DNA of 39,240 nt, taken from positions 1 to 39,240 of IMG/VR virus record IMGVR_UViG_3300024319_000034; one strand, given 5' to 3'. The notes under the pieces were generated by a model, which saw only the letters and a program-made list of their open reading frames with translations, had not been told where the DNA came from and ran no database searches. Source of the DNA: a virus. Below, piece by piece: positions 1-39,240 of the stretch; the stretch's first letter is position 1; each line of letters begins with the position of its first letter. The position numbers and the translations under genes were made by a program.

Positions 1-30
1 ACAATATTTTTAAAAAACCTAATTTTGGAT

Positions 31-67
31 AAAAAAAAGGGAAAAACTTTTAAAGCTCATCCCTTTT
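31..67 (-). terminator. Rho-independent terminator after the 78-aa gene
   Basis: In the minus-strand RNA, AAAAGGGA pairs with TCCCTTTT across a 17-nt loop and runs into a T8 tract. It begins about 18 nt after the stop codon of the 85-321 gene and would end that transcript. Beyond it the window edge is reached without another gene. Confidence 0.7.
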
Positions 68-84
68 GTTTTATTATTCGCTAA

Positions 85-321
85 TTATTTGTTTACAGCT
101 TCAACCATTCCAGCGGCTAAGTGGTTTAAATAATGGAACACATCACCGTTCATAAAATCTATCTTTACTAATGTAGCTTTTATTGTTGCGTGGTACATTT
201 CCATGCTTTCAATAAAATCTACTAACATTCCATAAGTTAAACCGAAGTGACCGTCTAGATTAATAGTGTCGTCTAATGACTTTCCTTTTTCTTCAATTAA
301 TACTGTTAAATACTTTTTCAT
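85..321 (-). CDS. Hypothetical protein, 78 aa, early-type monocistron
   Basis: A short soluble protein beginning MKKYLTVLIEEKGKSLDD, with no motif, membrane segment or signal peptide that I recognise. The C-terminal half looks mostly helical. The ATG at 321 is supported by an upstream promoter (351-382) that would leave a leader of about 25 nt carrying the AACAATTAA motif shared with other single genes in this window. A clear terminator follows the stop. Promoter, one gene and terminator make it an autonomous unit, as expected for an early host-interaction gene, but the function is unknown. Confidence 0.7.
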   Translation of the reverse strand: MKKYLTVLIEEKGKSLDDTINLDGHFGLTYGMLVDFIESMEMYHATIKATLVKIDFMNGDVFHYLNHLAAGMVEAVNK

Positions 322-350
322 TTTATTATTGTTTAATTGTTAACGATAAT

Positions 351-382
351 CAAATTTACAACCAATATTCCAATAATCCAAA
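351..382 (-). promoter_or_regulatory. Bacteroidetes-type promoter for the 78-aa gene
   Basis: Reading the minus strand: -33 box TTTG at 382-379, a 20-nt spacer, then -7 box TAAATTTG at 358-351. This matches TTTG-N19/20-TAnnTTTG. The predicted start of transcription is near 345. A long A/T tract upstream resembles an UP element and nearly matches the one at 2844-2870. Confidence 0.75.
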
Positions 383-947
383 CTTTTCGAAAAAAAAACT
401 TAATTTATTTTCATTTATTTTTAGAGAGAGCACACGCGCACACTTAACTAGTAATTATACTGTTAATATTGTAAAGCATTATAGAAAAAGATAAACCTCA
501 GGTTATAGGCGATTTTGACAAATCACCTTTATTCCTAAGAAATCATTTAAAAAAGTATTGAAAAACTAATATTTGACCTTCTAATTGTTTCAATTTCTTT
601 ACAATTATATTTCACCATCTTTTTCAGGTGTCTCCAATTGGTCGCTATCACAAAGGCTTGGAGCAAAATATTAATTCAACAATTCAACTAGGCGCAATCA
701 AGTAATTATTTCTAACCAAAAACTTACCTTTTATATATGGCTTTAGTTTCTCAAAAAAATAGGCTTAATTTTTAACCCAACTTTCAAAAACAATTGACAA
801 ATAAGATTTAATACTATTACTTACTGTCTATGTCTACGATTTTTTATGTTTCAAATCGCTAATTGCAAATGTACAAAATAATATCCATATTTCCTAATTT
901 AAAAAGCGTTATTTGAAAAATAATTATTACGCTTTTAAGGTAGGTGC
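383..947. other. 565-nt stretch without an intact gene
   Basis: No convincing intact gene on either strand. It holds a possible transposase C-terminal remnant on the minus strand (547-675); an imperfect hairpin at 517-538 (9-nt arms, TGAC loop, one C/A mismatch); a tandem repeat AATTCAAC at 673-688; a lone -7-like box TACATTTG near 865-872 with no -33 partner; and an inverted repeat AAAAGCGT/ACGCTTTT at 902-936. The plus-strand reading frame at 276-494 has no promoter and looks accidental. Confidence 0.6.
547..675 (-). pseudogene. Possible 3' remnant of a transposase gene
   Basis: The minus-strand frame from just after a TGA at 678-676 to a TAA at 549-547 encodes about 42 residues containing LQAFVIATNWRHLKKMVK. 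This is reminiscent of DDE transposase C-termini, where a helix with Q-A-x-x-x-A-x-x-x-N-x-K-K-M precedes the end. There is no start codon, promoter or upstream continuation, and neighbouring frames are broken. The stop is followed by a hairpin (517-538), as is common near insertion sequence ends. The resemblance is from memory and the family cannot be assigned; chance similarity is possible. Confidence 0.35.
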
Positions 948-978
948 AAAAAAAAAGCACACCTTTTTACTGATGTGC
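948..978 (-). terminator. Rho-independent terminator after the 77-aa gene
   Basis: GCACATC pairs with GGTGTGC (one U-G pair) around an 8-nt loop, followed by nine T in the minus-strand RNA. It lies about 24 nt downstream of the stop at 1002. Confidence 0.75.
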
Positions 979-1001
979 TACGGTTTTGAGTGGTTGGGAT
1001 T

Positions 1002-1235
1002 TTATCTAATATTAGCCATTATGTGATTCCATAATTGGGCGTCTTTGTTCTTGTATAACATAATAGCTATTTCTCGCTTAGATAAGCTCCCAGCGTCTGC
1101 AAAGTACTCTCTTAAAGTACCTTTTGCTTTAATAGATAATTTATCCAACCAAGAACACTCCATAAAGTTGAAACCTACAAGGTCAACCATCATAGTAATT
1201 TCTTTTTTTAGGTTATTAGTTTCTGATTGTGTCAT
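1002..1235 (-). CDS. Hypothetical protein, 77 aa
   Basis: A small soluble protein starting MTQSETNNLKKEITMMVD and rich in charged helical segments (SKREIAIMLYKNKDAQLW). No domain is recognised. The start is set by a consensus promoter 40 nt upstream (1275-1305) and the sequence AAACAATG before the ATG, the same leader ending seen at 2775 and 15298. A terminator follows 24 nt after the stop, so the gene is an independent transcription unit. It is likely an early gene acting on the host, by position and architecture only. Confidence 0.7.
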   Translation of the reverse strand: MTQSETNNLKKEITMMVDLVGFNFMECSWLDKLSIKAKGTLREYFADAGSLSKREIAIMLYKNKDAQLWNHIMANIR

Positions 1236-1274
1236 TGTTTTTTTTATTTAATTGTTTTTGTCTTATTGACATAA

Positions 1275-1305
1275 CAAAGATAGGACTATTTATTTAATAA
1301 ACAAA
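1275..1305 (-). promoter_or_regulatory. Consensus Bacteroidetes promoter for the 77-aa gene
   Basis: TTTG at 1305-1302, a 19-nt spacer, TATCTTTG at 1282-1275, identical to the published consensus boxes. The predicted transcript starts near 1269 and has a leader of about 34 nt. Confidence 0.85.
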
Positions 1306-1334
1306 CTTTTTTTAAAATAATCTCAATAAAGGGC

Positions 1335-1364
1335 AAAAAAAAGTGCCACCAATTATGGCAGCAC
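1335..1364 (-). terminator. Rho-independent terminator after the nuclease-like gene
   Basis: GTGCTGCCA pairs with TGGTGGCAC (two wobble pairs) around a TAAT loop and is followed by T8 on the minus strand. It lies 31 nt after the stop at 1395 and just ahead of the next promoter. Confidence 0.8.
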
Positions 1365-1394
1365 CCAAACAATCAATCATGCTAAAAATAAAAA

Positions 1395-1739
1395 TCAAAA
1401 CAATTCTTTTATAGGTAATAGGATTCCTTTTGACGTATTATTATCACCCCCCTTTACATCTTTGTTGGTATTGAAATAAGGACGGCACACAGCTTTTAAA
1501 TCCTCGGTCTTGATTAAATGAAACGTGTTGCCCAAGCAAAAACAATAGTAATCGGCATCTGTTGTAGACAATCCACTAAGCTTACCCCTGCTTTTGTACT
1601 CTACAAATACGTTACCAGTTTCAAGCGCTTTAAGGTCGTACTTGACCTCTATTGTAGAACCTTGGAATATTTCCCCAAGTTCCTTTTCCTTCGTCATACC
1701 GACCTTTAAATCATGTCTAAAATCGTTGTTGTATTGCAT
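1395..1739 (-). CDS. PD-(D/E)XK nuclease-like protein, 114 aa
   Basis: The protein carries an acidic helix (EKELGEIFQ), then IEVKYDLK, then NVFVEYKSRGK, followed by a segment reading LSGLSTTDADYYCF. The order Glu, a spaced acidic residue, E-x-K and the S-G-I/L-S-T-T-x-A motif fits a family of small phage restriction-endonuclease-fold proteins. A role in DNA cleavage is inferred from that family. The frame also has an ATG at 1802, giving 135 aa, but the added N-terminus is a hydrophobic, low-complexity stretch; I prefer the ATG at 1739. It sits alone between a consensus promoter with a structured leader and a strong terminator. Confidence 0.6.
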   Translation of the reverse strand: MQYNNDFRHDLKVGMTKEKELGEIFQGSTIEVKYDLKALETGNVFVEYKSRGKLSGLSTTDADYYCFCLGNTFHLIKTEDLKAVCRPYFNTNKDVKGGDNNTSKGILLPIKELF

Positions 1740-1813
1740 ATAGAGTTTATTTACTTGGATTAAATAAATAATAATAAATATCAAGTTAAATGTGTTTCTC
1801 ATCTCAAAAGTTT

Positions 1814-1851
1814 GTTGGATGCTTTCGCCTTATCAGCTACTCACACCCAAC
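1814..1851 (-). ncRNA. Structured 5' leader element, unclassified
   Basis: In the minus-strand RNA, GUUGGGUG (1851-1844) pairs with CAUCCAAC (1821-1814) to make an 8-bp stem with one wobble. It encloses a loop containing CUGAUAAG and a stable GCGAAAGC mini-hairpin with a GAAA tetraloop. It lies in the roughly 160-nt leader between the promoter at 1906-1936 and the ATG at 1739. I cannot match it to a known riboswitch; the CUGAUAA...GAAA order only superficially resembles a hammerhead core. Confidence 0.35.
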
Positions 1852-1905
1852 TCATTAACCAAACCAAATCGAATCGTATGACTTTCGACCTTTGCCTTGT
1901 CGAAA

Positions 1906-1936
1906 CAAAGATAAGGGTTATTATTTAAAAAACAAA
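1906..1936 (-). promoter_or_regulatory. Consensus Bacteroidetes promoter
   Basis: TTTG at 1936-1933, a 19-nt spacer, TATCTTTG at 1913-1906. Predicted transcription start near 1900, well upstream of the nuclease-like gene, which implies a leader of about 160 nt. Confidence 0.85.
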
Positions 1937-1945
1937 ATAAAAGGC

Positions 1946-1982
1946 AAAAAAAAACCGAAATAAAATTAATTATCTCGGTTTT
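1946..1982 (-). terminator. Strong rho-independent terminator after the TM2-like gene
   Basis: AAAACCGAGATAA pairs with TTATTTCGGTTTT (one wobble) around a short AT loop and continues into T9 on the minus strand. It ends the unit of the 2037-2369 gene and lies right before the next promoter. A 62-codon frame crossing it is therefore unlikely to be real. Confidence 0.85.
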
Positions 1983-2036
1983 CCCACATTGGGGTCGTTT
2001 TAAGGTGTTTTTAGGTTTCACTTTCCCACCTCAACA

Positions 2037-2369
2037 CTATAAGTACGATATTCCATCATCACTTTTCCCATTGTACAACTCAATTTTATTTAGTTCTACC
2101 TGAGTATTGTACATTTCTATTTTATCATTGATTTTATTGACTCTATACCACAATGTAAAGAGGTCAAACAACGCCCAAAGTATAAAGGCTAAGAGCATAA
2201 AGCCGCCTAAACTGTAACCAGCTGCCAGGATGATTAAGCCAAATGTCGGTAATAGAAAATAACCTAACTGGGCTTTATACTTACCCAAATATAGGTAATG
2301 TAAATTTAAAAATAAGAAGCATAAATATGCTTTCGTAACGCTTTTTTGTTTTTTCTGTACTAGATTCAT
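2037..2369 (-). CDS. TM2-domain-like small membrane protein, 110 aa
   Basis: A basic N-terminus (MNLVQKKQKSVTKAY) is followed by a first hydrophobic segment with NLHYLYLGKYKAQLGYFLL and, after a glycine-rich linker, a second one ending WALFDLFTLWYRVNKIN. The pattern of hydrophobic segment, Y-L-G-K turn, second hydrophobic segment and W-x-L-x-D fits the TM2 domain, a two-helix inner-membrane module. The C-terminal 35 residues are hydrophilic. TM2 proteins are common in bacteria and have no settled function; in a phage it could modify the host envelope or block superinfection, which is speculation. It is probably cotranscribed with the upstream secreted protein, 28 nt away. Confidence 0.65.
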   Translation of the reverse strand: MNLVQKKQKSVTKAYLCFLFLNLHYLYLGKYKAQLGYFLLPTFGLIILAAGYSLGGFMLLAFILWALFDLFTLWYRVNKINDKIEMYNTQVELNKIELYNGKSDDGISYL

Positions 2370-2397
2370 TTTTTTAAGTTTTAAATGTTAATTAATT

Positions 2398-2775
2398 TTA
2401 GTAATCTGTGTTTTTTAAATACTTGTCAATCTCATAAATTACCATTTTATGGTCTACAAATACACCACCCTCCGCATTTATTTCTGTCCATTTTGTCATA
2501 AATTCAAGGAACCTACCATCATGCTCAGTTCCTTTTTTTGCCGTAATCATTTTACTATAAGGTTTCTCATAGTATTTAATGAGAGCTTCACATTGTTTAT
2601 TAATAAAGTAGACAATCATTGCGTTATCACCACTCCACTCTGATACTGCTTTAGTTCTAATTTGTAAATATTGTTCATCTAAGTTTTTTCGCACAAACTG
2701 TGAACTACTTGATAGTTGTGCTGTTGCTGAAATTGTTGAAATTGTGAATAACGCTAATAATAATAAATTTTTCAT
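2398..2775 (-). CDS. Secreted hypothetical protein, 125 aa
   Basis: A clear Sec signal peptide (MKNLLLLALFTISTISATAQ) with the Bacteroidetes-typical cleavage before Q, followed by about 105 soluble, mostly helical residues. No lipobox and no recognised domain. The product should reach the periplasm or beyond. The start is supported by the signal peptide, by AAACAATG before the ATG and by a promoter at 2816-2847 giving a leader of about 35 nt. The TM2-like gene follows in the same unit, so the two may form an envelope-directed pair, perhaps for superinfection exclusion (inference). Confidence 0.7.
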   Translation of the reverse strand: MKNLLLLALFTISTISATAQLSSSSQFVRKNLDEQYLQIRTKAVSEWSGDNAMIVYFINKQCEALIKYYEKPYSKMITAKKGTEHDGRFLEFMTKWTEINAEGGVFVDHKMVIYEIDKYLKNTDY

Positions 2776-2815
2776 TGTTTAAATGTTTAAAATGTTAATT
2801 AATAAATTGTTAGCA

Positions 2816-2847
2816 CAAACATAAAGGCTATTTTTTACAATTCCAAA
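2816..2847 (-). promoter_or_regulatory. Bacteroidetes-type promoter for the secreted protein/TM2 pair
   Basis: TTTG at 2847-2844, a 20-nt spacer, TATGTTTG at 2823-2816. Upstream lies AAGT plus a T tract and GAAAAG, nearly identical to the sequence in front of the promoter at 351-382. Confidence 0.75.
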
Positions 2848-2864
2848 CTTTTCAAAAAAAAAAC

Positions 2865-4289
2865 TTAATTAAATTTTATATTTTCTAGTGTTATGGTGTT
2901 TGTTCCGTAATTCAAATTAACAGTATTTGGTTTTAAATAATACTTGCAATCATCTGAATCGGTAACCGTAAACAATATAAACAATCCATTGTCATCTATT
3001 ATTTGTTTAAAATCACAAAAGGTAATATCAACTGGTTTTAGTTCTATACTCCCATCCGATAGTTCAATCGAGCAGCTACTTATTGAGGGGTTGTCTAAAT
3101 AATGAAACTTCTGGTAAAGTCCATTTGGCGAATCCTTATCAAAGTACAAAGGATAATTCCATTGGTCCTCTGGTGACTTAATAGGATAATTAGTCCCGTT
3201 TTCATTGCCCTTGTTACCGTTGCCATCCCATATTGTTACAACTATATCTGTTTCACTTCTAAACTCGTTAGGTGTCAAGCCTGAGAATTTACCCGTTGTT
3301 TCATCTATCAAAGGTGCATGAAAAGGCATTATTTTTTCACATGATTCCGCTAAAGGGTCGTTATTTTCAGTAAACTCTACAAGTGTACTATATATTGTTT
3401 GTGTTTCAATTACATAGTCAGTAATGCCGGCATATTCATAAGCATATCTAATACTTTTGCAGTTATCATCTTCATTATCAATATATTGCAACTCTATTGC
3501 ATTTGGCGTATAAAAATCTTCTAAACTTATTAATGTGTAATTATCTGAATCCAAAAAATAGGATTTATGTTCAAAAATAAGTTTATTATTGTTGTTTGCG
3601 TCAGTTGTAAAAATAAACTCGGCATTTAGCAATGTTGCAACGTCCTTAATCAAGTCTAACATTGTTCTAGTATTGCTTTTTGTATTTATAAACGAACCTT
3701 GCAGGGTTTGTGCTGAGTTATTGAAGGTAAAACAAAGGTTGTTGTAGGGTTCTGATGCAAGCAAGTTGGATTGTAGTGTCATGCCAGCCTTTTCTAATTG
3801 ATAATTCAATATATCAATAAATAAAAAAGAGGGATAACTAAGCAAACCACTTTCACCGCCTTTGTAATTAATGAAATCTGAATAAAAATTATCGGCTAAA
3901 TAGTCTTTCCACCAATACCGACTATCTAAAAAGTCTTTTCCTTGTTCAATTGTTGAACTTGTCAACATTTCAAACTGTATTTTACAATTGTTAATATCAT
4001 ATTTTACGGTTGACCTTTCTATTATGAAATCCTGCAACGTATCACAACAACTTATATATAATTGAGCGTCAAGGCTTTTGTTATTGCATAAGCTATCACA
4101 ACCGAAAAAATAATCTTTAATAAATTGGTATCCGCTATTTCCGATTACCGATATTTCACCAGTTACCGAAAAAGTCAGCGTTTTATCTTCGCTCAAATCA
4201 ATCGTTTCTGTCAAATCTTGTAAACCTTCAACGTCTGTCAATTCTATTGATATTGCATTGATTTCGTCCGTTAGTGTAATTGTATTCAT
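2865..4289 (-). CDS. Putative tail-tip/baseplate protein, 474 aa
   Basis: Lies directly after the tape measure gene; its ATG shares one base with the tape measure stop (TAATG), so the two are translationally coupled. That position usually holds a distal-tail or baseplate-hub protein. The sequence is acidic and beta-rich, starting MNTITLTDEINAISIELTD, with several cysteines (FGCDSLCN, ISCCDTL) and an aromatic segment SRYWWKDYLADNFYSDF. No peptidase or glycosidase motif is seen. The role is inferred from position; a receptor-binding function is the main alternative. No terminator is visible after the stop, and the next promoter overlaps its downstream flank. Confidence 0.55.
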   Translation of the reverse strand: MNTITLTDEINAISIELTDVEGLQDLTETIDLSEDKTLTFSVTGEISVIGNSGYQFIKDYFFGCDSLCNNKSLDAQLYISCCDTLQDFIIERSTVKYDINNCKIQFEMLTSSTIEQGKDFLDSRYWWKDYLADNFYSDFINYKGGESGLLSYPSFLFIDILNYQLEKAGMTLQSNLLASEPYNNLCFTFNNSAQTLQGSFINTKSNTRTMLDLIKDVATLLNAEFIFTTDANNNNKLIFEHKSYFLDSDNYTLISLEDFYTPNAIELQYIDNEDDNCKSIRYAYEYAGITDYVIETQTIYSTLVEFTENNDPLAESCEKIMPFHAPLIDETTGKFSGLTPNEFRSETDIVVTIWDGNGNKGNENGTNYPIKSPEDQWNYPLYFDKDSPNGLYQKFHYLDNPSISSCSIELSDGSIELKPVDITFCDFKQIIDDNGLFILFTVTDSDDCKYYLKPNTVNLNYGTNTITLENIKFN

Positions 4290-7015
4290 TATCTACGTTT
4301 TTTAATTTTTGACTGTAATCTCATTTGCCTAATGCTCAACCCACGTTCATCAATTTTAACCTCTGTTTTTAGGTTTTTGATGTATCTAAGTAGCTTATCG
4401 TTTTGGGAAATAATACGGTTATTTGTTTCTATTATTTGCTGCGAATCGTCCAAATTACCACCTAAGGTCACTACGCCCTTATCTCTCGTACTTTCTGCTA
4501 ATTTAAGTATATCGGTATGTTTTACACCTAAGTGCCTTAGACGTGCGCTATCGCCTTTAGGGATGACCATCTCGCCTTTTTCCAATTTTGCCATAAATTC
4601 ATTAGATTTCAATTTTCCACCCGTTGCCGTCCCCGTTTCATCTGCATAACTTGTACCATCATGAAAGGTAGGAGTGTTTTTTTGAACCGCCGCTTTTAAC
4701 GTTGCGATACTAGCAATGACTGACGCAATACCCGCAAGTCCTCCAACTAAACCACCTTTCTTAAACAAATCAATAACTAAAGGAACAGCATTAACTAATG
4801 AACTTGTTGCCGCCAATGCACTTTCAATCTTCGCTTGTTTTTGCTGCTGCTCCAAGCTTCTTTGCCTTGCTTTTTCAAGTGTTTCTATCTTTGCTTTTTC
4901 AATTGCGATAACTTCCTCGCTACCTTCTTTTCCACCTTCTACCGCTCTTTTAATACGCTCATCAGCCGCTTTCACTTGTGCATCAATATTATTTAGTCTT
5001 GCTTCTGTTGCTTTGTCATCTGCCGCAAATATGCTACCTGTTATGTCTTGCAATGCGCTTAAACCCTCACGTAATTTTTTGTTATTTTCGCTTTCGGGGT
5101 CAAATAATTTACCTACTTTTTCACCGAATCCTGGTGCTGCACTATCAATTGCACTATTTATTGACTCAGTATCTTTCTTTAGTTGTTCGGGTGATGTAGT
5201 TTGAATATTTAACTTTAAAGGTTCTTGCTTGTCTATTTCAACTTGCATCTTTTCCAATAGTTTTTCAGCCTCTTCCTTTATTATTGATTCTTCAAATAAT
5301 TGGGTTTCAACATCCTCAGCGGTAAATGGTTGAAATGATTCCCTTATTTTCTTCTCTTCTCTTTTTAAAAGTTCTCTAATTAGTTTCGCTTGTTCTTCAA
5401 TTTGTTTTTCTGAACCAACCAAACCAGCTATTGTCCGTTCTGCTGCTGTCCTCGCTTGTTCTATTTGCCGTTGCTCATCATCAATAATAGCCGCATTTTT
5501 TAAATCTATAATATTTTGTAGTGCTTCCTTCTCATCCTTTTCTTTTTTTTCTCTTATTTTTTTTCTTTCTTTTTCATTTATTTTCTCATTTTTTTTAATT
5601 ATTTCGTTTTCTTTATTTCCTCCATCAATAAAATCTGTATCGCCTATCCCTAATTGAGATTTTATATTTTCCTCTATTTCTTTCCTTCTTTGTTGTAAAA
5701 TATTTAGTTCATCCTTTAATATTGAATTATTTTTTTCCCTTGATGTACTTAGATTTAACTGCGCTCGTGTTGCTGAATTTATCCTTATATCATCGTTTGA
5801 GTCTATTGCTTGTTTAACTAAATCAACCCTTTCTTGTAGTGTTTTATTTGTTAAATCTAAACCTAGATTATATTTACTGTTTAATTTGTTTGCTACTTCA
5901 TTGGCTTTCGTTCTTTGTTCCGCTAATCTTCTTGAATTAATTGCAACTTCATTAGATTTCTCTTGTAACTTTTCATCTTCTGCTTGTAGTGCAATTTTTA
6001 AAATATATTGATTATTTACATCAGATAATCTTTTCGATAATTCTTCATTAGTTACTTTTTCAGAATCAAGGTTTGTTAAAAATGCTGGATATTCTTTCTG
6101 TAACTCATTTATTAATTTATTCCTATCCTCTTGCTTTATATTAGCATCTGTTATATTAGTAACTAACAAATTTAGTTCCTCTTGCTCGTTTTTTATTTTT
6201 TTCTCAACTGGAATAGATATAAATTCATTAAATTTATCAACCATTACACCAATTGCCAACCCTACATTTTTGGCAGCGGGTAAAAATTTTAAACCTATAT
6301 TTTTTAGAAGACCACTAAATGCACCTTGCACCGTTGACAATACACCGCCTAAAGTTTTAGATTGATTTATAGTTAGATTGTAAAATTTGCCCCCCTCGCT
6401 AGTTAGACTTATAAAAGCCTCTTCCAAGTTAGAAAAAGATATTTTCCCTTGGCTACCTAGTTTTTTTACTTCCCCCGCACTTACTCCTAACTGTTTTCCA
6501 AACTCTTCTAATATAGGTATCCCCGCCTCCGTTAATTGGTTTATATCCTCAGCAAATAACGTTCCTTGTACTCTTGCTTTTCCATATATCACCGCTAACT
6601 CATTAAAGTTTTTACCTGTGCCAGCACTTAAATCGCCAATAGCTTCTAAGGATGGAATTAATTTATTTTGTGATATTCCAAAAGCTAACAAAGCCTTACC
6701 CGCTTGGTTTACTTCCTCTGGCGTAAATGGTGTTTTTAGTGAAAACTTATTTAAATCTTTTAATACTTTTTCCGCTTTTCTTGCCGAACCTAAAAACGCT
6801 TCAAAACTAACTTTTGTTTTTTCTGATTGAATAGCTAACGCTGCTATATCTCTAGTAATTTTAAAAGCAATTGCACCGCCTAAAATTCTCTTTAATGATG
6901 TAATTGATTTTTTTAAATTGTCGGTTGATGTAGTTGATTTTTTTAAATCCTTTTGATATTCCTTAGATTTCAATATCAATCTAAGTATTACATTATTGTC
7001 GCTAATATTTGCCAT
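4289..7015 (-). CDS. Tail tape measure protein, 908 aa
   Basis: Scaffolds tail assembly, sets tail length and is ejected with the DNA. The N-terminal 250 residues contain the tape-measure domain: helices around FEAFLGSARKAEKVLKDL, the conserved TPFTPEEVNQAGKALLAFG, and GISQNKLIPSLEAIGDLSAG. Long coiled-coil stretches follow (about 270-720, with E/K-rich runs), then a Gly/Ala hydrophobic segment near 750-790 (GGLVGGLAGIASVIASI) that could insert into the membrane. At the usual 0.15 nm per residue, 908 residues predict a tail of about 135 nm, so a siphovirus. It follows the chaperone-like gene and is coupled to the tail-tip gene. Confidence 0.9.
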   Translation of the reverse strand: MANISDNNVILRLILKSKEYQKDLKKSTTSTDNLKKSITSLKRILGGAIAFKITRDIAALAIQSEKTKVSFEAFLGSARKAEKVLKDLNKFSLKTPFTPEEVNQAGKALLAFGISQNKLIPSLEAIGDLSAGTGKNFNELAVIYGKARVQGTLFAEDINQLTEAGIPILEEFGKQLGVSAGEVKKLGSQGKISFSNLEEAFISLTSEGGKFYNLTINQSKTLGGVLSTVQGAFSGLLKNIGLKFLPAAKNVGLAIGVMVDKFNEFISIPVEKKIKNEQEELNLLVTNITDANIKQEDRNKLINELQKEYPAFLTNLDSEKVTNEELSKRLSDVNNQYILKIALQAEDEKLQEKSNEVAINSRRLAEQRTKANEVANKLNSKYNLGLDLTNKTLQERVDLVKQAIDSNDDIRINSATRAQLNLSTSREKNNSILKDELNILQQRRKEIEENIKSQLGIGDTDFIDGGNKENEIIKKNEKINEKERKKIREKKEKDEKEALQNIIDLKNAAIIDDEQRQIEQARTAAERTIAGLVGSEKQIEEQAKLIRELLKREEKKIRESFQPFTAEDVETQLFEESIIKEEAEKLLEKMQVEIDKQEPLKLNIQTTSPEQLKKDTESINSAIDSAAPGFGEKVGKLFDPESENNKKLREGLSALQDITGSIFAADDKATEARLNNIDAQVKAADERIKRAVEGGKEGSEEVIAIEKAKIETLEKARQRSLEQQQKQAKIESALAATSSLVNAVPLVIDLFKKGGLVGGLAGIASVIASIATLKAAVQKNTPTFHDGTSYADETGTATGGKLKSNEFMAKLEKGEMVIPKGDSARLRHLGVKHTDILKLAESTRDKGVVTLGGNLDDSQQIIETNNRIISQNDKLLRYIKNLKTEVKIDERGLSIRQMRLQSKIKKRR

Positions 7016-7037
7016 TTTTCTATATTTTAAAAGGTGT

Positions 7038-7750
7038 TTAGTTTCCTTGATTATTTAACCTTTCTATTTTTCGTTTCAACAACATTAAAACTTCGTAAAC
7101 TTCGCCTATACTCATTTCATCTGCCTTATATCCGTTTTCTTTGAGGTAGTGGATTTCATCGTTAGCTGAGTCCAAAACTAGCTGTAAATCTTTTTGTTGA
7201 TTTGACTTAAAAACACTTTTTCGTTTTTTCGCCCTATATCCGTTCTCAAATAGTCCTCTATTTTTGTATCCTTTGATAAAATGCTCATAGCTTTCAGAAT
7301 ATCTATTGAAACTTTCAAAAAAAAAAATTCAATAGCCTGAGAATTTTCGCAAAGTTCTTTTTTCTTTAAGCTGTATTTATCGCTTAATTCTTTGTCGTTT
7401 TCCCCATCTAATAAAATAAAACAATTTGCAATCTCCCATAAAACCCTAGTTGATGTATATTCGTTTAGATTTGACTTCATGTAATTAGCCAATGCGGAAA
7501 TATCGTTGCTTTTTCGGTTTTCATTAGCTTCTAAAATCATATCTAGTGCGATATTAATATCACTTTTTAACAACCCATAATCCACGTTTTTTGTGGCATA
7601 TTGAAACGCAATAAAACGTTTGTATGCGGTTGAACCGAAATCTTTTATAACTCTAAATCTTTGCCCAGCTATCCAATGCTCATCGTAGATGCTTTCTGTT
7701 TTGTCCGTTTTTTCCGTTATTACGTTCCAAATTCTTTTTAATTTACTCAT
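7038..7750 (-). CDS. Tail assembly chaperone, -1 frameshift fusion (gpGT-like), about 237 aa
   Basis: If ribosomes slip back one base at A AAA AAC (7229-7223), 176 residues of the short form are joined to 61 residues read in the -1 frame, ending at TAA 7040-7038. The extension begins RKSVFKSNQQKDLQLVLDS and continues as an amphipathic, charged helical sequence with IHYLKENGYKADEMS and a closing KRKIERLNNQGN. It has no start codon near its 5' end, fills the otherwise empty 160 bp before the tape measure, and has protein-like composition. In lambda and many other phages a G/GT pair made this way is required for tail assembly. The slip site is inferred; C AAA AAG at 7196-7190 is the alternative. 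Confidence 0.65.
7178..7750 (-). CDS. Tail assembly chaperone candidate, short form (gpG-like), 190 aa
   Basis: Starts with an ATGA overlap on the large terminase gene and lies just ahead of the tape measure, the classic site of tail assembly chaperones that keep the tape measure soluble. The sequence is mainly helical (YGLLKSDINIALDMILEANENR) with no transmembrane segment. Near its 3' end are two frame-0 slip candidates, A AAA AAC and C AAA AAG, and the -1 frame stays open far past this stop. It would be the major, non-shifted product. Identity rests on position, size and frameshift architecture rather than on sequence recognition. Confidence 0.65.
   Translation of the reverse strand: MSKLKRIWNVITEKTDKTESIYDEHWIAGQRFRVIKDFGSTAYKRFIAFQYATKNVDYGLLKSDINIALDMILEANENRKSNDISALANYMKSNLNEYTSTRVLWEIANCFILLDGENDKELSDKYSLKKKELCENSQAIEFFFLKVSIDILKAMSILSKDTKIEDYLRTDIGRKNEKVFLSQINKKIYS
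7223..7229 (-). promoter_or_regulatory. Candidate -1 slippery heptamer A AAA AAC
   Basis: In frame 0 the codons are CGA AAA AAC, so the heptamer has the X XXY YYZ form and allows both tRNAs to re-pair after a -1 slip. The reading phase of the downstream open frame (stop at 7040-7038) is exactly -1. I see no strong stimulatory hairpin immediately downstream. Confidence 0.55.
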
Positions 7751-9153
7751 AGTTTTATCTTAATCTTCGACTTTGTTTTATTAATCTTTTCTTTCCTTAT
7801 TTCGTGTTTCTCTTTTAGTATTTTGTTAGTTTTGTTGCTGTTGTTTATTAAGTTTTTTGCTCGGTCTATTTCTTCAATAGTTGGAAAAAGTAAATTAATC
7901 GCATAGCGGAATGTGTCCACTAGGTGCAAATCAATCTTTTTTGATAGTTTCCCCGCATCCGTTGGAATAGCTTGTTTAATTTCGCTAATTAATGACTTGC
8001 AATTGACCTCATCAAAAACAATAGGCAATTTGTACAAAGCATCATTACAAATTCGCCTTGAATGTTCGTGTAATGCGTTAGCCTTTTTGGTTACTGCGCT
8101 AATCGGTTGCAAAAAATATTCCTCAATCTCAGAATAACACGTAACATTTCCACCAGCGGCGGAACGAGAATGTCCGTTATTGTCGCCCGTTATTATTAGA
8201 TTATATTTTTTAAATTGCTCCAATTTATCTAATAATTTTCTTAATCCACCATTCGACTCATAGCTATACAAAAACCTTATTCCTTTTACATAATCAAATT
8301 GAAAAACACAAACAGTTGAGGGATTGTAGTTGAAATCAAACGACAAATAAACATTTTGTGTGTCTATGATTTTTAAATCCTTTTTTACGTGTTTTTCATG
8401 CTTAAATTCATAAAAGAAAGGGTTTTCGTTTAAATTTAAATTCCAGTCGCCCTCCAATAGCATCTTATACATTAAAGGACTCAAATTATCCTTTTGCATC
8501 TGAATCCAATCTTTCTCCACATAAGGATTATCTACAACATTTGCAGGAATGTATTTCCATGACTTTTTCAATGTCCCCTTTACCCATTTGTCGTATATTT
8601 CAGATTTAACCCAGCCTTGCTGCGGGTTGCTTGTACCCAATACAATCTGAGGGGGAATTGCTCGACCTTGTTCCTTCGATTGTTTCCTATCACCCATTTT
8701 CCAAGTACCTGTCCTTTGTAAGCCCATCATGAAGCCCTCGAAGCTAACATCCATTTCCTCCATGCCAAAGCCATCTGCCTCTAATCCGCGAAACCTTTTC
8801 AAATCTGGGTCACGGTCTTTGTTCTCAGCAAAAAAAACAATGGAAGAACCATTTTTAAATTTTGCTGTAAAACTATTGTGCTGCGTAGGTTCGTTAACCA
8901 GGAACTCAGGCGGGCAAATATTGTAGAAGGTCGGGAAAACTGTAGATTTTATACGTTGTAAGTTCTTACGGACTATTATATACTTAGCCCCTGGAAATAG
9001 CTTACACATAAAAATGAAAAAGGCTAGGATGAAATAAGTCTTACCGCTCCTTACGCTGCCGCCCGCGAGTACAAACTGATACTTTCCACTAGCTGCAATT
9101 TCAAACCAACGCTCCTGGGCTGGAAAGGGTTTAAATAATATATTCTCCTTCAT
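7747..9153 (-). CDS. terL: Terminase large subunit, 468 aa
   Basis: The packaging motor: an ATPase that translocates DNA into the prohead and a nuclease that cuts it. Walker A is GGSVRSGKT (31-39); the Walker B region is FRGLEADGFGMEEMD (121-135), with acidic residues at the catalytic site. The C-terminal RNase H-like nuclease shows its three acidic positions in SFDFNYNP (D273), TGDNNGHS (D324) and HLVDTFRY (D413). The length is normal. The ATG overlaps the stop of the HNH gene by one base, and the stop overlaps the next gene by ATGA. Usually a portal gene follows; here a tail chaperone candidate does, so the head genes have been separated from the terminase. Confidence 0.93.
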   Translation of the reverse strand: MKENILFKPFPAQERWFEIAASGKYQFVLAGGSVRSGKTYFILAFFIFMCKLFPGAKYIIVRKNLQRIKSTVFPTFYNICPPEFLVNEPTQHNSFTAKFKNGSSIVFFAENKDRDPDLKRFRGLEADGFGMEEMDVSFEGFMMGLQRTGTWKMGDRKQSKEQGRAIPPQIVLGTSNPQQGWVKSEIYDKWVKGTLKKSWKYIPANVVDNPYVEKDWIQMQKDNLSPLMYKMLLEGDWNLNLNENPFFYEFKHEKHVKKDLKIIDTQNVYLSFDFNYNPSTVCVFQFDYVKGIRFLYSYESNGGLRKLLDKLEQFKKYNLIITGDNNGHSRSAAGGNVTCYSEIEEYFLQPISAVTKKANALHEHSRRICNDALYKLPIVFDEVNCKSLISEIKQAIPTDAGKLSKKIDLHLVDTFRYAINLLFPTIEEIDRAKNLINNSNKTNKILKEKHEIRKEKINKTKSKIKIKL

Positions 9154-9668
9154 TAATCAATTGTTACGTGTTTCCATTTCCTCCCCCTTTTTATATCTGA
9201 GATTGTGGCTGGGTTTACCCCGTATTTCCGACCTAAATCGTTATTAATTCCCCTATAAGGTTTTAGTAACTCTGTTTTAATTTCGACTACATTTTTATCT
9301 GTTAATTTAGCCCGATTATTATTTTCCCCTTTATTACAAGCTAACCCCGTCCTAAATGCATGTTTAACGTTTTCTGAGCCTGTGCAATACTCTAAATTAA
9401 GGAAATTATTATTTTTTTTGTTCCCATCAATGTGATTAACCTGTAAATCACTTTCTCCGTGAAATGTCAACATAATTAATCTATGTACTGCAAAATGAAC
9501 TCTTTTTTTGTTTTTGAATAATCTTACAGCCAAATAACCATACATAGTAATAACGGGTTTCAATTTCCTGCGTTCCCCAGTCTTATTATAATTTAATGAA
9601 TACACATTGCCGAAAATATCGCATTCGTAATCTTCATACCCAGGAACTACTTTTACTTCTGATATCAT
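9153..9668 (-). CDS. HNH homing endonuclease with NUMOD4-like N-terminus, 171 aa
   Basis: The N-terminus (VVPGYEDYECDIFGNVYSL) is a NUMOD4-like DNA-binding module. The HNH core follows: VHRLIMLTFHGE, then VNHIDGNKKNNNFLNLEYCT, with the H-N-H order intact. A C-terminal helix-turn-helix (DLGRKYGVNPATISDIKRGRKW) gives further DNA contacts. Family members are site-specific endonucleases, usually free-standing homing genes. It is wedged between the small and large terminase genes with an 11-nt gap on one side and a TAATG overlap on the other, so it is expressed with them. It is either a selfish gene or, as in some phages, a helper of terminase in cos cleavage. Confidence 0.88.
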   Translation of the reverse strand: MISEVKVVPGYEDYECDIFGNVYSLNYNKTGERRKLKPVITMYGYLAVRLFKNKKRVHFAVHRLIMLTFHGESDLQVNHIDGNKKNNNFLNLEYCTGSENVKHAFRTGLACNKGENNNRAKLTDKNVVEIKTELLKPYRGINNDLGRKYGVNPATISDIKRGRKWKHVTID

Positions 9669-9680
9669 ATTTTTTTGTTT

Positions 9681-10166
9681 TTAGAACTTGACTTCCTTGC
9701 CTCCTATCATAAATACATTTTTCAATTCTTCGCCATCCGTTGTAACATCGACTTTCTCTGGCTCAAATAAACCCAGCATTTTTATCAATATTTCATCCGC
9801 CTTGTTCACATCTGCTGTTCTTATTACTGAAGACATACGCTTTAATAAGTCCTCTTCTTTTTCGCTTAGTACTTCCTTTTGCGCCAACTCAAACACAACG
9901 TCCAACGCTTTCTTCTTCTTTAGTTGGTCATCAATTAACGAATACCTAGTGACTCCATGCTTTCGCTCCATCTCGTCACGTATTTCCGCCTTTCGCTGCT
10001 CGATATAGTCAGACATTTTCTCGTTATGGATTACTTTCCAACCTTCAATGCGAGCGGTTGCCAGTGAGGAATTGGGGTAAACTAGCATATAAGCCTTTGC
10101 CATTGTTAAGTTACTCAAGTACCCATCTATTACTAACTCATATTTCCTTCTCGTTTCTTCTCTCAT
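9681..10166 (-). CDS. terS: Terminase small subunit, 161 aa
   Basis: Binds the packaging site and hands DNA to the large subunit. The N-terminal half has a helix-turn-helix pattern with MAKAYMLVYPNSSLATARIEG, typical of small terminases (A-x-x-x-A-Y...P-N-S...A-R). A helical middle section (oligomerisation) and a C-terminal GLFEPEKVDVTTDGEE tail follow. The assignment relies on these features plus position directly upstream of HNH and the large subunit. Its 5' end overlaps a 43-codon Cys-rich frame in another register by 29 nt. Confidence 0.8.
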   Translation of the reverse strand: MREETRRKYELVIDGYLSNLTMAKAYMLVYPNSSLATARIEGWKVIHNEKMSDYIEQRKAEIRDEMERKHGVTRYSLIDDQLKKKKALDVVFELAQKEVLSEKEEDLLKRMSSVIRTADVNKADEILIKMLGLFEPEKVDVTTDGEELKNVFMIGGKEVKF

Positions 10167-10269
10167 TTTTCTTTAATTTTGGTATGTTTTTTTCATTAAT
10201 GTAGCAAAGGCAAAAGGGCGCAGTGCAATTTTTTCCTTTTATACAGTCCTTATTTTCTTCCTTTTTCAT
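10138..10269 (-). CDS. Small Cys-rich protein, 43 aa, possible zinc knuckle
   Basis: A short frame beginning MKKEENKDCIKGKNCTAPFC with cysteines at 9, 15, 20 and 22 (C-x5-C-x4-C-x-C), followed by YINEKNIPKL and a basic tail. It begins inside the last codons of the lipoprotein gene (20-nt overlap) and ends inside the small terminase gene (29-nt overlap), which fills the apparent 83-nt gap between them. The clustered cysteines and basic tail look like a small metal-binding protein. There is no independent proof of translation; overlaps of this size are larger than elsewhere in the window. Confidence 0.45.
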   Translation of the reverse strand: MKKEENKDCIKGKNCTAPFCLCYINEKNIPKLKKNERRNEKEI

Positions 10270-10579
10270 AAGTATATTTATTTTTAAAACGTGGTCTAAT
10301 TAGGTTGTTATGTATTGTTTGACCCTCTACGCTCACATCGTAACGCCCACAAATAAAGTTTTTTAATGTTGTTTTATCTTTCGGGCTAACTTGGACTGTT
10401 ATTTCTCCAAATCGTTCCTCAACGTTGACAATATAGAAATTAATAGGCTTATCACTTTTATTATGTAAGGTCAAAGTTGTTGTTTCATCTAGCAATAAAT
10501 GACTAGGGTTAGAATTAATTGTATGCCTAGAGGGCAAACAGGAACTAAAAAACAATAATAGAATTATTAAATATCTCAT
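10250..10579 (-). CDS. Putative lipoprotein, 109 aa
   Basis: N-terminus MRYLIILLLFFSSCLPSRH is a lipoprotein signal with lipobox FSSC (Cys14). The mature part is beta-rich (TTLTLHNKSDKPINFYIVNV) and ends in a basic tail. It should be anchored in the host envelope after lipidation. Short phage lipoproteins of this kind can act in superinfection exclusion or lysis; nothing specific points to either. The ATG lies one base after the stop of the DUF3310 gene. Confidence 0.65.
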   Translation of the reverse strand: MRYLIILLLFFSSCLPSRHTINSNPSHLLLDETTTLTLHNKSDKPINFYIVNVEERFGEITVQVSPKDKTTLKNFICGRYDVSVEGQTIHNNLIRPRFKNKYTYEKGRK

Positions 10580-10580
10580 T

Positions 10581-10787
10581 TTATTTTATTTTTTCTTTGT
10601 TTATTAAAATTTGTAAATAATGCTTTGCTTTTTTTAAATCCTCGATACCATTTTTCTCTTTGTATCGACTAACGTATTTTATTACGTTTCCTTCGCAAAA
10701 ATCCATTTCATTCTCTACAATATACCGAATCGGTTCTATTGCTAAAGACTTATAATGATTTCCGCCTATTTGTTTACTTTCCTTCAT
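10581..10787 (-). CDS. DUF3310 family protein, 68 aa
   Basis: The core reads KQIGGNHYKSLAIEPIRYIV, then FCEGNVIKYVSRYKEKNG and a helix with DLKKAKHYLQILI. This is the full DUF3310 pattern (GGxHY...P...G...KY..R...KNG..DL.KA..YL), a small phage family sometimes annotated as nucleotide kinase-like, though its function is not settled. I chose the ATG at 10787 over 10814 because the family begins at about this point. It overlaps the preceding UVR-motif gene by 14 nt. Confidence 0.8.
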   Translation of the reverse strand: MKESKQIGGNHYKSLAIEPIRYIVENEMDFCEGNVIKYVSRYKEKNGIEDLKKAKHYLQILINKEKIK

Positions 10788-11160
10788 TGTCCTTGATTTT
10801 TTTAATTTTATCACGCAATTCAGCCGCTAACTCGAACTGTTGGTTTTCTTCTGCAATACCAAGCTTAAACTCAAGTGCTTCTAGTTCGCTCATGCTTTCC
10901 ATAAACGTGAAATCTTCTTCACTCTTAACATTCATCAAATCAGAATAAAGCGGTTGCAATCCAGAACTGATTAATAATTGATTAATGTAGGACTTTTCGA
11001 AATCCTCAAAAGTTACTTTGATGCACAAAAGAGGTAAGTCGTTTACGTGGCGAATAAAAGGGTAATAGTTAACACCATCCCCGACAAACTCACATATTTT
11101 GTATTTTTTCCCAAGTAGTTTCCTTGTTTTTCTCTTTTCTTTACAAAAAATTGGTATCAT
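10774..11160 (-). CDS. Hypothetical protein with C-terminal UVR-like motif, 128 aa
   Basis: The N-terminal part (MIPIFCKEKRKTRKLLGKKY, then YYPFIRHVNDLPLLCIKVTF) is not recognised. The C-terminal 35 residues form a helical hairpin with ELEALEFKLGIAEENQQFEL and AAELRDKIKKIKD, matching the UVR motif found in UvrB, UvrC and ClpC-associated adaptor proteins, where it mediates protein contacts. A role as an adaptor is inference. An ATG at 11190 would add ten residues overlapping the previous gene; the start at 11160 has the A/T-rich upstream sequence typical here. Confidence 0.6.
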   Translation of the reverse strand: MIPIFCKEKRKTRKLLGKKYKICEFVGDGVNYYPFIRHVNDLPLLCIKVTFEDFEKSYINQLLISSGLQPLYSDLMNVKSEEDFTFMESMSELEALEFKLGIAEENQQFELAAELRDKIKKIKDNEGK

Positions 11161-11170
11161 AATATTGTTT

Positions 11171-11356
11171 TTAATCGTTATAAAAATCACTCAGGAAATC
11201 GTCCTGAGCCGTTTTTGCAGCTTCATCATCAAGTTTCAAAGTAGTAACCTCTTTTAATAGGTTCCTGTTGATTTTTTTAAGCGTGCTAACTTCTTTTCTT
11301 AGCCTGCTCACTTCTCTTATCAACACTTTTTGTCGGTCTTTTTCTTCTGTTGTCAT
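11171..11356 (-). CDS. Small coiled-coil protein, 61 aa
   Basis: Residues 8-45 form a strong heptad coiled coil (VLIREVSRLRKEVSTLKKIN and on), followed by an acidic C-terminus (QDDFLSDFYND). No other motif is seen. It is likely a small oligomeric scaffold or partner of the UVR-motif protein encoded immediately downstream. A degenerate promoter at 11377-11408 may start this operon, leaving a leader of about 16 nt. Confidence 0.65.
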   Translation of the reverse strand: MTTEEKDRQKVLIREVSRLRKEVSTLKKINRNLLKEVTTLKLDDEAAKTAQDDFLSDFYND

Positions 11357-11376
11357 TTTTTTAGTTTATTTATTAG

Positions 11377-11408
11377 ACAATATAACCTTTTTTTAGTTAA
11401 AAACCTAA
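11377..11408 (-). promoter_or_regulatory. Degenerate promoter, TATATTG type
   Basis: TTAG at 11408-11405, 20 nt, TATATTGT at 11384-11377. The boxes deviate from TTTG/TAnnTTTG, but the TATATTG variant with a 20-nt spacer recurs at 22024-22055 and 31140-31171. The sequence before the -7 box (AAAAAAAGGT) equals that at 31148-31157. Confidence 0.4.
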
Positions 11409-11419
11409 TATTTACAAGG

Positions 11420-11512
11420 TTAAAAAAATAAAATATTGATTAATATTGCAAATCCAGCAACAAAAATCATTATATTGAATCTATCTTCGTTTATATCTTC
11501 GTTTAAGTTCAT
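11420..11512 (-). CDS. 30-aa membrane peptide coupled to the u-spanin gene
   Basis: The peptide reads MNLNEDINEDRFNIM followed by one hydrophobic segment (IFVAGFAILINILFF). Its ATG overlaps the stop of the spanin candidate as ATGA, indicating translational coupling. The predicted topology is a short acidic cytoplasmic end and a single membrane helix. Given the neighbour it may belong to lysis, but single-span peptides this small are too simple to classify. Confidence 0.5.
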   Translation of the reverse strand: MNLNEDINEDRFNIMIFVAGFAILINILFF

Positions 11513-11985
11513 TTTACTTTTATTATGATTATGAAAATTAATACTATCAATACAAATATAAGTAAATAAATCCAAAAAGGTATATACTTTTTTAATTTTG
11601 TTGTATATTCTTTTTGTATAATCGTTTTTTGTATCGTGTCTATAACTGAAATTAAAAGCGTATCAGCTATTATTTCCGTCCTTACTGATACTTTCACAAA
11701 CGTATCACGAACTAGTGTTACCTCTACGTTATAAGCTGAATCAATAACATTGTAAGTTACTGAATCCTTTATTTTGTCGTTCCATTTTTCAAAAAGAAAA
11801 GACGTGTCTGGTTTGATAAAAACCTCTTTTGTTATCTCCACAACATCAATAATCGTGTCTGTTTTCTCATTAATAAGATGAGGATAATATTTTGCAATTT
11901 GGTCAATCTTTTTCACCGCCATTTTTTCACTCAAACAGCTAGATAAAAAAACTAAAAACGTAAAAAGTATTATTTTGTATTTCAT
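11509..11985 (-). CDS. Putative unimolecular spanin (u-spanin), 158 aa
   Basis: Starts with a lipoprotein signal, MKYKIILFTFLVFLSSC, with lipobox LSSC (Cys17), and ends with one strong membrane segment (about 134-156, IPFWIYLLIFVLIVLIFIII) and a short basic tail. The 110 residues between are beta-rich and hydrophilic. Outer-membrane lipid anchor plus C-terminal inner-membrane helix is exactly the architecture of u-spanins such as T1 gp11, which fuse the two membranes at the last step of lysis. The call is by topology only. It follows thyA by 2 nt and is coupled to a 30-aa membrane peptide. Confidence 0.65.
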   Translation of the reverse strand: MKYKIILFTFLVFLSSCLSEKMAVKKIDQIAKYYPHLINEKTDTIIDVVEITKEVFIKPDTSFLFEKWNDKIKDSVTYNVIDSAYNVEVTLVRDTFVKVSVRTEIIADTLLISVIDTIQKTIIQKEYTTKLKKYIPFWIYLLIFVLIVLIFIIIIKVK

Positions 11986-11987
11986 AA

Positions 11988-12776
11988 TTAATTACTTAAT
12001 GGTGCTTTAATTTTTGGGTGTGATTTGTAATTTATCAATTCATAATCAAACTCGCCATTTAAAATATCTACATTAGATAGTTTTACGGTTGGTAAGTCGT
12101 AAGGTTCTCTTGTCAATTGCAATTTTGCTTGCTCGATATGATTACTATACAAGTGTACATCACCCAAACTCCCTATCAATTCGCCAGGTTCATACCCCGT
12201 TTCTTTGCAAAGTAATAACAATAACATACCGTAGGATGCAATATTATAGGGTAAACCCAAAAAAGTATCTACGGAACGCTGATTCCACATTAAAGATAAT
12301 TTTCTATTGTTGCTAACATAGCATTGAAAAGCATAATGACAAGGTGGGAGTGTCATTTGGTCAAGCTCTCCAACATTCCATGCTGATACCATATGCCTTC
12401 GTGAATCTCGATTTTTTCTCAACTCTTTTATTAAATTTGCAATTTGGTCAATACCGTCCCAATCTCTCCATTGCTTACCATAGATAGGACCTAATTCACC
12501 GTCTGTTCTTCCTGACTTCTTGTAATCCCCATTCCAAATATTGCATCCATTGTCTTGTAAGTATTTTATATTTGTATCCCCTTTCAGAAACCACTTTAAC
12601 TCTGTCATTACAGACTTCATAGACATTTCTTTTGTAGTCAAAAGAGGAAAACCTTCTTCCATGTCGTATCTTATAAAGCGACCAAAAACAGAAAAAGTTC
12701 CTGTTCCTGTTCTATCAGATTTTTTCCCTCCATTATCGAGAATGTCCTTTAATAAGTTTTTATATTGTTTATCCAT
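11988..12776 (-). CDS. thyA: Thymidylate synthase ThyA, 262 aa
   Basis: Converts dUMP to dTMP with methylenetetrahydrofolate, supplying the thymidine that an AT-rich genome needs. The catalytic cysteine is in LPPCHYAFQ (C146). Other hallmarks are RTGTGTFSVFG near the start, RRHMVSAWNV, LMWNQRSVDTFLGLPYNIAS and GDVHLYSNHI. The length matches the 264-aa bacterial enzyme; the C-terminus ends KAPLSN instead of the usual KAPVAV/I. A terminator hairpin lies 19 nt upstream of the ATG, so expression needs read-through or an unseen promoter. The first 19 codons are duplicated in the gene upstream (12883-13224). Confidence 0.95.
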   Translation of the reverse strand: MDKQYKNLLKDILDNGGKKSDRTGTGTFSVFGRFIRYDMEEGFPLLTTKEMSMKSVMTELKWFLKGDTNIKYLQDNGCNIWNGDYKKSGRTDGELGPIYGKQWRDWDGIDQIANLIKELRKNRDSRRHMVSAWNVGELDQMTLPPCHYAFQCYVSNNRKLSLMWNQRSVDTFLGLPYNIASYGMLLLLLCKETGYEPGELIGSLGDVHLYSNHIEQAKLQLTREPYDLPTVKLSNVDILNGEFDYELINYKSHPKIKAPLSN

Positions 12777-12794
12777 TTTTTTAGTTTTGTTTTT

Positions 12795-12836
12795 AAAAAA
12801 AAACGCTAGACGTTAATAACTGAGTTACTACGTCTA
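12795..12836 (-). terminator. Rho-independent terminator upstream of thyA
   Basis: TAGACGT pairs with ACGTCTA, with an inner TAACT/AGTTA helix, then GCG and nine T on the minus strand. It lies between the 113-aa gene and thyA and may work as an attenuator. Confidence 0.7.
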
Positions 12837-12864
12837 ACTTGGTGTTGTTTTTTCAAATTAAGAT

Positions 12865-12897
12865 GTAAAGTATTTTTAATTCTTAAAGATACTTTAC
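12865..12897 (-). repeat. Inverted repeat spanning a stop codon
   Basis: Perfect 9-bp arms GTAAAGTAT/ATACTTTAC separated by 15 nt. The 5' arm is the coding sequence for the last residues of the 113-aa protein (V-K-Y) and the loop contains its stop codon. No T tract follows, so it is probably an mRNA-stabilising or processing hairpin rather than a terminator. Confidence 0.5.
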
Positions 12898-13224
12898 AAT
12901 TCTGATTCTAATTTCGATAAACTCTTGAGGAAAAAAACTTCTATTAGATTGTTTCATATTCCATTCATTTTCCTCCTTTCTATAAAGAAAAACTCTCCCT
13001 GATAATCCATTTTTACCCAACTTAAATAATACACCATCTACATTCAACTCAAGTGGGGTTTTAAAATTATCGTCTTTATCAATATATTTTAAGCATTCAT
13101 GTAAACCCTCTTTTGTACATTTTGCACGAAAAATCAAACCATAAATACCTGTTCTTTCTATTTTAAATTTTTTCCCTCCATTGTCGAGAATGTCCTTGAG
13201 CAGTTTTTTATATTGTTTATCCAT
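12883..13224 (-). CDS. 113-aa protein whose N-terminus copies ThyA
   Basis: The first 19 residues (MDKQYKKLLKDILDNGGKK) equal those of ThyA except one N-to-K change. At DNA level about 48 of the first 56 bases agree, and most differences are silent. After that only traces remain (ERTGIYG versus DRTGTGT). The remaining 90 residues contain ECLKYIDKDDNFKTPLELNV, then KLGKNGLSGRVFLYRKEENE, and no ThyA catalytic motif. It is therefore not a thymidylate synthase. Possible explanations are a partial duplication fused to another gene, or an unrelated gene whose start was replaced by recombination. Its function is unknown. Confidence 0.65.
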   Translation of the reverse strand: MDKQYKKLLKDILDNGGKKFKIERTGIYGLIFRAKCTKEGLHECLKYIDKDDNFKTPLELNVDGVLFKLGKNGLSGRVFLYRKEENEWNMKQSNRSFFPQEFIEIRIRIVKYL

Positions 13225-13240
13225 AATATTTATTTTTTAA

Positions 13241-13298
13241 TCCTAACAAACGTTATATGTACAACTCTAAGCGAGCCGTCAAATAGCTTGTGTTAGCC
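13241..13298 (-). repeat. Boundary element E1, inverted-repeat ends (cassette-like)
   Basis: Between the methyltransferase and the 113-aa gene lies a 58-nt element whose ends are imperfect inverted repeats (CTAACAAA at 13243-13250, TTGTGTTAG at 13288-13296 on the plus strand). It contains CGTTATATGTACAA, similar to CGTTATGTACAA in element E2. The stop codon of the methyltransferase falls inside one arm. The layout resembles an integron attC site, but the core heptamers do not fit the consensus exactly. Confidence 0.4.
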
Positions 13299-14012
13299 AC
13301 AATACACAAAAAGCTTGTCGGTCTTTTTAATATTTCCAGTATTACTTCCGTTTCCTAACTGTGTATTTGTTAAAACTTCTTTAATACATTTAAAATCGTT
13401 TGGTGCGTTGTATTCACTTACAAATACTTGGTGTCCTTCTTTGGTTTTATTTCTGCACCATTCCCAAAATTCAGTGTGGTTAAAATCATCTTTGTATTTT
13501 GTTGTTCCCTCATACGGTGGGTCGCAATAAATTAAGCTGTTTTCAGGTATTTCTAAATCTTGGTAACTACTATGTATAAATTCAACATCTTGTATCTTTG
13601 GTAATTGTTTCAACACTCCATTTCTACTTTCTTTTTGGTGGTTTGGTAACCTTCCGTTTTTAAGCCTTCTATTTTCTTTATAATCATTTATCCAACCCCC
13701 AAACCATTTACCACCATAACTACAGCATATACCAGCCCAAAGAGTCATTTTAGTATTATTTTCTTTATTGTCTTTTATTTTGTAATACTCTTCTTTTGTA
13801 ACGTGTTCTGGGGGTAGCCATCCGTTTTTTAATTCATTCCAAAAATCAATTAAATATTTGTTAAAGTCTGCTCCAATTCTTTTTCCTTCAACCTTATCAA
13901 TCATATTCGCACCACCCACAAAAGGTTCAACCCAAGTTTTGCCGTTTCTATTTTCTAACATTATAGGCAACAAATGTTTTGCTATCCTATTTTTACTTCC
14001 CATGTATTTCAT
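13293..14012 (-). CDS. D12-class N6-adenine DNA methyltransferase (Dam-like), 239 aa
   Basis: Transfers a methyl group from SAM to adenine N6 in a specific DNA site. Visible motifs: N-terminal YMGSK (3-7), SAM-binding EPFVGGA (29-35), the catalytic DPPY (164-167) in LIYCDPPYEGTTKY, and the D12-family VSEYNAP (198-204). The length is typical for a phage Dam. No cognate endonuclease is present, so it is an orphan enzyme, probably protecting phage DNA from restriction or regulating genes. It lies about 1.5 kb downstream of a Mom-like gene and is bordered by CGTTAT-containing elements on both sides (14031-14050, 13241-13298), suggesting acquisition as a unit. Confidence 0.9.
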   Translation of the reverse strand: MKYMGSKNRIAKHLLPIMLENRNGKTWVEPFVGGANMIDKVEGKRIGADFNKYLIDFWNELKNGWLPPEHVTKEEYYKIKDNKENNTKMTLWAGICCSYGGKWFGGWINDYKENRRLKNGRLPNHQKESRNGVLKQLPKIQDVEFIHSSYQDLEIPENSLIYCDPPYEGTTKYKDDFNHTEFWEWCRNKTKEGHQVFVSEYNAPNDFKCIKEVLTNTQLGNGSNTGNIKKTDKLFVYCG

Positions 14013-14036
14013 TTGTCTATTTATTTTTTAAGTCCG

Positions 14037-14696
14037 TTATAAATAACTTTGTATCTCTTTTATTTTCTCCCTAGCTTTTTTTGCATCCTGGAAACAAAAT
14101 CCTTCAAGGTGACACTTGTAAATTTCTTGCATCTCAACCGCAGCATCGTTATACATTTTCCTACAATCTTCAATTTCTTGCTTTGTTACAGTCCGTTTGA
14201 ATCGTTCAATCCTACCCGTAAACTCAACACCCCCTTTTACGTTTGCGTCCCTTGTTTCCATCCAAATTAACTCGCTAGTCGGAATAATTCCAAAAGCATC
14301 GTAAATCATAAGTGAATACGTATCTAATTGCAAATGGTTGTCTACTCTCTCCTGATTCCATTCTGCTTTCCCAGTTTTGTACTCTGTTACGTGCGTGTAA
14401 TCTTCACTACAAGCATCCAAATAACCAATAATGTAAAATCCTCTTTGTTGCAATACAAGGCAAACTTCAGCTGGGTCTTTTACTTTTGCACGTCCAACAA
14501 CCTCCATAATATCGGTGTCAATCTTGAAGAAGTTTTCTTCCTCCAAAGCGTCCGAAACTCTACGCCCAAATATCATTTCTTTTGACGTAAAAAAGGGTTC
14601 TTTAAATATATATCGCTGTATCCATTGTCGGCGTGTTGACGTTGCATTGAACGCCCGCACAGCCGAATAACTTAAATAATTTTTTGGTAATTTCAT
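14037..14696 (-). CDS. PD-(D/E)XK exonuclease (RecB/Cas4-like), 219 aa
   Basis: A RecB-family nuclease probably working with the protein encoded just upstream in recombination or replication repair. The core shows YIIGYLDACSEDY (Asp), VTEYKTGKAEWNQ (E-x-K), and LQLDTYSLMIYDAFG, the Q-x-x-x-Y helix of RecB nucleases. The N-terminal LSYSAVRAF and RYIFKEPF resemble the start of phage Cas4-like exonucleases. Its ATG overlaps the stop of the upstream gene by one base (TAATG). The TAA stop falls within TTTATAACGG, similar to boundary elements E1 and E3. Confidence 0.75.
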   Translation of the reverse strand: MKLPKNYLSYSAVRAFNATSTRRQWIQRYIFKEPFFTSKEMIFGRRVSDALEEENFFKIDTDIMEVVGRAKVKDPAEVCLVLQQRGFYIIGYLDACSEDYTHVTEYKTGKAEWNQERVDNHLQLDTYSLMIYDAFGIIPTSELIWMETRDANVKGGVEFTGRIERFKRTVTKQEIEDCRKMYNDAAVEMQEIYKCHLEGFCFQDAKKAREKIKEIQSYL

Positions 14697-15298
14697 TATA
14701 ATATTATTGTTTCTTTTGTAGAGATTTTTAATAACTTTAGTGCGTCATTTGTGTATTGGCTATATCTCACATCCATTTTAGCTTTAATCTGCTGAAACGT
14801 CAAACCTTGCTCCACGTACATCAATATAGCTTTTTTTGTTTTCTCAAACTCCGCAGTATTGAAAATTAATTTCACCTCAGCTGTTGGTTGTGGTGCAGTT
14901 TCTTGTACTTGTTGGGGTTTTTTAAAGTCCTCGCTTTCATCTTCTCCAAAAATACCTAGTTCGTATAGTCCAGTTATCTTTAACACTATCCTAGACATTG
15001 CACGCTTTTCTGCGATTTCTGTCACATAATAGCTATTGGTGTTACCATCTCGGAAACTCTTACCTTTTACTGCACTTCCAAATGTTTGGATTTTTACATT
15101 GTCCTTTTGACCTAGCGCTTTAATTACTACAAAATCACGTTCGCACTTGATAACTTCATAGTTAATGTTAATATTTTCAACACCCATTATCTTCTCAATT
15201 CCTGAACGGGTGATGATTAAATAATGTTGATGTTTGAAAATGTCCTCTTTTTCGAGGTTGTACTTTCTATAAATCTCTGCTAATTTTTCCTTTTTCAT
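14696..15298 (-). CDS. Putative recombination or ssDNA-associated protein, 200 aa
   Basis: The central part (KHQHYLIITRSGIEKIMGVE, then VVIKALGQKDNVKIQTFGSA, then TEIAEKRAMSRIVLKITGLY) resembles a family in Bacteroidetes phages in which a small beta-sheet core precedes an AEKR...R.VLK helix. That helix, with 'mutually conserved Ala-Glu-Lys-Arg', is also seen in Rad52/Erf-like annealing proteins. A Pro/Gln linker then leads to a C-terminal helical domain. It is coupled to a RecB-like exonuclease, so an exonuclease/annealing-protein pair is a reasonable inference, not a certain one. A near-consensus promoter lies 30 nt upstream. Confidence 0.55.
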   Translation of the reverse strand: MKKEKLAEIYRKYNLEKEDIFKHQHYLIITRSGIEKIMGVENININYEVIKCERDFVVIKALGQKDNVKIQTFGSAVKGKSFRDGNTNSYYVTEIAEKRAMSRIVLKITGLYELGIFGEDESEDFKKPQQVQETAPQPTAEVKLIFNTAEFEKTKKAILMYVEQGLTFQQIKAKMDVRYSQYTNDALKLLKISTKETIIL

Positions 15299-15327
15299 TG
15301 TTTAAAATTTTAATTGTTAATAATAAT

Positions 15328-15359
15328 CAAATGTACACATTATATTTTAAAAAACCAAA
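15328..15359 (-). promoter_or_regulatory. Bacteroidetes-type promoter for the recombination pair
   Basis: TTTG at 15359-15356, 20 nt, TACATTTG at 15335-15328. The leader of about 24 nt contains TTATTAACAATTAAA and ends AAACAATG, the same leader design as at 321, 1235 and 23608. Confidence 0.75.
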
Positions 15360-15395
15360 TAACAATTGTTAAATCGTCAATTTCGTTCCTCAACT

Positions 15396-15458
15396 GCGTT
15401 TAACTTTGCGTTATGTACAATATAGCTAAGGTCATTGCTAAAACAAAGTTTTAGGCTT
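15396..15458 (-). repeat. Boundary element E2 with perfect hairpin
   Basis: Downstream of the Mom-like gene. It holds a perfect 7-bp hairpin (CTAAAAC/GTTTTAG, 3-nt loop, 15438-15454) and the motif CGTTATGTACAA shared with element E1. TAAGCCTAAAAC next to the gene is an inverted copy of GTGTTAGGCTTA in element E3 on its other side, so the gene is bracketed by inverted repeats. No T tract, so not a standard terminator. Confidence 0.4.
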
Positions 15459-15464
15459 AATTAC

Positions 15465-16172
15465 CTAATCATTATTATAATGCTTTAAGTATGGTTTTTC
15501 TTCTTTAGTACATTTGCTTTTCCACCTTTTATCTAAAAACTTAATGTATCTAAATTGTCTTAAATCATGCTTAATAGCATTTTCTTTATTCAGTTGTAAA
15601 TATTGGCAACCACCAACATTATTTTTATATCTTGTGCTTTTTTTAGATACTGTCATACTTGTATTATGGTAAACAATATTTTCTAACTCCCAAAAACTAC
15701 TCGTGTGCTCCCCATAAAAACCAAAGCTACACGCTTGGTAAACAATACCTAAACCGCCACATCTTTCATCAGCAAAACTTTGAATCCATTTTATGGTTTT
15801 TATTTTACCTTTTATGTACTTAATACTGTATGCAATAGCCATACTTTCACTATTTCTTTCAGCTTTATCATCTAACCACATTCGGTTAAGTTCTAAGTAT
15901 TGGTTCATTTCAGTACCTTTTACAAGGCTCGCCCCACTTGCTGGGTTCATAGCATAACCATATTGTAATACGCCTAAAAACTCACCTTTAATAAAAACAC
16001 CTAAATTAATATAAGTACCATTATAAACCTTTTTACTATAATGGTTTTTTATTATGGTTTTGTTTGCTTCTTTTCTGTCAATTTCTTTTACATAAAAATC
16101 ATCAGTACCATAACCAATAATATCTTTATGTCCAAACATTGGTATTTGTTCACTATAAATATATCCTTTCAT
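15465..16172 (-). CDS. Mom-like DNA adenine-modification protein, 235 aa
   Basis: Resembles the Mu Mom family (GNAT-like fold), which converts adenine in DNA to a carbamoylmethyl derivative and blocks many restriction enzymes. Matching features in order: NHYSKKVYNGTYINLGVF (43-60), a GVLQYGYAMNP turn (67-77), YLELNRMWLDD with RNSESMAIAY (92-115), IKWIQSFADE (127-136) and GIVYQACSFGFYG (142-154). The C-terminal 70 residues are basic and probably contact DNA. It is flanked on both sides by hairpin-bearing elements (E3, E2), and a Dam-like gene lies nearby. In Mu, mom expression depends on Dam; whether that applies here is unknown. Confidence 0.7.
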   Translation of the reverse strand: MKGYIYSEQIPMFGHKDIIGYGTDDFYVKEIDRKEANKTIIKNHYSKKVYNGTYINLGVFIKGEFLGVLQYGYAMNPASGASLVKGTEMNQYLELNRMWLDDKAERNSESMAIAYSIKYIKGKIKTIKWIQSFADERCGGLGIVYQACSFGFYGEHTSSFWELENIVYHNTSMTVSKKSTRYKNNVGGCQYLQLNKENAIKHDLRQFRYIKFLDKRWKSKCTKEEKPYLKHYNND

Positions 16173-16197
16173 TTTGTTTTGTTTAAATTAAAACTAA

Positions 16198-16256
16198 GCC
16201 TAACACGGTATAAATAACATGGCAAAAAAGCCACGTTTCTTATACTAACCGTTATA
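16198..16256 (-). repeat. Boundary element E3 with 16-bp hairpin ahead of the Mom-like gene
   Basis: Arms GTATAAATAACATGGC (16208-16223) and GCCACGTTTCTTATAC (16230-16245) form a 16-bp stem (13 Watson-Crick pairs, two wobble in the RNA, one mismatch) closed by a six-U loop on the minus strand. Outside it, GCCTAACACGG and CCGTTA extend the symmetry. The 42-aa gene's stop lies in the distal arm (ATATAACGG). No T tract follows. It may be a leader structure controlling the Mom-like gene or a recombination site. Confidence 0.5.
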
Positions 16257-16380
16257 TATAATTAATAAGTTTTGTAAACTCTTGTTTATCAATCTTTTGT
16301 GAAATAGTCCACATCCATATTAAAACAATCTTGTCATCCTTTGCCCTTGTAGAATCAAGGATTTTAATTAACTTTTTCAT
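16252..16380 (-). CDS. Small protein, 42 aa
   Basis: A short basic frame starting MKKLIKILDSTRAKDDKIVL and ending with DKQEFTKLINYI, probably helical and soluble, with a tryptophan-rich middle (IWMWTI). The ATG lies 3 nt after the stop of the nuclease gene. The stop codon falls in the outer arm of hairpin element E3. No homology is recognised; coding is inferred from tight spacing and composition. Confidence 0.5.
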   Translation of the reverse strand: MKKLIKILDSTRAKDDKIVLIWMWTISQKIDKQEFTKLINYI

Positions 16381-16383
16381 AGT

Positions 16384-16851
16384 TTACTTTTTTTTGAAAA
16401 CTCCAATTATAGGTTTTTTTATTTTGTCATCCTCATAACGCCCAGTTGTCAATCCTTCCATCTTCAATAACTCACTCATAGACTCGAGCGACCTCCATGG
16501 GTAAACCTCACAAACTAACCGACCGTAACGGTCTTTATATTTTGGGTGTATGTCAATTTTTCCCTTGCTTAGTAATCGTCTTGTAAATTCTTTTGCATCT
16601 TGTGCTTTTTGGTTTTGTACTGAGGTCTGTGAATGTCTGTATATTTCATAAGTGTCAACATTCAAAATACGCACCTTTATTGTTCGTTCCTCAAACGTAA
16701 AATTGTCTTTGTCCGAAACAACCCAAACCGTACAAGTGAAGGTATCACCGTCATAGTTCGAAACATAATCACCACTCAAACGAGGGTAGTTGTTTTGACC
16801 AATACAATTAGCCGCAAAAGTCATAATGATTAATAATAATAAATTCTTCAT
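16384..16851 (-). CDS. Secreted staphylococcal-nuclease-like protein, 155 aa
   Basis: A Sec signal peptide (MKNLLLLIIMTFAANCIGQ) precedes an SNase (TNase) domain. Calcium and catalytic residues are visible: YDGDTF (D34), KVRILNVDTYE (R61, D66, E69) and KDRYGR (R108, R111), followed by LVCEVYPW and a helix MSELLKMEGLTTGRYE. All catalytic positions of the family are kept. The enzyme would hydrolyse DNA or RNA outside the cytoplasm, for example host chromosomal DNA set free at lysis or incoming competing phage DNA; these uses are inference. It is coupled by ATGA to an upstream 49-aa gene. Confidence 0.88.
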   Translation of the reverse strand: MKNLLLLIIMTFAANCIGQNNYPRLSGDYVSNYDGDTFTCTVWVVSDKDNFTFEERTIKVRILNVDTYEIYRHSQTSVQNQKAQDAKEFTRRLLSKGKIDIHPKYKDRYGRLVCEVYPWRSLESMSELLKMEGLTTGRYEDDKIKKPIIGVFKKK

Positions 16852-16997
16852 TTTTTTAATTGTTTTATTAGTTCTAAAATTGTTGTTTTTTCGGCATCAT
16901 GAAAACTTGTAACCTTCCACGTTTTGCCCTCATCATTTTTTATAAGTTCTATATTTGCAAGAACTTTGCCATCTTTTTCAATTATTGTTTTTTTCAT
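16848..16997 (-). CDS. Small hypothetical protein, 49 aa
   Basis: Reads MKKTIIEKDGKVLANIELIK and then NDEGKTWKVTSFHDAEKTTI, ending in a basic helix. The pattern suggests two beta strands plus a helix. Its stop overlaps the ATG of the SNase-like gene as ATGA, and its start overlaps the previous small gene, so translational coupling supports expression. Function unknown. Confidence 0.55.
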   Translation of the reverse strand: MKKTIIEKDGKVLANIELIKNDEGKTWKVTSFHDAEKTTILELIKQLKK

Positions 16998-17097
16998 CTT
17001 TTTTCTTATGATTGCGGTAAACCTCATTCAGAAAATCAAGCCACCAGTTGAAAATCAAAAATATAACAAAATATATTAAAATCATAATATTATTCAT
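16978..17097 (-). CDS. Small membrane protein, 39 aa
   Basis: N-terminal hydrophobic helix (MNNIMILIYFVIFLIFNWW) followed by a charged tail ending HKKKDEKNNN. A single membrane span with a positively charged cytoplasmic tail, as in pinholin- or antiholin-like peptides. It overlaps both neighbours by 8-20 nt and lies 80 nt after an endolysin gene, so a lysis role is plausible but unproven. Confidence 0.55.
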   Translation of the reverse strand: MNNIMILIYFVIFLIFNWWLDFLNEVYRNHKKKDEKNNN

Positions 17098-17182
17098 TCT
17101 TTTTTCTTTTGATTCCTAAAATTGACAACAACACAACAACAGCACTAATTTCAAAGAATCCGCCGCATATACATATTATCAT
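17090..17182 (-). CDS. 30-aa membrane peptide coupled to the endolysin gene
   Basis: Reads MIICICGGFFEISAVVVLLS then ILGIKRKKNE: one membrane helix plus a basic end. The ATG overlaps the endolysin stop as ATGA. Being the first gene after an endolysin and membrane-spanning, it is a holin or antiholin candidate; it could equally be a lysis-unrelated micro-protein. Confidence 0.55.
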   Translation of the reverse strand: MIICICGGFFEISAVVVLLSILGIKRKKNE

Positions 17183-17850
17183 TTTACATAATTTTCTATA
17201 ACGTCAATTAATTTTGAATCGTATTTTATATCCGTTGCGTATCCCGCTTCTTTCAAACCATACGCCCAACCTTTGTAATCCAATTTAAGCGACTTTAAGT
17301 GCGCATATCTTGTCTTTTGTAGAAACTCAGCGTGTGCCTCAAATCCTTGCTCTACGCTCTCGTATTTGCGAAATTTAGCTATTTTATTGATTCTTTTCCC
17401 GTCAACATATTCATGTGTCATTTTCTCAATGCAATCATTATAATTATTACCGCATTTCATACCAAAAAAGTTATAACCTTCTATTGCTAATGTAGAGCGT
17501 CCAGCGTTGCTTTCTAGGATTGCCTGACCTAATGTAATTTCGTGAGGGATGCCATATATATATTCATTTTCCATTGCAGCTTGTTTGTGTCTCAATGCAA
17601 ACAACCGTTTCGGGTGCAAGTCTTTTTCTTTTTCGGTTTTAAGTTCCTTTTTTAAGGATTTAATTTGTGTGTTTTGTTTTTGAACTAATTGCCTATATTG
17701 TACGTTGTCTAATTCAGACTGCGTGTAATCTGTTTCCTTTGTTTCCGTATCAAAACAAATCACGCTATTTGTACTACTGCAATTATAAAATATTAATGTC
17801 GAAAACGTAAAACACATTATGGTTAATTTTATTAAACTAGATATATTCAT
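17179..17850 (-). CDS. Endolysin, glucosaminidase (GH73) domain, 223 aa
   Basis: Cleaves the peptidoglycan glycan chain. The N-terminus has a hydrophobic segment with a possible lipobox (TLIFYNCSS, Cys24), suggesting membrane anchoring or Sec export; a short coiled coil follows (about 55-78). The GH73 domain spans about 85-223: helix MENEYIYGIPHEITLGQAIL, the catalytic ESNAGRS (E113), EGYNFFGMKC, FRKYESVEQGFEAHAEFL, and the C-terminal YATDIKYDSKLIDVIENY. The family motif is complete. An exported endolysin would not strictly need a large-hole holin, which fits the tiny membrane peptides encoded next to it. Confidence 0.88.
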   Translation of the reverse strand: MNISSLIKLTIMCFTFSTLIFYNCSSTNSVICFDTETKETDYTQSELDNVQYRQLVQKQNTQIKSLKKELKTEKEKDLHPKRLFALRHKQAAMENEYIYGIPHEITLGQAILESNAGRSTLAIEGYNFFGMKCGNNYNDCIEKMTHEYVDGKRINKIAKFRKYESVEQGFEAHAEFLQKTRYAHLKSLKLDYKGWAYGLKEAGYATDIKYDSKLIDVIENYVK

Positions 17851-17867
17851 TTTATTGTTTTTATTGT

Positions 17868-17900
17868 AAAAAAAAAGCTAGGAAACTGTAAACCTAGCTT
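17868..17900 (-). terminator. Strong rho-independent terminator before the endolysin operon
   Basis: Perfect 8-bp stem AAGCTAGG/CCTAGCTT, 10-nt loop, then a T9 tract on the minus strand. It separates the SSB-like gene from the endolysin gene. No promoter is evident between it and the endolysin ATG (18 nt), so endolysin may be made by read-through. Confidence 0.85.
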
Positions 17901-17972
17901 GAAATTGAAATTAATTTTCTTCTTAAAATTTATGTTATAAATAATAATTAAAGAATGTCAGTTTTTTTTTTA

Positions 17973-18000
17973 AAACGGTTTATAGGGATTTAAACGGTTT
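17973..18000 (-). repeat. Direct repeat AAACCGTTT x2
   Basis: Two exact 9-mers (minus-strand AAACCGTTT) start 19 nt apart, with further similarity around them (CCC...ATAAACCGTTT and CCCCAAAAACCGTTT). They lie immediately after the SSB-like gene's stop. Possibly a protein-binding site. Confidence 0.4.
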
Positions 18001-18012
18001 TTGGGGGATAGT

Positions 18013-18363
18013 TTAGAACGGTAAAACATCTAAACCTGTTTGCACTTCCGCAACTCCTTGTTGTTGTGGTGTGGTTGCTTGCGCATTACCTACGGTTTCG
18101 ATTTTCCAAGCATCTAAACTATTGAAATATTTTTCTACCCCTTCTGGGTTAGTCCACGCTCTACCACGTAGATTAAACAATACTTTTATTTCACTTCCAA
18201 CATTTACAGCTGCAAGCTTATCACAGTTATCGTTAGTCATTTGGAAACTAACCAACTGGGTGTAATTACCATCAACAATCTCTAAAACAAACTCCTGTTT
18301 TCTAAAAGAGTCCGTAATTTGCTTTAAATCCATCTTTTTGAAAAGCTTTCCTTGTACTTCCAT
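18013..18363 (-). CDS. DUF3127 SSB-like protein, 116 aa
   Basis: An OB-fold single-stranded-DNA-binding candidate. It starts MEVQGKLFKKMDLKQITDSF and has REF-like FRKQEFVLEIVDGNYTQLVSF, then VGSEIKVLFNLRGRAW and LDAWKIE, the pattern of DUF3127, which is found in Bacteroidetes and their phages. A Gln-rich linker (about 95-104) leads to the acidic tail TGLDVLPF, resembling the SSB C-terminal D-D-x-P-F peptide used to recruit partners. It probably coats ssDNA during replication and recombination. It follows the primase-helicase and a 47-aa gene. Confidence 0.8.
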   Translation of the reverse strand: MEVQGKLFKKMDLKQITDSFRKQEFVLEIVDGNYTQLVSFQMTNDNCDKLAAVNVGSEIKVLFNLRGRAWTNPEGVEKYFNSLDAWKIETVGNAQATTPQQQGVAEVQTGLDVLPF

Positions 18364-18381
18364 TTTTTAAAATTTTAAATG

Positions 18382-18525
18382 TTATATAAATTTTTTTAAT
18401 TCCTTAATTTTCTTTTCCGTTTTTAACTTCTCGGAAAAAGAATATTTTTTAAGTTTCCCATTGTCACCGTTCTCAATCCACTTTTCTAATACTCTGATAA
18501 TCTGCTTTGCTTTCTCACTTGTCAT
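18382..18525 (-). CDS. Small basic protein, 47 aa, possibly from a leaderless mRNA
   Basis: Starts MTSEKAKQIIRVLEKWIENG and ends with a lysine-rich helix (EKLKTEKKIKELKKFI). Probably helical and nucleic-acid binding by charge; no domain recognised. A consensus promoter (18531-18561) ends only 5 nt upstream of the ATG, so the transcript would start at or next to the start codon, giving no room for a leader. The only other explanation is that the promoter serves the SSB-like gene and this frame is accidental. Confidence 0.5.
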   Translation of the reverse strand: MTSEKAKQIIRVLEKWIENGDNGKLKKYSFSEKLKTEKKIKELKKFI

Positions 18526-18530
18526 GAATA

Positions 18531-18561
18531 CAAAGATAACCTTTTTTTTATTAAAAACAAA
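18531..18561 (-). promoter_or_regulatory. Consensus Bacteroidetes promoter upstream of the SSB-like gene
   Basis: TTTG at 18561-18558, a 19-nt spacer, TATCTTTG at 18538-18531. Perfect match to both boxes. Predicted start of transcription about 18525, coinciding with the ATG of the 47-aa frame. Confidence 0.85.
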
Positions 18562-18592
18562 ACTTTTTAAAATAAAATCTCATTAATATTTT

Positions 18593-20401
18593 TTAAAATG
18601 GTATTTCGTCTAAATTTTGACGTGGCATATCGTTAAGACTGTTGTTTATATTTACAACCGTACTCAATGGATTAAAGCCGTCTATTTCTTGGAAATACCT
18701 AGCTTTTTTAAAGTCGAATGTCATTGAAACCTTACCAGTTTTACCTACTACCTTTTTCTTTTTAATTTTTACGGTTTTTATTATTACCGAGGTGTTTTCT
18801 GGTTCATTTTCCGCAGTCGGTCTGTGTACAACCATGATATTATCCATCATATTGTTCCACATAGAACCACCGCTCAAGTCGTATGCGCTAGGACATGGAT
18901 ATTCATTACTTGCTAATTTTACCAATTTAGAAGGGTGTGCAACAATAAAATAACAATCAAATTGAGATGCGAAAAACTTTTCTTTGCTCAGTTCTTGAGC
19001 GAGGTATTGGTCTTCTCTTTGATTGCCTATGTTGTGCATTATTTTATTCCAAGGGTCTTTTAAAACTGCATTTATGCCATGCTTTAATTTTAAAAAGTTA
19101 ATCCTTTCGTTAATCCAATCGTTAGTAGGCAAAGGTGCAATTCCCGTTTTTTTATCTCGTTCTGGATATATACAAAAAAAATGCTCTTTCACAAACAATA
19201 ATGACTCGGCAAACTGTTCTGGTGTTGCTCTGTTATTGTACGTCAAATCGGTAGTAATTCCTAGATAAATATGACATAAGTCCTCAAAGAAATAATCTAA
19301 AGGGAAATCCTCAGGAACATAGCAACCCCATTTCCAGCCGTCAATACTAGATTTAATCACCATTAGCATCCTTGCCCATTGGCTTTTCCCATGATTTGGG
19401 ATACCCGTTATTAGTGTCAAATCTCCAGGAAGGTAGCTAAATATTTCGTCTATTGCTGGAAAATGTGTGGTTTTACCTTTCGAACGCCCTTCGTTGTATT
19501 GCTTTTCCATCAAAGTCCATAACTCGTCATCCAAATCGTGAATACCATCCATAGGGACAGGTTTAGAATATTCTAAACAATGCAATAATGCGTTTTTATT
19601 TATTTCATGTGATGTAGTGTTTTTAGATAAATCTAACATATCGTTAGCATCCTTTTTACCTTTTGGCAAATTTATTATATTGCATCTTTGTTGTCCTAGC
19701 CTTCTAATTAACTCATCCTCTAAATATTTACCGCATTCGTCTTTATCAACACATAAGTAAAAGTCTTCTATTTCGTTTAGGATTTTAGCACAGTTTTTAA
19801 TACATTCTAGTTTTCCGTCTAATTTACTTCCTACTGTTCCTGCGCCTTGGTCTATTGAAACCACCCCTATATCATCATTCAAACCCGCTTCAATCCAGCT
19901 TAAAACATCGATTTCGCCCTCAACTATAATTGCTTTCTTTTTACCTTTTAATGAATCCACATTATACAAAATCTTTTCCGCTCCTATGTGTTGCCTAAAT
20001 GATTTTTTACCATCCACAACAAAACGAGTTTTTGTGTTTATTAGTTCACCGTTTTTGTAATAATTAAAAACTATGTTTCCTCTTTGGTCAGTAGTTACAC
20101 CAGCTTGCTTTAATGTGTTTTGTGATATTCCACGCCCTTCAAATAATTGCACCGCATTGCTCCCTAAACTTTTAATATTTTGAGGATTAGGTCTACTGTA
20201 TTTTTTTAATTTCGCTACACTACCAGAAAACGTACATTTCGCAGCATGGCAATTGTATAAACCATTTTCGTAATTAATAGATAAATCCTTTTCCCTTGTT
20301 TCGCCTTTTCGCTCAGTACATTTTGGACATACTACCTTTTTTTGTCCTGTGTTTCCAATTGGGCAGTTTATCCCTATTTTGCTAAATTCGTTGTAATACA
20401 T
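18593..20401 (-). CDS. Primase-helicase (T7 gp4-like), 602 aa
   Basis: Unwinds DNA and primes the lagging strand. N-terminal zinc ribbon CPKC (25-28) with C51 and C56; TOPRIM primase with VEGEID (160-165) and VDKDECG (218-224); RecA-like DnaB-family helicase with Walker A GIPNHGKS (333-340), then VLKDPWNKI near motif B and the FIVAHPSKL motif. The C-terminus ends NLDEIPF, an acidic-aromatic tail like that of SSB and T7 gp4, which bind polymerase or partners. I chose the ATG at 20401; a TTG at 20425 would add eight residues. A fused primase-helicase suggests a self-sufficient replisome, although no DNA polymerase is seen in the window. Confidence 0.88.
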   Translation of the reverse strand: MYYNEFSKIGINCPIGNTGQKKVVCPKCTERKGETREKDLSINYENGLYNCHAAKCTFSGSVAKLKKYSRPNPQNIKSLGSNAVQLFEGRGISQNTLKQAGVTTDQRGNIVFNYYKNGELINTKTRFVVDGKKSFRQHIGAEKILYNVDSLKGKKKAIIVEGEIDVLSWIEAGLNDDIGVVSIDQGAGTVGSKLDGKLECIKNCAKILNEIEDFYLCVDKDECGKYLEDELIRRLGQQRCNIINLPKGKKDANDMLDLSKNTTSHEINKNALLHCLEYSKPVPMDGIHDLDDELWTLMEKQYNEGRSKGKTTHFPAIDEIFSYLPGDLTLITGIPNHGKSQWARMLMVIKSSIDGWKWGCYVPEDFPLDYFFEDLCHIYLGITTDLTYNNRATPEQFAESLLFVKEHFFCIYPERDKKTGIAPLPTNDWINERINFLKLKHGINAVLKDPWNKIMHNIGNQREDQYLAQELSKEKFFASQFDCYFIVAHPSKLVKLASNEYPCPSAYDLSGGSMWNNMMDNIMVVHRPTAENEPENTSVIIKTVKIKKKKVVGKTGKVSMTFDFKKARYFQEIDGFNPLSTVVNINNSLNDMPRQNLDEIPF

Positions 20402-20463
20402 ATTGTTGTTTTTTAATTTTATCAATTTCTTAATGTAAAAATATAATATTTTTTTTTAAAAAC

Positions 20464-21489
20464 CTAATTTTTAAACCTTCTGTCTATTATTTCTCTTAAA
20501 GTTGATGAATTTTTTAGAAGGTGCTCCCAGTCGCTCCACGTATCGGATACATCAACAGCATACCTGAGTAACTCACAAAAACTCTTCTTTGTTTCAGTTC
20601 CTGTTTGTATTAGTTCAGCGACCTTGCTTTTTACATTATCCCTATATTCGCCATGTAATTTACAGTTTAGTGCTTTTTCGCCATATAAAACAATTTTTTC
20701 TAAATCATCAGAAGTCAAAACCTCAGCACCTTCTGAGTCAGAAACATATTTACCCATATTTTCAACTGCAAAAATAGTTGAAACTTTTAAATAACGCTCT
20801 AAACTTTTCCCTTCAATATATACTCCTAATTTTTCCGAAATTGTATGCATGATACCTCGTTTAATTTCATCTAAAGTAAATTTTTTAAGGCACTTTTTTA
20901 CTGTTGTTCTATTTGCCACTAAATCAATATTTACTTTTCGCTTTTTATAATTATCTTGCAAAAAAACTAAAGCGGCAGTTATATCTTCTTCTCTTTTCTT
21001 TTCTTCTCTTTTCTTCTCTGTGCCGTTACGTAACGTGACAGGTAACGTTACATCGTCTGTAACCTTTGCTGCTGTTAACTTTTTTTGTGTTTTTTGTCGC
21101 TCATTTAGTTTTTTTCTGTGTTTTTGTTGTCTTAGTTTATTTTGTTCCCTTATTTTTTCCAATCCATCTATATTTTGATGTTTTTCCCAATTTAGAACAG
21201 CAATTTTCCCACCTTCAAAAACTTCTATCATTTCAAAAGATGACAAGGTTTCAAGTGCTAGTCTAATTATTGAAACTTTCCGATTAAATAAAGTTGACAA
21301 CATTTCCTCATTGTAAGATATTGTTTTACTTAAATAAATTAAACCTCCGTCATTTATTTTTCCAGCTAATGACAATATTTTTATCCATATAATTAAAATT
21401 CCATCTGCTTCTGGCATGGTTTCAATGAGTTTAATTTTTTCATCGTTAAACATTTCAGTTCTTATTTTAATCCAGTTTACATTTATCAT
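20464..21489 (-). CDS. Replisome organizer / replication initiator, 341 aa
   Basis: The N-terminal 120 residues (NWIKIRTEMFNDEKIKLIET, then ADGILIIWIKILSLAGKIND, then YNEEMLSTLFNRKVSIIRLALETL) match the phage replisome-organizer N-domain, a winged-helix origin-binding module. A lysine/glutamine-rich linker (about 121-175) follows, then a C-terminal helical domain that in relatives binds the helicase or its loader. As in lambda O, the linker DNA contains short repeats and a purine-rich tract (20986-21063), a possible origin. It lies just upstream of the primase-helicase and downstream of a terminator. Confidence 0.8.
   Translation of the reverse strand: MINVNWIKIRTEMFNDEKIKLIETMPEADGILIIWIKILSLAGKINDGGLIYLSKTISYNEEMLSTLFNRKVSIIRLALETLSSFEMIEVFEGGKIAVLNWEKHQNIDGLEKIREQNKLRQQKHRKKLNERQKTQKKLTAAKVTDDVTLPVTLRNGTEKKREEKKREEDITAALVFLQDNYKKRKVNIDLVANRTTVKKCLKKFTLDEIKRGIMHTISEKLGVYIEGKSLERYLKVSTIFAVENMGKYVSDSEGAEVLTSDDLEKIVLYGEKALNCKLHGEYRDNVKSKVAELIQTGTETKKSFCELLRYAVDVSDTWSDWEHLLKNSSTLREIIDRRFKN
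20986..21063 (-). repeat. GTWAC repeat cluster and purine tract, possible replication origin
   Basis: Within the initiator gene: GTTAC at 21025, GTAAC at 21030, GTGAC at 21035, GTAAC at 21042, GTTAC at 21047 and GTAAC at 21059 (plus strand), partly arranged as palindromes GTTACGTAAC and GTAACGTTAC. Directly adjacent, 20986-21020 is an almost pure TTCT-type pyrimidine run on the plus strand. Iterons plus an easily melted asymmetric tract inside the initiator gene recall the lambda ori. Codon choice for the E/K/R-rich linker explains part of the purine run. Confidence 0.45.
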
Positions 21490-21510
21490 AATTATTATTG
21501 TTTATTTGTT

Positions 21511-21542
21511 AAAAAAACGCTGCACCTAAAAAGATGCAACGT
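21511..21542 (-). terminator. Rho-independent terminator before the replisome organizer gene
   Basis: ACGTTGCATC pairs with GGTGCAGCGT (two wobble pairs) across a 6-nt loop, followed by T7 on the minus strand. It starts 11 nt after the stop at 21554. Confidence 0.75.
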
Positions 21543-21553
21543 AAATATATACT

Positions 21554-21907
21554 TTAAAAAGGAAGGGGGATATACAATTCAAATATTTTTTTAAAATTCA
21601 AGTTGTATTTTATATTTATGTTTCCTATTTCAATTTTTGCTAAATCACGTTCTACTAACTTATCGATAGTTTTTAAAAAATCACTTAGATTGCAATTAGT
21701 TTTATGTTGTAAAATGCGTGTATGATATACAAGTGTCTTTGCATATCCTGGTATAGAATCATTTTGATTGTTGTACTTATCTAGTAATTCAATTAATAAT
21801 GTAGATAGTAAATAGTCCCCTGAGTTACAAAGGAATCTATTTCTTAAATGTAGAAAGTTACTATTCATTAGTATTTCATAACAATTGGACTCTGATAAAT
21901 TTGTCAT
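21554..21907 (-). CDS. Hypothetical protein, 117 aa
   Basis: Mostly helical, starting MTNLSESNCYEILMNSNFLH, with a middle segment (TLVYHTRILQHKTNCNLSDF and LKTIDKLVERDLAKIEIG) that may form a winged helix, which would suit a small regulator or replication helper. That fold guess is weak. It is monocistronic: a TATATTG-type promoter with a 110-nt structured leader lies upstream and a terminator follows directly. The unusual leader suggests it is regulated at RNA level. Confidence 0.6.
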   Translation of the reverse strand: MTNLSESNCYEILMNSNFLHLRNRFLCNSGDYLLSTLLIELLDKYNNQNDSIPGYAKTLVYHTRILQHKTNCNLSDFLKTIDKLVERDLAKIEIGNINIKYNLNFKKIFELYIPLPF

Positions 21908-21926
21908 TTTAATTTCAATTTTAAAT

Positions 21927-22013
21927 AAAAAAAAGCCAATAATTAGAGGGGCATCTCTAAAAATTGACCTTTTAAAATCTTAGTTTTTACTTTCTTTAAT
22001 TACGGATGCCCTC
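21927..22013 (-). ncRNA. Structured leader RNA, possible attenuator
   Basis: In the transcript from the 22024-22055 promoter, GAGGGCATC (22013-22005) can pair with GATGCCCCTC (21955-21946), with one bulge, over about 50 nt. A T8 tract follows 11 nt later (21934-21927). An alternative local hairpin AGAG/CTCT overlaps the 3' arm. The element fills the gap between promoter and the 117-aa gene and could be a leader attenuator or a short ncRNA. Confidence 0.4.
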
Positions 22014-22023
22014 GCAATTTAAC

Positions 22024-22055
22024 ACAATATAGGCTTTTTATTCCGTAATTCCAAA
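22024..22055 (-). promoter_or_regulatory. Promoter, TATATTG type, upstream of the 117-aa gene
   Basis: TTTG at 22055-22052, a 20-nt spacer, TATATTGT at 22031-22024. The -33 flank TTTGGAATT equals that at 31171-31163. The -7 box lacks one T of the TAnnTTTG consensus, as in two other promoters here. Confidence 0.55.
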
Positions 22056-22066
22056 TTTATTTTAAA

Positions 22067-22498
22067 CTATTTTTCACCAGTACTCCCGAATCCTCCGATT
22101 CTTTCAGTATCATCCAAGTTTTTGGATACAATGAAGTCTACCTTTTCGTATTTAGAAAAAACAATTTGTGCGACTCTTGTATTTGGTTCTATCGTTTGAA
22201 TGTAGTTCGATAAGTTTACCAAAATTACTCCAACCTCACCCCGATAATCTGAATCAATCGTTCCTGGTGAATTTAAAACCGTTAAGCCTTTTTTAAGAGC
22301 CAATCCCGAACGTGGACGGACTTGAGCTTCGAACCCCTCAGGAATCTCTAAATAGACACCAGTAGGCACTAATACACGTTCTAGCGGCATCAAAGTAATA
22401 ATTTTTTCAATGTTGGCGTATAAATCGCACCCAGCACTATCCTTCGTGCCGTAAATTGGTAGTTTCCCACCGTTTTCTAATTTAATTCTAATTTTCAT
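22067..22498 (-). CDS. dut: dUTPase, 143 aa
   Basis: Hydrolyses dUTP to dUMP and pyrophosphate, keeping uracil out of DNA and feeding ThyA. All five trimeric dUTPase motifs are present: DSAGCDLYA (I), RPRSGLALK (II), GTIDSDYRGEVGVILVN (III), RVAQIVF (IV), and the C-terminal ERIGGFGSTG (V), where the family's R-G-T/S-G-G-F-G-S-T-G has I in place of the usual G-T/S. The length is normal. Its ATG overlaps the upstream gene's stop by 4 nt (ATGA). Confidence 0.95.
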   Translation of the reverse strand: MKIRIKLENGGKLPIYGTKDSAGCDLYANIEKIITLMPLERVLVPTGVYLEIPEGFEAQVRPRSGLALKKGLTVLNSPGTIDSDYRGEVGVILVNLSNYIQTIEPNTRVAQIVFSKYEKVDFIVSKNLDDTERIGGFGSTGEK

Positions 22499-22755
22499 AA
22501 TTTTATTTTTGGGTATGTCTTATTTAAGATTTTTATTGTCTTCTCTTTGCTCCAAATTGTTTTGATAAGTATATTTTTACCGTATTTTTCTGATACGTAA
22601 ACAAGTATTTCTGATTTATTCAGAATACCAAGTGATTTAATTGCTTGCGGTGGAACTGAATGAATATGTCCTAATCTTTCAATACCTACTCTTTCAATAT
22701 GATTGTGAAAAGATTGGGTAATGTCATTGTCATTTATTATTGTTACTATTTTCAT
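22495..22755 (-). CDS. Hypothetical protein, 86 aa
   Basis: Starts MKIVTIINDNDITQSFHNHI and includes GHIHSVPPQAIKSLGILNKS and ILVYVSEKYGKN, probably a small alpha/beta protein. No family recognised. It is coupled at both ends (TAATG-type contact upstream, ATGA overlap with dut downstream), so it is expressed with dut and may serve DNA metabolism. Confidence 0.65.
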   Translation of the reverse strand: MKIVTIINDNDITQSFHNHIERVGIERLGHIHSVPPQAIKSLGILNKSEILVYVSEKYGKNILIKTIWSKEKTIKILNKTYPKIKL

Positions 22756-23063
22756 TATTTTAAATTAAGTTCGCCTTTTGCGGCTAATTGTGAATAAATT
22801 CTGTTTCTTATTTTTTTACCAACGTATCTCGTTTTTAAAACCTTTCTCAACGTTTGTGCATCGATGTAAAAAATATCTTCAAGGTCTGCAATTATGTAAT
22901 CGTTTTTTTCTTTGTATTTATGTAGTAAATTTGATAAACTAGTTAAGCATATATCTTTTTCAAAGTCAGCCGATACGGTTTTAACTTGCCCAAATTCAAT
23001 GCAAAGGTCACCTAAATCATAGGTTTCCTTTGCTGCTTGCTGTAAATATTTCATCTTAATCAT
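22755..23063 (-). CDS. Hypothetical protein, 102 aa
   Basis: A helical, charged protein starting MIKMKYLQQAAKETYDLGDL and ending YSQLAAKGELNLK; no domain recognised. The pattern ADLEDIFYIDAQTLRKVLKT could be part of a small helix-turn-helix. The ATG shares a base with the upstream stop (TAATG), which fixes the start. It is the middle of a four-gene coupled operon ending in dut. Confidence 0.65.
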   Translation of the reverse strand: MIKMKYLQQAAKETYDLGDLCIEFGQVKTVSADFEKDICLTSLSNLLHKYKEKNDYIIADLEDIFYIDAQTLRKVLKTRYVGKKIRNRIYSQLAAKGELNLK

Positions 23064-23608
23064 TAGATGTACATTTTATATGATAAATAATAATTTAAAA
23101 TCATAGACTTTTGTGATTCTGTGAAATTGTAGAAATCGTAAATCTCTGAAGCATCGTAGAATTCTGTTTCACTTTTCACATCAAAAATCCCATCATTTGA
23201 ATCAACTAAGAACCCCATTTTTTCAAGTATAAAAATAAACTGTTCCGACTTGATAAAAAATGTTGCCGCTGTTTCAATTGCAGAATCCTCAATGTATGCC
23301 GATATTTCTAGTTCAAAGTCGTTCATGTAAAATTCCTCAATGTTCACCTTCAATCCTTCTTTGTAAGCGTCAATAAGGCTTTCTAACGATTGCTCGTTGA
23401 CTTGTGTTACGTTGAACCCTTCGTTAGTTAAAAGCCGCTTATACATCGATAATTGAGGTTTAGTGTCTACGCTTAAAAGTTTGCCGTTTTCCTCCAATCG
23501 GTAAACCTTAGTTTTAAACGTTTTTAGTTGCTCGGATACATACGCCATTCTTTCAACTAATTGGAAGAGTTGGTTTTCTTTTGTTGCGGTTAATAATAGT
23601 TGAGTCAT
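23063..23608 (-). CDS. Hypothetical protein, 181 aa
   Basis: First gene of the dut operon. It starts MTQLLLTATKENQLFQLVER, followed by a helical N-half and an acidic C-half rich in aromatic residues (FYDASEIYDFYNF). No motif known to me. A consensus promoter (23639-23669) and an AACAATTTAAACAATTAAAAATG leader end define its start. Probably an early cytoplasmic protein. Confidence 0.65.
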   Translation of the reverse strand: MTQLLLTATKENQLFQLVERMAYVSEQLKTFKTKVYRLEENGKLLSVDTKPQLSMYKRLLTNEGFNVTQVNEQSLESLIDAYKEGLKVNIEEFYMNDFELEISAYIEDSAIETAATFFIKSEQFIFILEKMGFLVDSNDGIFDVKSETEFYDASEIYDFYNFTESQKSMILNYYLSYKMYI

Positions 23609-23638
23609 TTTTAATTGTTTAAATTGTTAATAATAAGT

Positions 23639-23669
23639 CAAAGATAATAGTTTTTAGTTGAAAAACAAA
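23639..23669 (-). promoter_or_regulatory. Consensus promoter of the dut operon
   Basis: TTTG at 23669-23666, a 19-nt spacer, TATCTTTG at 23646-23639. The -33 box overlaps the T tract of the terminator at 23667-23697, so termination and initiation signals are packed into one another. Confidence 0.85.
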
Positions 23670-23697
23670 AAAAGCGGCTAAAATTAATTAACCGCTT
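23667..23697 (-). terminator. Rho-independent terminator overlapping a promoter
   Basis: AAGCGGTTAA pairs with TTAGCCGCTT (one wobble) across a 6-nt loop, then T7 on the minus strand. It lies 6 nt past the stop at 23703. Confidence 0.8.
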
Positions 23698-23702
23698 AGA
23701 TA

Positions 23703-23990
23703 TTATTTTTTTTTACGTTTGAAAAATTTAGGTACTTTGAATTTGTATCCGATGTACATTGAATAATCGTTGTTCAAAATACCATGACTCAAGCCAACTA
23801 GCATATTTGTTTCTGCGTGATACATAAACCCTAAACGTAAATCAGGTGTGCCGAATAAAAGACTATTGGTTACTGGCTTATATACTGTGTAATTCCATTC
23901 TGTAAAAATACTTATTTGTGGCTCAATTTTTTCTACTTGGCTAAAGCAAGAAAAAGAGAACAATAAAAAAACGGGGATTAACTTTTTCAT
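23703..23990 (-). CDS. Secreted hypothetical protein, 95 aa
   Basis: Signal peptide MKKLIPVFLLFSFSCFSQ followed by about 77 residues rich in alternating beta strands (ISIFTEWNYTVYKPVTNSLL, then LRLGFMYHAETNMLVGLS, then DYSMYIGYKFKV) and a basic end. The strand pattern with terminal aromatic F/Y-K-F-K-V looks like a fragment-sized outer-membrane beta-barrel, but 95 aa is short for one. I chose the ATG at 23990; one at 24017 would precede the signal peptide. It overlaps no gene and lies 1 nt after the phosphoesterase stop. Confidence 0.6.
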   Translation of the reverse strand: MKKLIPVFLLFSFSCFSQVEKIEPQISIFTEWNYTVYKPVTNSLLFGTPDLRLGFMYHAETNMLVGLSHGILNNDYSMYIGYKFKVPKFFKRKKK

Positions 23991-23991
23991 A

Positions 23992-24750
23992 TTATTTGTA
24001 TTTTGATTTTTTACCATATTTTTCTAATTCCATCGGAACAGCTATTGCTTGTTTTCCACCGATTACAACACCGCAACCAATAGCGGGCTTTTTCCCAGCT
24101 TTAGCGTAGTTAAAAGCGTATGCTTCGTGGTCTATGCCGCAACCAACTTGGAGTCCGAAAATACGCCTATTACGACCTACAAAATACTCTACATATAGTT
24201 GAGTATGCAAATGACCTTGGACAACACTTTGCAAATCTGCTTTTGCTTTTGTTCTAGCCGTTCCAGCTTCACCATGTATGTATAAAACATCATCAATAAC
24301 TAACTCGGTTTGAAAAGTCCATTTTGGAACTTCTAGGACTTGGTTATATTCTTTTATCCATTTTCGAGGTACTCCACCCGTTTGGGCTTTTCTCATAACC
24401 ATTCGACTGTGATTACCAATTATTACATCTACGTTAGGAAACACTTTGTAATATCTCTGTAGTCGCTCTATTGCCAGTTCTAATTCATGACCAGCACCAT
24501 AACCATCCGCATCACTTTCATGATATGATGCAGCACAATTATCTATTTCATCACCAATATGAATAACTCTATTGCAATTATAATTATTGTATGTATCAAC
24601 TAAAAAATCTAGGTAAGTATCTAAATCAAAAGGGCAATGTGTATCACCGATTACTAATACCCTACTTTCTTCATTAGTCCACTTTTCATACATTTCCTTT
24701 CTTTGACCGTTGAGTCGAGGTCTAAAATCTTTTTTCTTTTTCTTTTTCAT
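23992..24750 (-). CDS. Calcineurin-like metallophosphoesterase, 252 aa
   Basis: A two-metal phosphoesterase. Motifs in order: LVIGDTHCPF (about 34-43), IHIGDEID (64-71), IGNHSRM (109-115), YIHGEAG and the metal-binding QGHLHTQLY. The N-terminus is a lysine run. All metal ligands are present. Phage members include DNA-damage phosphatases, nucleotide phosphodiesterases and SbcD-like nuclease subunits; the motif set alone cannot tell the substrate. It is the first gene after two tandem terminators; no clear promoter is seen in front of it. Confidence 0.85.
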   Translation of the reverse strand: MKKKKKKDFRPRLNGQRKEMYEKWTNEESRVLVIGDTHCPFDLDTYLDFLVDTYNNYNCNRVIHIGDEIDNCAASYHESDADGYGAGHELELAIERLQRYYKVFPNVDVIIGNHSRMVMRKAQTGGVPRKWIKEYNQVLEVPKWTFQTELVIDDVLYIHGEAGTARTKAKADLQSVVQGHLHTQLYVEYFVGRNRRIFGLQVGCGIDHEAYAFNYAKAGKKPAIGCGVVIGGKQAIAVPMELEKYGKKSKYK

Positions 24751-24782
24751 TTCCTTGAATTAAAATTGTTAAAAAAATTGTT

Positions 24783-24818
24783 AAAAAAATGCCGACTAAA
24801 ATTTTTCATCTAGTCGGC
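24783..24818 (-). terminator. Second of two tandem terminators
   Basis: GCCGACTA pairs with TAGTCGGC (perfect 8 bp) over a 12-nt loop, followed by A and T7 on the minus strand. It lies just before the phosphoesterase gene. Confidence 0.9.
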
Positions 24819-24860
24819 TACTATATTACTCTCACTTAAAAAAAACCATGTTGATGTTTT

Positions 24861-24908
24861 AAAAAAGCTAGGCGGTCACCCCAAATCAAAAAAACTAACA
24901 ACCGCCTA
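24861..24908 (-). terminator. First of two tandem terminators, end of the late block
   Basis: TAGGCGGT pairs with ACCGCCTA (perfect 8 bp) over a 24-nt loop, followed by GC and T6 on the minus strand. It begins about 40 nt after the holin candidate and, with the next hairpin, closes the structural/lysis transcript. Confidence 0.85.
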
Positions 24909-24947
24909 ACATTAACAATTAAAACAATAAAAATAAAAAACAATAAA

Positions 24948-25403
24948 TTAACCAATCTCCTTTTTTGGTTTTAAGGTTTGAAAAATCACGTGTACTAAGG
25001 TTGCTGCTCCATATATAATTACACTTGCTGCCGCCCAATCTGTACTATCAAAATCAATTCCACTCTCTAATATTTCATAACCCAGTCCTATTAACAACGA
25101 AATTAAAAACGCTATTGTTTTACTTCCTCCGTTTGTCGCTTTCACCTTTTCAAGTAACTTGCTATATTTAGCTTTGTTAACTGAAAATTGAGTAATAAAA
25201 GGTAACAAAGTTGTAAAGATTAACATAATCCAACCCGCTGTATCATTAGGCTTTTCACCTTTTTTAATTAAGTCCAAAACTGGACTCAAATCATTTGCAA
25301 TTTCGTTTGTTACTTCAATAATTACATCCTCTGATGTTAATGTATCTTGTCCGATAACTGCTGTACTTAGTACCAAAGATAATAATAATAATTTAAATTT
25401 CAT
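24948..25403 (-). CDS. Holin candidate with signal peptide, 151 aa
   Basis: N-terminal signal peptide MKFKLLLLSLVLSTAVIGQ, an acidic periplasmic part (about 20-55), then three membrane segments: AGWIMLIFTTLLPFITQF, a Gly-rich KTIAFLISLLIGLGYEIL, and AASVIIYGAATLVHVIFQ, ending with LKPKKEIG. Cleavable signal plus three helices and a short charged C-tail is compatible with class I-like holins or with a phage membrane anchor. Position at the end of the late block supports lysis, but the endolysin is 7 kb away. Confidence 0.55.
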   Translation of the reverse strand: MKFKLLLLSLVLSTAVIGQDTLTSEDVIIEVTNEIANDLSPVLDLIKKGEKPNDTAGWIMLIFTTLLPFITQFSVNKAKYSKLLEKVKATNGGSKTIAFLISLLIGLGYEILESGIDFDSTDWAAASVIIYGAATLVHVIFQTLKPKKEIG

Positions 25404-25408
25404 AATAT

Positions 25409-25528
25409 TTACTTATTTATTTTTGAAAAAACTTTAATTTTCTTTTTTATTTCAACTTTCTTCTTTTCCGTTTCGTTTAGAATGTCGTTTATTTCTTGTA
25501 TTAGTTTTAAACAGGCTTTAGTATCCAT
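25409..25528 (-). CDS. Small basic coiled-coil protein, 39 aa
   Basis: Reads MDTKACLKLIQEINDILNET then EKKKVEIKKKIKVFSKINK. It is helical with heptad spacing and a strongly basic C-terminal half. It fits exactly between two close neighbours (3 nt and 5 nt gaps), which supports coding. No function recognised; it could partner the adjacent membrane proteins. Confidence 0.55.
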   Translation of the reverse strand: MDTKACLKLIQEINDILNETEKKKVEIKKKIKVFSKINK

Positions 25529-25531
25529 TTT

Positions 25532-25882
25532 TTACTTTTTTAATAGTTCGGCTTCAACAGATGCAAAGCACCCTGGGCATTGAATTTTGAATAAGTCAAT
25601 CAATATTTGTTTTTCTGCGTTGCTTTCAGCTTGCTTAACTTCGTTCTGTACTTGTTTAATTATCTTAACCCTCAATTCTTCTAATTCTTCGTATAACATA
25701 GTCGTAGAAACTTTGTTAACTTCTTCCATTTTTTGCCTATGTTCTCGTTCGTCTGCTTCTCTCATGTAGTTGTATTCCATACTTTTCATCTTTTTAGTAA
25801 ACATATTTTTTACAATTAAAAATATTATTCCATTTGATGCAAAAAGCATTGTGATAGCTGCTGTTGTAAAATCCCCATTCAT
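25532..25882 (-). CDS. Membrane-anchored coiled-coil protein, 116 aa
   Basis: One N-terminal membrane segment (AAITMLFASNGIIFLIVKNM), then a basic turn (FTKKMKS), a long coiled coil (about 38-95, with READEREHRQKMEEVNKVS), and a C-terminal CPGC motif at IQCPGCFASV. N-in helix plus periplasmic coiled coil is the layout of i-spanins, but topology by the positive-inside rule would place the coiled coil in the cytoplasm. It starts in an ATGA overlap with the upstream membrane gene. Confidence 0.55.
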   Translation of the reverse strand: MNGDFTTAAITMLFASNGIIFLIVKNMFTKKMKSMEYNYMREADEREHRQKMEEVNKVSTTMLYEELEELRVKIIKQVQNEVKQAESNAEKQILIDLFKIQCPGCFASVEAELLKK

Positions 25883-26268
25883 TTAAAAGTTTTATTTGTG
25901 CGTGTGTTAAAAATATACGTAAAAAATACATGAAAAAAACAAGGGTAAACAATAAATCTAAGTATGATAAAATCATAAATTAAATTACTCGTTATAGGAT
26001 TGAAAAATAAAATACTTAGTATTATTGCCGTCCATTGTAAGGATTGGAAAAGATGCCAGGCGTCTGTAAAACCTACTAACCAAGTAGAGGACATGAAAAA
26101 CGCTTCCCCTTCCTTTTTATTCCCGTTCTTCCATTTTGTCCTCCAGCTTTCTTTAGGATTCCAAAACAACCCCAGTTTACGAAAAACACAGGTTGAAAAA
26201 TGAAATTGTATTTTGTCGCAAACCGCCTTAAAAATTGCGGCTAAAATTATTAAAATTATTGTTGTCAT
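25879..26268 (-). CDS. Multi-span membrane protein, 129 aa
   Basis: N-terminal helix (TTIILIILAAIFKAVCDKIQ), a hydrophilic loop rich in W and K (FWNPKESWRTKWKNGNKKEG), then WHLFQSLQWTAIILSILFF and a last span FIILRFIVYPCFFHVFFTYI. Similar small proteins of this layout occur in phages of Bacteroidetes without known function. It is the first of four small envelope-type genes at the end of the late block and may be part of a holin/antiholin set. Confidence 0.55.
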   Translation of the reverse strand: MTTIILIILAAIFKAVCDKIQFHFSTCVFRKLGLFWNPKESWRTKWKNGNKKEGEAFFMSSTWLVGFTDAWHLFQSLQWTAIILSILFFNPITSNLIYDFIILRFIVYPCFFHVFFTYIFNTRTNKTFK

Positions 26269-26314
26269 AGCAATACTATAAAAGCAAAATTATTTATTTT
26301 TAAATATTTCAATT

Positions 26315-28930
26315 TTATTCGTTTAAAAAGTTTAGATAAATAGGCAAATCAATAAAAGGGATGTCAACATTATCCGAATCAGATGCTAAATTATTTGAAA
26401 TAGTAGAATTTATCCCCCCAGAATAATCTGGGTGAATTAAAACACTAGGGTCACCACAGACACCATAATTATTAACAATAAAAAGTTCGTCATTATCACC
26501 TCCCCCTATTGGAAACCTTGTTGCCGATGCGTTTGTAGTGTACATTCCGTTACCCATAATAGTAGTAATTCCTTTGTTTGTATTCGATGTAATATGAAGT
26601 GTTAAAGGTCTACCTATTCCCCCATTTTGGTCTGTAATTAATGTATTGTTAATAAGTGAATTGCCTTTTGCTGCTTTTATACAAGTTGCTATTGTTTCAT
26701 CGGTACAGTTTGGGTCATCAATAGACTCTATTTGATTCCCGAAAAATATAATTTTATGAGGTGTCCCCCCTTCTAAACTGTTATTATACGTATTTATGCC
26801 AATTTGAAACCCTTTGATTATATTTCCCGAAAAAGTCAAATTATCACAGCCAGCCGTTGCGATTGCTTGATATGCGTTGTTGCCTTGTAATTCAGTTGTA
26901 AAAATCTGATTGTCTTTAAAAATAACTTCAGCAGATGAACGCATTAAAATTAAAGAATGGTCTAAAATGTTAGTTTGCCCAGATATTTGCCTATCCGCAA
27001 AAACAAAATTAGTATCTGCAAAAATTAAATTTCCTGAAAATTCACCACCATACATTGACTGTATAAATATAATTCCGTTTTTAATTGTATTTTCTTTAAA
27101 TGTAAACCTATAAATCCCCCTACCTGCTGAGTAAGTCGTACCCCTTATATCTATATTCCCAGAATCAATAAATTTATTACCAACGATTTCAATATCTGAA
27201 CTGTAAGCCGTACCTGTGATTGTATTAAATTCTAAACAGTTTGTTAATTGTGTATTTGCATTATAAACTTGATTATCTTTTATTGATAGTTTCCAGTCAT
27301 CAAAAGAAAAAGGACCTACAAACCCACCCCCGCTATCTCTTAATTTATTGTTATTTATATTTATATCGTAGACATAAGATGAGTACTCAATAAAGTTTTG
27401 ATTGTGTATAGCATCTAAAACGTGCAACCCCATTTCCCTCCCTTCGTTGTTTTCTATTGTGAAAGATGTTCTTTCATTTAGTGTTGTAATTTCACCGCTT
27501 GAAATATGTAATAAACTACCACTTGCTGAACTGTCAACCTTACAGAATCCAATATATCCACTTGGGGCAAAAACATTTGAAACCGTATTATTAAAATGGC
27601 AATTTGTAATGTTAACAGGTTTATTGCTTCTAATCATTGCTCCTAATTCCCAGCCATAATTTGCCCCGTTATTATTCAAATTTCCTTCAAAAACAATTCC
27701 GTCCAATATTAAAGGAGATGTTTGTGCTTGAATTGCATCACTAGAAACAAAAACTAAATCGCTCGCATCTATTGAGCCGACATTATATTCGAATGTAATT
27801 ACATTACCAACAACATTTGTAACTTTTGCAGTTTTCGCACCTGACGAGAAAGCAATTAAATCATTATTCGATGTGCCCGAACTATTAGCAATCCCAACTT
27901 TCGCTCCAATATAAAATTCGCTTCCATCTGTTACCGTAATACTAGTGACTGCATTATATGAAGCATTCGGAAAAGAAGATATTTGGTCAGGTGTTGCAAT
28001 CGTATCATTTGAAGAAATTAAATTTTTACCCCCGACATCTATAACCTTATCATAAAAATATTTCGTGTTTGGGGTCATAATTATATTTCCTCCTACTGGC
28101 GTTAACTCGCTAATATTTTGCAATGCGTCCCAATTATCTTTTGCAACTCCAACCGTTCCAAGTCCATACTCTACAACATCAATTTCGACCCAACTATCAT
28201 AATAATTTTTTCCATCAATTAACCTTTCCCATTTCACTCCATTTGTTGATTCAATAATCGTAATTCTGTTATGAGTACCGTTTTGGGTTCGATAAAATAA
28301 ACCTTTTCCCGTTCCTGTAATTAATACTACTTTTGATGTTCCAACATATGAAATTAACTCATTATAATTATTTAAAGTGTCAATCCCCACCCCTAGTATT
28401 TGTGTCAAATCATACTTTGTCGCAATCTCACTAATTGTATCAACTGAACTTCCTGTTAAATTAGATAAATCTGTTTTAGTAGCTATTAAATTAGTTGTAT
28501 CTAATGTTAATTCATTGCCTAATGTACCATTCCCTGTTATAGTTGTACCATCTGTAATAATAGATTTATCAAAAGTATCTAAATCATATTTAGTAGCAAT
28601 TTCTAAAACCGTATCAATACTAATATTAGATAAATCGTATTTTGTCGCAATCTCATTAAGTGTATCAACGCTTACATTTTGAAGGTCGTACTTAGTAGCC
28701 AACATTGCAACCGTATCAATGATAATTTGCTCAACCCCAGCATCTGTTTTTTCGTACCAATTTCCGTCAGCTTTTCGATAAGGTGCTGAAATATAACCCG
28801 CTCTAGGTGTTGCCGCTTCTACGTTTAAAATCTTTTGTTCGTCTACGTAAGTTTTCTTTTTAATTGGCGCTGTTTGTGCATTGATTGAACCAATAAAGAA
28901 AAAGAAAGATAAAAATAAAAATAACTTATT
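26315..28930 (-). CDS. Beta-helix tail-spike-like protein with signal peptide, 871 aa
   Basis: N-terminus MNKLFLFLSFFFFIGSINAQ is a textbook Bacteroidetes signal peptide, which makes the ATG at 28930 far more likely than one at 28972. Residues 79-176 contain five copies of an ATKYDL module. From about 260 on, repeated N/D/G-rich strands (NNNGANYGWELGAMIRSNK; NITNCHFNN; ENNEGREM; IEIVGNKFIDSGNI; FKENTIKNG) follow the period of a right-handed parallel beta-helix, as in tailspikes and polysaccharide lyases. It probably binds or cuts surface glycans. A signal peptide on a virion-type protein is unusual; it may instead be secreted. Confidence 0.7.
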   Translation of the reverse strand, partial: NKLFLFLSFFFFIGSINAQTAPIKKKTYVDEQKILNVEAATPRAGYISAPYRKADGNWYEKTDAGVEQIIIDTVAMLATKYDLQNVSVDTLNEIATKYDLSNISIDTVLEIATKYDLDTFDKSIITDGTTITGNGTLGNELTLDTTNLIATKTDLSNLTGSSVDTISEIATKYDLTQILGVGIDTLNNYNELISYVGTSKVVLITGTGKGLFYRTQNGTHNRITIIESTNGVKWERLIDGKNYYDSWVEIDVVEYGLGTVGVAKDNWDALQNISELTPVGGNIIMTPNTKYFYDKVIDVGGKNLISSNDTIATPDQISSFPNASYNAVTSITVTDGSEFYIGAKVGIANSSGTSNNDLIAFSSGAKTAKVTNVVGNVITFEYNVGSIDASDLVFVSSDAIQAQTSPLILDGIVFEGNLNNNGANYGWELGAMIRSNKPVNITNCHFNNTVSNVFAPSGYIGFCKVDSSASGSLLHISSGEITTLNERTSFTIENNEGREMGLHVLDAIHNQNFIEYSSYVYDININNNKLRDSGGGFVGPFSFDDWKLSIKDNQVYNANTQLTNCLEFNTITGTAYSSDIEIVGNKFIDSGNIDIRGTTYSAGRGIYRFTFKENTIKNGIIFIQSMYGGEFSGNLIFADTNFVFADRQISGQTNILDHSLILMRSSAEVIFKDNQIFTTELQGNNAYQAIATAGCDNLTFSGNIIKGFQIGINTYNNSLEGGTPHKIIFFGNQIESIDDPNCTDETIATCIKAAKGNSLINNTLITDQNGGIGRPLTLHITSNTNKGITTIMGNGMYTTNASATRFPIGGGDNDELFIVNNYGVCGDPSVLIHPDYSGGINSTISNNLASDSDNVDIPFIDLPIYLNFLNE
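28403..28720 (-). repeat. Coding repeats of the ATKYDL module
   Basis: Five copies of (I/L)ATK(Y/T)DL at residues 79-84, 96-101, 113-118, 151-156 and 171-176 of the spike-like protein, each preceded by a VDT/IDT(L/V/I)xE pattern. The first three are 17 residues apart. The DNA copies have diverged at many third positions, so the repeats are old or selected at protein level. Probably a trimeric stalk. Confidence 0.7.
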
Positions 28931-28943
28931 CATTGTTTTTTGT

Positions 28944-29339
28944 TTAAGATTGTCCATAAAAATAAATATCAAAACTCGCTATGTCATCCGTTGCGGTGAT
29001 TTCTATTGCTGTATTATTAACGTTTTGTGCTACGTGTTGCAATGAAATAAAATTACCGTCAGCGTCCTTAAATGACCATGCAAAAACCGTAGATAATCCC
29101 GCTGAGGTGAAAGTCTGAGGAACAAAAGCCGTCAAGGATTGACCTAACAGACTTCCACCCGCAAGGAATGTATTTTCGCTTAAATATTGTTTAATTTTGT
29201 CTAATGCAAGAAAGTTGTTTTGTTCGTCTACAATTTCACAAGGTTTTTGAACAATTGTTTGACTTATTATTTCCGCTTGTGTTACTCCGCTTACGTCCAC
29301 GTTTTCAGGACAAGTGCATAGGTGATTATTATTTGCCAT
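28944..29339 (-). CDS. Putative structural protein, 131 aa
   Basis: Starts MANNNHLCTCPENVDVSGVT, has a helical middle (FLALDKIKQYLSEN) and a beta-rich C-half ending DDIASFDIYFYGQS. No known domain. It lies in the late block between two likely structural genes, 13 nt upstream of the spike gene, and could be a spike-attachment or small tail protein. C8 and C10 form a CxC motif, seen again in the 31-aa peptide of the same operon. Confidence 0.55.
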   Translation of the reverse strand: MANNNHLCTCPENVDVSGVTQAEIISQTIVQKPCEIVDEQNNFLALDKIKQYLSENTFLAGGSLLGQSLTAFVPQTFTSAGLSTVFAWSFKDADGNFISLQHVAQNVNNTAIEITATDDIASFDIYFYGQS

Positions 29340-29341
29340 AT

Positions 29342-29683
29342 TTATTTGTAAATTACTTTTCCACTCGAAATGTTAATCGCATGAGTGAAAATTTTGGTTG
29401 TGAAATAAAAAGTATCATATTCAATTGTTGACTCTGTAAATGTGAATAGTGAACCGTCAGGTTTTGTAATTTGCATTAATACGGTCGAATCTTCATTGAA
29501 AATATTGGTAACAGAAAAACCGCTACCATTGACCGCTAAATTGTAATTTGTGAAATTATTACCTTTATTTTCGTAGTTCATTAGATGCGTTCCATCTGTA
29601 TCCGCTAAAATTGGAAAAGTAATATCCCCTTTATGGGAATAGCACCCTAAATCATACGCACCTTTTATGTTAAAGTCGCTCAT
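29342..29683 (-). CDS. Putative structural protein, 113 aa
   Basis: A beta-rich acidic protein: MSDFNIKGAYDLGCYSHKGD at the start, then TFPILADTDGTHLMNYENKG, and VLMQITKPDGSLFTFTES later. The strand-turn pattern and absence of lysine clusters are usual for small virion proteins (tail or decoration). No family recognised. Separated by only 2 nt from both neighbours, so part of one operon. Confidence 0.55.
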   Translation of the reverse strand: MSDFNIKGAYDLGCYSHKGDITFPILADTDGTHLMNYENKGNNFTNYNLAVNGSGFSVTNIFNEDSTVLMQITKPDGSLFTFTESTIEYDTFYFTTKIFTHAINISSGKVIYK

Positions 29684-29684
29684 T

Positions 29685-30101
29685 TTAGTTTGATTTTAAT
29701 TCAATTAGAAAAAATACAATTAGATTTTGAACAAATACAAAAGCCACCGAAAAGGCAAACCCTAAATTTAAAAAGTAAATGAAACCAATTGCGTAAAAAA
29801 GTCCTATATAAAAACTCATGCAAGTTTTACAAATAAAAGGATTAATTAACTTTGTGTGGTATGCTATTTCCCAAAATTTAACTTCGTACGCTTGCGCTCG
29901 TTCAAAATATTGCGGTGATTCGTAGTTGTCAATATTCTCTAGTTCTTCAATATTAAACTCGATTCCTTTTTTCTTTGATATATATTGCGCTACTCCTATC
30001 CTTATCCAGTCCAATATTTCGCCCCTGTTCATATAGGAATCCAACATAAAAACCGTTAAGTAAGTTAAGACAATACTAATTGTAAAATATATTATAACCA
30101 T
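29685..30101 (-). CDS. Membrane protein with CxxC turn, 138 aa
   Basis: N-terminal membrane segment (MVIIYFTISIVLTYLTVFML), a hydrophilic middle rich in E and Y, then FICKTCMSFYIGLFYAIGFI and a last span AFSVAFVFVQNLIVFFLIEL. The C-x-x-C-x-S-F/Y-x-x-G motif at the edge of a helix resembles small bacterial membrane proteins with a C-P-F-C-x-x-F/W turn. The ATG at 30101 overlaps the previous stop (TAATG). Why a membrane protein sits among neck and tail genes is unclear. Confidence 0.6.
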   Translation of the reverse strand: MVIIYFTISIVLTYLTVFMLDSYMNRGEILDWIRIGVAQYISKKKGIEFNIEELENIDNYESPQYFERAQAYEVKFWEIAYHTKLINPFICKTCMSFYIGLFYAIGFIYFLNLGFAFSVAFVFVQNLIVFFLIELKSN

Positions 30102-30583
30102 TAGCAAAAATATTGTTTTGTTTCTTCATCAATACACGAAATCAAATTAGACAAATTAGTTTCTTTTGAGTAATCGCATGAATATGAATATAAATTAAAA
30201 TTATCGTTTTTCAATTCTTTTCCCGTTTCTCTCAAATATATGCTTTCCGTTATATCGTCACAACTCTCAACCGTAACACCAGCAATTTTGTTGATTCGGT
30301 GCATCATCATAATATCAAAGTTATCAACATCTTTTGCAATTGAAAAAACAAGTTTAAAACTAAAATTAATACTCAACCTTTTAGGGTCTGAGTAACTAAA
30401 AATATAAGGGTCTGCTGCACCGTCCTCACTCTCAACACGCAAATAAAAATAATTCATATATCTATCTGTGATACCCAAAAAACCGCCTTGGTTCTTTAGG
30501 TCGTATATGAAACCAGTATCTTTAAATATTGTAGTTTGCTCTTTTACTTTGTCAACTACTTTTTGAGCGTGGTTCTTAAACAT
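30101..30583 (-). CDS. Putative neck/tail-completion protein, 160 aa
   Basis: Starts MFKNHAQKVVDKVKEQTTIF and is alpha/beta with DLKNQGGFLGITDRYMNYFY and a C-terminal Cys pair region (SCDYSKETNLSNLISCIDEE). It follows the HK97-gp10-like candidate with a 28-nt overlap, where tail-terminator or head-closure proteins usually sit. The size fits a tail terminator. This is positional inference; no sequence signature is recognised. Confidence 0.5.
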   Translation of the reverse strand: MFKNHAQKVVDKVKEQTTIFKDTGFIYDLKNQGGFLGITDRYMNYFYLRVESEDGAADPYIFSYSDPKRLSINFSFKLVFSIAKDVDNFDIMMMHRINKIAGVTVESCDDITESIYLRETGKELKNDNFNLYSYSCDYSKETNLSNLISCIDEETKQYFC

Positions 30584-31014
30584 TGTTCTATTGAATTTAT
30601 AAGTTGTTCATTAATTTCCTTTATCTCATCATCTGTAGGACTAAATATTTTTTTGTTTGTTTGTGATTCTTGATGCTCACCTATTATTCTATCTCTATCG
30701 GTAGCAAATCCAAAGACAAAATCTTTTTTATTTGTTCCTACGGTTAGACTTCGCCTTAAATCTCCATCCAATTCTAAATCTTTGTAACCCGTTTGGCGTC
30801 TTCTCGACTTCCTATATTTTTTGTAACTAGCACTATTGTATTTGCCTATTAATTTATTGTCCGATGCTTTACCCTCATTAAAAATACGTAATGAAATTGA
30901 CCCCTCGGCTAATTTCAAAGCTGGGAATTGTATTTCCTTTAACTTTTCACCGCTTAAAATATCAGCGGCACTATTAAGTATTTCCTCAAAGCCTTGAAGG
31001 CTAATATCTGCCAT
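30556..31014 (-). CDS. Putative head-tail joining / virion morphogenesis protein, 152 aa
   Basis: The segment KYNSASYKKYRKSRRRQTGY followed by LELDGDLRRSLTVGTNKKDF resembles the pattern of HK97 gp10 / Mu virion-morphogenesis proteins, in which a basic Y-x-x-x-K stretch precedes L-x-x-T/S-G-x-L-R-x-S and beta strands. The C-terminus is helical with IKEINEQLINSIEQCLRTTL. These proteins complete the head-tail junction. The ATG overlaps the 31-aa gene's TAA (TAATG). Confidence 0.6.
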   Translation of the reverse strand: MADISLQGFEEILNSAADILSGEKLKEIQFPALKLAEGSISLRIFNEGKASDNKLIGKYNSASYKKYRKSRRRQTGYKDLELDGDLRRSLTVGTNKKDFVFGFATDRDRIIGEHQESQTNKKIFSPTDDEIKEINEQLINSIEQCLRTTLKK

Positions 31015-31109
31015 TATTTTAATTTAATTACGCTTGTTTTTTGTAGCTTTGTTGAACTAGGTTTCACGACCGTTTTTTTTATTTTCTTTTTTTTTGAGCA
31101 GCTGCACAT
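31014..31109 (-). CDS. 31-aa basic CxC peptide
   Basis: Reads MCSCSKKKKIKKTVVKPSST then KLQKTSVIKLK: an N-terminal Cys-x-Cys, a lysine run and a basic tail. The TAA overlaps the next ATG, so translation would be coupled. It is the first frame behind the promoter at 31140-31171, about 25 nt from the predicted start of transcription, the same distance as for other genes here. I recall similar CxC-lysine micro-proteins in Bacteroidetes phages, without known function. Confidence 0.5.
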   Translation of the reverse strand: MCSCSKKKKIKKTVVKPSSTKLQKTSVIKLK

Positions 31110-31139
31110 ATTTATATAATTTTATAATTTACCAATCAA

Positions 31140-31171
31140 TCAATATAACCTTTTTTTCTCACAATTCCAAA
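31140..31171 (-). promoter_or_regulatory. Promoter, TATATTG type, for the neck/tail operon
   Basis: TTTG at 31171-31168, a 20-nt spacer, TATATTGA at 31147-31140. The -33 flank TTTGGAATTGT and the AAAAAAAGGT before the -7 box are shared with the promoters at 22024 and 11377. It differs from the consensus at two -7 positions. Confidence 0.5.
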
Positions 31172-31175
31172 TATA

Positions 31176-32204
31176 TTAAGGTATAGATTCAAAGTATTTT
31201 ATATGATGATTGCAGCTTGTGCATTGACCACCAAAGTTTTCCAAATACGTTTTAGCTTTCCTCACAACGGCTTCCAATAAACGCCCGTATTCGCTCTTCT
31301 CTTCAAAGCCAGTAATAACATTAACACCACCGTTAAACTTCGTTAAAAGCGTCTGAGCGTCTTCCTTTCCGTTTCGTACCAACGGGTTTACACCGTCTGA
31401 AACGAGAACCTCTTCCATCACTTTACTCGCTATTTTCATCCGAACTGCAAACTTTAGTTCTTGCGAAAATTCACTAATTAAATCAAAATCATCGCACAAC
31501 GTGGATACATTATATTGAATGAAATTGTTTGCTACAAAAACCTTAGTTCCTTCTACTTCCTCAAGATAAGGTTTTGCGTAATAATCACCGCAAGCGTGAG
31601 AACAATTAGAACAAATATCAGAACAACTACATCCTTTTAGCGTTTCATTTGCTAAGTTAAAACAGTTGGTTGTATATACATATATATAATCCTCATTGCT
31701 TTCAACATCAATCAAAATGCGATTTAAACCAGCTTTTACATTGGCTTTTATTTCGTCAGTTCCCGCTAGTGTTTCAACAAAAAAACTACAATCGTCAACC
31801 GCTATATCCGAGTTAAATTCAATATTGCGAACCTTTAGTTTTTGCGTTTGGTCTTGTGTTATTTTTTCAAACAAACAACCCCTTTTTATGTCTTTGTTAA
31901 CCTCGCCAAAAACACTACCAATCTGCCCTATTTTACGTTTGCCGATAGTATAATTAAAATTAAACGATTCACTCAAAGCACCCGTAAAGTCGCTTAAAAC
32001 GTCTAAAATCGCCTCATCGTGTAAGATTTTAAACAAGTCCTCCCCTCTGTGTGTTTCGTTGCTCGCTAGACTAGAAAACCGCTTTAAATTCATCCCCGCA
32101 AGGTCATTAATGTATAAACCGCTTGAAGGTGTTTTGTGGTTTGCTGAATAACGTAATCCAATAAAACAATCCTTGTCTTTGTTGAAAATATTTATGTTTG
32201 TCAT
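31176..32204 (-). CDS. Cys-rich structural protein, 342 aa
   Basis: The N-terminus contains SGLYINDLAGMNLKRFSSLA, a pattern I associate with structural proteins of Bacteroidetes phages. A cysteine cluster near residues 191-207 (GCSCSDICSNCSHACGDYY) and a C-terminal CTSCNHHIKYFES suggest one or two zinc sites. The rest is mixed alpha/beta without catalytic motifs. It lies after the large adhesin-like gene, behind a terminator, with ATAATATATG before the start. A connector or head-associated role is possible. Confidence 0.55.
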   Translation of the reverse strand: MTNINIFNKDKDCFIGLRYSANHKTPSSGLYINDLAGMNLKRFSSLASNETHRGEDLFKILHDEAILDVLSDFTGALSESFNFNYTIGKRKIGQIGSVFGEVNKDIKRGCLFEKITQDQTQKLKVRNIEFNSDIAVDDCSFFVETLAGTDEIKANVKAGLNRILIDVESNEDYIYVYTTNCFNLANETLKGCSCSDICSNCSHACGDYYAKPYLEEVEGTKVFVANNFIQYNVSTLCDDFDLISEFSQELKFAVRMKIASKVMEEVLVSDGVNPLVRNGKEDAQTLLTKFNGGVNVITGFEEKSEYGRLLEAVVRKAKTYLENFGGQCTSCNHHIKYFESIP

Positions 32205-32215
32205 ATATTATTTTT

Positions 32216-32241
32216 AAAAAAGGGGCGCAATAAAACACCCC
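32216..32241 (-). terminator. Terminator after the adhesin-like gene
   Basis: GGGGTG pairs with CGCCCC (one wobble) over a short loop, followed by T7. It begins 10 nt after the stop of the 1390-aa gene and 12 nt before the next ATG, so it probably attenuates rather than stops late transcription. Confidence 0.7.
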
Positions 32242-32250
32242 TTTTATTGT

Positions 32251-35200
32251 TTAACTTAATCCTGCAATATTGACATTCTCAATATCATTAGATACCATAC
32301 TATTGAGTTGCAGCTTACCATAGTTTTGTTCTGATGGGTAAACTTCATTTCTTATACCTTGAGCATAAGCATCTAGAGAACCATCTCCCATTAACCAAAT
32401 TTGAGTCGTACCATAACCAGCAGTGATACTAGTAGGACTGTAAGTCACAACACTAGCGCTATGAGGAGACCTTACTGTATTACCATTTCTATAATCATCT
32501 TCCCACTTCTTAGGGTCTGTTATCATTAATTCAATCTCAGCATCATTAGGCATAGTGGCATTAGTCTTTAGAGTAGTTATAACCATACTAGCTACTTTAC
32601 CGTGAAAACTTCTGTTACCACTTCTACCACCAATAGTAAAGTCACCACTAACATATCTATCCATCCTAGCACCTGTAGAAATCCATGTACCTTGTCCACC
32701 AAAGGTAGGGTTGGGGTTGAATATCCAACTACCACCAGAATAGAACATCACCTTAAAACGGAAGCTACCATTCAGGTTAGTGTTTGTAGCATCAGATGAG
32801 TTGAATCTAGTCCCGTCATGTGCGATATAAATACCGTAGTAACCAGCGCCCATATTTGAGAGAATCAAGTGTTCGTTATAGCCAGCACCTTCACGACCCC
32901 ATCCGAATATCAACGCCCCAAACTGGTCTGTTCTAAGGTAGATGTTGTCATCTCCATTACCAGCTCCTTCTCCGCTATTCCATATGTGTTGATTAGAGTT
33001 GTTACCATCAGATGACACTACAATTGCAGTTGCCCAAGGTCTAGAATTACTAGCGTTACTAGTCTTAGAGCTATCACTATTAGCTGCTACAGTTACTCCT
33101 AAGCCACCCATCCTTAATGGGTTGTTATAAACATTATTACTAGCAACTTGCCTCAAGTATTCATTACTACCGCTAAAATCTATTGCCTTATTCCAAGGAG
33201 TTAATATGGTTGGTGCAGGAGTAGGAGTTGTAATAGTTTCAATATCATTTGTGCTAATATCTCCTGTTGTATTTAATACAGCCATATGAATTTTAACGGG
33301 TGCGGTATCCTCTATGTTTGTAGCTTCATAAGTATTGGAGAAAGTACCGCCATCAGCAGGGCTTGCGTTGTTCATTATGTTATTCAAACTACAAGCAATT
33401 AACCAAGCACTTGTCCCATTTACCTCAATAGCATAATCATAAAACGCTTGACTTCCTGAAGTAACAACAATATTCTGAACTACAGAACCATCTCTATAAA
33501 ATTTGAAAGTGTGCTTATAATCAGTTTCATACTCCCAAACTATTGCAGTATCAAAATCAGACAATTCTAAGGTACTAAAATCGCTCGGTTCATTAGCTAA
33601 ACCTATAATGTACTTATCATTGGCAGCATTTAAATTAGGTAATATATTTGCTTCTACATAAGCTTTTTCTATTATAAATCTTTCACCATCTGCAACTGTA
33701 CCGTTAACATGAACTACCGAACCGTCATCCATCGTATTTGAATCAATCATAGCGGTAGATGTATTTTCATGATTAAATCCACTAATGGCAGTTACGGGTG
33801 CTGTTAAATTATTTACAATTATAGTAAGTGTTCCACTTGAACTACCATAAGCATTAGTCCTAACTACCTCAATTTCATAGGTATCAGTTGGATTAGTAAC
33901 ATAATCTCCCACCACTTCAGGGGAAGTACCATTTAAGTGAATACCATTTACATCAATAGTTAAACCGCTATTGTCTGTATCTACAATAGAAGTGACATAG
34001 GACGCCCCCACAGGATGCAATTGTACATTAACGGCACTTAATTCGTTGACTGTAATTGAATTATCGCTAAAAGTAGCTGGCACTAAATCAGCGTTTGTTA
34101 ATGTTGTAATCTCAGTATAAGTTACAGGGTTTCCTAAGAAAGTATCTGTAGTAGGGATTGCTGTTCCGTTATCAATGTGACCATTTGTTGGAATATACCA
34201 AGTTGTAAACGTAGGGTCGTCAGGGAATACTATAGAAGTATATGTACCTGTTCCTCCGTTGTTATCATCATAATACTCAGCTTCTTCGGTAGTAGCAAAT
34301 ACAGGATAATTAAATATTCCATCAGGAGATTCTACAACTCTAAAGTACATTGTAGGTGCTAAGTCCTCTAGTTCGTGTATTTTAGGAATACCTACCAATC
34401 TAACCGTAGTATCTCCAAACTTAATACCTAAGTGATAATCCAACCCATTTGGAACGGGATACGTAGTTCGTGCAATAGGTACAAATAAAGATGTAGATTC
34501 GTCAAAGTAAGATATAACAATAAAATTATTTTCGTCTATCCCTACTTTAATTTTTACTAAGTCACCATCTAACCATTTAGCTCCTTCAGGGCTTGTGCTA
34601 AACCTAAAGTCTACATTACTCCACCCCTCCCGTTGTGAATAGCCTGTATTTGCCCCGTAATTAGTCCAAGGTCCATTTGGACTAGGATGAAACCAATGTG
34701 AAAACTGATACCCATAATGACCAGAATTTACACCGTTGCAAAATGTACTAGGGTCAGCATAACTAGAATTACCGTTGTAATCTCCGTTATCATAGTCCGC
34801 CTGACTAGGAATTAAACCGAAGCCTATTATACCCTCATTTCTTATGTCAAAAGTAAAATATTCGCCTGCTTGGTTAATTGTTTCAGGGGTTTTATACCCA
34901 CCTGCGTTATATCCCGAAGTAGTAGCCCCGTATTCATCCGTCCCCGTTTCAATTGCAGTACCTTGAGCACCACCTGCCTCTGTTGTAGTTACTCCATTTA
35001 CGTCCGCTATCATTGTACTATAAGGGTCTGATATTACAACCGATTGAAATGCCCCTACCGTATATAATTCGTTTAACGTGTTTATAACGTCATTTAAGCC
35101 GCCTACGACACTATCACCGTCAATTGTAACATTAGCATGGTCTAACTTTATCCAATGCACTAGACCGCCTTGTATTGATTGAATAGTGATTAATCCATCA

Positions 35201-36423
35201 CCCGTATCAACCGCCTTAATCGTGTTAACTCCATACGCGTACCCATTGTCCAACATAATAGAGGTAGAGGTAGCATCTAACTTAAAGTCTATTACTTCAC
35301 CCGTTAAGTCATTATTATTTTGAGGTACTACAATATTCTCCAGTTTCGCCTCTAATAAATAACTTCGCAAGTATTGTTGATTTTTATATCCCAATTCTTT
35401 GGCAATAAATTCTAAAGAATCAACCGTTGCCGCTGAATTAGTCCCCAATGCCATTGTATAAATATCATCTGTACTAATATCAACCGCCCCCGATAATAAA
35501 GTAAATGTAGTGTCTAAGGTAAGTTGTACCCTTGTTAACTCAGGACTTACGGAAGGGTCATCACCCCAATAAGCGATAACTTCTTGATTAACTGCAATAC
35601 CTGAAAAGTCACCCGTGTAAGTGTACCTACTTCTAAACCAAAATGCATCGAATCCGTCACCTTTTGGCGTTGTGTATAAACTAAAAAACGGGCTATCTAC
35701 ACCCATTGCGGTCAGTACTTTCAATTTTACATAACCACCCTGTAAGGTAGATTTGTTCATCTGGTAACCCGCATTTTCATTGCCTACAAAATACCAATTA
35801 ATTTTTTTACCTTGCTCATCATTTTTAAAATACCAACCATCTTCCGCCCCGTTTGGTTCTTCTAACCCTGCCGCCCCGTCAGCATATACCGATGCGTTGT
35901 TATTCAATAGTATTGACGTGCTATCGTACTCAATGAGAGCACCAGCGTAGGGTTTTAATTGCCATTCTGTTCCGTCAAATATAACTTCATCACCATTTTT
36001 AAAACTTTCCAAGCCTTGCCCTAAATCGTGAGTTCCTATTGTAATAATATTGTAAAAATCACCATTAACAAAACCTGTCACATCCGTAGTAATGTCGGGC
36101 GTGTTGGTGTCAGGATTCCAAATACCTTGATAGTCAACCCCTCTGCCTACTGTAACATTTCCTTTTAATGTTATATAATCGGCAACCTCTTGAGCATTGG
36201 CGAAAATATTATTATCTTCGTCTTTAAATTCTGTAAAAGGTATGCGGAAAAATTCATATTGAGTAGTTCCGCTTTCCGCTGTTTTAATATCGTTTTTTAT
36301 ATTTACTAATGTGTTGTCCGATGAATCAACTTCACCCGACAAACAAGCATTCCAATAGGTTGGGTTACTTGAGCCGTAAAAGTTAATACAATTACCTTGT
36401 TCGTTTCTTACTATTCTAATCAT
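32251..36423 (-). CDS. Large adhesin/tail-fibre-like structural protein, 1390 aa
   Basis: The largest gene. The first 100 residues (MIRIVRNEQGNCINFYGSSN; NAQEVADYITLKGNVTVGRG) look like a virion-attachment module. Residues about 500-720 contain a SPRY/lectin-like beta region (FDIRNEGIIGFGLIPSQADY; WLDGDLVKIKVGIDENNFIV). Residues about 790-870 resemble an Ig/cadherin-like repeat ending YGSSSGTLTIIVNNL. The C-terminal 300 residues (AIDFSGSNEYLRQVASNNVY; GDFTIGGRSGNRSFHGKVASMVI) fit a LamG/concanavalin-like lectin, ending in a short tail. It probably recognises a host surface glycan. Placement next to capsid genes leaves open a head-fibre role. Confidence 0.6.
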   Translation of the reverse strand: MIRIVRNEQGNCINFYGSSNPTYWNACLSGEVDSSDNTLVNIKNDIKTAESGTTQYEFFRIPFTEFKDEDNNIFANAQEVADYITLKGNVTVGRGVDYQGIWNPDTNTPDITTDVTGFVNGDFYNIITIGTHDLGQGLESFKNGDEVIFDGTEWQLKPYAGALIEYDSTSILLNNNASVYADGAAGLEEPNGAEDGWYFKNDEQGKKINWYFVGNENAGYQMNKSTLQGGYVKLKVLTAMGVDSPFFSLYTTPKGDGFDAFWFRSRYTYTGDFSGIAVNQEVIAYWGDDPSVSPELTRVQLTLDTTFTLLSGAVDISTDDIYTMALGTNSAATVDSLEFIAKELGYKNQQYLRSYLLEAKLENIVVPQNNNDLTGEVIDFKLDATSTSIMLDNGYAYGVNTIKAVDTGDGLITIQSIQGGLVHWIKLDHANVTIDGDSVVGGLNDVINTLNELYTVGAFQSVVISDPYSTMIADVNGVTTTEAGGAQGTAIETGTDEYGATTSGYNAGGYKTPETINQAGEYFTFDIRNEGIIGFGLIPSQADYDNGDYNGNSSYADPSTFCNGVNSGHYGYQFSHWFHPSPNGPWTNYGANTGYSQREGWSNVDFRFSTSPEGAKWLDGDLVKIKVGIDENNFIVISYFDESTSLFVPIARTTYPVPNGLDYHLGIKFGDTTVRLVGIPKIHELEDLAPTMYFRVVESPDGIFNYPVFATTEEAEYYDDNNGGTGTYTSIVFPDDPTFTTWYIPTNGHIDNGTAIPTTDTFLGNPVTYTEITTLTNADLVPATFSDNSITVNELSAVNVQLHPVGASYVTSIVDTDNSGLTIDVNGIHLNGTSPEVVGDYVTNPTDTYEIEVVRTNAYGSSSGTLTIIVNNLTAPVTAISGFNHENTSTAMIDSNTMDDGSVVHVNGTVADGERFIIEKAYVEANILPNLNAANDKYIIGLANEPSDFSTLELSDFDTAIVWEYETDYKHTFKFYRDGSVVQNIVVTSGSQAFYDYAIEVNGTSAWLIACSLNNIMNNASPADGGTFSNTYEATNIEDTAPVKIHMAVLNTTGDISTNDIETITTPTPAPTILTPWNKAIDFSGSNEYLRQVASNNVYNNPLRMGGLGVTVAANSDSSKTSNASNSRPWATAIVVSSDGNNSNQHIWNSGEGAGNGDDNIYLRTDQFGALIFGWGREGAGYNEHLILSNMGAGYYGIYIAHDGTRFNSSDATNTNLNGSFRFKVMFYSGGSWIFNPNPTFGGQGTWISTGARMDRYVSGDFTIGGRSGNRSFHGKVASMVITTLKTNATMPNDAEIELMITDPKKWEDDYRNGNTVRSPHSASVVTYSPTSITAGYGTTQIWLMGDGSLDAYAQGIRNEVYPSEQNYGKLQLNSMVSNDIENVNIAGLS

Positions 36424-36427
36424 GTTT

Positions 36428-37354
36428 TTATCTTATTATAGTTATTAAAAGTCCTAACGGTTGAATAATTACTGGGTTATCTGATTTAATTGCAGGCAAA
36501 GTCAATGCGTTAATATCTTCGTTAGAAGTTATCCAAGCCGATATTTCAATCCTATTAAGAAACGTATTGCCCACAGTACCACCACCGTAAAAAATCGGTT
36601 GAGATGTTAAAGGAAAAGTAAAAGTAATATCATCGTTATCATCTCTATTAGAGTACCACAATGCGGGTTCTACTGTTGTGTTGGCAATTTGTGGAATTAC
36701 ATTAAAATCAAAACGTACTCTCAATTGGTCACCATACTCGAGGTCATTTAGTTTTATTCTACCTGTTGAACCTTCAAAACCTGTTCCCTCTGACAAAGGA
36801 TAGTTTGTATCATAATCATATGAATAATCTAACAAAGTTGTAACACCATTTGGTAAATTTGCACCTTGAAAAAGTCCTATTCCCGTTTCGCCCGTTGGTG
36901 TTGGTGTTGTCCAATATGGATTATCTACCGCAGCGTGAACCGTTGGAGATAAACTAAATACTTTAAAAATTTCATTGTCAACATCTGCCTGAGTGTAATT
37001 AATACCCGTTCCAGCTTGCCAAACGTAGTTATTAGACAACGGTTTGCCCTCAAAAGCTCCCGTATGTGAGTAACCACTTTGCCCAGCTAAACCAGTAACA
37101 CCGCCCTGACATTCTGCAACATTAACAGTTAAATCCGCAACGGTCAAACCTAAGTCAACCATTTGAGAAGGGTATAAACTAACGTGGCTGCCTTCATCAT
37201 CGTGTATTTGTACACGTCCGCTACTTAACTCTGTTACCGCTGTTGAGTCTAAGTTAAAAAGGTAGTCTTGGTTTCCGTTTTCATCATATATTACAAGGGT
37301 GCAATTTGTAAAAACAGCGGAAAAACTACTAAGGTCTAATGGTAAATGTGCCAT
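36428..37354 (-). CDS. Structural protein downstream of the capsid gene, 308 aa
   Basis: A beta-rich acidic protein starting MAHLPLDLSSFSAVFTNCTL. It has LVIYDENGNQDYLFNLD and SGRVQIHDDEGSHVSLYPSQ in the N-terminal part and a C-terminal beta sandwich (YGDQLRVRFDFNVIPQIANT). It could be a decoration or fibre-base protein. I place the start at 37354 rather than a GTG at 37393: the longer form would cover the terminator hairpin, and TTAAAAAATATATATATGGC matches the start region of other late genes. It ends 4 nt before the adhesin-like gene, suggesting that they assemble together. Confidence 0.6.
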   Translation of the reverse strand: MAHLPLDLSSFSAVFTNCTLVIYDENGNQDYLFNLDSTAVTELSSGRVQIHDDEGSHVSLYPSQMVDLGLTVADLTVNVAECQGGVTGLAGQSGYSHTGAFEGKPLSNNYVWQAGTGINYTQADVDNEIFKVFSLSPTVHAAVDNPYWTTPTPTGETGIGLFQGANLPNGVTTLLDYSYDYDTNYPLSEGTGFEGSTGRIKLNDLEYGDQLRVRFDFNVIPQIANTTVEPALWYSNRDDNDDITFTFPLTSQPIFYGGGTVGNTFLNRIEISAWITSNEDINALTLPAIKSDNPVIIQPLGLLITIIR

Positions 37355-37367
37355 ATATATATTTTTT

Positions 37368-37399
37368 AAAAAGGGGGATGAATTTACACCCACCCCCCC
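37368..37399 (-). terminator. Terminator after the major capsid gene
   Basis: GGG-T-GGGTG pairs with CATCC-CCC (a bulged T and one wobble) around TAAATT, followed by T5 on the minus strand. A partial terminator right after the capsid gene would keep capsid mRNA in excess over downstream genes. Confidence 0.65.
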
Positions 37400-37437
37400 G
37401 TTATAATCAAGGAAACTATTAAAAAACTTGTTAAATA

Positions 37438-38571
37438 CTATCCTAAAATAGAACAGTCAACATCTCCACAACCAATATTCCACAAAGTAGTATAGTTGAA
37501 AGTAGATGCAAAAGCTGTTTGTGGTAAATGGCAAAGGTCAAAATCTTTTCTCCACTTGTAAACTACTTTATTATCACATTCTCTATACTCAATTTGCATA
37601 TCTACAACAAACGGAATACCTAAAGTTGGCGTTCCTACATCAACTTTTTGACGTGTAATTGTTCCGCTAGATTGAACTGGTGCATAAACTGAACGTCCAT
37701 TTGGGTTAACCGCATAGATTGGGTTTTCAAACTTGAAAAATTCCGCAATAGTAACCGAACCTGGCATAAATGCCACAACTCCACTTGTCAACAACGCGTC
37801 AATCCCTTCTAATACTGGTTGAACCGCTCTATCAAAATAAATATTTGCTCCAGTGGATGTAGCTTTATTCGGGTCGTAACCGTCAACATTTCCACTGAAT
37901 ACACTTGATGCGTACTGATATGCTTGTAGTTTCTCAGCACCACTGATAACATAAGGTGTTTCACCGCTGATAGGTGATTGTTTAGAATACTCGTTAATCA
38001 AAGAATGCCATCCCATTGGTTGCGGTTTAGCTTGTCCACTTGTAAACAACAATAAGTCTTTTGTCGCTGTTGTACCATCCGCAAAAGCACCTACATTGGT
38101 GTGCATTTTTGTAACCAATTTTTTCTGGTATTGTGCTAGTCCTTTTCTTACTGACCGTTTGATTTTTTCTTGTAACTCCCTCATTGGGTCTTCACAAGTT
38201 GCATCGTACAAATTAGCGTCAATTGTGAAAGTGTCACCAATTGCGTCATCAATTGTAATCGGCACAGTATTATAATCTAAAGGTGTGTCCGTTTCATCTG
38301 TACACGTGAAATCTGGAACTGTCGTTGCATCTCCTACCGTTGTGTCAGGTGTTAAAAATTTCAAATACATATGACGTGCTGCATTACTGCCTGGTTTCGC
38401 CATTCCTGGGTCTACTGTCAATGTATCACGCTGTGAGTCTTGAATCGCTCTAACAGCATTAAAAGTAAAATCTCTATTGGAATCTGGGTTTAAATCCGTT
38501 TCCATAATCGCAAGTTGCGCTTCTGTTTTTTGACATAGAATGTCACTTGTTACTGGTGTTCCAGTTGCCAT
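37438..38571 (-). CDS. Probable major capsid protein, 377 aa
   Basis: Size, position after a scaffold-like gene, own promoter with a long leader and a following terminator all fit a major capsid protein. The sequence starts MATGTPVTSDILCQKTEAQL, has a helical spine candidate (MRELQEKIKRSVRKGLAQYQ) near 128-150, then beta-rich segments (AVQPVLEGIDALLTSGVVAF; GTPTLGIPFVVDMQIEYREC) and ends DVDCSILG. No HK97 motif is certain by eye. Several cysteines (CTDET, CEDP, ECDN, CGDVDC) are unusual for a capsid and could make disulfides. A start preceded by AT-rich sequence without Shine-Dalgarno is normal here. Confidence 0.7.
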   Translation of the reverse strand: MATGTPVTSDILCQKTEAQLAIMETDLNPDSNRDFTFNAVRAIQDSQRDTLTVDPGMAKPGSNAARHMYLKFLTPDTTVGDATTVPDFTCTDETDTPLDYNTVPITIDDAIGDTFTIDANLYDATCEDPMRELQEKIKRSVRKGLAQYQKKLVTKMHTNVGAFADGTTATKDLLLFTSGQAKPQPMGWHSLINEYSKQSPISGETPYVISGAEKLQAYQYASSVFSGNVDGYDPNKATSTGANIYFDRAVQPVLEGIDALLTSGVVAFMPGSVTIAEFFKFENPIYAVNPNGRSVYAPVQSSGTITRQKVDVGTPTLGIPFVVDMQIEYRECDNKVVYKWRKDFDLCHLPQTAFASTFNYTTLWNIGCGDVDCSILG

Positions 38572-38720
38572 AATAATATAATTTTATATGAAAAAAAAAT
38601 GATAACAACCACACCAAATAGCGGTTGCAATAAAAGTCTTATTTATTAGCGTATTGATAGGTCGCAAACCCAATTTGTAGGACGTTTTTTGGTAGGTAAC
38701 GTAAAAACCTTGTAAAAAGT

Positions 38721-38750
38721 AACAAATAAGAGGTATCCCCCTTATCTGTT
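38721..38750 (-). promoter_or_regulatory. Inverted repeat at the capsid transcription start
   Basis: AACAGATAAG (38750-38741) and CTTATTTGTT (38730-38721) pair over 10 bp (one G-T) around a 10-nt loop. The repeat begins 2 nt after the -7 box, so it covers the predicted transcription start. No T tract follows directly. It may be an operator for late control or the first hairpin of the leader. Confidence 0.45.
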
Positions 38751-38751
38751 A

Positions 38752-38783
38752 CAAATATACGCTTTTTTTTTGAGAAATCCAAA
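38752..38783 (-). promoter_or_regulatory. Bacteroidetes-type promoter for the major capsid gene
   Basis: TTTG at 38783-38780, a 20-nt spacer, TATATTTG at 38759-38752. It matches the consensus and lies just after the stop of the scaffold-like gene. The leader to the capsid ATG would be about 175 nt and includes a GCAACC/GGTTGT hairpin near 38604-38628 followed by a T9 tract. Confidence 0.75.
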
Positions 38784-38794
38784 TTTTTAACCAA

Positions 38795-39226
38795 CTATTT
38801 TCCGCTTAAATGCTTTGTAAGGAAATTTAAGCCTGTTGAGTCGACTTTCTTACCGTTTGTGGATACAATACTAGTTTGTGATACGTTTGGCTGTGTGCCG
38901 CCATTAGACACCTTTAAAATATTCATTTCCTTAGCTAAATCCTTGATAGCTTCATCAACCGTAGAATAAAACCCGTTACGGTCAAAACTCAAAGCCTTTG
39001 TACCGTCTTTTGCTAATATAGTGCCATCTTGATTAACTCTATAATTTTCCAATATACGAGGTGCAATCAACTGAGCATATAACCCCCTTTTTTCGGGTAT
39101 GTCAAAATTGATTGAATCAGAATAGATGCGAGAGTTTAAAACTTTTTCGGCATGAAATGCGTAGATAGTTTCGTTAGCTTTTTGATTAGCTAGTTTTTCA
39201 ATCTCAACTTTTTCAAGTTCCAGTTT
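38795..39226 (-). CDS. Scaffold-like protein upstream of the capsid, 5' end unresolved
   Basis: The frame is open from just after a TAA at 39229-39227 to the stop at 38795, about 143 codons, reading LELEKVEIEKLANQKANE, then IYAFHAEKVLNSRIYSDSIN, then IPEKRGLYAQLIAPRILENY. It has no ATG, GTG or TTG before a TTG at 39070, which lies inside clearly protein-like sequence. The true start is therefore upstream, reached by a frameshift or masked by a sequence error in the TTTAAAAAC run near 39227-39232, or the start is non-canonical. A helical N-half and a disordered Ser/Asn C-tail next to the capsid gene suggest a scaffold or capsid-assembly protein. Confidence 0.5.
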   Translation of the reverse strand, partial: KLELEKVEIEKLANQKANETIYAFHAEKVLNSRIYSDSINFDIPEKRGLYAQLIAPRILENYRVNQDGTILAKDGTKALSFDRNGFYSTVDEAIKDLAKEMNILKVSNGGTQPNVSQTSIVSTNGKKVDSTGLNFLTKHLSGK

Positions 39227-39240
39227 TTAAATAGTTGTTT

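Follow-up and report, generated by a model that had tools for sequence, protein, structure and literature searches.

A probable tail-assembly chaperone pair expressed through a poly-T slip site, with a long doubly coded overlap, in a family of uncultured phages

In the 39,240-nucleotide stretch of viral DNA analysed here (IMG/VR record IMGVR_UViG_3300024319_000034, hereafter the window), the gene directly before the tape measure gene very probably encodes a pair of tail-assembly chaperones, a short form of 190 residues and a long form of about 237 residues that is reached by a -1 slip on a run of T's. The proposed mechanism is as follows. Most ribosomes would translate the gene in frame 0 and release the 190-residue short form. 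On the U-run (T_TTT_TTT / T_TTT_TTG, 7325-7316), a fraction of them would move back by one base and produce the long form, which would share residues 1-144 with the short form and continue with about 92 residues encoded in the -1 frame. The predicted junction is a Phe or Leu at position 145, then ESFNRYSESYEHFIK. By analogy with phage λ, the domain common to both forms would coat the tape measure protein, the product of the next gene, and the tail found only in the long form would recruit the tail tube protein. Pairs of the G/GT kind are themselves known, with two products that are required for tail assembly and do not appear in the virion; new here are the family, not described before, the poly-T nature of the slip site and the length of the doubly coded overlap. 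The features are collected in Table 1.

Table 1. Positions of the chaperone gene, its frameshift elements and its neighbours in the window.
Feature	Position	Strand	Basis or remark
Slip site, T11 then G	7316..7327	minus	T-run found at the homologous position, and in register, in all 79 distinct relatives
In-register heptamers	T_TTT_TTT 7325-7319; T_TTT_TTG 7322-7316	minus	
Short product, frame 0, 190 aa	7178..7750	minus	ORF
Parts of the short product			residues 1-144, N-terminal (G-like) domain; residues 145-190, frame-0 tail
-1 tail of the predicted long product	7038..7316	minus	about 92 residues + TAA; open frame, codon usage, hhalign, family pN/pS
Stretch probably coding in frame 0 and -1	7181..7316	minus	inferred in the window from constraint in relatives
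Tape measure protein gene	4289..7015	minus	PHROG tape measure families, best E 7.5e-58
Terminase large subunit gene	7747..9153	minus	phrog_2, E 3.8e-28; neighbour also in relatives
A_AAA_AAC	7223..7229	minus	judged incidental; not conserved

The layout of this part of the minus strand is terminase small subunit, HNH endonuclease, terminase large subunit, chaperone gene, tape measure. The terminase large subunit gene and the chaperone gene overlap, the stop of the former with the start of the latter, and the tape measure gene begins 22 nt past the stop of the -1 tail. The HNH endonuclease gene, at 9153-9668, lies between the two terminase subunit genes. The unusual order in which the terminase large subunit is followed directly by the chaperone and the tape measure (window 4289-9153) is also found in L016, L028 and L074. 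Portal, capsid and tail tube genes were not clearly recognised by PHROGs in the window, and its segment at 26-39 kb holds large genes without assignment.

A reading of the window made from its letters alone had described a 190-codon gene ending at 7178 and a -1 frame that stays open to 7038. Both are as described: the frame-0 gene ends with TAG at 7180-7178, and the -1 frame ends with TAA at 7040-7038, 46 codons beyond the frame-0 stop. The same reading had the -1 frame open from far upstream, which is not the case. The frame opens only at 7328, after a TGA at 7331-7329, and this opening coincides with the 5′ end of the T11 run (7327-7317), which is longer than any other T-run of the coding strand. 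With 18 stops in the approximately 200 codons upstream and then 96 stop-free codons, the open -1 stretch is longer than expected by chance. Codon statistics trained on the window genome itself favour frame 0 up to the A AAA AAC heptamer, are neutral from there to the frame-0 stop, and from the frame-0 stop to the -1 stop give the -1 frame an advantage of 7.0 log units over frame 0.

Searches with the window protein matched only two near-identical contigs, and these direct homology searches gave no match to a named phage. Relatives were reached instead by way of the tape measure N-terminal domain, through an alignment with Bacteroidota phages that led to 80 viral contigs; more were added by searches with the chaperone protein family and then with the -1 tail. 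Most contigs carry a terminase large subunit, a protein of about 190-200 aa and a tape measure, with an open -1 frame between the last two. Bacterial genomes were also searched for relatives and none was found. The relatives discussed below are 79 distinct IMG/VR sequences, that is, 78 that enter the run-length count and the very divergent L013; the count itself took in 80 distinct sequences, these 78 together with the window and its near copy. All counts rest on metagenomic contigs, and the relatives are not independent samples; the pairs used to estimate selection employ each sequence once. Some contigs have peculiarities of their own. One 36.7-kb contig (IMGVR_UViG_3300020017_000024; L170/L171) has the chaperone region twice, 89% identical over 3.3 kb, which is either a chimeric assembly or a tandem arrangement. 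L114 has a tail fragment in the +1 frame, the result of a sequencing error or a dying gene. In L174, flagged as having no run, inspection revealed a T9 run, and an internal TAG in its N domain is again either a sequencing error or a mark of a dying gene.

In the relatives, the T-run lies in register as T_TTT_TTT, precisely where the shared N-terminal domain stops and the -1 tail begins, and it forms invariant columns of the DNA alignment. Its length varies: of the 78 relatives, 29 have T7, one has T8 and 48 have T9, and the window and the near copy have T11. What is conserved, beyond mere length, is the register of the run relative to frame 0. The two Phe codons at the run are TTT in all 158 instances in the 79 relatives, against 53% elsewhere in the same genes (542 TTT, 477 TTC). 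In L013, the chaperone has diverged too far to be matched by the family HMM, but the tape measure N-terminal domain is 66% identical; here, too, there is a T9 in the same register and an open -1 frame.

The -1 tail is present in every relative (122 loci). When the search starts from the tail instead, 79 of 80 loci have it in the -1 frame with respect to the N domain, the remaining locus being one without an N-domain match, and at 0/80 loci do the tail and the N domain share an open frame. A check of the relatives' -1 frame for stops, proposed at the outset, gave an outcome that favours frameshifting. These data also bear on the reading in which the gene is decayed or mis-assembled, the T11 being a sequencing error and the true gene lying in one frame. 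Long homopolymers are indeed prone to misreading; however, the T11 is identical in three near-identical assemblies (the window included), no relative has both parts in one open frame, and both frames are under selection. Error or decay is already refuted for the family, and for the window we regard it as the most improbable of the explanations considered.

Selection was assessed with pN/pS in 26 independent pairs of relatives. Before the T-run, frame 0 gives 0.13. From the T-run to the frame-0 stop, frame 0 gives 0.49, the -1 frame 0.42 and the control frame 2.33, and past the frame-0 stop the -1 frame gives 0.13. The -1 tail of the relatives is therefore under purifying selection, and about 40 codons are meaningful and conserved in each of the two overlapping frames. 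Counted in 24-nt bins, changes at second and at third positions are both common over the first 120 nt or so from the T-run; further on, second-position changes, which are third-position changes of the -1 frame, dominate. This pattern of substitution indicates that both frames are constrained from the T-run on and places the change of frame at the T-run. In the window itself, the constraint seen in relatives suggests that 7181-7316 is likewise doubly coding.

The -1 stretch past the frame-0 stop might also be a separate small gene, translated from a TTG or ATG by reinitiation after the chaperone stop. The sequence-only reading had seen no start codon near the 5′ end of its extension. This is correct for ATG, the first of which is at codon 67 after the T-run; there is, in addition, a TTG at codon 47, only a few bases after the frame-0 stop, and both would be available to such a gene. 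Against it, selection on the -1 frame of the relatives starts right after the T-run, far before the first ATG/GTG/TTG (median 50 codons past the run; 62 for the first ATG), and the T-run itself is conserved. We consider an independent small gene very improbable.

A slip on the T-run differs from the original proposal, in which the shift would take place at A AAA AAC and append a 61-residue -1 tail. The heptamer is present in frame 0 at 7229-7223, as claimed, and two observations are in its favour: between the T-run and the heptamer, codon usage favours frame 0 by 4.3 log units, and over the same interval the frame-0 tail is the better match to the relatives. However, the codon statistic after the run comes out alike in relatives where selection on both frames is proven (mean 4.8, sd 5.4). 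The 4.3 of the window resembles this mean and so is no argument against use of the -1 frame after the T-run. Moreover, the -1 frame opens exactly at the T-run. Of the two features whose conservation was to be looked for, the -1 frame is conserved in the relatives and the heptamer occurs in 0/79 of them; the window genome has 13 in-frame copies, 2 of them in the chaperone gene. A shift at A AAA AAC is accordingly improbable. The three near-identical assemblies have three differences among them, two upstream of A AAA AAC that are silent in frame 0 and one downstream of it that is silent in -1. With the T-run as the slip site, about 90 nt further upstream, the -1 part of the long protein grows from 61 to about 92 residues and the middle of the protein is a different one. 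The general proposal, a G/GT-like pair made by -1 frameshifting just before the tape measure, is supported by the purifying selection on the relatives' -1 tail.

A slip on the T-run could be made by the ribosome or by RNA polymerase. In the latter case, slippage on T11 would yield mRNAs with altered numbers of U's, and the protein products would be nearly identical. According to literature cited in PMC3711429, T-runs of such length make RNA polymerase slip, and the run is T11 in the window and T9 in most relatives. The lack of a stimulatory RNA structure in our searches also fits a polymerase slip: no consensus pairs were seen after the run, a single one of the nine contigs tested (L032) folded clearly better than shuffles, and a search of Rfam gave no match. 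On the other hand, 29 of the 78 relatives have exactly seven T's, a slippery heptamer in register that is short for the polymerase, and the register of the run against frame 0, rather than its length alone, is what has been kept. Since seven is the minimum for tandem tRNA slippage, these 29 relatives fit the ribosome better. Polymerase slippage is thus a possible but rather unlikely source of the long form, and slippage in the window phage is probably mainly ribosomal. U_UUU_UUU does not stand out among shift sites in E. coli, where A_AAA_AAG is the more shift-prone of the two (PMC5009743), and the efficiency here is therefore expected to be modest; for two other chaperone genes, frameshift efficiencies of 6-7% have been measured (PMC3711429).

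The window gene is matched by an N-domain HMM of the family, built with the window and its near copy left out, at E 6.6e-10, and the match ends at the Phe run. Scored with the frame-0 family model, the window gains 9.6 bits from its frame-0 tail beyond what the N domain gives, more than any of 300 shuffles. The -1 tail of the window adds only 3 bits to the -1 family model, and HMMER found nothing at E<1 between it and the family tail. With hhalign, its C-terminal half is colinear with the family tail (P 0.0045; 1/150 shuffles as good), and the first 33 residues after the T-run showed no similarity to the family tail in profile comparison.

Tail-assembly chaperones are often too divergent to be detected by sequence similarity. 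Here, PHROGs, Pfam, PDB sequences and phage records gave no significant sequence match to a named chaperone family. The short form and the -1 tail were folded separately. In the AlphaFold model of the short form, which is of moderate confidence (mean pLDDT 66.8), a β hairpin precedes helices. Among PDB structures, the model comes closest to the tail assembly chaperone of HK97, gp13 (2OB9), a weak match (Z 4.1, rmsd 5.4, 7% identity, 97/104 residues) in which the hairpin and the helices after it are in common and the window protein is the longer. Weak as it is, the match points to a protein of the sort expected here. A Foldseek search with the short form had no significant match among PDB structures or viral models; its weak viral matches include several proteins annotated as tail assembly chaperones. 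The -1 tail is predicted to be helical, and Foldseek of its model gave no PDB match. The marks of G/GT chaperones are the position before the tape measure and the two-product design (PMC5009743), and the window gene has this position and two predicted products; a chaperone function is probable.

The predicted pair resembles gpG/gpGT of phage λ and other -1 frameshifted chaperones (Xu, Hendrix and Duda 2004; reviewed in PMC5009743) in having a short form and a -1 extended form, in lying directly before the tape measure and in using a slip site of the XXXYYYZ type. It differs from them in having no detectable sequence similarity, in that the slip site is a T-run, and in its upstream neighbour, which is the terminase large subunit rather than the major tail protein. 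It also departs from the usual form in the place of the slip site, which in annotated chaperones averages 26 and 36 nt before the frame-0 stop (PMC10885494), compared with 139 nt in the window and 112-183 nt in the relatives. Slip predictors that expect proximity to the stop would misplace such a site, as the sequence-only reading did.

Other phages have related or comparable arrangements. In the Bacteroidota phages p00 and Riemerella CRP19, the tape measure has the shared N-terminal domain, and a second frame is likewise open in -1 before it; no in-register T-run slip site was found in the overlap of their genes at the chaperone position. In L080, L081, L087 and L090 (about 2591-2600), other proteins precede the tape measure, A AAA AAA / A AAA AAG is in register, and the -1 frame of the overlap runs 81 codons past the stop, which makes these likely members of another frameshifted chaperone family. 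In Cellulophaga phage phi39:1 (L007, 10330-11056), gp19 and gp20 are annotated as two genes before the tape measure; as open frames they overlap at an A-run (about 10689) in a +1/-2 relation, possibly a different kind of shift.

Since the slip site is far from the frame-0 stop, the short form carries a C-terminal segment of its own. We are inclined to think that this segment, of about 45 residues, is conserved in its own right and overprinted on the -1 tail, and that a bare U-run, free of a stimulatory structure, would pick between two functional C-termini rather than merely append an extension. The T-only slip site, with no evident stimulator, is a clean system in which ribosomal and transcriptional slippage may be told apart, and the family is a natural case in which selection keeps about 40 codons meaningful in two frames. 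For this widespread group of uncultured phages, the analysis identifies the probable, hitherto unannotated tail chaperone and gives the likely sequence of its long form, which gene callers had missed.

Follow-up and report, generated by a model that had tools for sequence, protein, structure and literature searches.

A Mom gene and a D12 methyltransferase gene probably entered a phage genome as integron-type gene cassettes

By which route does a phage acquire genes that modify its own DNA, and do the elements that flank such genes mark that route? The question is raised by a viral record, 39,240 bases long, which was analysed in its entirety and is called the window here. It encodes a terminase, a tape measure protein, a thymidylate synthase, a dUTPase, a replication organiser and an endolysin, and nearly all of its genes are located on the minus strand. 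The host is probably a member of the Bacteroidota, because the minus strand has nine promoter-like sites of the type TTTG-N17-23-TAnnTTTG (2.0 expected) and because the relatives of the phage point to the same phylum. Restriction exerts strong pressure on this phage, as seen in the depletion of GATC (0 sites, 70 expected), GGCC (0 versus 24), CCGG (1 versus 38) and CGCG (5 versus 35). Flavobacterium psychrophilum is known to have HpaII-type (CCGG) and FnuDII-type (CGCG) systems as well as an orphan GATC methyltransferase (PMC11837570).

A sequence-only reading of the window had singled out two DNA-modification genes and proposed that they were gained as mobile anti-restriction cassettes. Both genes are real. 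The D12-class N6-adenine DNA methyltransferase (13293..14012, minus strand, 239 aa) matches Pfam PF02086 (MethyltransfD12) with 63.5 bits (E=3e-17) and PHROG 56. Because the genome contains no GATC, a GATC-specific methylase would find no target in it, and the label "Dam-like" is better taken to mean D12-class, whatever the specificity. The mom gene (15465..16172, minus strand, 235 aa) scores 222 bits against Pfam PF25680 (Mom; cut-off 27.1, E=7e-66), and its predicted product belongs to the Mom family, with a putative adenine modification activity. A PDDEXK nuclease gene and a gene for a protein of unrecognised family lie between the two, and therefore the methyltransferase and mom genes are not adjacent cassettes. 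When the PDDEXK, orf 14696, TerL and SNase proteins were used as queries, all matches came from near-identical copies of the window phage or were proteins without synteny; no divergent backbone relative that could show an empty insertion site was among them.

To characterise the flanking elements, loci of methyltransferase and Mom relatives were collected from IMG/VR and their flanks inspected. Twelve elements, all from other phages and none from the window, were used to build a covariance model (R1), and 57 matches to build a second one (R2). The phage elements have the form TAACG-5 nt-stem-CGTTTTAATG-stem-3 nt-GTTA. Compensatory changes occur in 9 of the 18 stem pairs of the R1 elements, a number reached in 0 of 500 shuffles. 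All but one of 46 phage elements (45/46, 98%) start no more than 61 nt downstream of a stop codon on the same strand, compared with 30% of random positions, and in 16 of the 46 the TAAC box itself supplies the stop codon (TAA), which thus lies in R''.

R1 finds one significant match in the window, element C (16198..16257, minus strand), a TAACG...GTTAGGC hairpin that immediately precedes the Mom cassette (60.8 bits, E=1.3e-13; R2, 50.8 bits); the next best R1 score is 11.8 bits. It is the only one of the window elements that folds better than chance (z=-3.6, 0/200 shuffles), and the crossover G|TT is located between 16204 and 16203. Judged by its sequence, element C is an attC-type site. Upstream of it runs a 42-codon open reading frame, as read from the sequence (16255..16383, minus strand), the stop codon of which lies inside R'' (TATATAACGG). 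An Rfam search of the window gave no match.

The other proposed elements fared less well. Inverted TAAC/GTTA-type ends are present at 13242-13300, 15396-15459 and 16198-16257, in the three regions named by the sequence-only reading (13241-13298, 15396-15458, 16198-16256), but a significant hairpin and score were obtained only for 16198-16257. A hairpin combining R'' (ending AAC) with R' (GTTRRRY) is found upstream, in element C, whereas the downstream elements B (GTTAAAC) and A (GTTAGGA) reach no significant score. The short element at 14034, CGTTATAAATAAC, neither folds nor scores significantly. The idea of four intact bordering sites is not supported: A and B are degenerate, 14034 is not significant and the left end of the methyltransferase cassette is lost. 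Likewise, the proposed recurrent unit CGTTAT(AT)GTACAA is absent from the strongest element, and with up to two mismatches it occurs seven times in the window against 5.4 expected; its extended form elsewhere in viral contigs lies mostly within coding sequences, by chance. The combination of TTGTACATAACG with GTTRRRY was also tried as an element and discarded, as a scan of viral contigs found it in 13, two of them the window phage itself and the others scattered, mostly in coding sequence. A complete integron, i.e. an intI gene plus attI, was not found, with no TIGR02249 match in the whole virus record. To count as a CALIN, a region needs two or more attC sites inside some 3-4 kb and must lack intI; the window holds one clear attC (C), two degenerate ones (A and B) and no intI.

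A gene cassette consists of one promoterless gene and a hairpin-forming attC site. In integrons, a single site gives rise to both the R' half that adjoins the 5' end of a cassette and the R'' half at the 3' end. Each cassette therefore has complementary ends, but complementarity is not required between the halves of an integrated element. The phage elements follow this pattern. Ends within a cassette match at 3.81 of 6 variable positions, as compared with 2.06 within an element and 2.26 after shuffling (0/10000). The effect was replicated in a gene-agnostic viral sample, i.e. loci chosen by the element alone (4.76 versus 2.79 of 7), as well as in chromosomes (3.44 versus 2.27).

The Mom cassette (15451..16203, minus strand) has the left end TTAGGCTTA, the gene and the right end TAAGCCTAA, and these ends are complementary over 9 nt. 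The same cassette occurs in an unrelated viral contig (L049), in which DNA homology extends from window position 16255 in element C to 15451 in the R'' of element B and stops there, so that one cassette is found in different backgrounds with its borders at the sites. Element B (15396..15459, minus strand) is the degenerate attC of this cassette. Its R'' is kept and common to L049; the hairpin body differs from that of L049 and has been replaced or has decayed, neither R1 nor R2 gives a significant score, and the complementarity of the arms has p=0.15. We thus rejected B as a canonical attC, as we did A. Most Mom homologues in other phages reside in ordinary operons without elements; some are framed by short hairpins.

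The stop codon of the methyltransferase gene sits inside an arm of element A (13242..13300, minus strand), as the sequence-only reading had observed for element arms. The R'' of this degenerate attC, GTGGCTAAC, includes the stop TAA and is identical to that of cassette-borne relatives. R1 (E=1.5) and R2 lend no support, and the inner arms are weakly complementary (p=0.027). The right end of the gene, TTTGTGTATTGTGGCTAA, recurs with little or no change in seven cassette-borne relatives (L091, L094, L095, L097, L099, L108 and L119), in most of which TTAGCCA(C) forms the left cassette end. The last 19 nt of the gene (TTTGTGTATTGTGGCTAAC) and the leader (AAAATAAATAGACAAATG) are likewise common to cassette-borne relatives, and the complement TTAGCCAC is their left end. 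In the window this left end is missing: at the junction (14013..14035, minus strand) the stop codon of the PDDEXK gene is fused to the cassette leader AAAATAAATAGACAA, while L091 has the same leader but preceded by GTTAGCCATAATAC. It is plausible from these ends that the methyltransferase gene is a former integron-type cassette that kept its right end and lost its left site. Many relatives of the gene are framed by short hairpins, and many homologues in other phages lack elements. The proposal of integron-type anti-restriction cassettes thus stands well for Mom, by the score of C, the L049 borders and the complementary ends, and is plausible for the methyltransferase, by its cassette-type right end.

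The same element also occurs in bacterial chromosomes, which were identified as Bacteroidota from the phylum of Gaoshiqia sediminis and from SusD in 8 of 12 tested genomes. The polarity from gene to element is fixed in the sampled viral contigs (95:0) and reversed in these chromosomes (4:51). The viral count comprises 50:0 in loci anchored on the methyltransferase or Mom, together with their neighbours, and 45:0 with one ambiguous case in the gene-agnostic sample; several hits from the same contig do not count as independent, but every scorable viral contig agrees. When the loop motif was simply counted behind stop codons, without a model, the ratios were 45:0 for viruses and 4:31 for chromosomes. 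In integrons the gene usually precedes an attC that points in the canonical direction, a polarity that is not strictly defining. It is not seen in the phage elements, which are oriented opposite to the chromosomal ones. By analogy with IntI-adjacent arrays (L254/L255), the chromosomal direction, with a short left and a long right spacer, looks canonical. The cargo differs as well. DNA-modification enzymes account for 14 of the 20 larger cassette proteins of the gene-agnostic viral sample at Pfam cut-offs versus 0 of 20 chromosomal ones (p=3e-6), and the viral enzyme families are N6_N4, D12, C5, MT-A70 and Mom. Related viruses thus have a common pool of such cassettes; most carry DNA-modification genes, and, compared with the bacterial version, the gene is oriented backwards with respect to the recombination site.

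In the search for a recombinase, IntI exceeded the NCBIfam cut-off in 103 of 385 sampled Bacteroidota genomes. No elements of the R1/R2 type were found beside 67 Bacteroidota IntI genes. Within one family (that of G327), none of 150 genomes has IntI and 28 carry elements, a lower bound like all such chromosomal counts because strict filters were used; the profile matches elsewhere in the phylum and therefore works. No IntI above the cut-off was detected in 18 related phage records, one contig giving a weak match that lacks the middle of the profile.

How else could these observations be explained? The elements might be ordinary terminators or attenuators, the genes having arrived by homologous or illegitimate recombination. 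Their position just after stop codons, their ability to fold and the weak hairpins of A and B agree with such a role. We nevertheless regard it as highly improbable, since terminators account neither for the complementarity of a gene's 5' flank to its own 3' element (0/10000) nor for the inter-genome homology that stops at the elements, the invariant TAAC/GTTA ends and the IntI1-active site in the Polaribacter phage P12002L (PMC9892861). Alternatively, only Mom might be a cassette and the methyltransferase a long-standing phage gene with an end that happens to look like an R'' box. The left end without a site, the non-scoring element A and the many homologues in other phages without elements would fit, but the terminal 19 nt, the leader and the complementary left end common to the cassette-borne relatives speak against a chance resemblance, and we consider this explanation unlikely.

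The identity of the mover is a further point. It may be another hairpin- or single-strand-acting recombinase of Bacteroidota or phages, the resemblance to attC being due to functional convergence or distant kinship. Elements without IntI in the family of G327, IntI genes without neighbouring elements and the lack of IntI above the cut-off in the phages are all in favour. However, class 1 IntI1 is active in E. coli on at least one attC of P12002L (PMC9892861), the consensus G|TTRRRY and the R''/R' ends are those of integrons, and with IntI present in 103 of the 385 Bacteroidota genomes a donor cell could supply the enzyme; such a mover thus appears rather improbable to us.

Taken together, we are fairly confident that Mom, and formerly the methyltransferase, entered the window phage as integron-type gene cassettes. 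A tyrosine recombinase provided in trans, in or from the bacterial cell, would act on attC at G|TTRRR, and the cassette gene would be inserted beside another attC in a phage operon, where read-through from the phage could transcribe it. The products would probably modify the phage DNA against host restriction. Both the IntI-like enzyme as mover and the protection of phage DNA from restriction are inferred. The present mobility of the window copy is probably low, because its sites have mostly decayed (A, B and the lost left end).

What is new here is the fixed viral polarity, the bias of the cargo towards DNA modification and the fact that no IntI was detected in these phages or in 150 genomes of one Bacteroidota family. 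More tentatively, and with considerable doubt, Bacteroidota phages may run an anti-restriction exchange of their own, based on a dedicated pool of DNA-modification cassettes with the gene inverted relative to chromosomal attC cassettes and on a recombinase other than the chromosomal Bacteroidota IntI. The data suggest a recurrent mode of counter-defence in these phages, in that DNA-modification enzymes predominate among cassettes for which the recombination site was the sole selection criterion. Given the fixed inverted polarity and the lack of IntI in the sampled family, one may ask which recombinase moves the cassettes and why the gene is reversed. Should there be a phage pool, it would provide orphan phage methyltransferases with a defined route of exchange.

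Among known systems, the chromosomal integrons of Bacteroidota with IntI and attC arrays (L254, L255) share the R''/R' ends, the crossover G|TTRRR and the self-complementary cassette ends; they differ by an adjacent intI and by longer, different attC sites, none of which is matched by R1 or R2. The chromosomal short-attC arrays of Bacteroidota (L336-L355) have the same hairpin with the CGTTTTAATG loop and self-complementary cassette ends, whereas their genes point opposite to the element direction seen in the viruses and encode metabolic enzymes instead of DNA modification. In 2023, attC sites were reported in 21 phages, one of which has methyltransferase cassettes. Qi et al. (2023) described an attC cluster without integrase in P12002L, and class 1 IntI1 recombined one attC of this cluster in an E. 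coli assay (PMC9892861); this attC is not equated here with a particular R1 site. P12002L also has a second cluster with three methyltransferases. Like the window, it is a phage genome without integrase that carries DNA-modification genes in single-gene cassettes, and it encodes homologues of both window genes (54% identity to its DNA methylase, 29% for Mom) flanked by the same element type, with R1 sites of 53 and 33 bits beside them. Unlike P12002L, the window has one scoring site, its two genes are split by backbone genes and one cassette lacks its left end, so that it would miss the two-attC rule used for the P12002L CALIN. Finally, the window Mom belongs to the same family (PF25680) as that of phage Mu, to which it is 44% identical over 91%, but whereas Mu mom is a fixed late gene, the window mom is cassette-borne and adjoins an attC.

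Directly past element A, the degenerate attC at the 3' end of the D12-class methyltransferase gene, lies an ORF of 113 aa, the start of which is a copy of about the first 20 codons of the adjacent thyA gene together with its upstream region (79% over 94 nt; positions 12883-13224 and 12695-12788). The ORF represents a partial thyA duplication joined to unrelated sequence. Elsewhere in the window, a homing-endonuclease-like gene of the HNH/NUMOD4 type (9153-9668) adjoins the terminase large-subunit gene.

On the minus strand, promoter-like sites of the Bacteroidota type (TTTG-N17-23-TAnnTTTG) occur 9 times versus 2.0 expected, for example at 15328, 1275, 1906, 18531 and 23639, and they explain several of the repeat families that emerged from the repeat search. 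Over the whole window, GATC (0 versus 70 expected), GGCC (0 versus 24), CCGG (1 versus 38) and CGCG (5 versus 35) are gone or nearly gone, a strong sign of restriction pressure in the past.

Polaribacter phage P12002L harbours a second cassette cluster (29248-32284), in which three more DNA methyltransferases are separated by matches to R1, the covariance model of short phage attC-type sites. On a contig of the Bacteroidetes MAG ADurb.Bin008 (L169:2405-4228), an 82%-identical methyltransferase is accompanied by a second, N6_N4-like one; both reside in cassettes with complementary ends.

Short attC sites also form chromosomal arrays in Bacteroidota (L336, L337, L340-L345), the cargo of which consists of large metabolic genes, among them beta-lactamase-family, amidase and esterase genes; no integron integrase (IntI) was found for these arrays. 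The Bacteroidota genome sample also yielded complete integrons with IntI and cassette arrays (L254, L255). With IntI present in 103 of the 385 genomes, the integrase is more common in the sampled Bacteroidota than the few complete integrons noted for the phylum (PMC9024848) would suggest.
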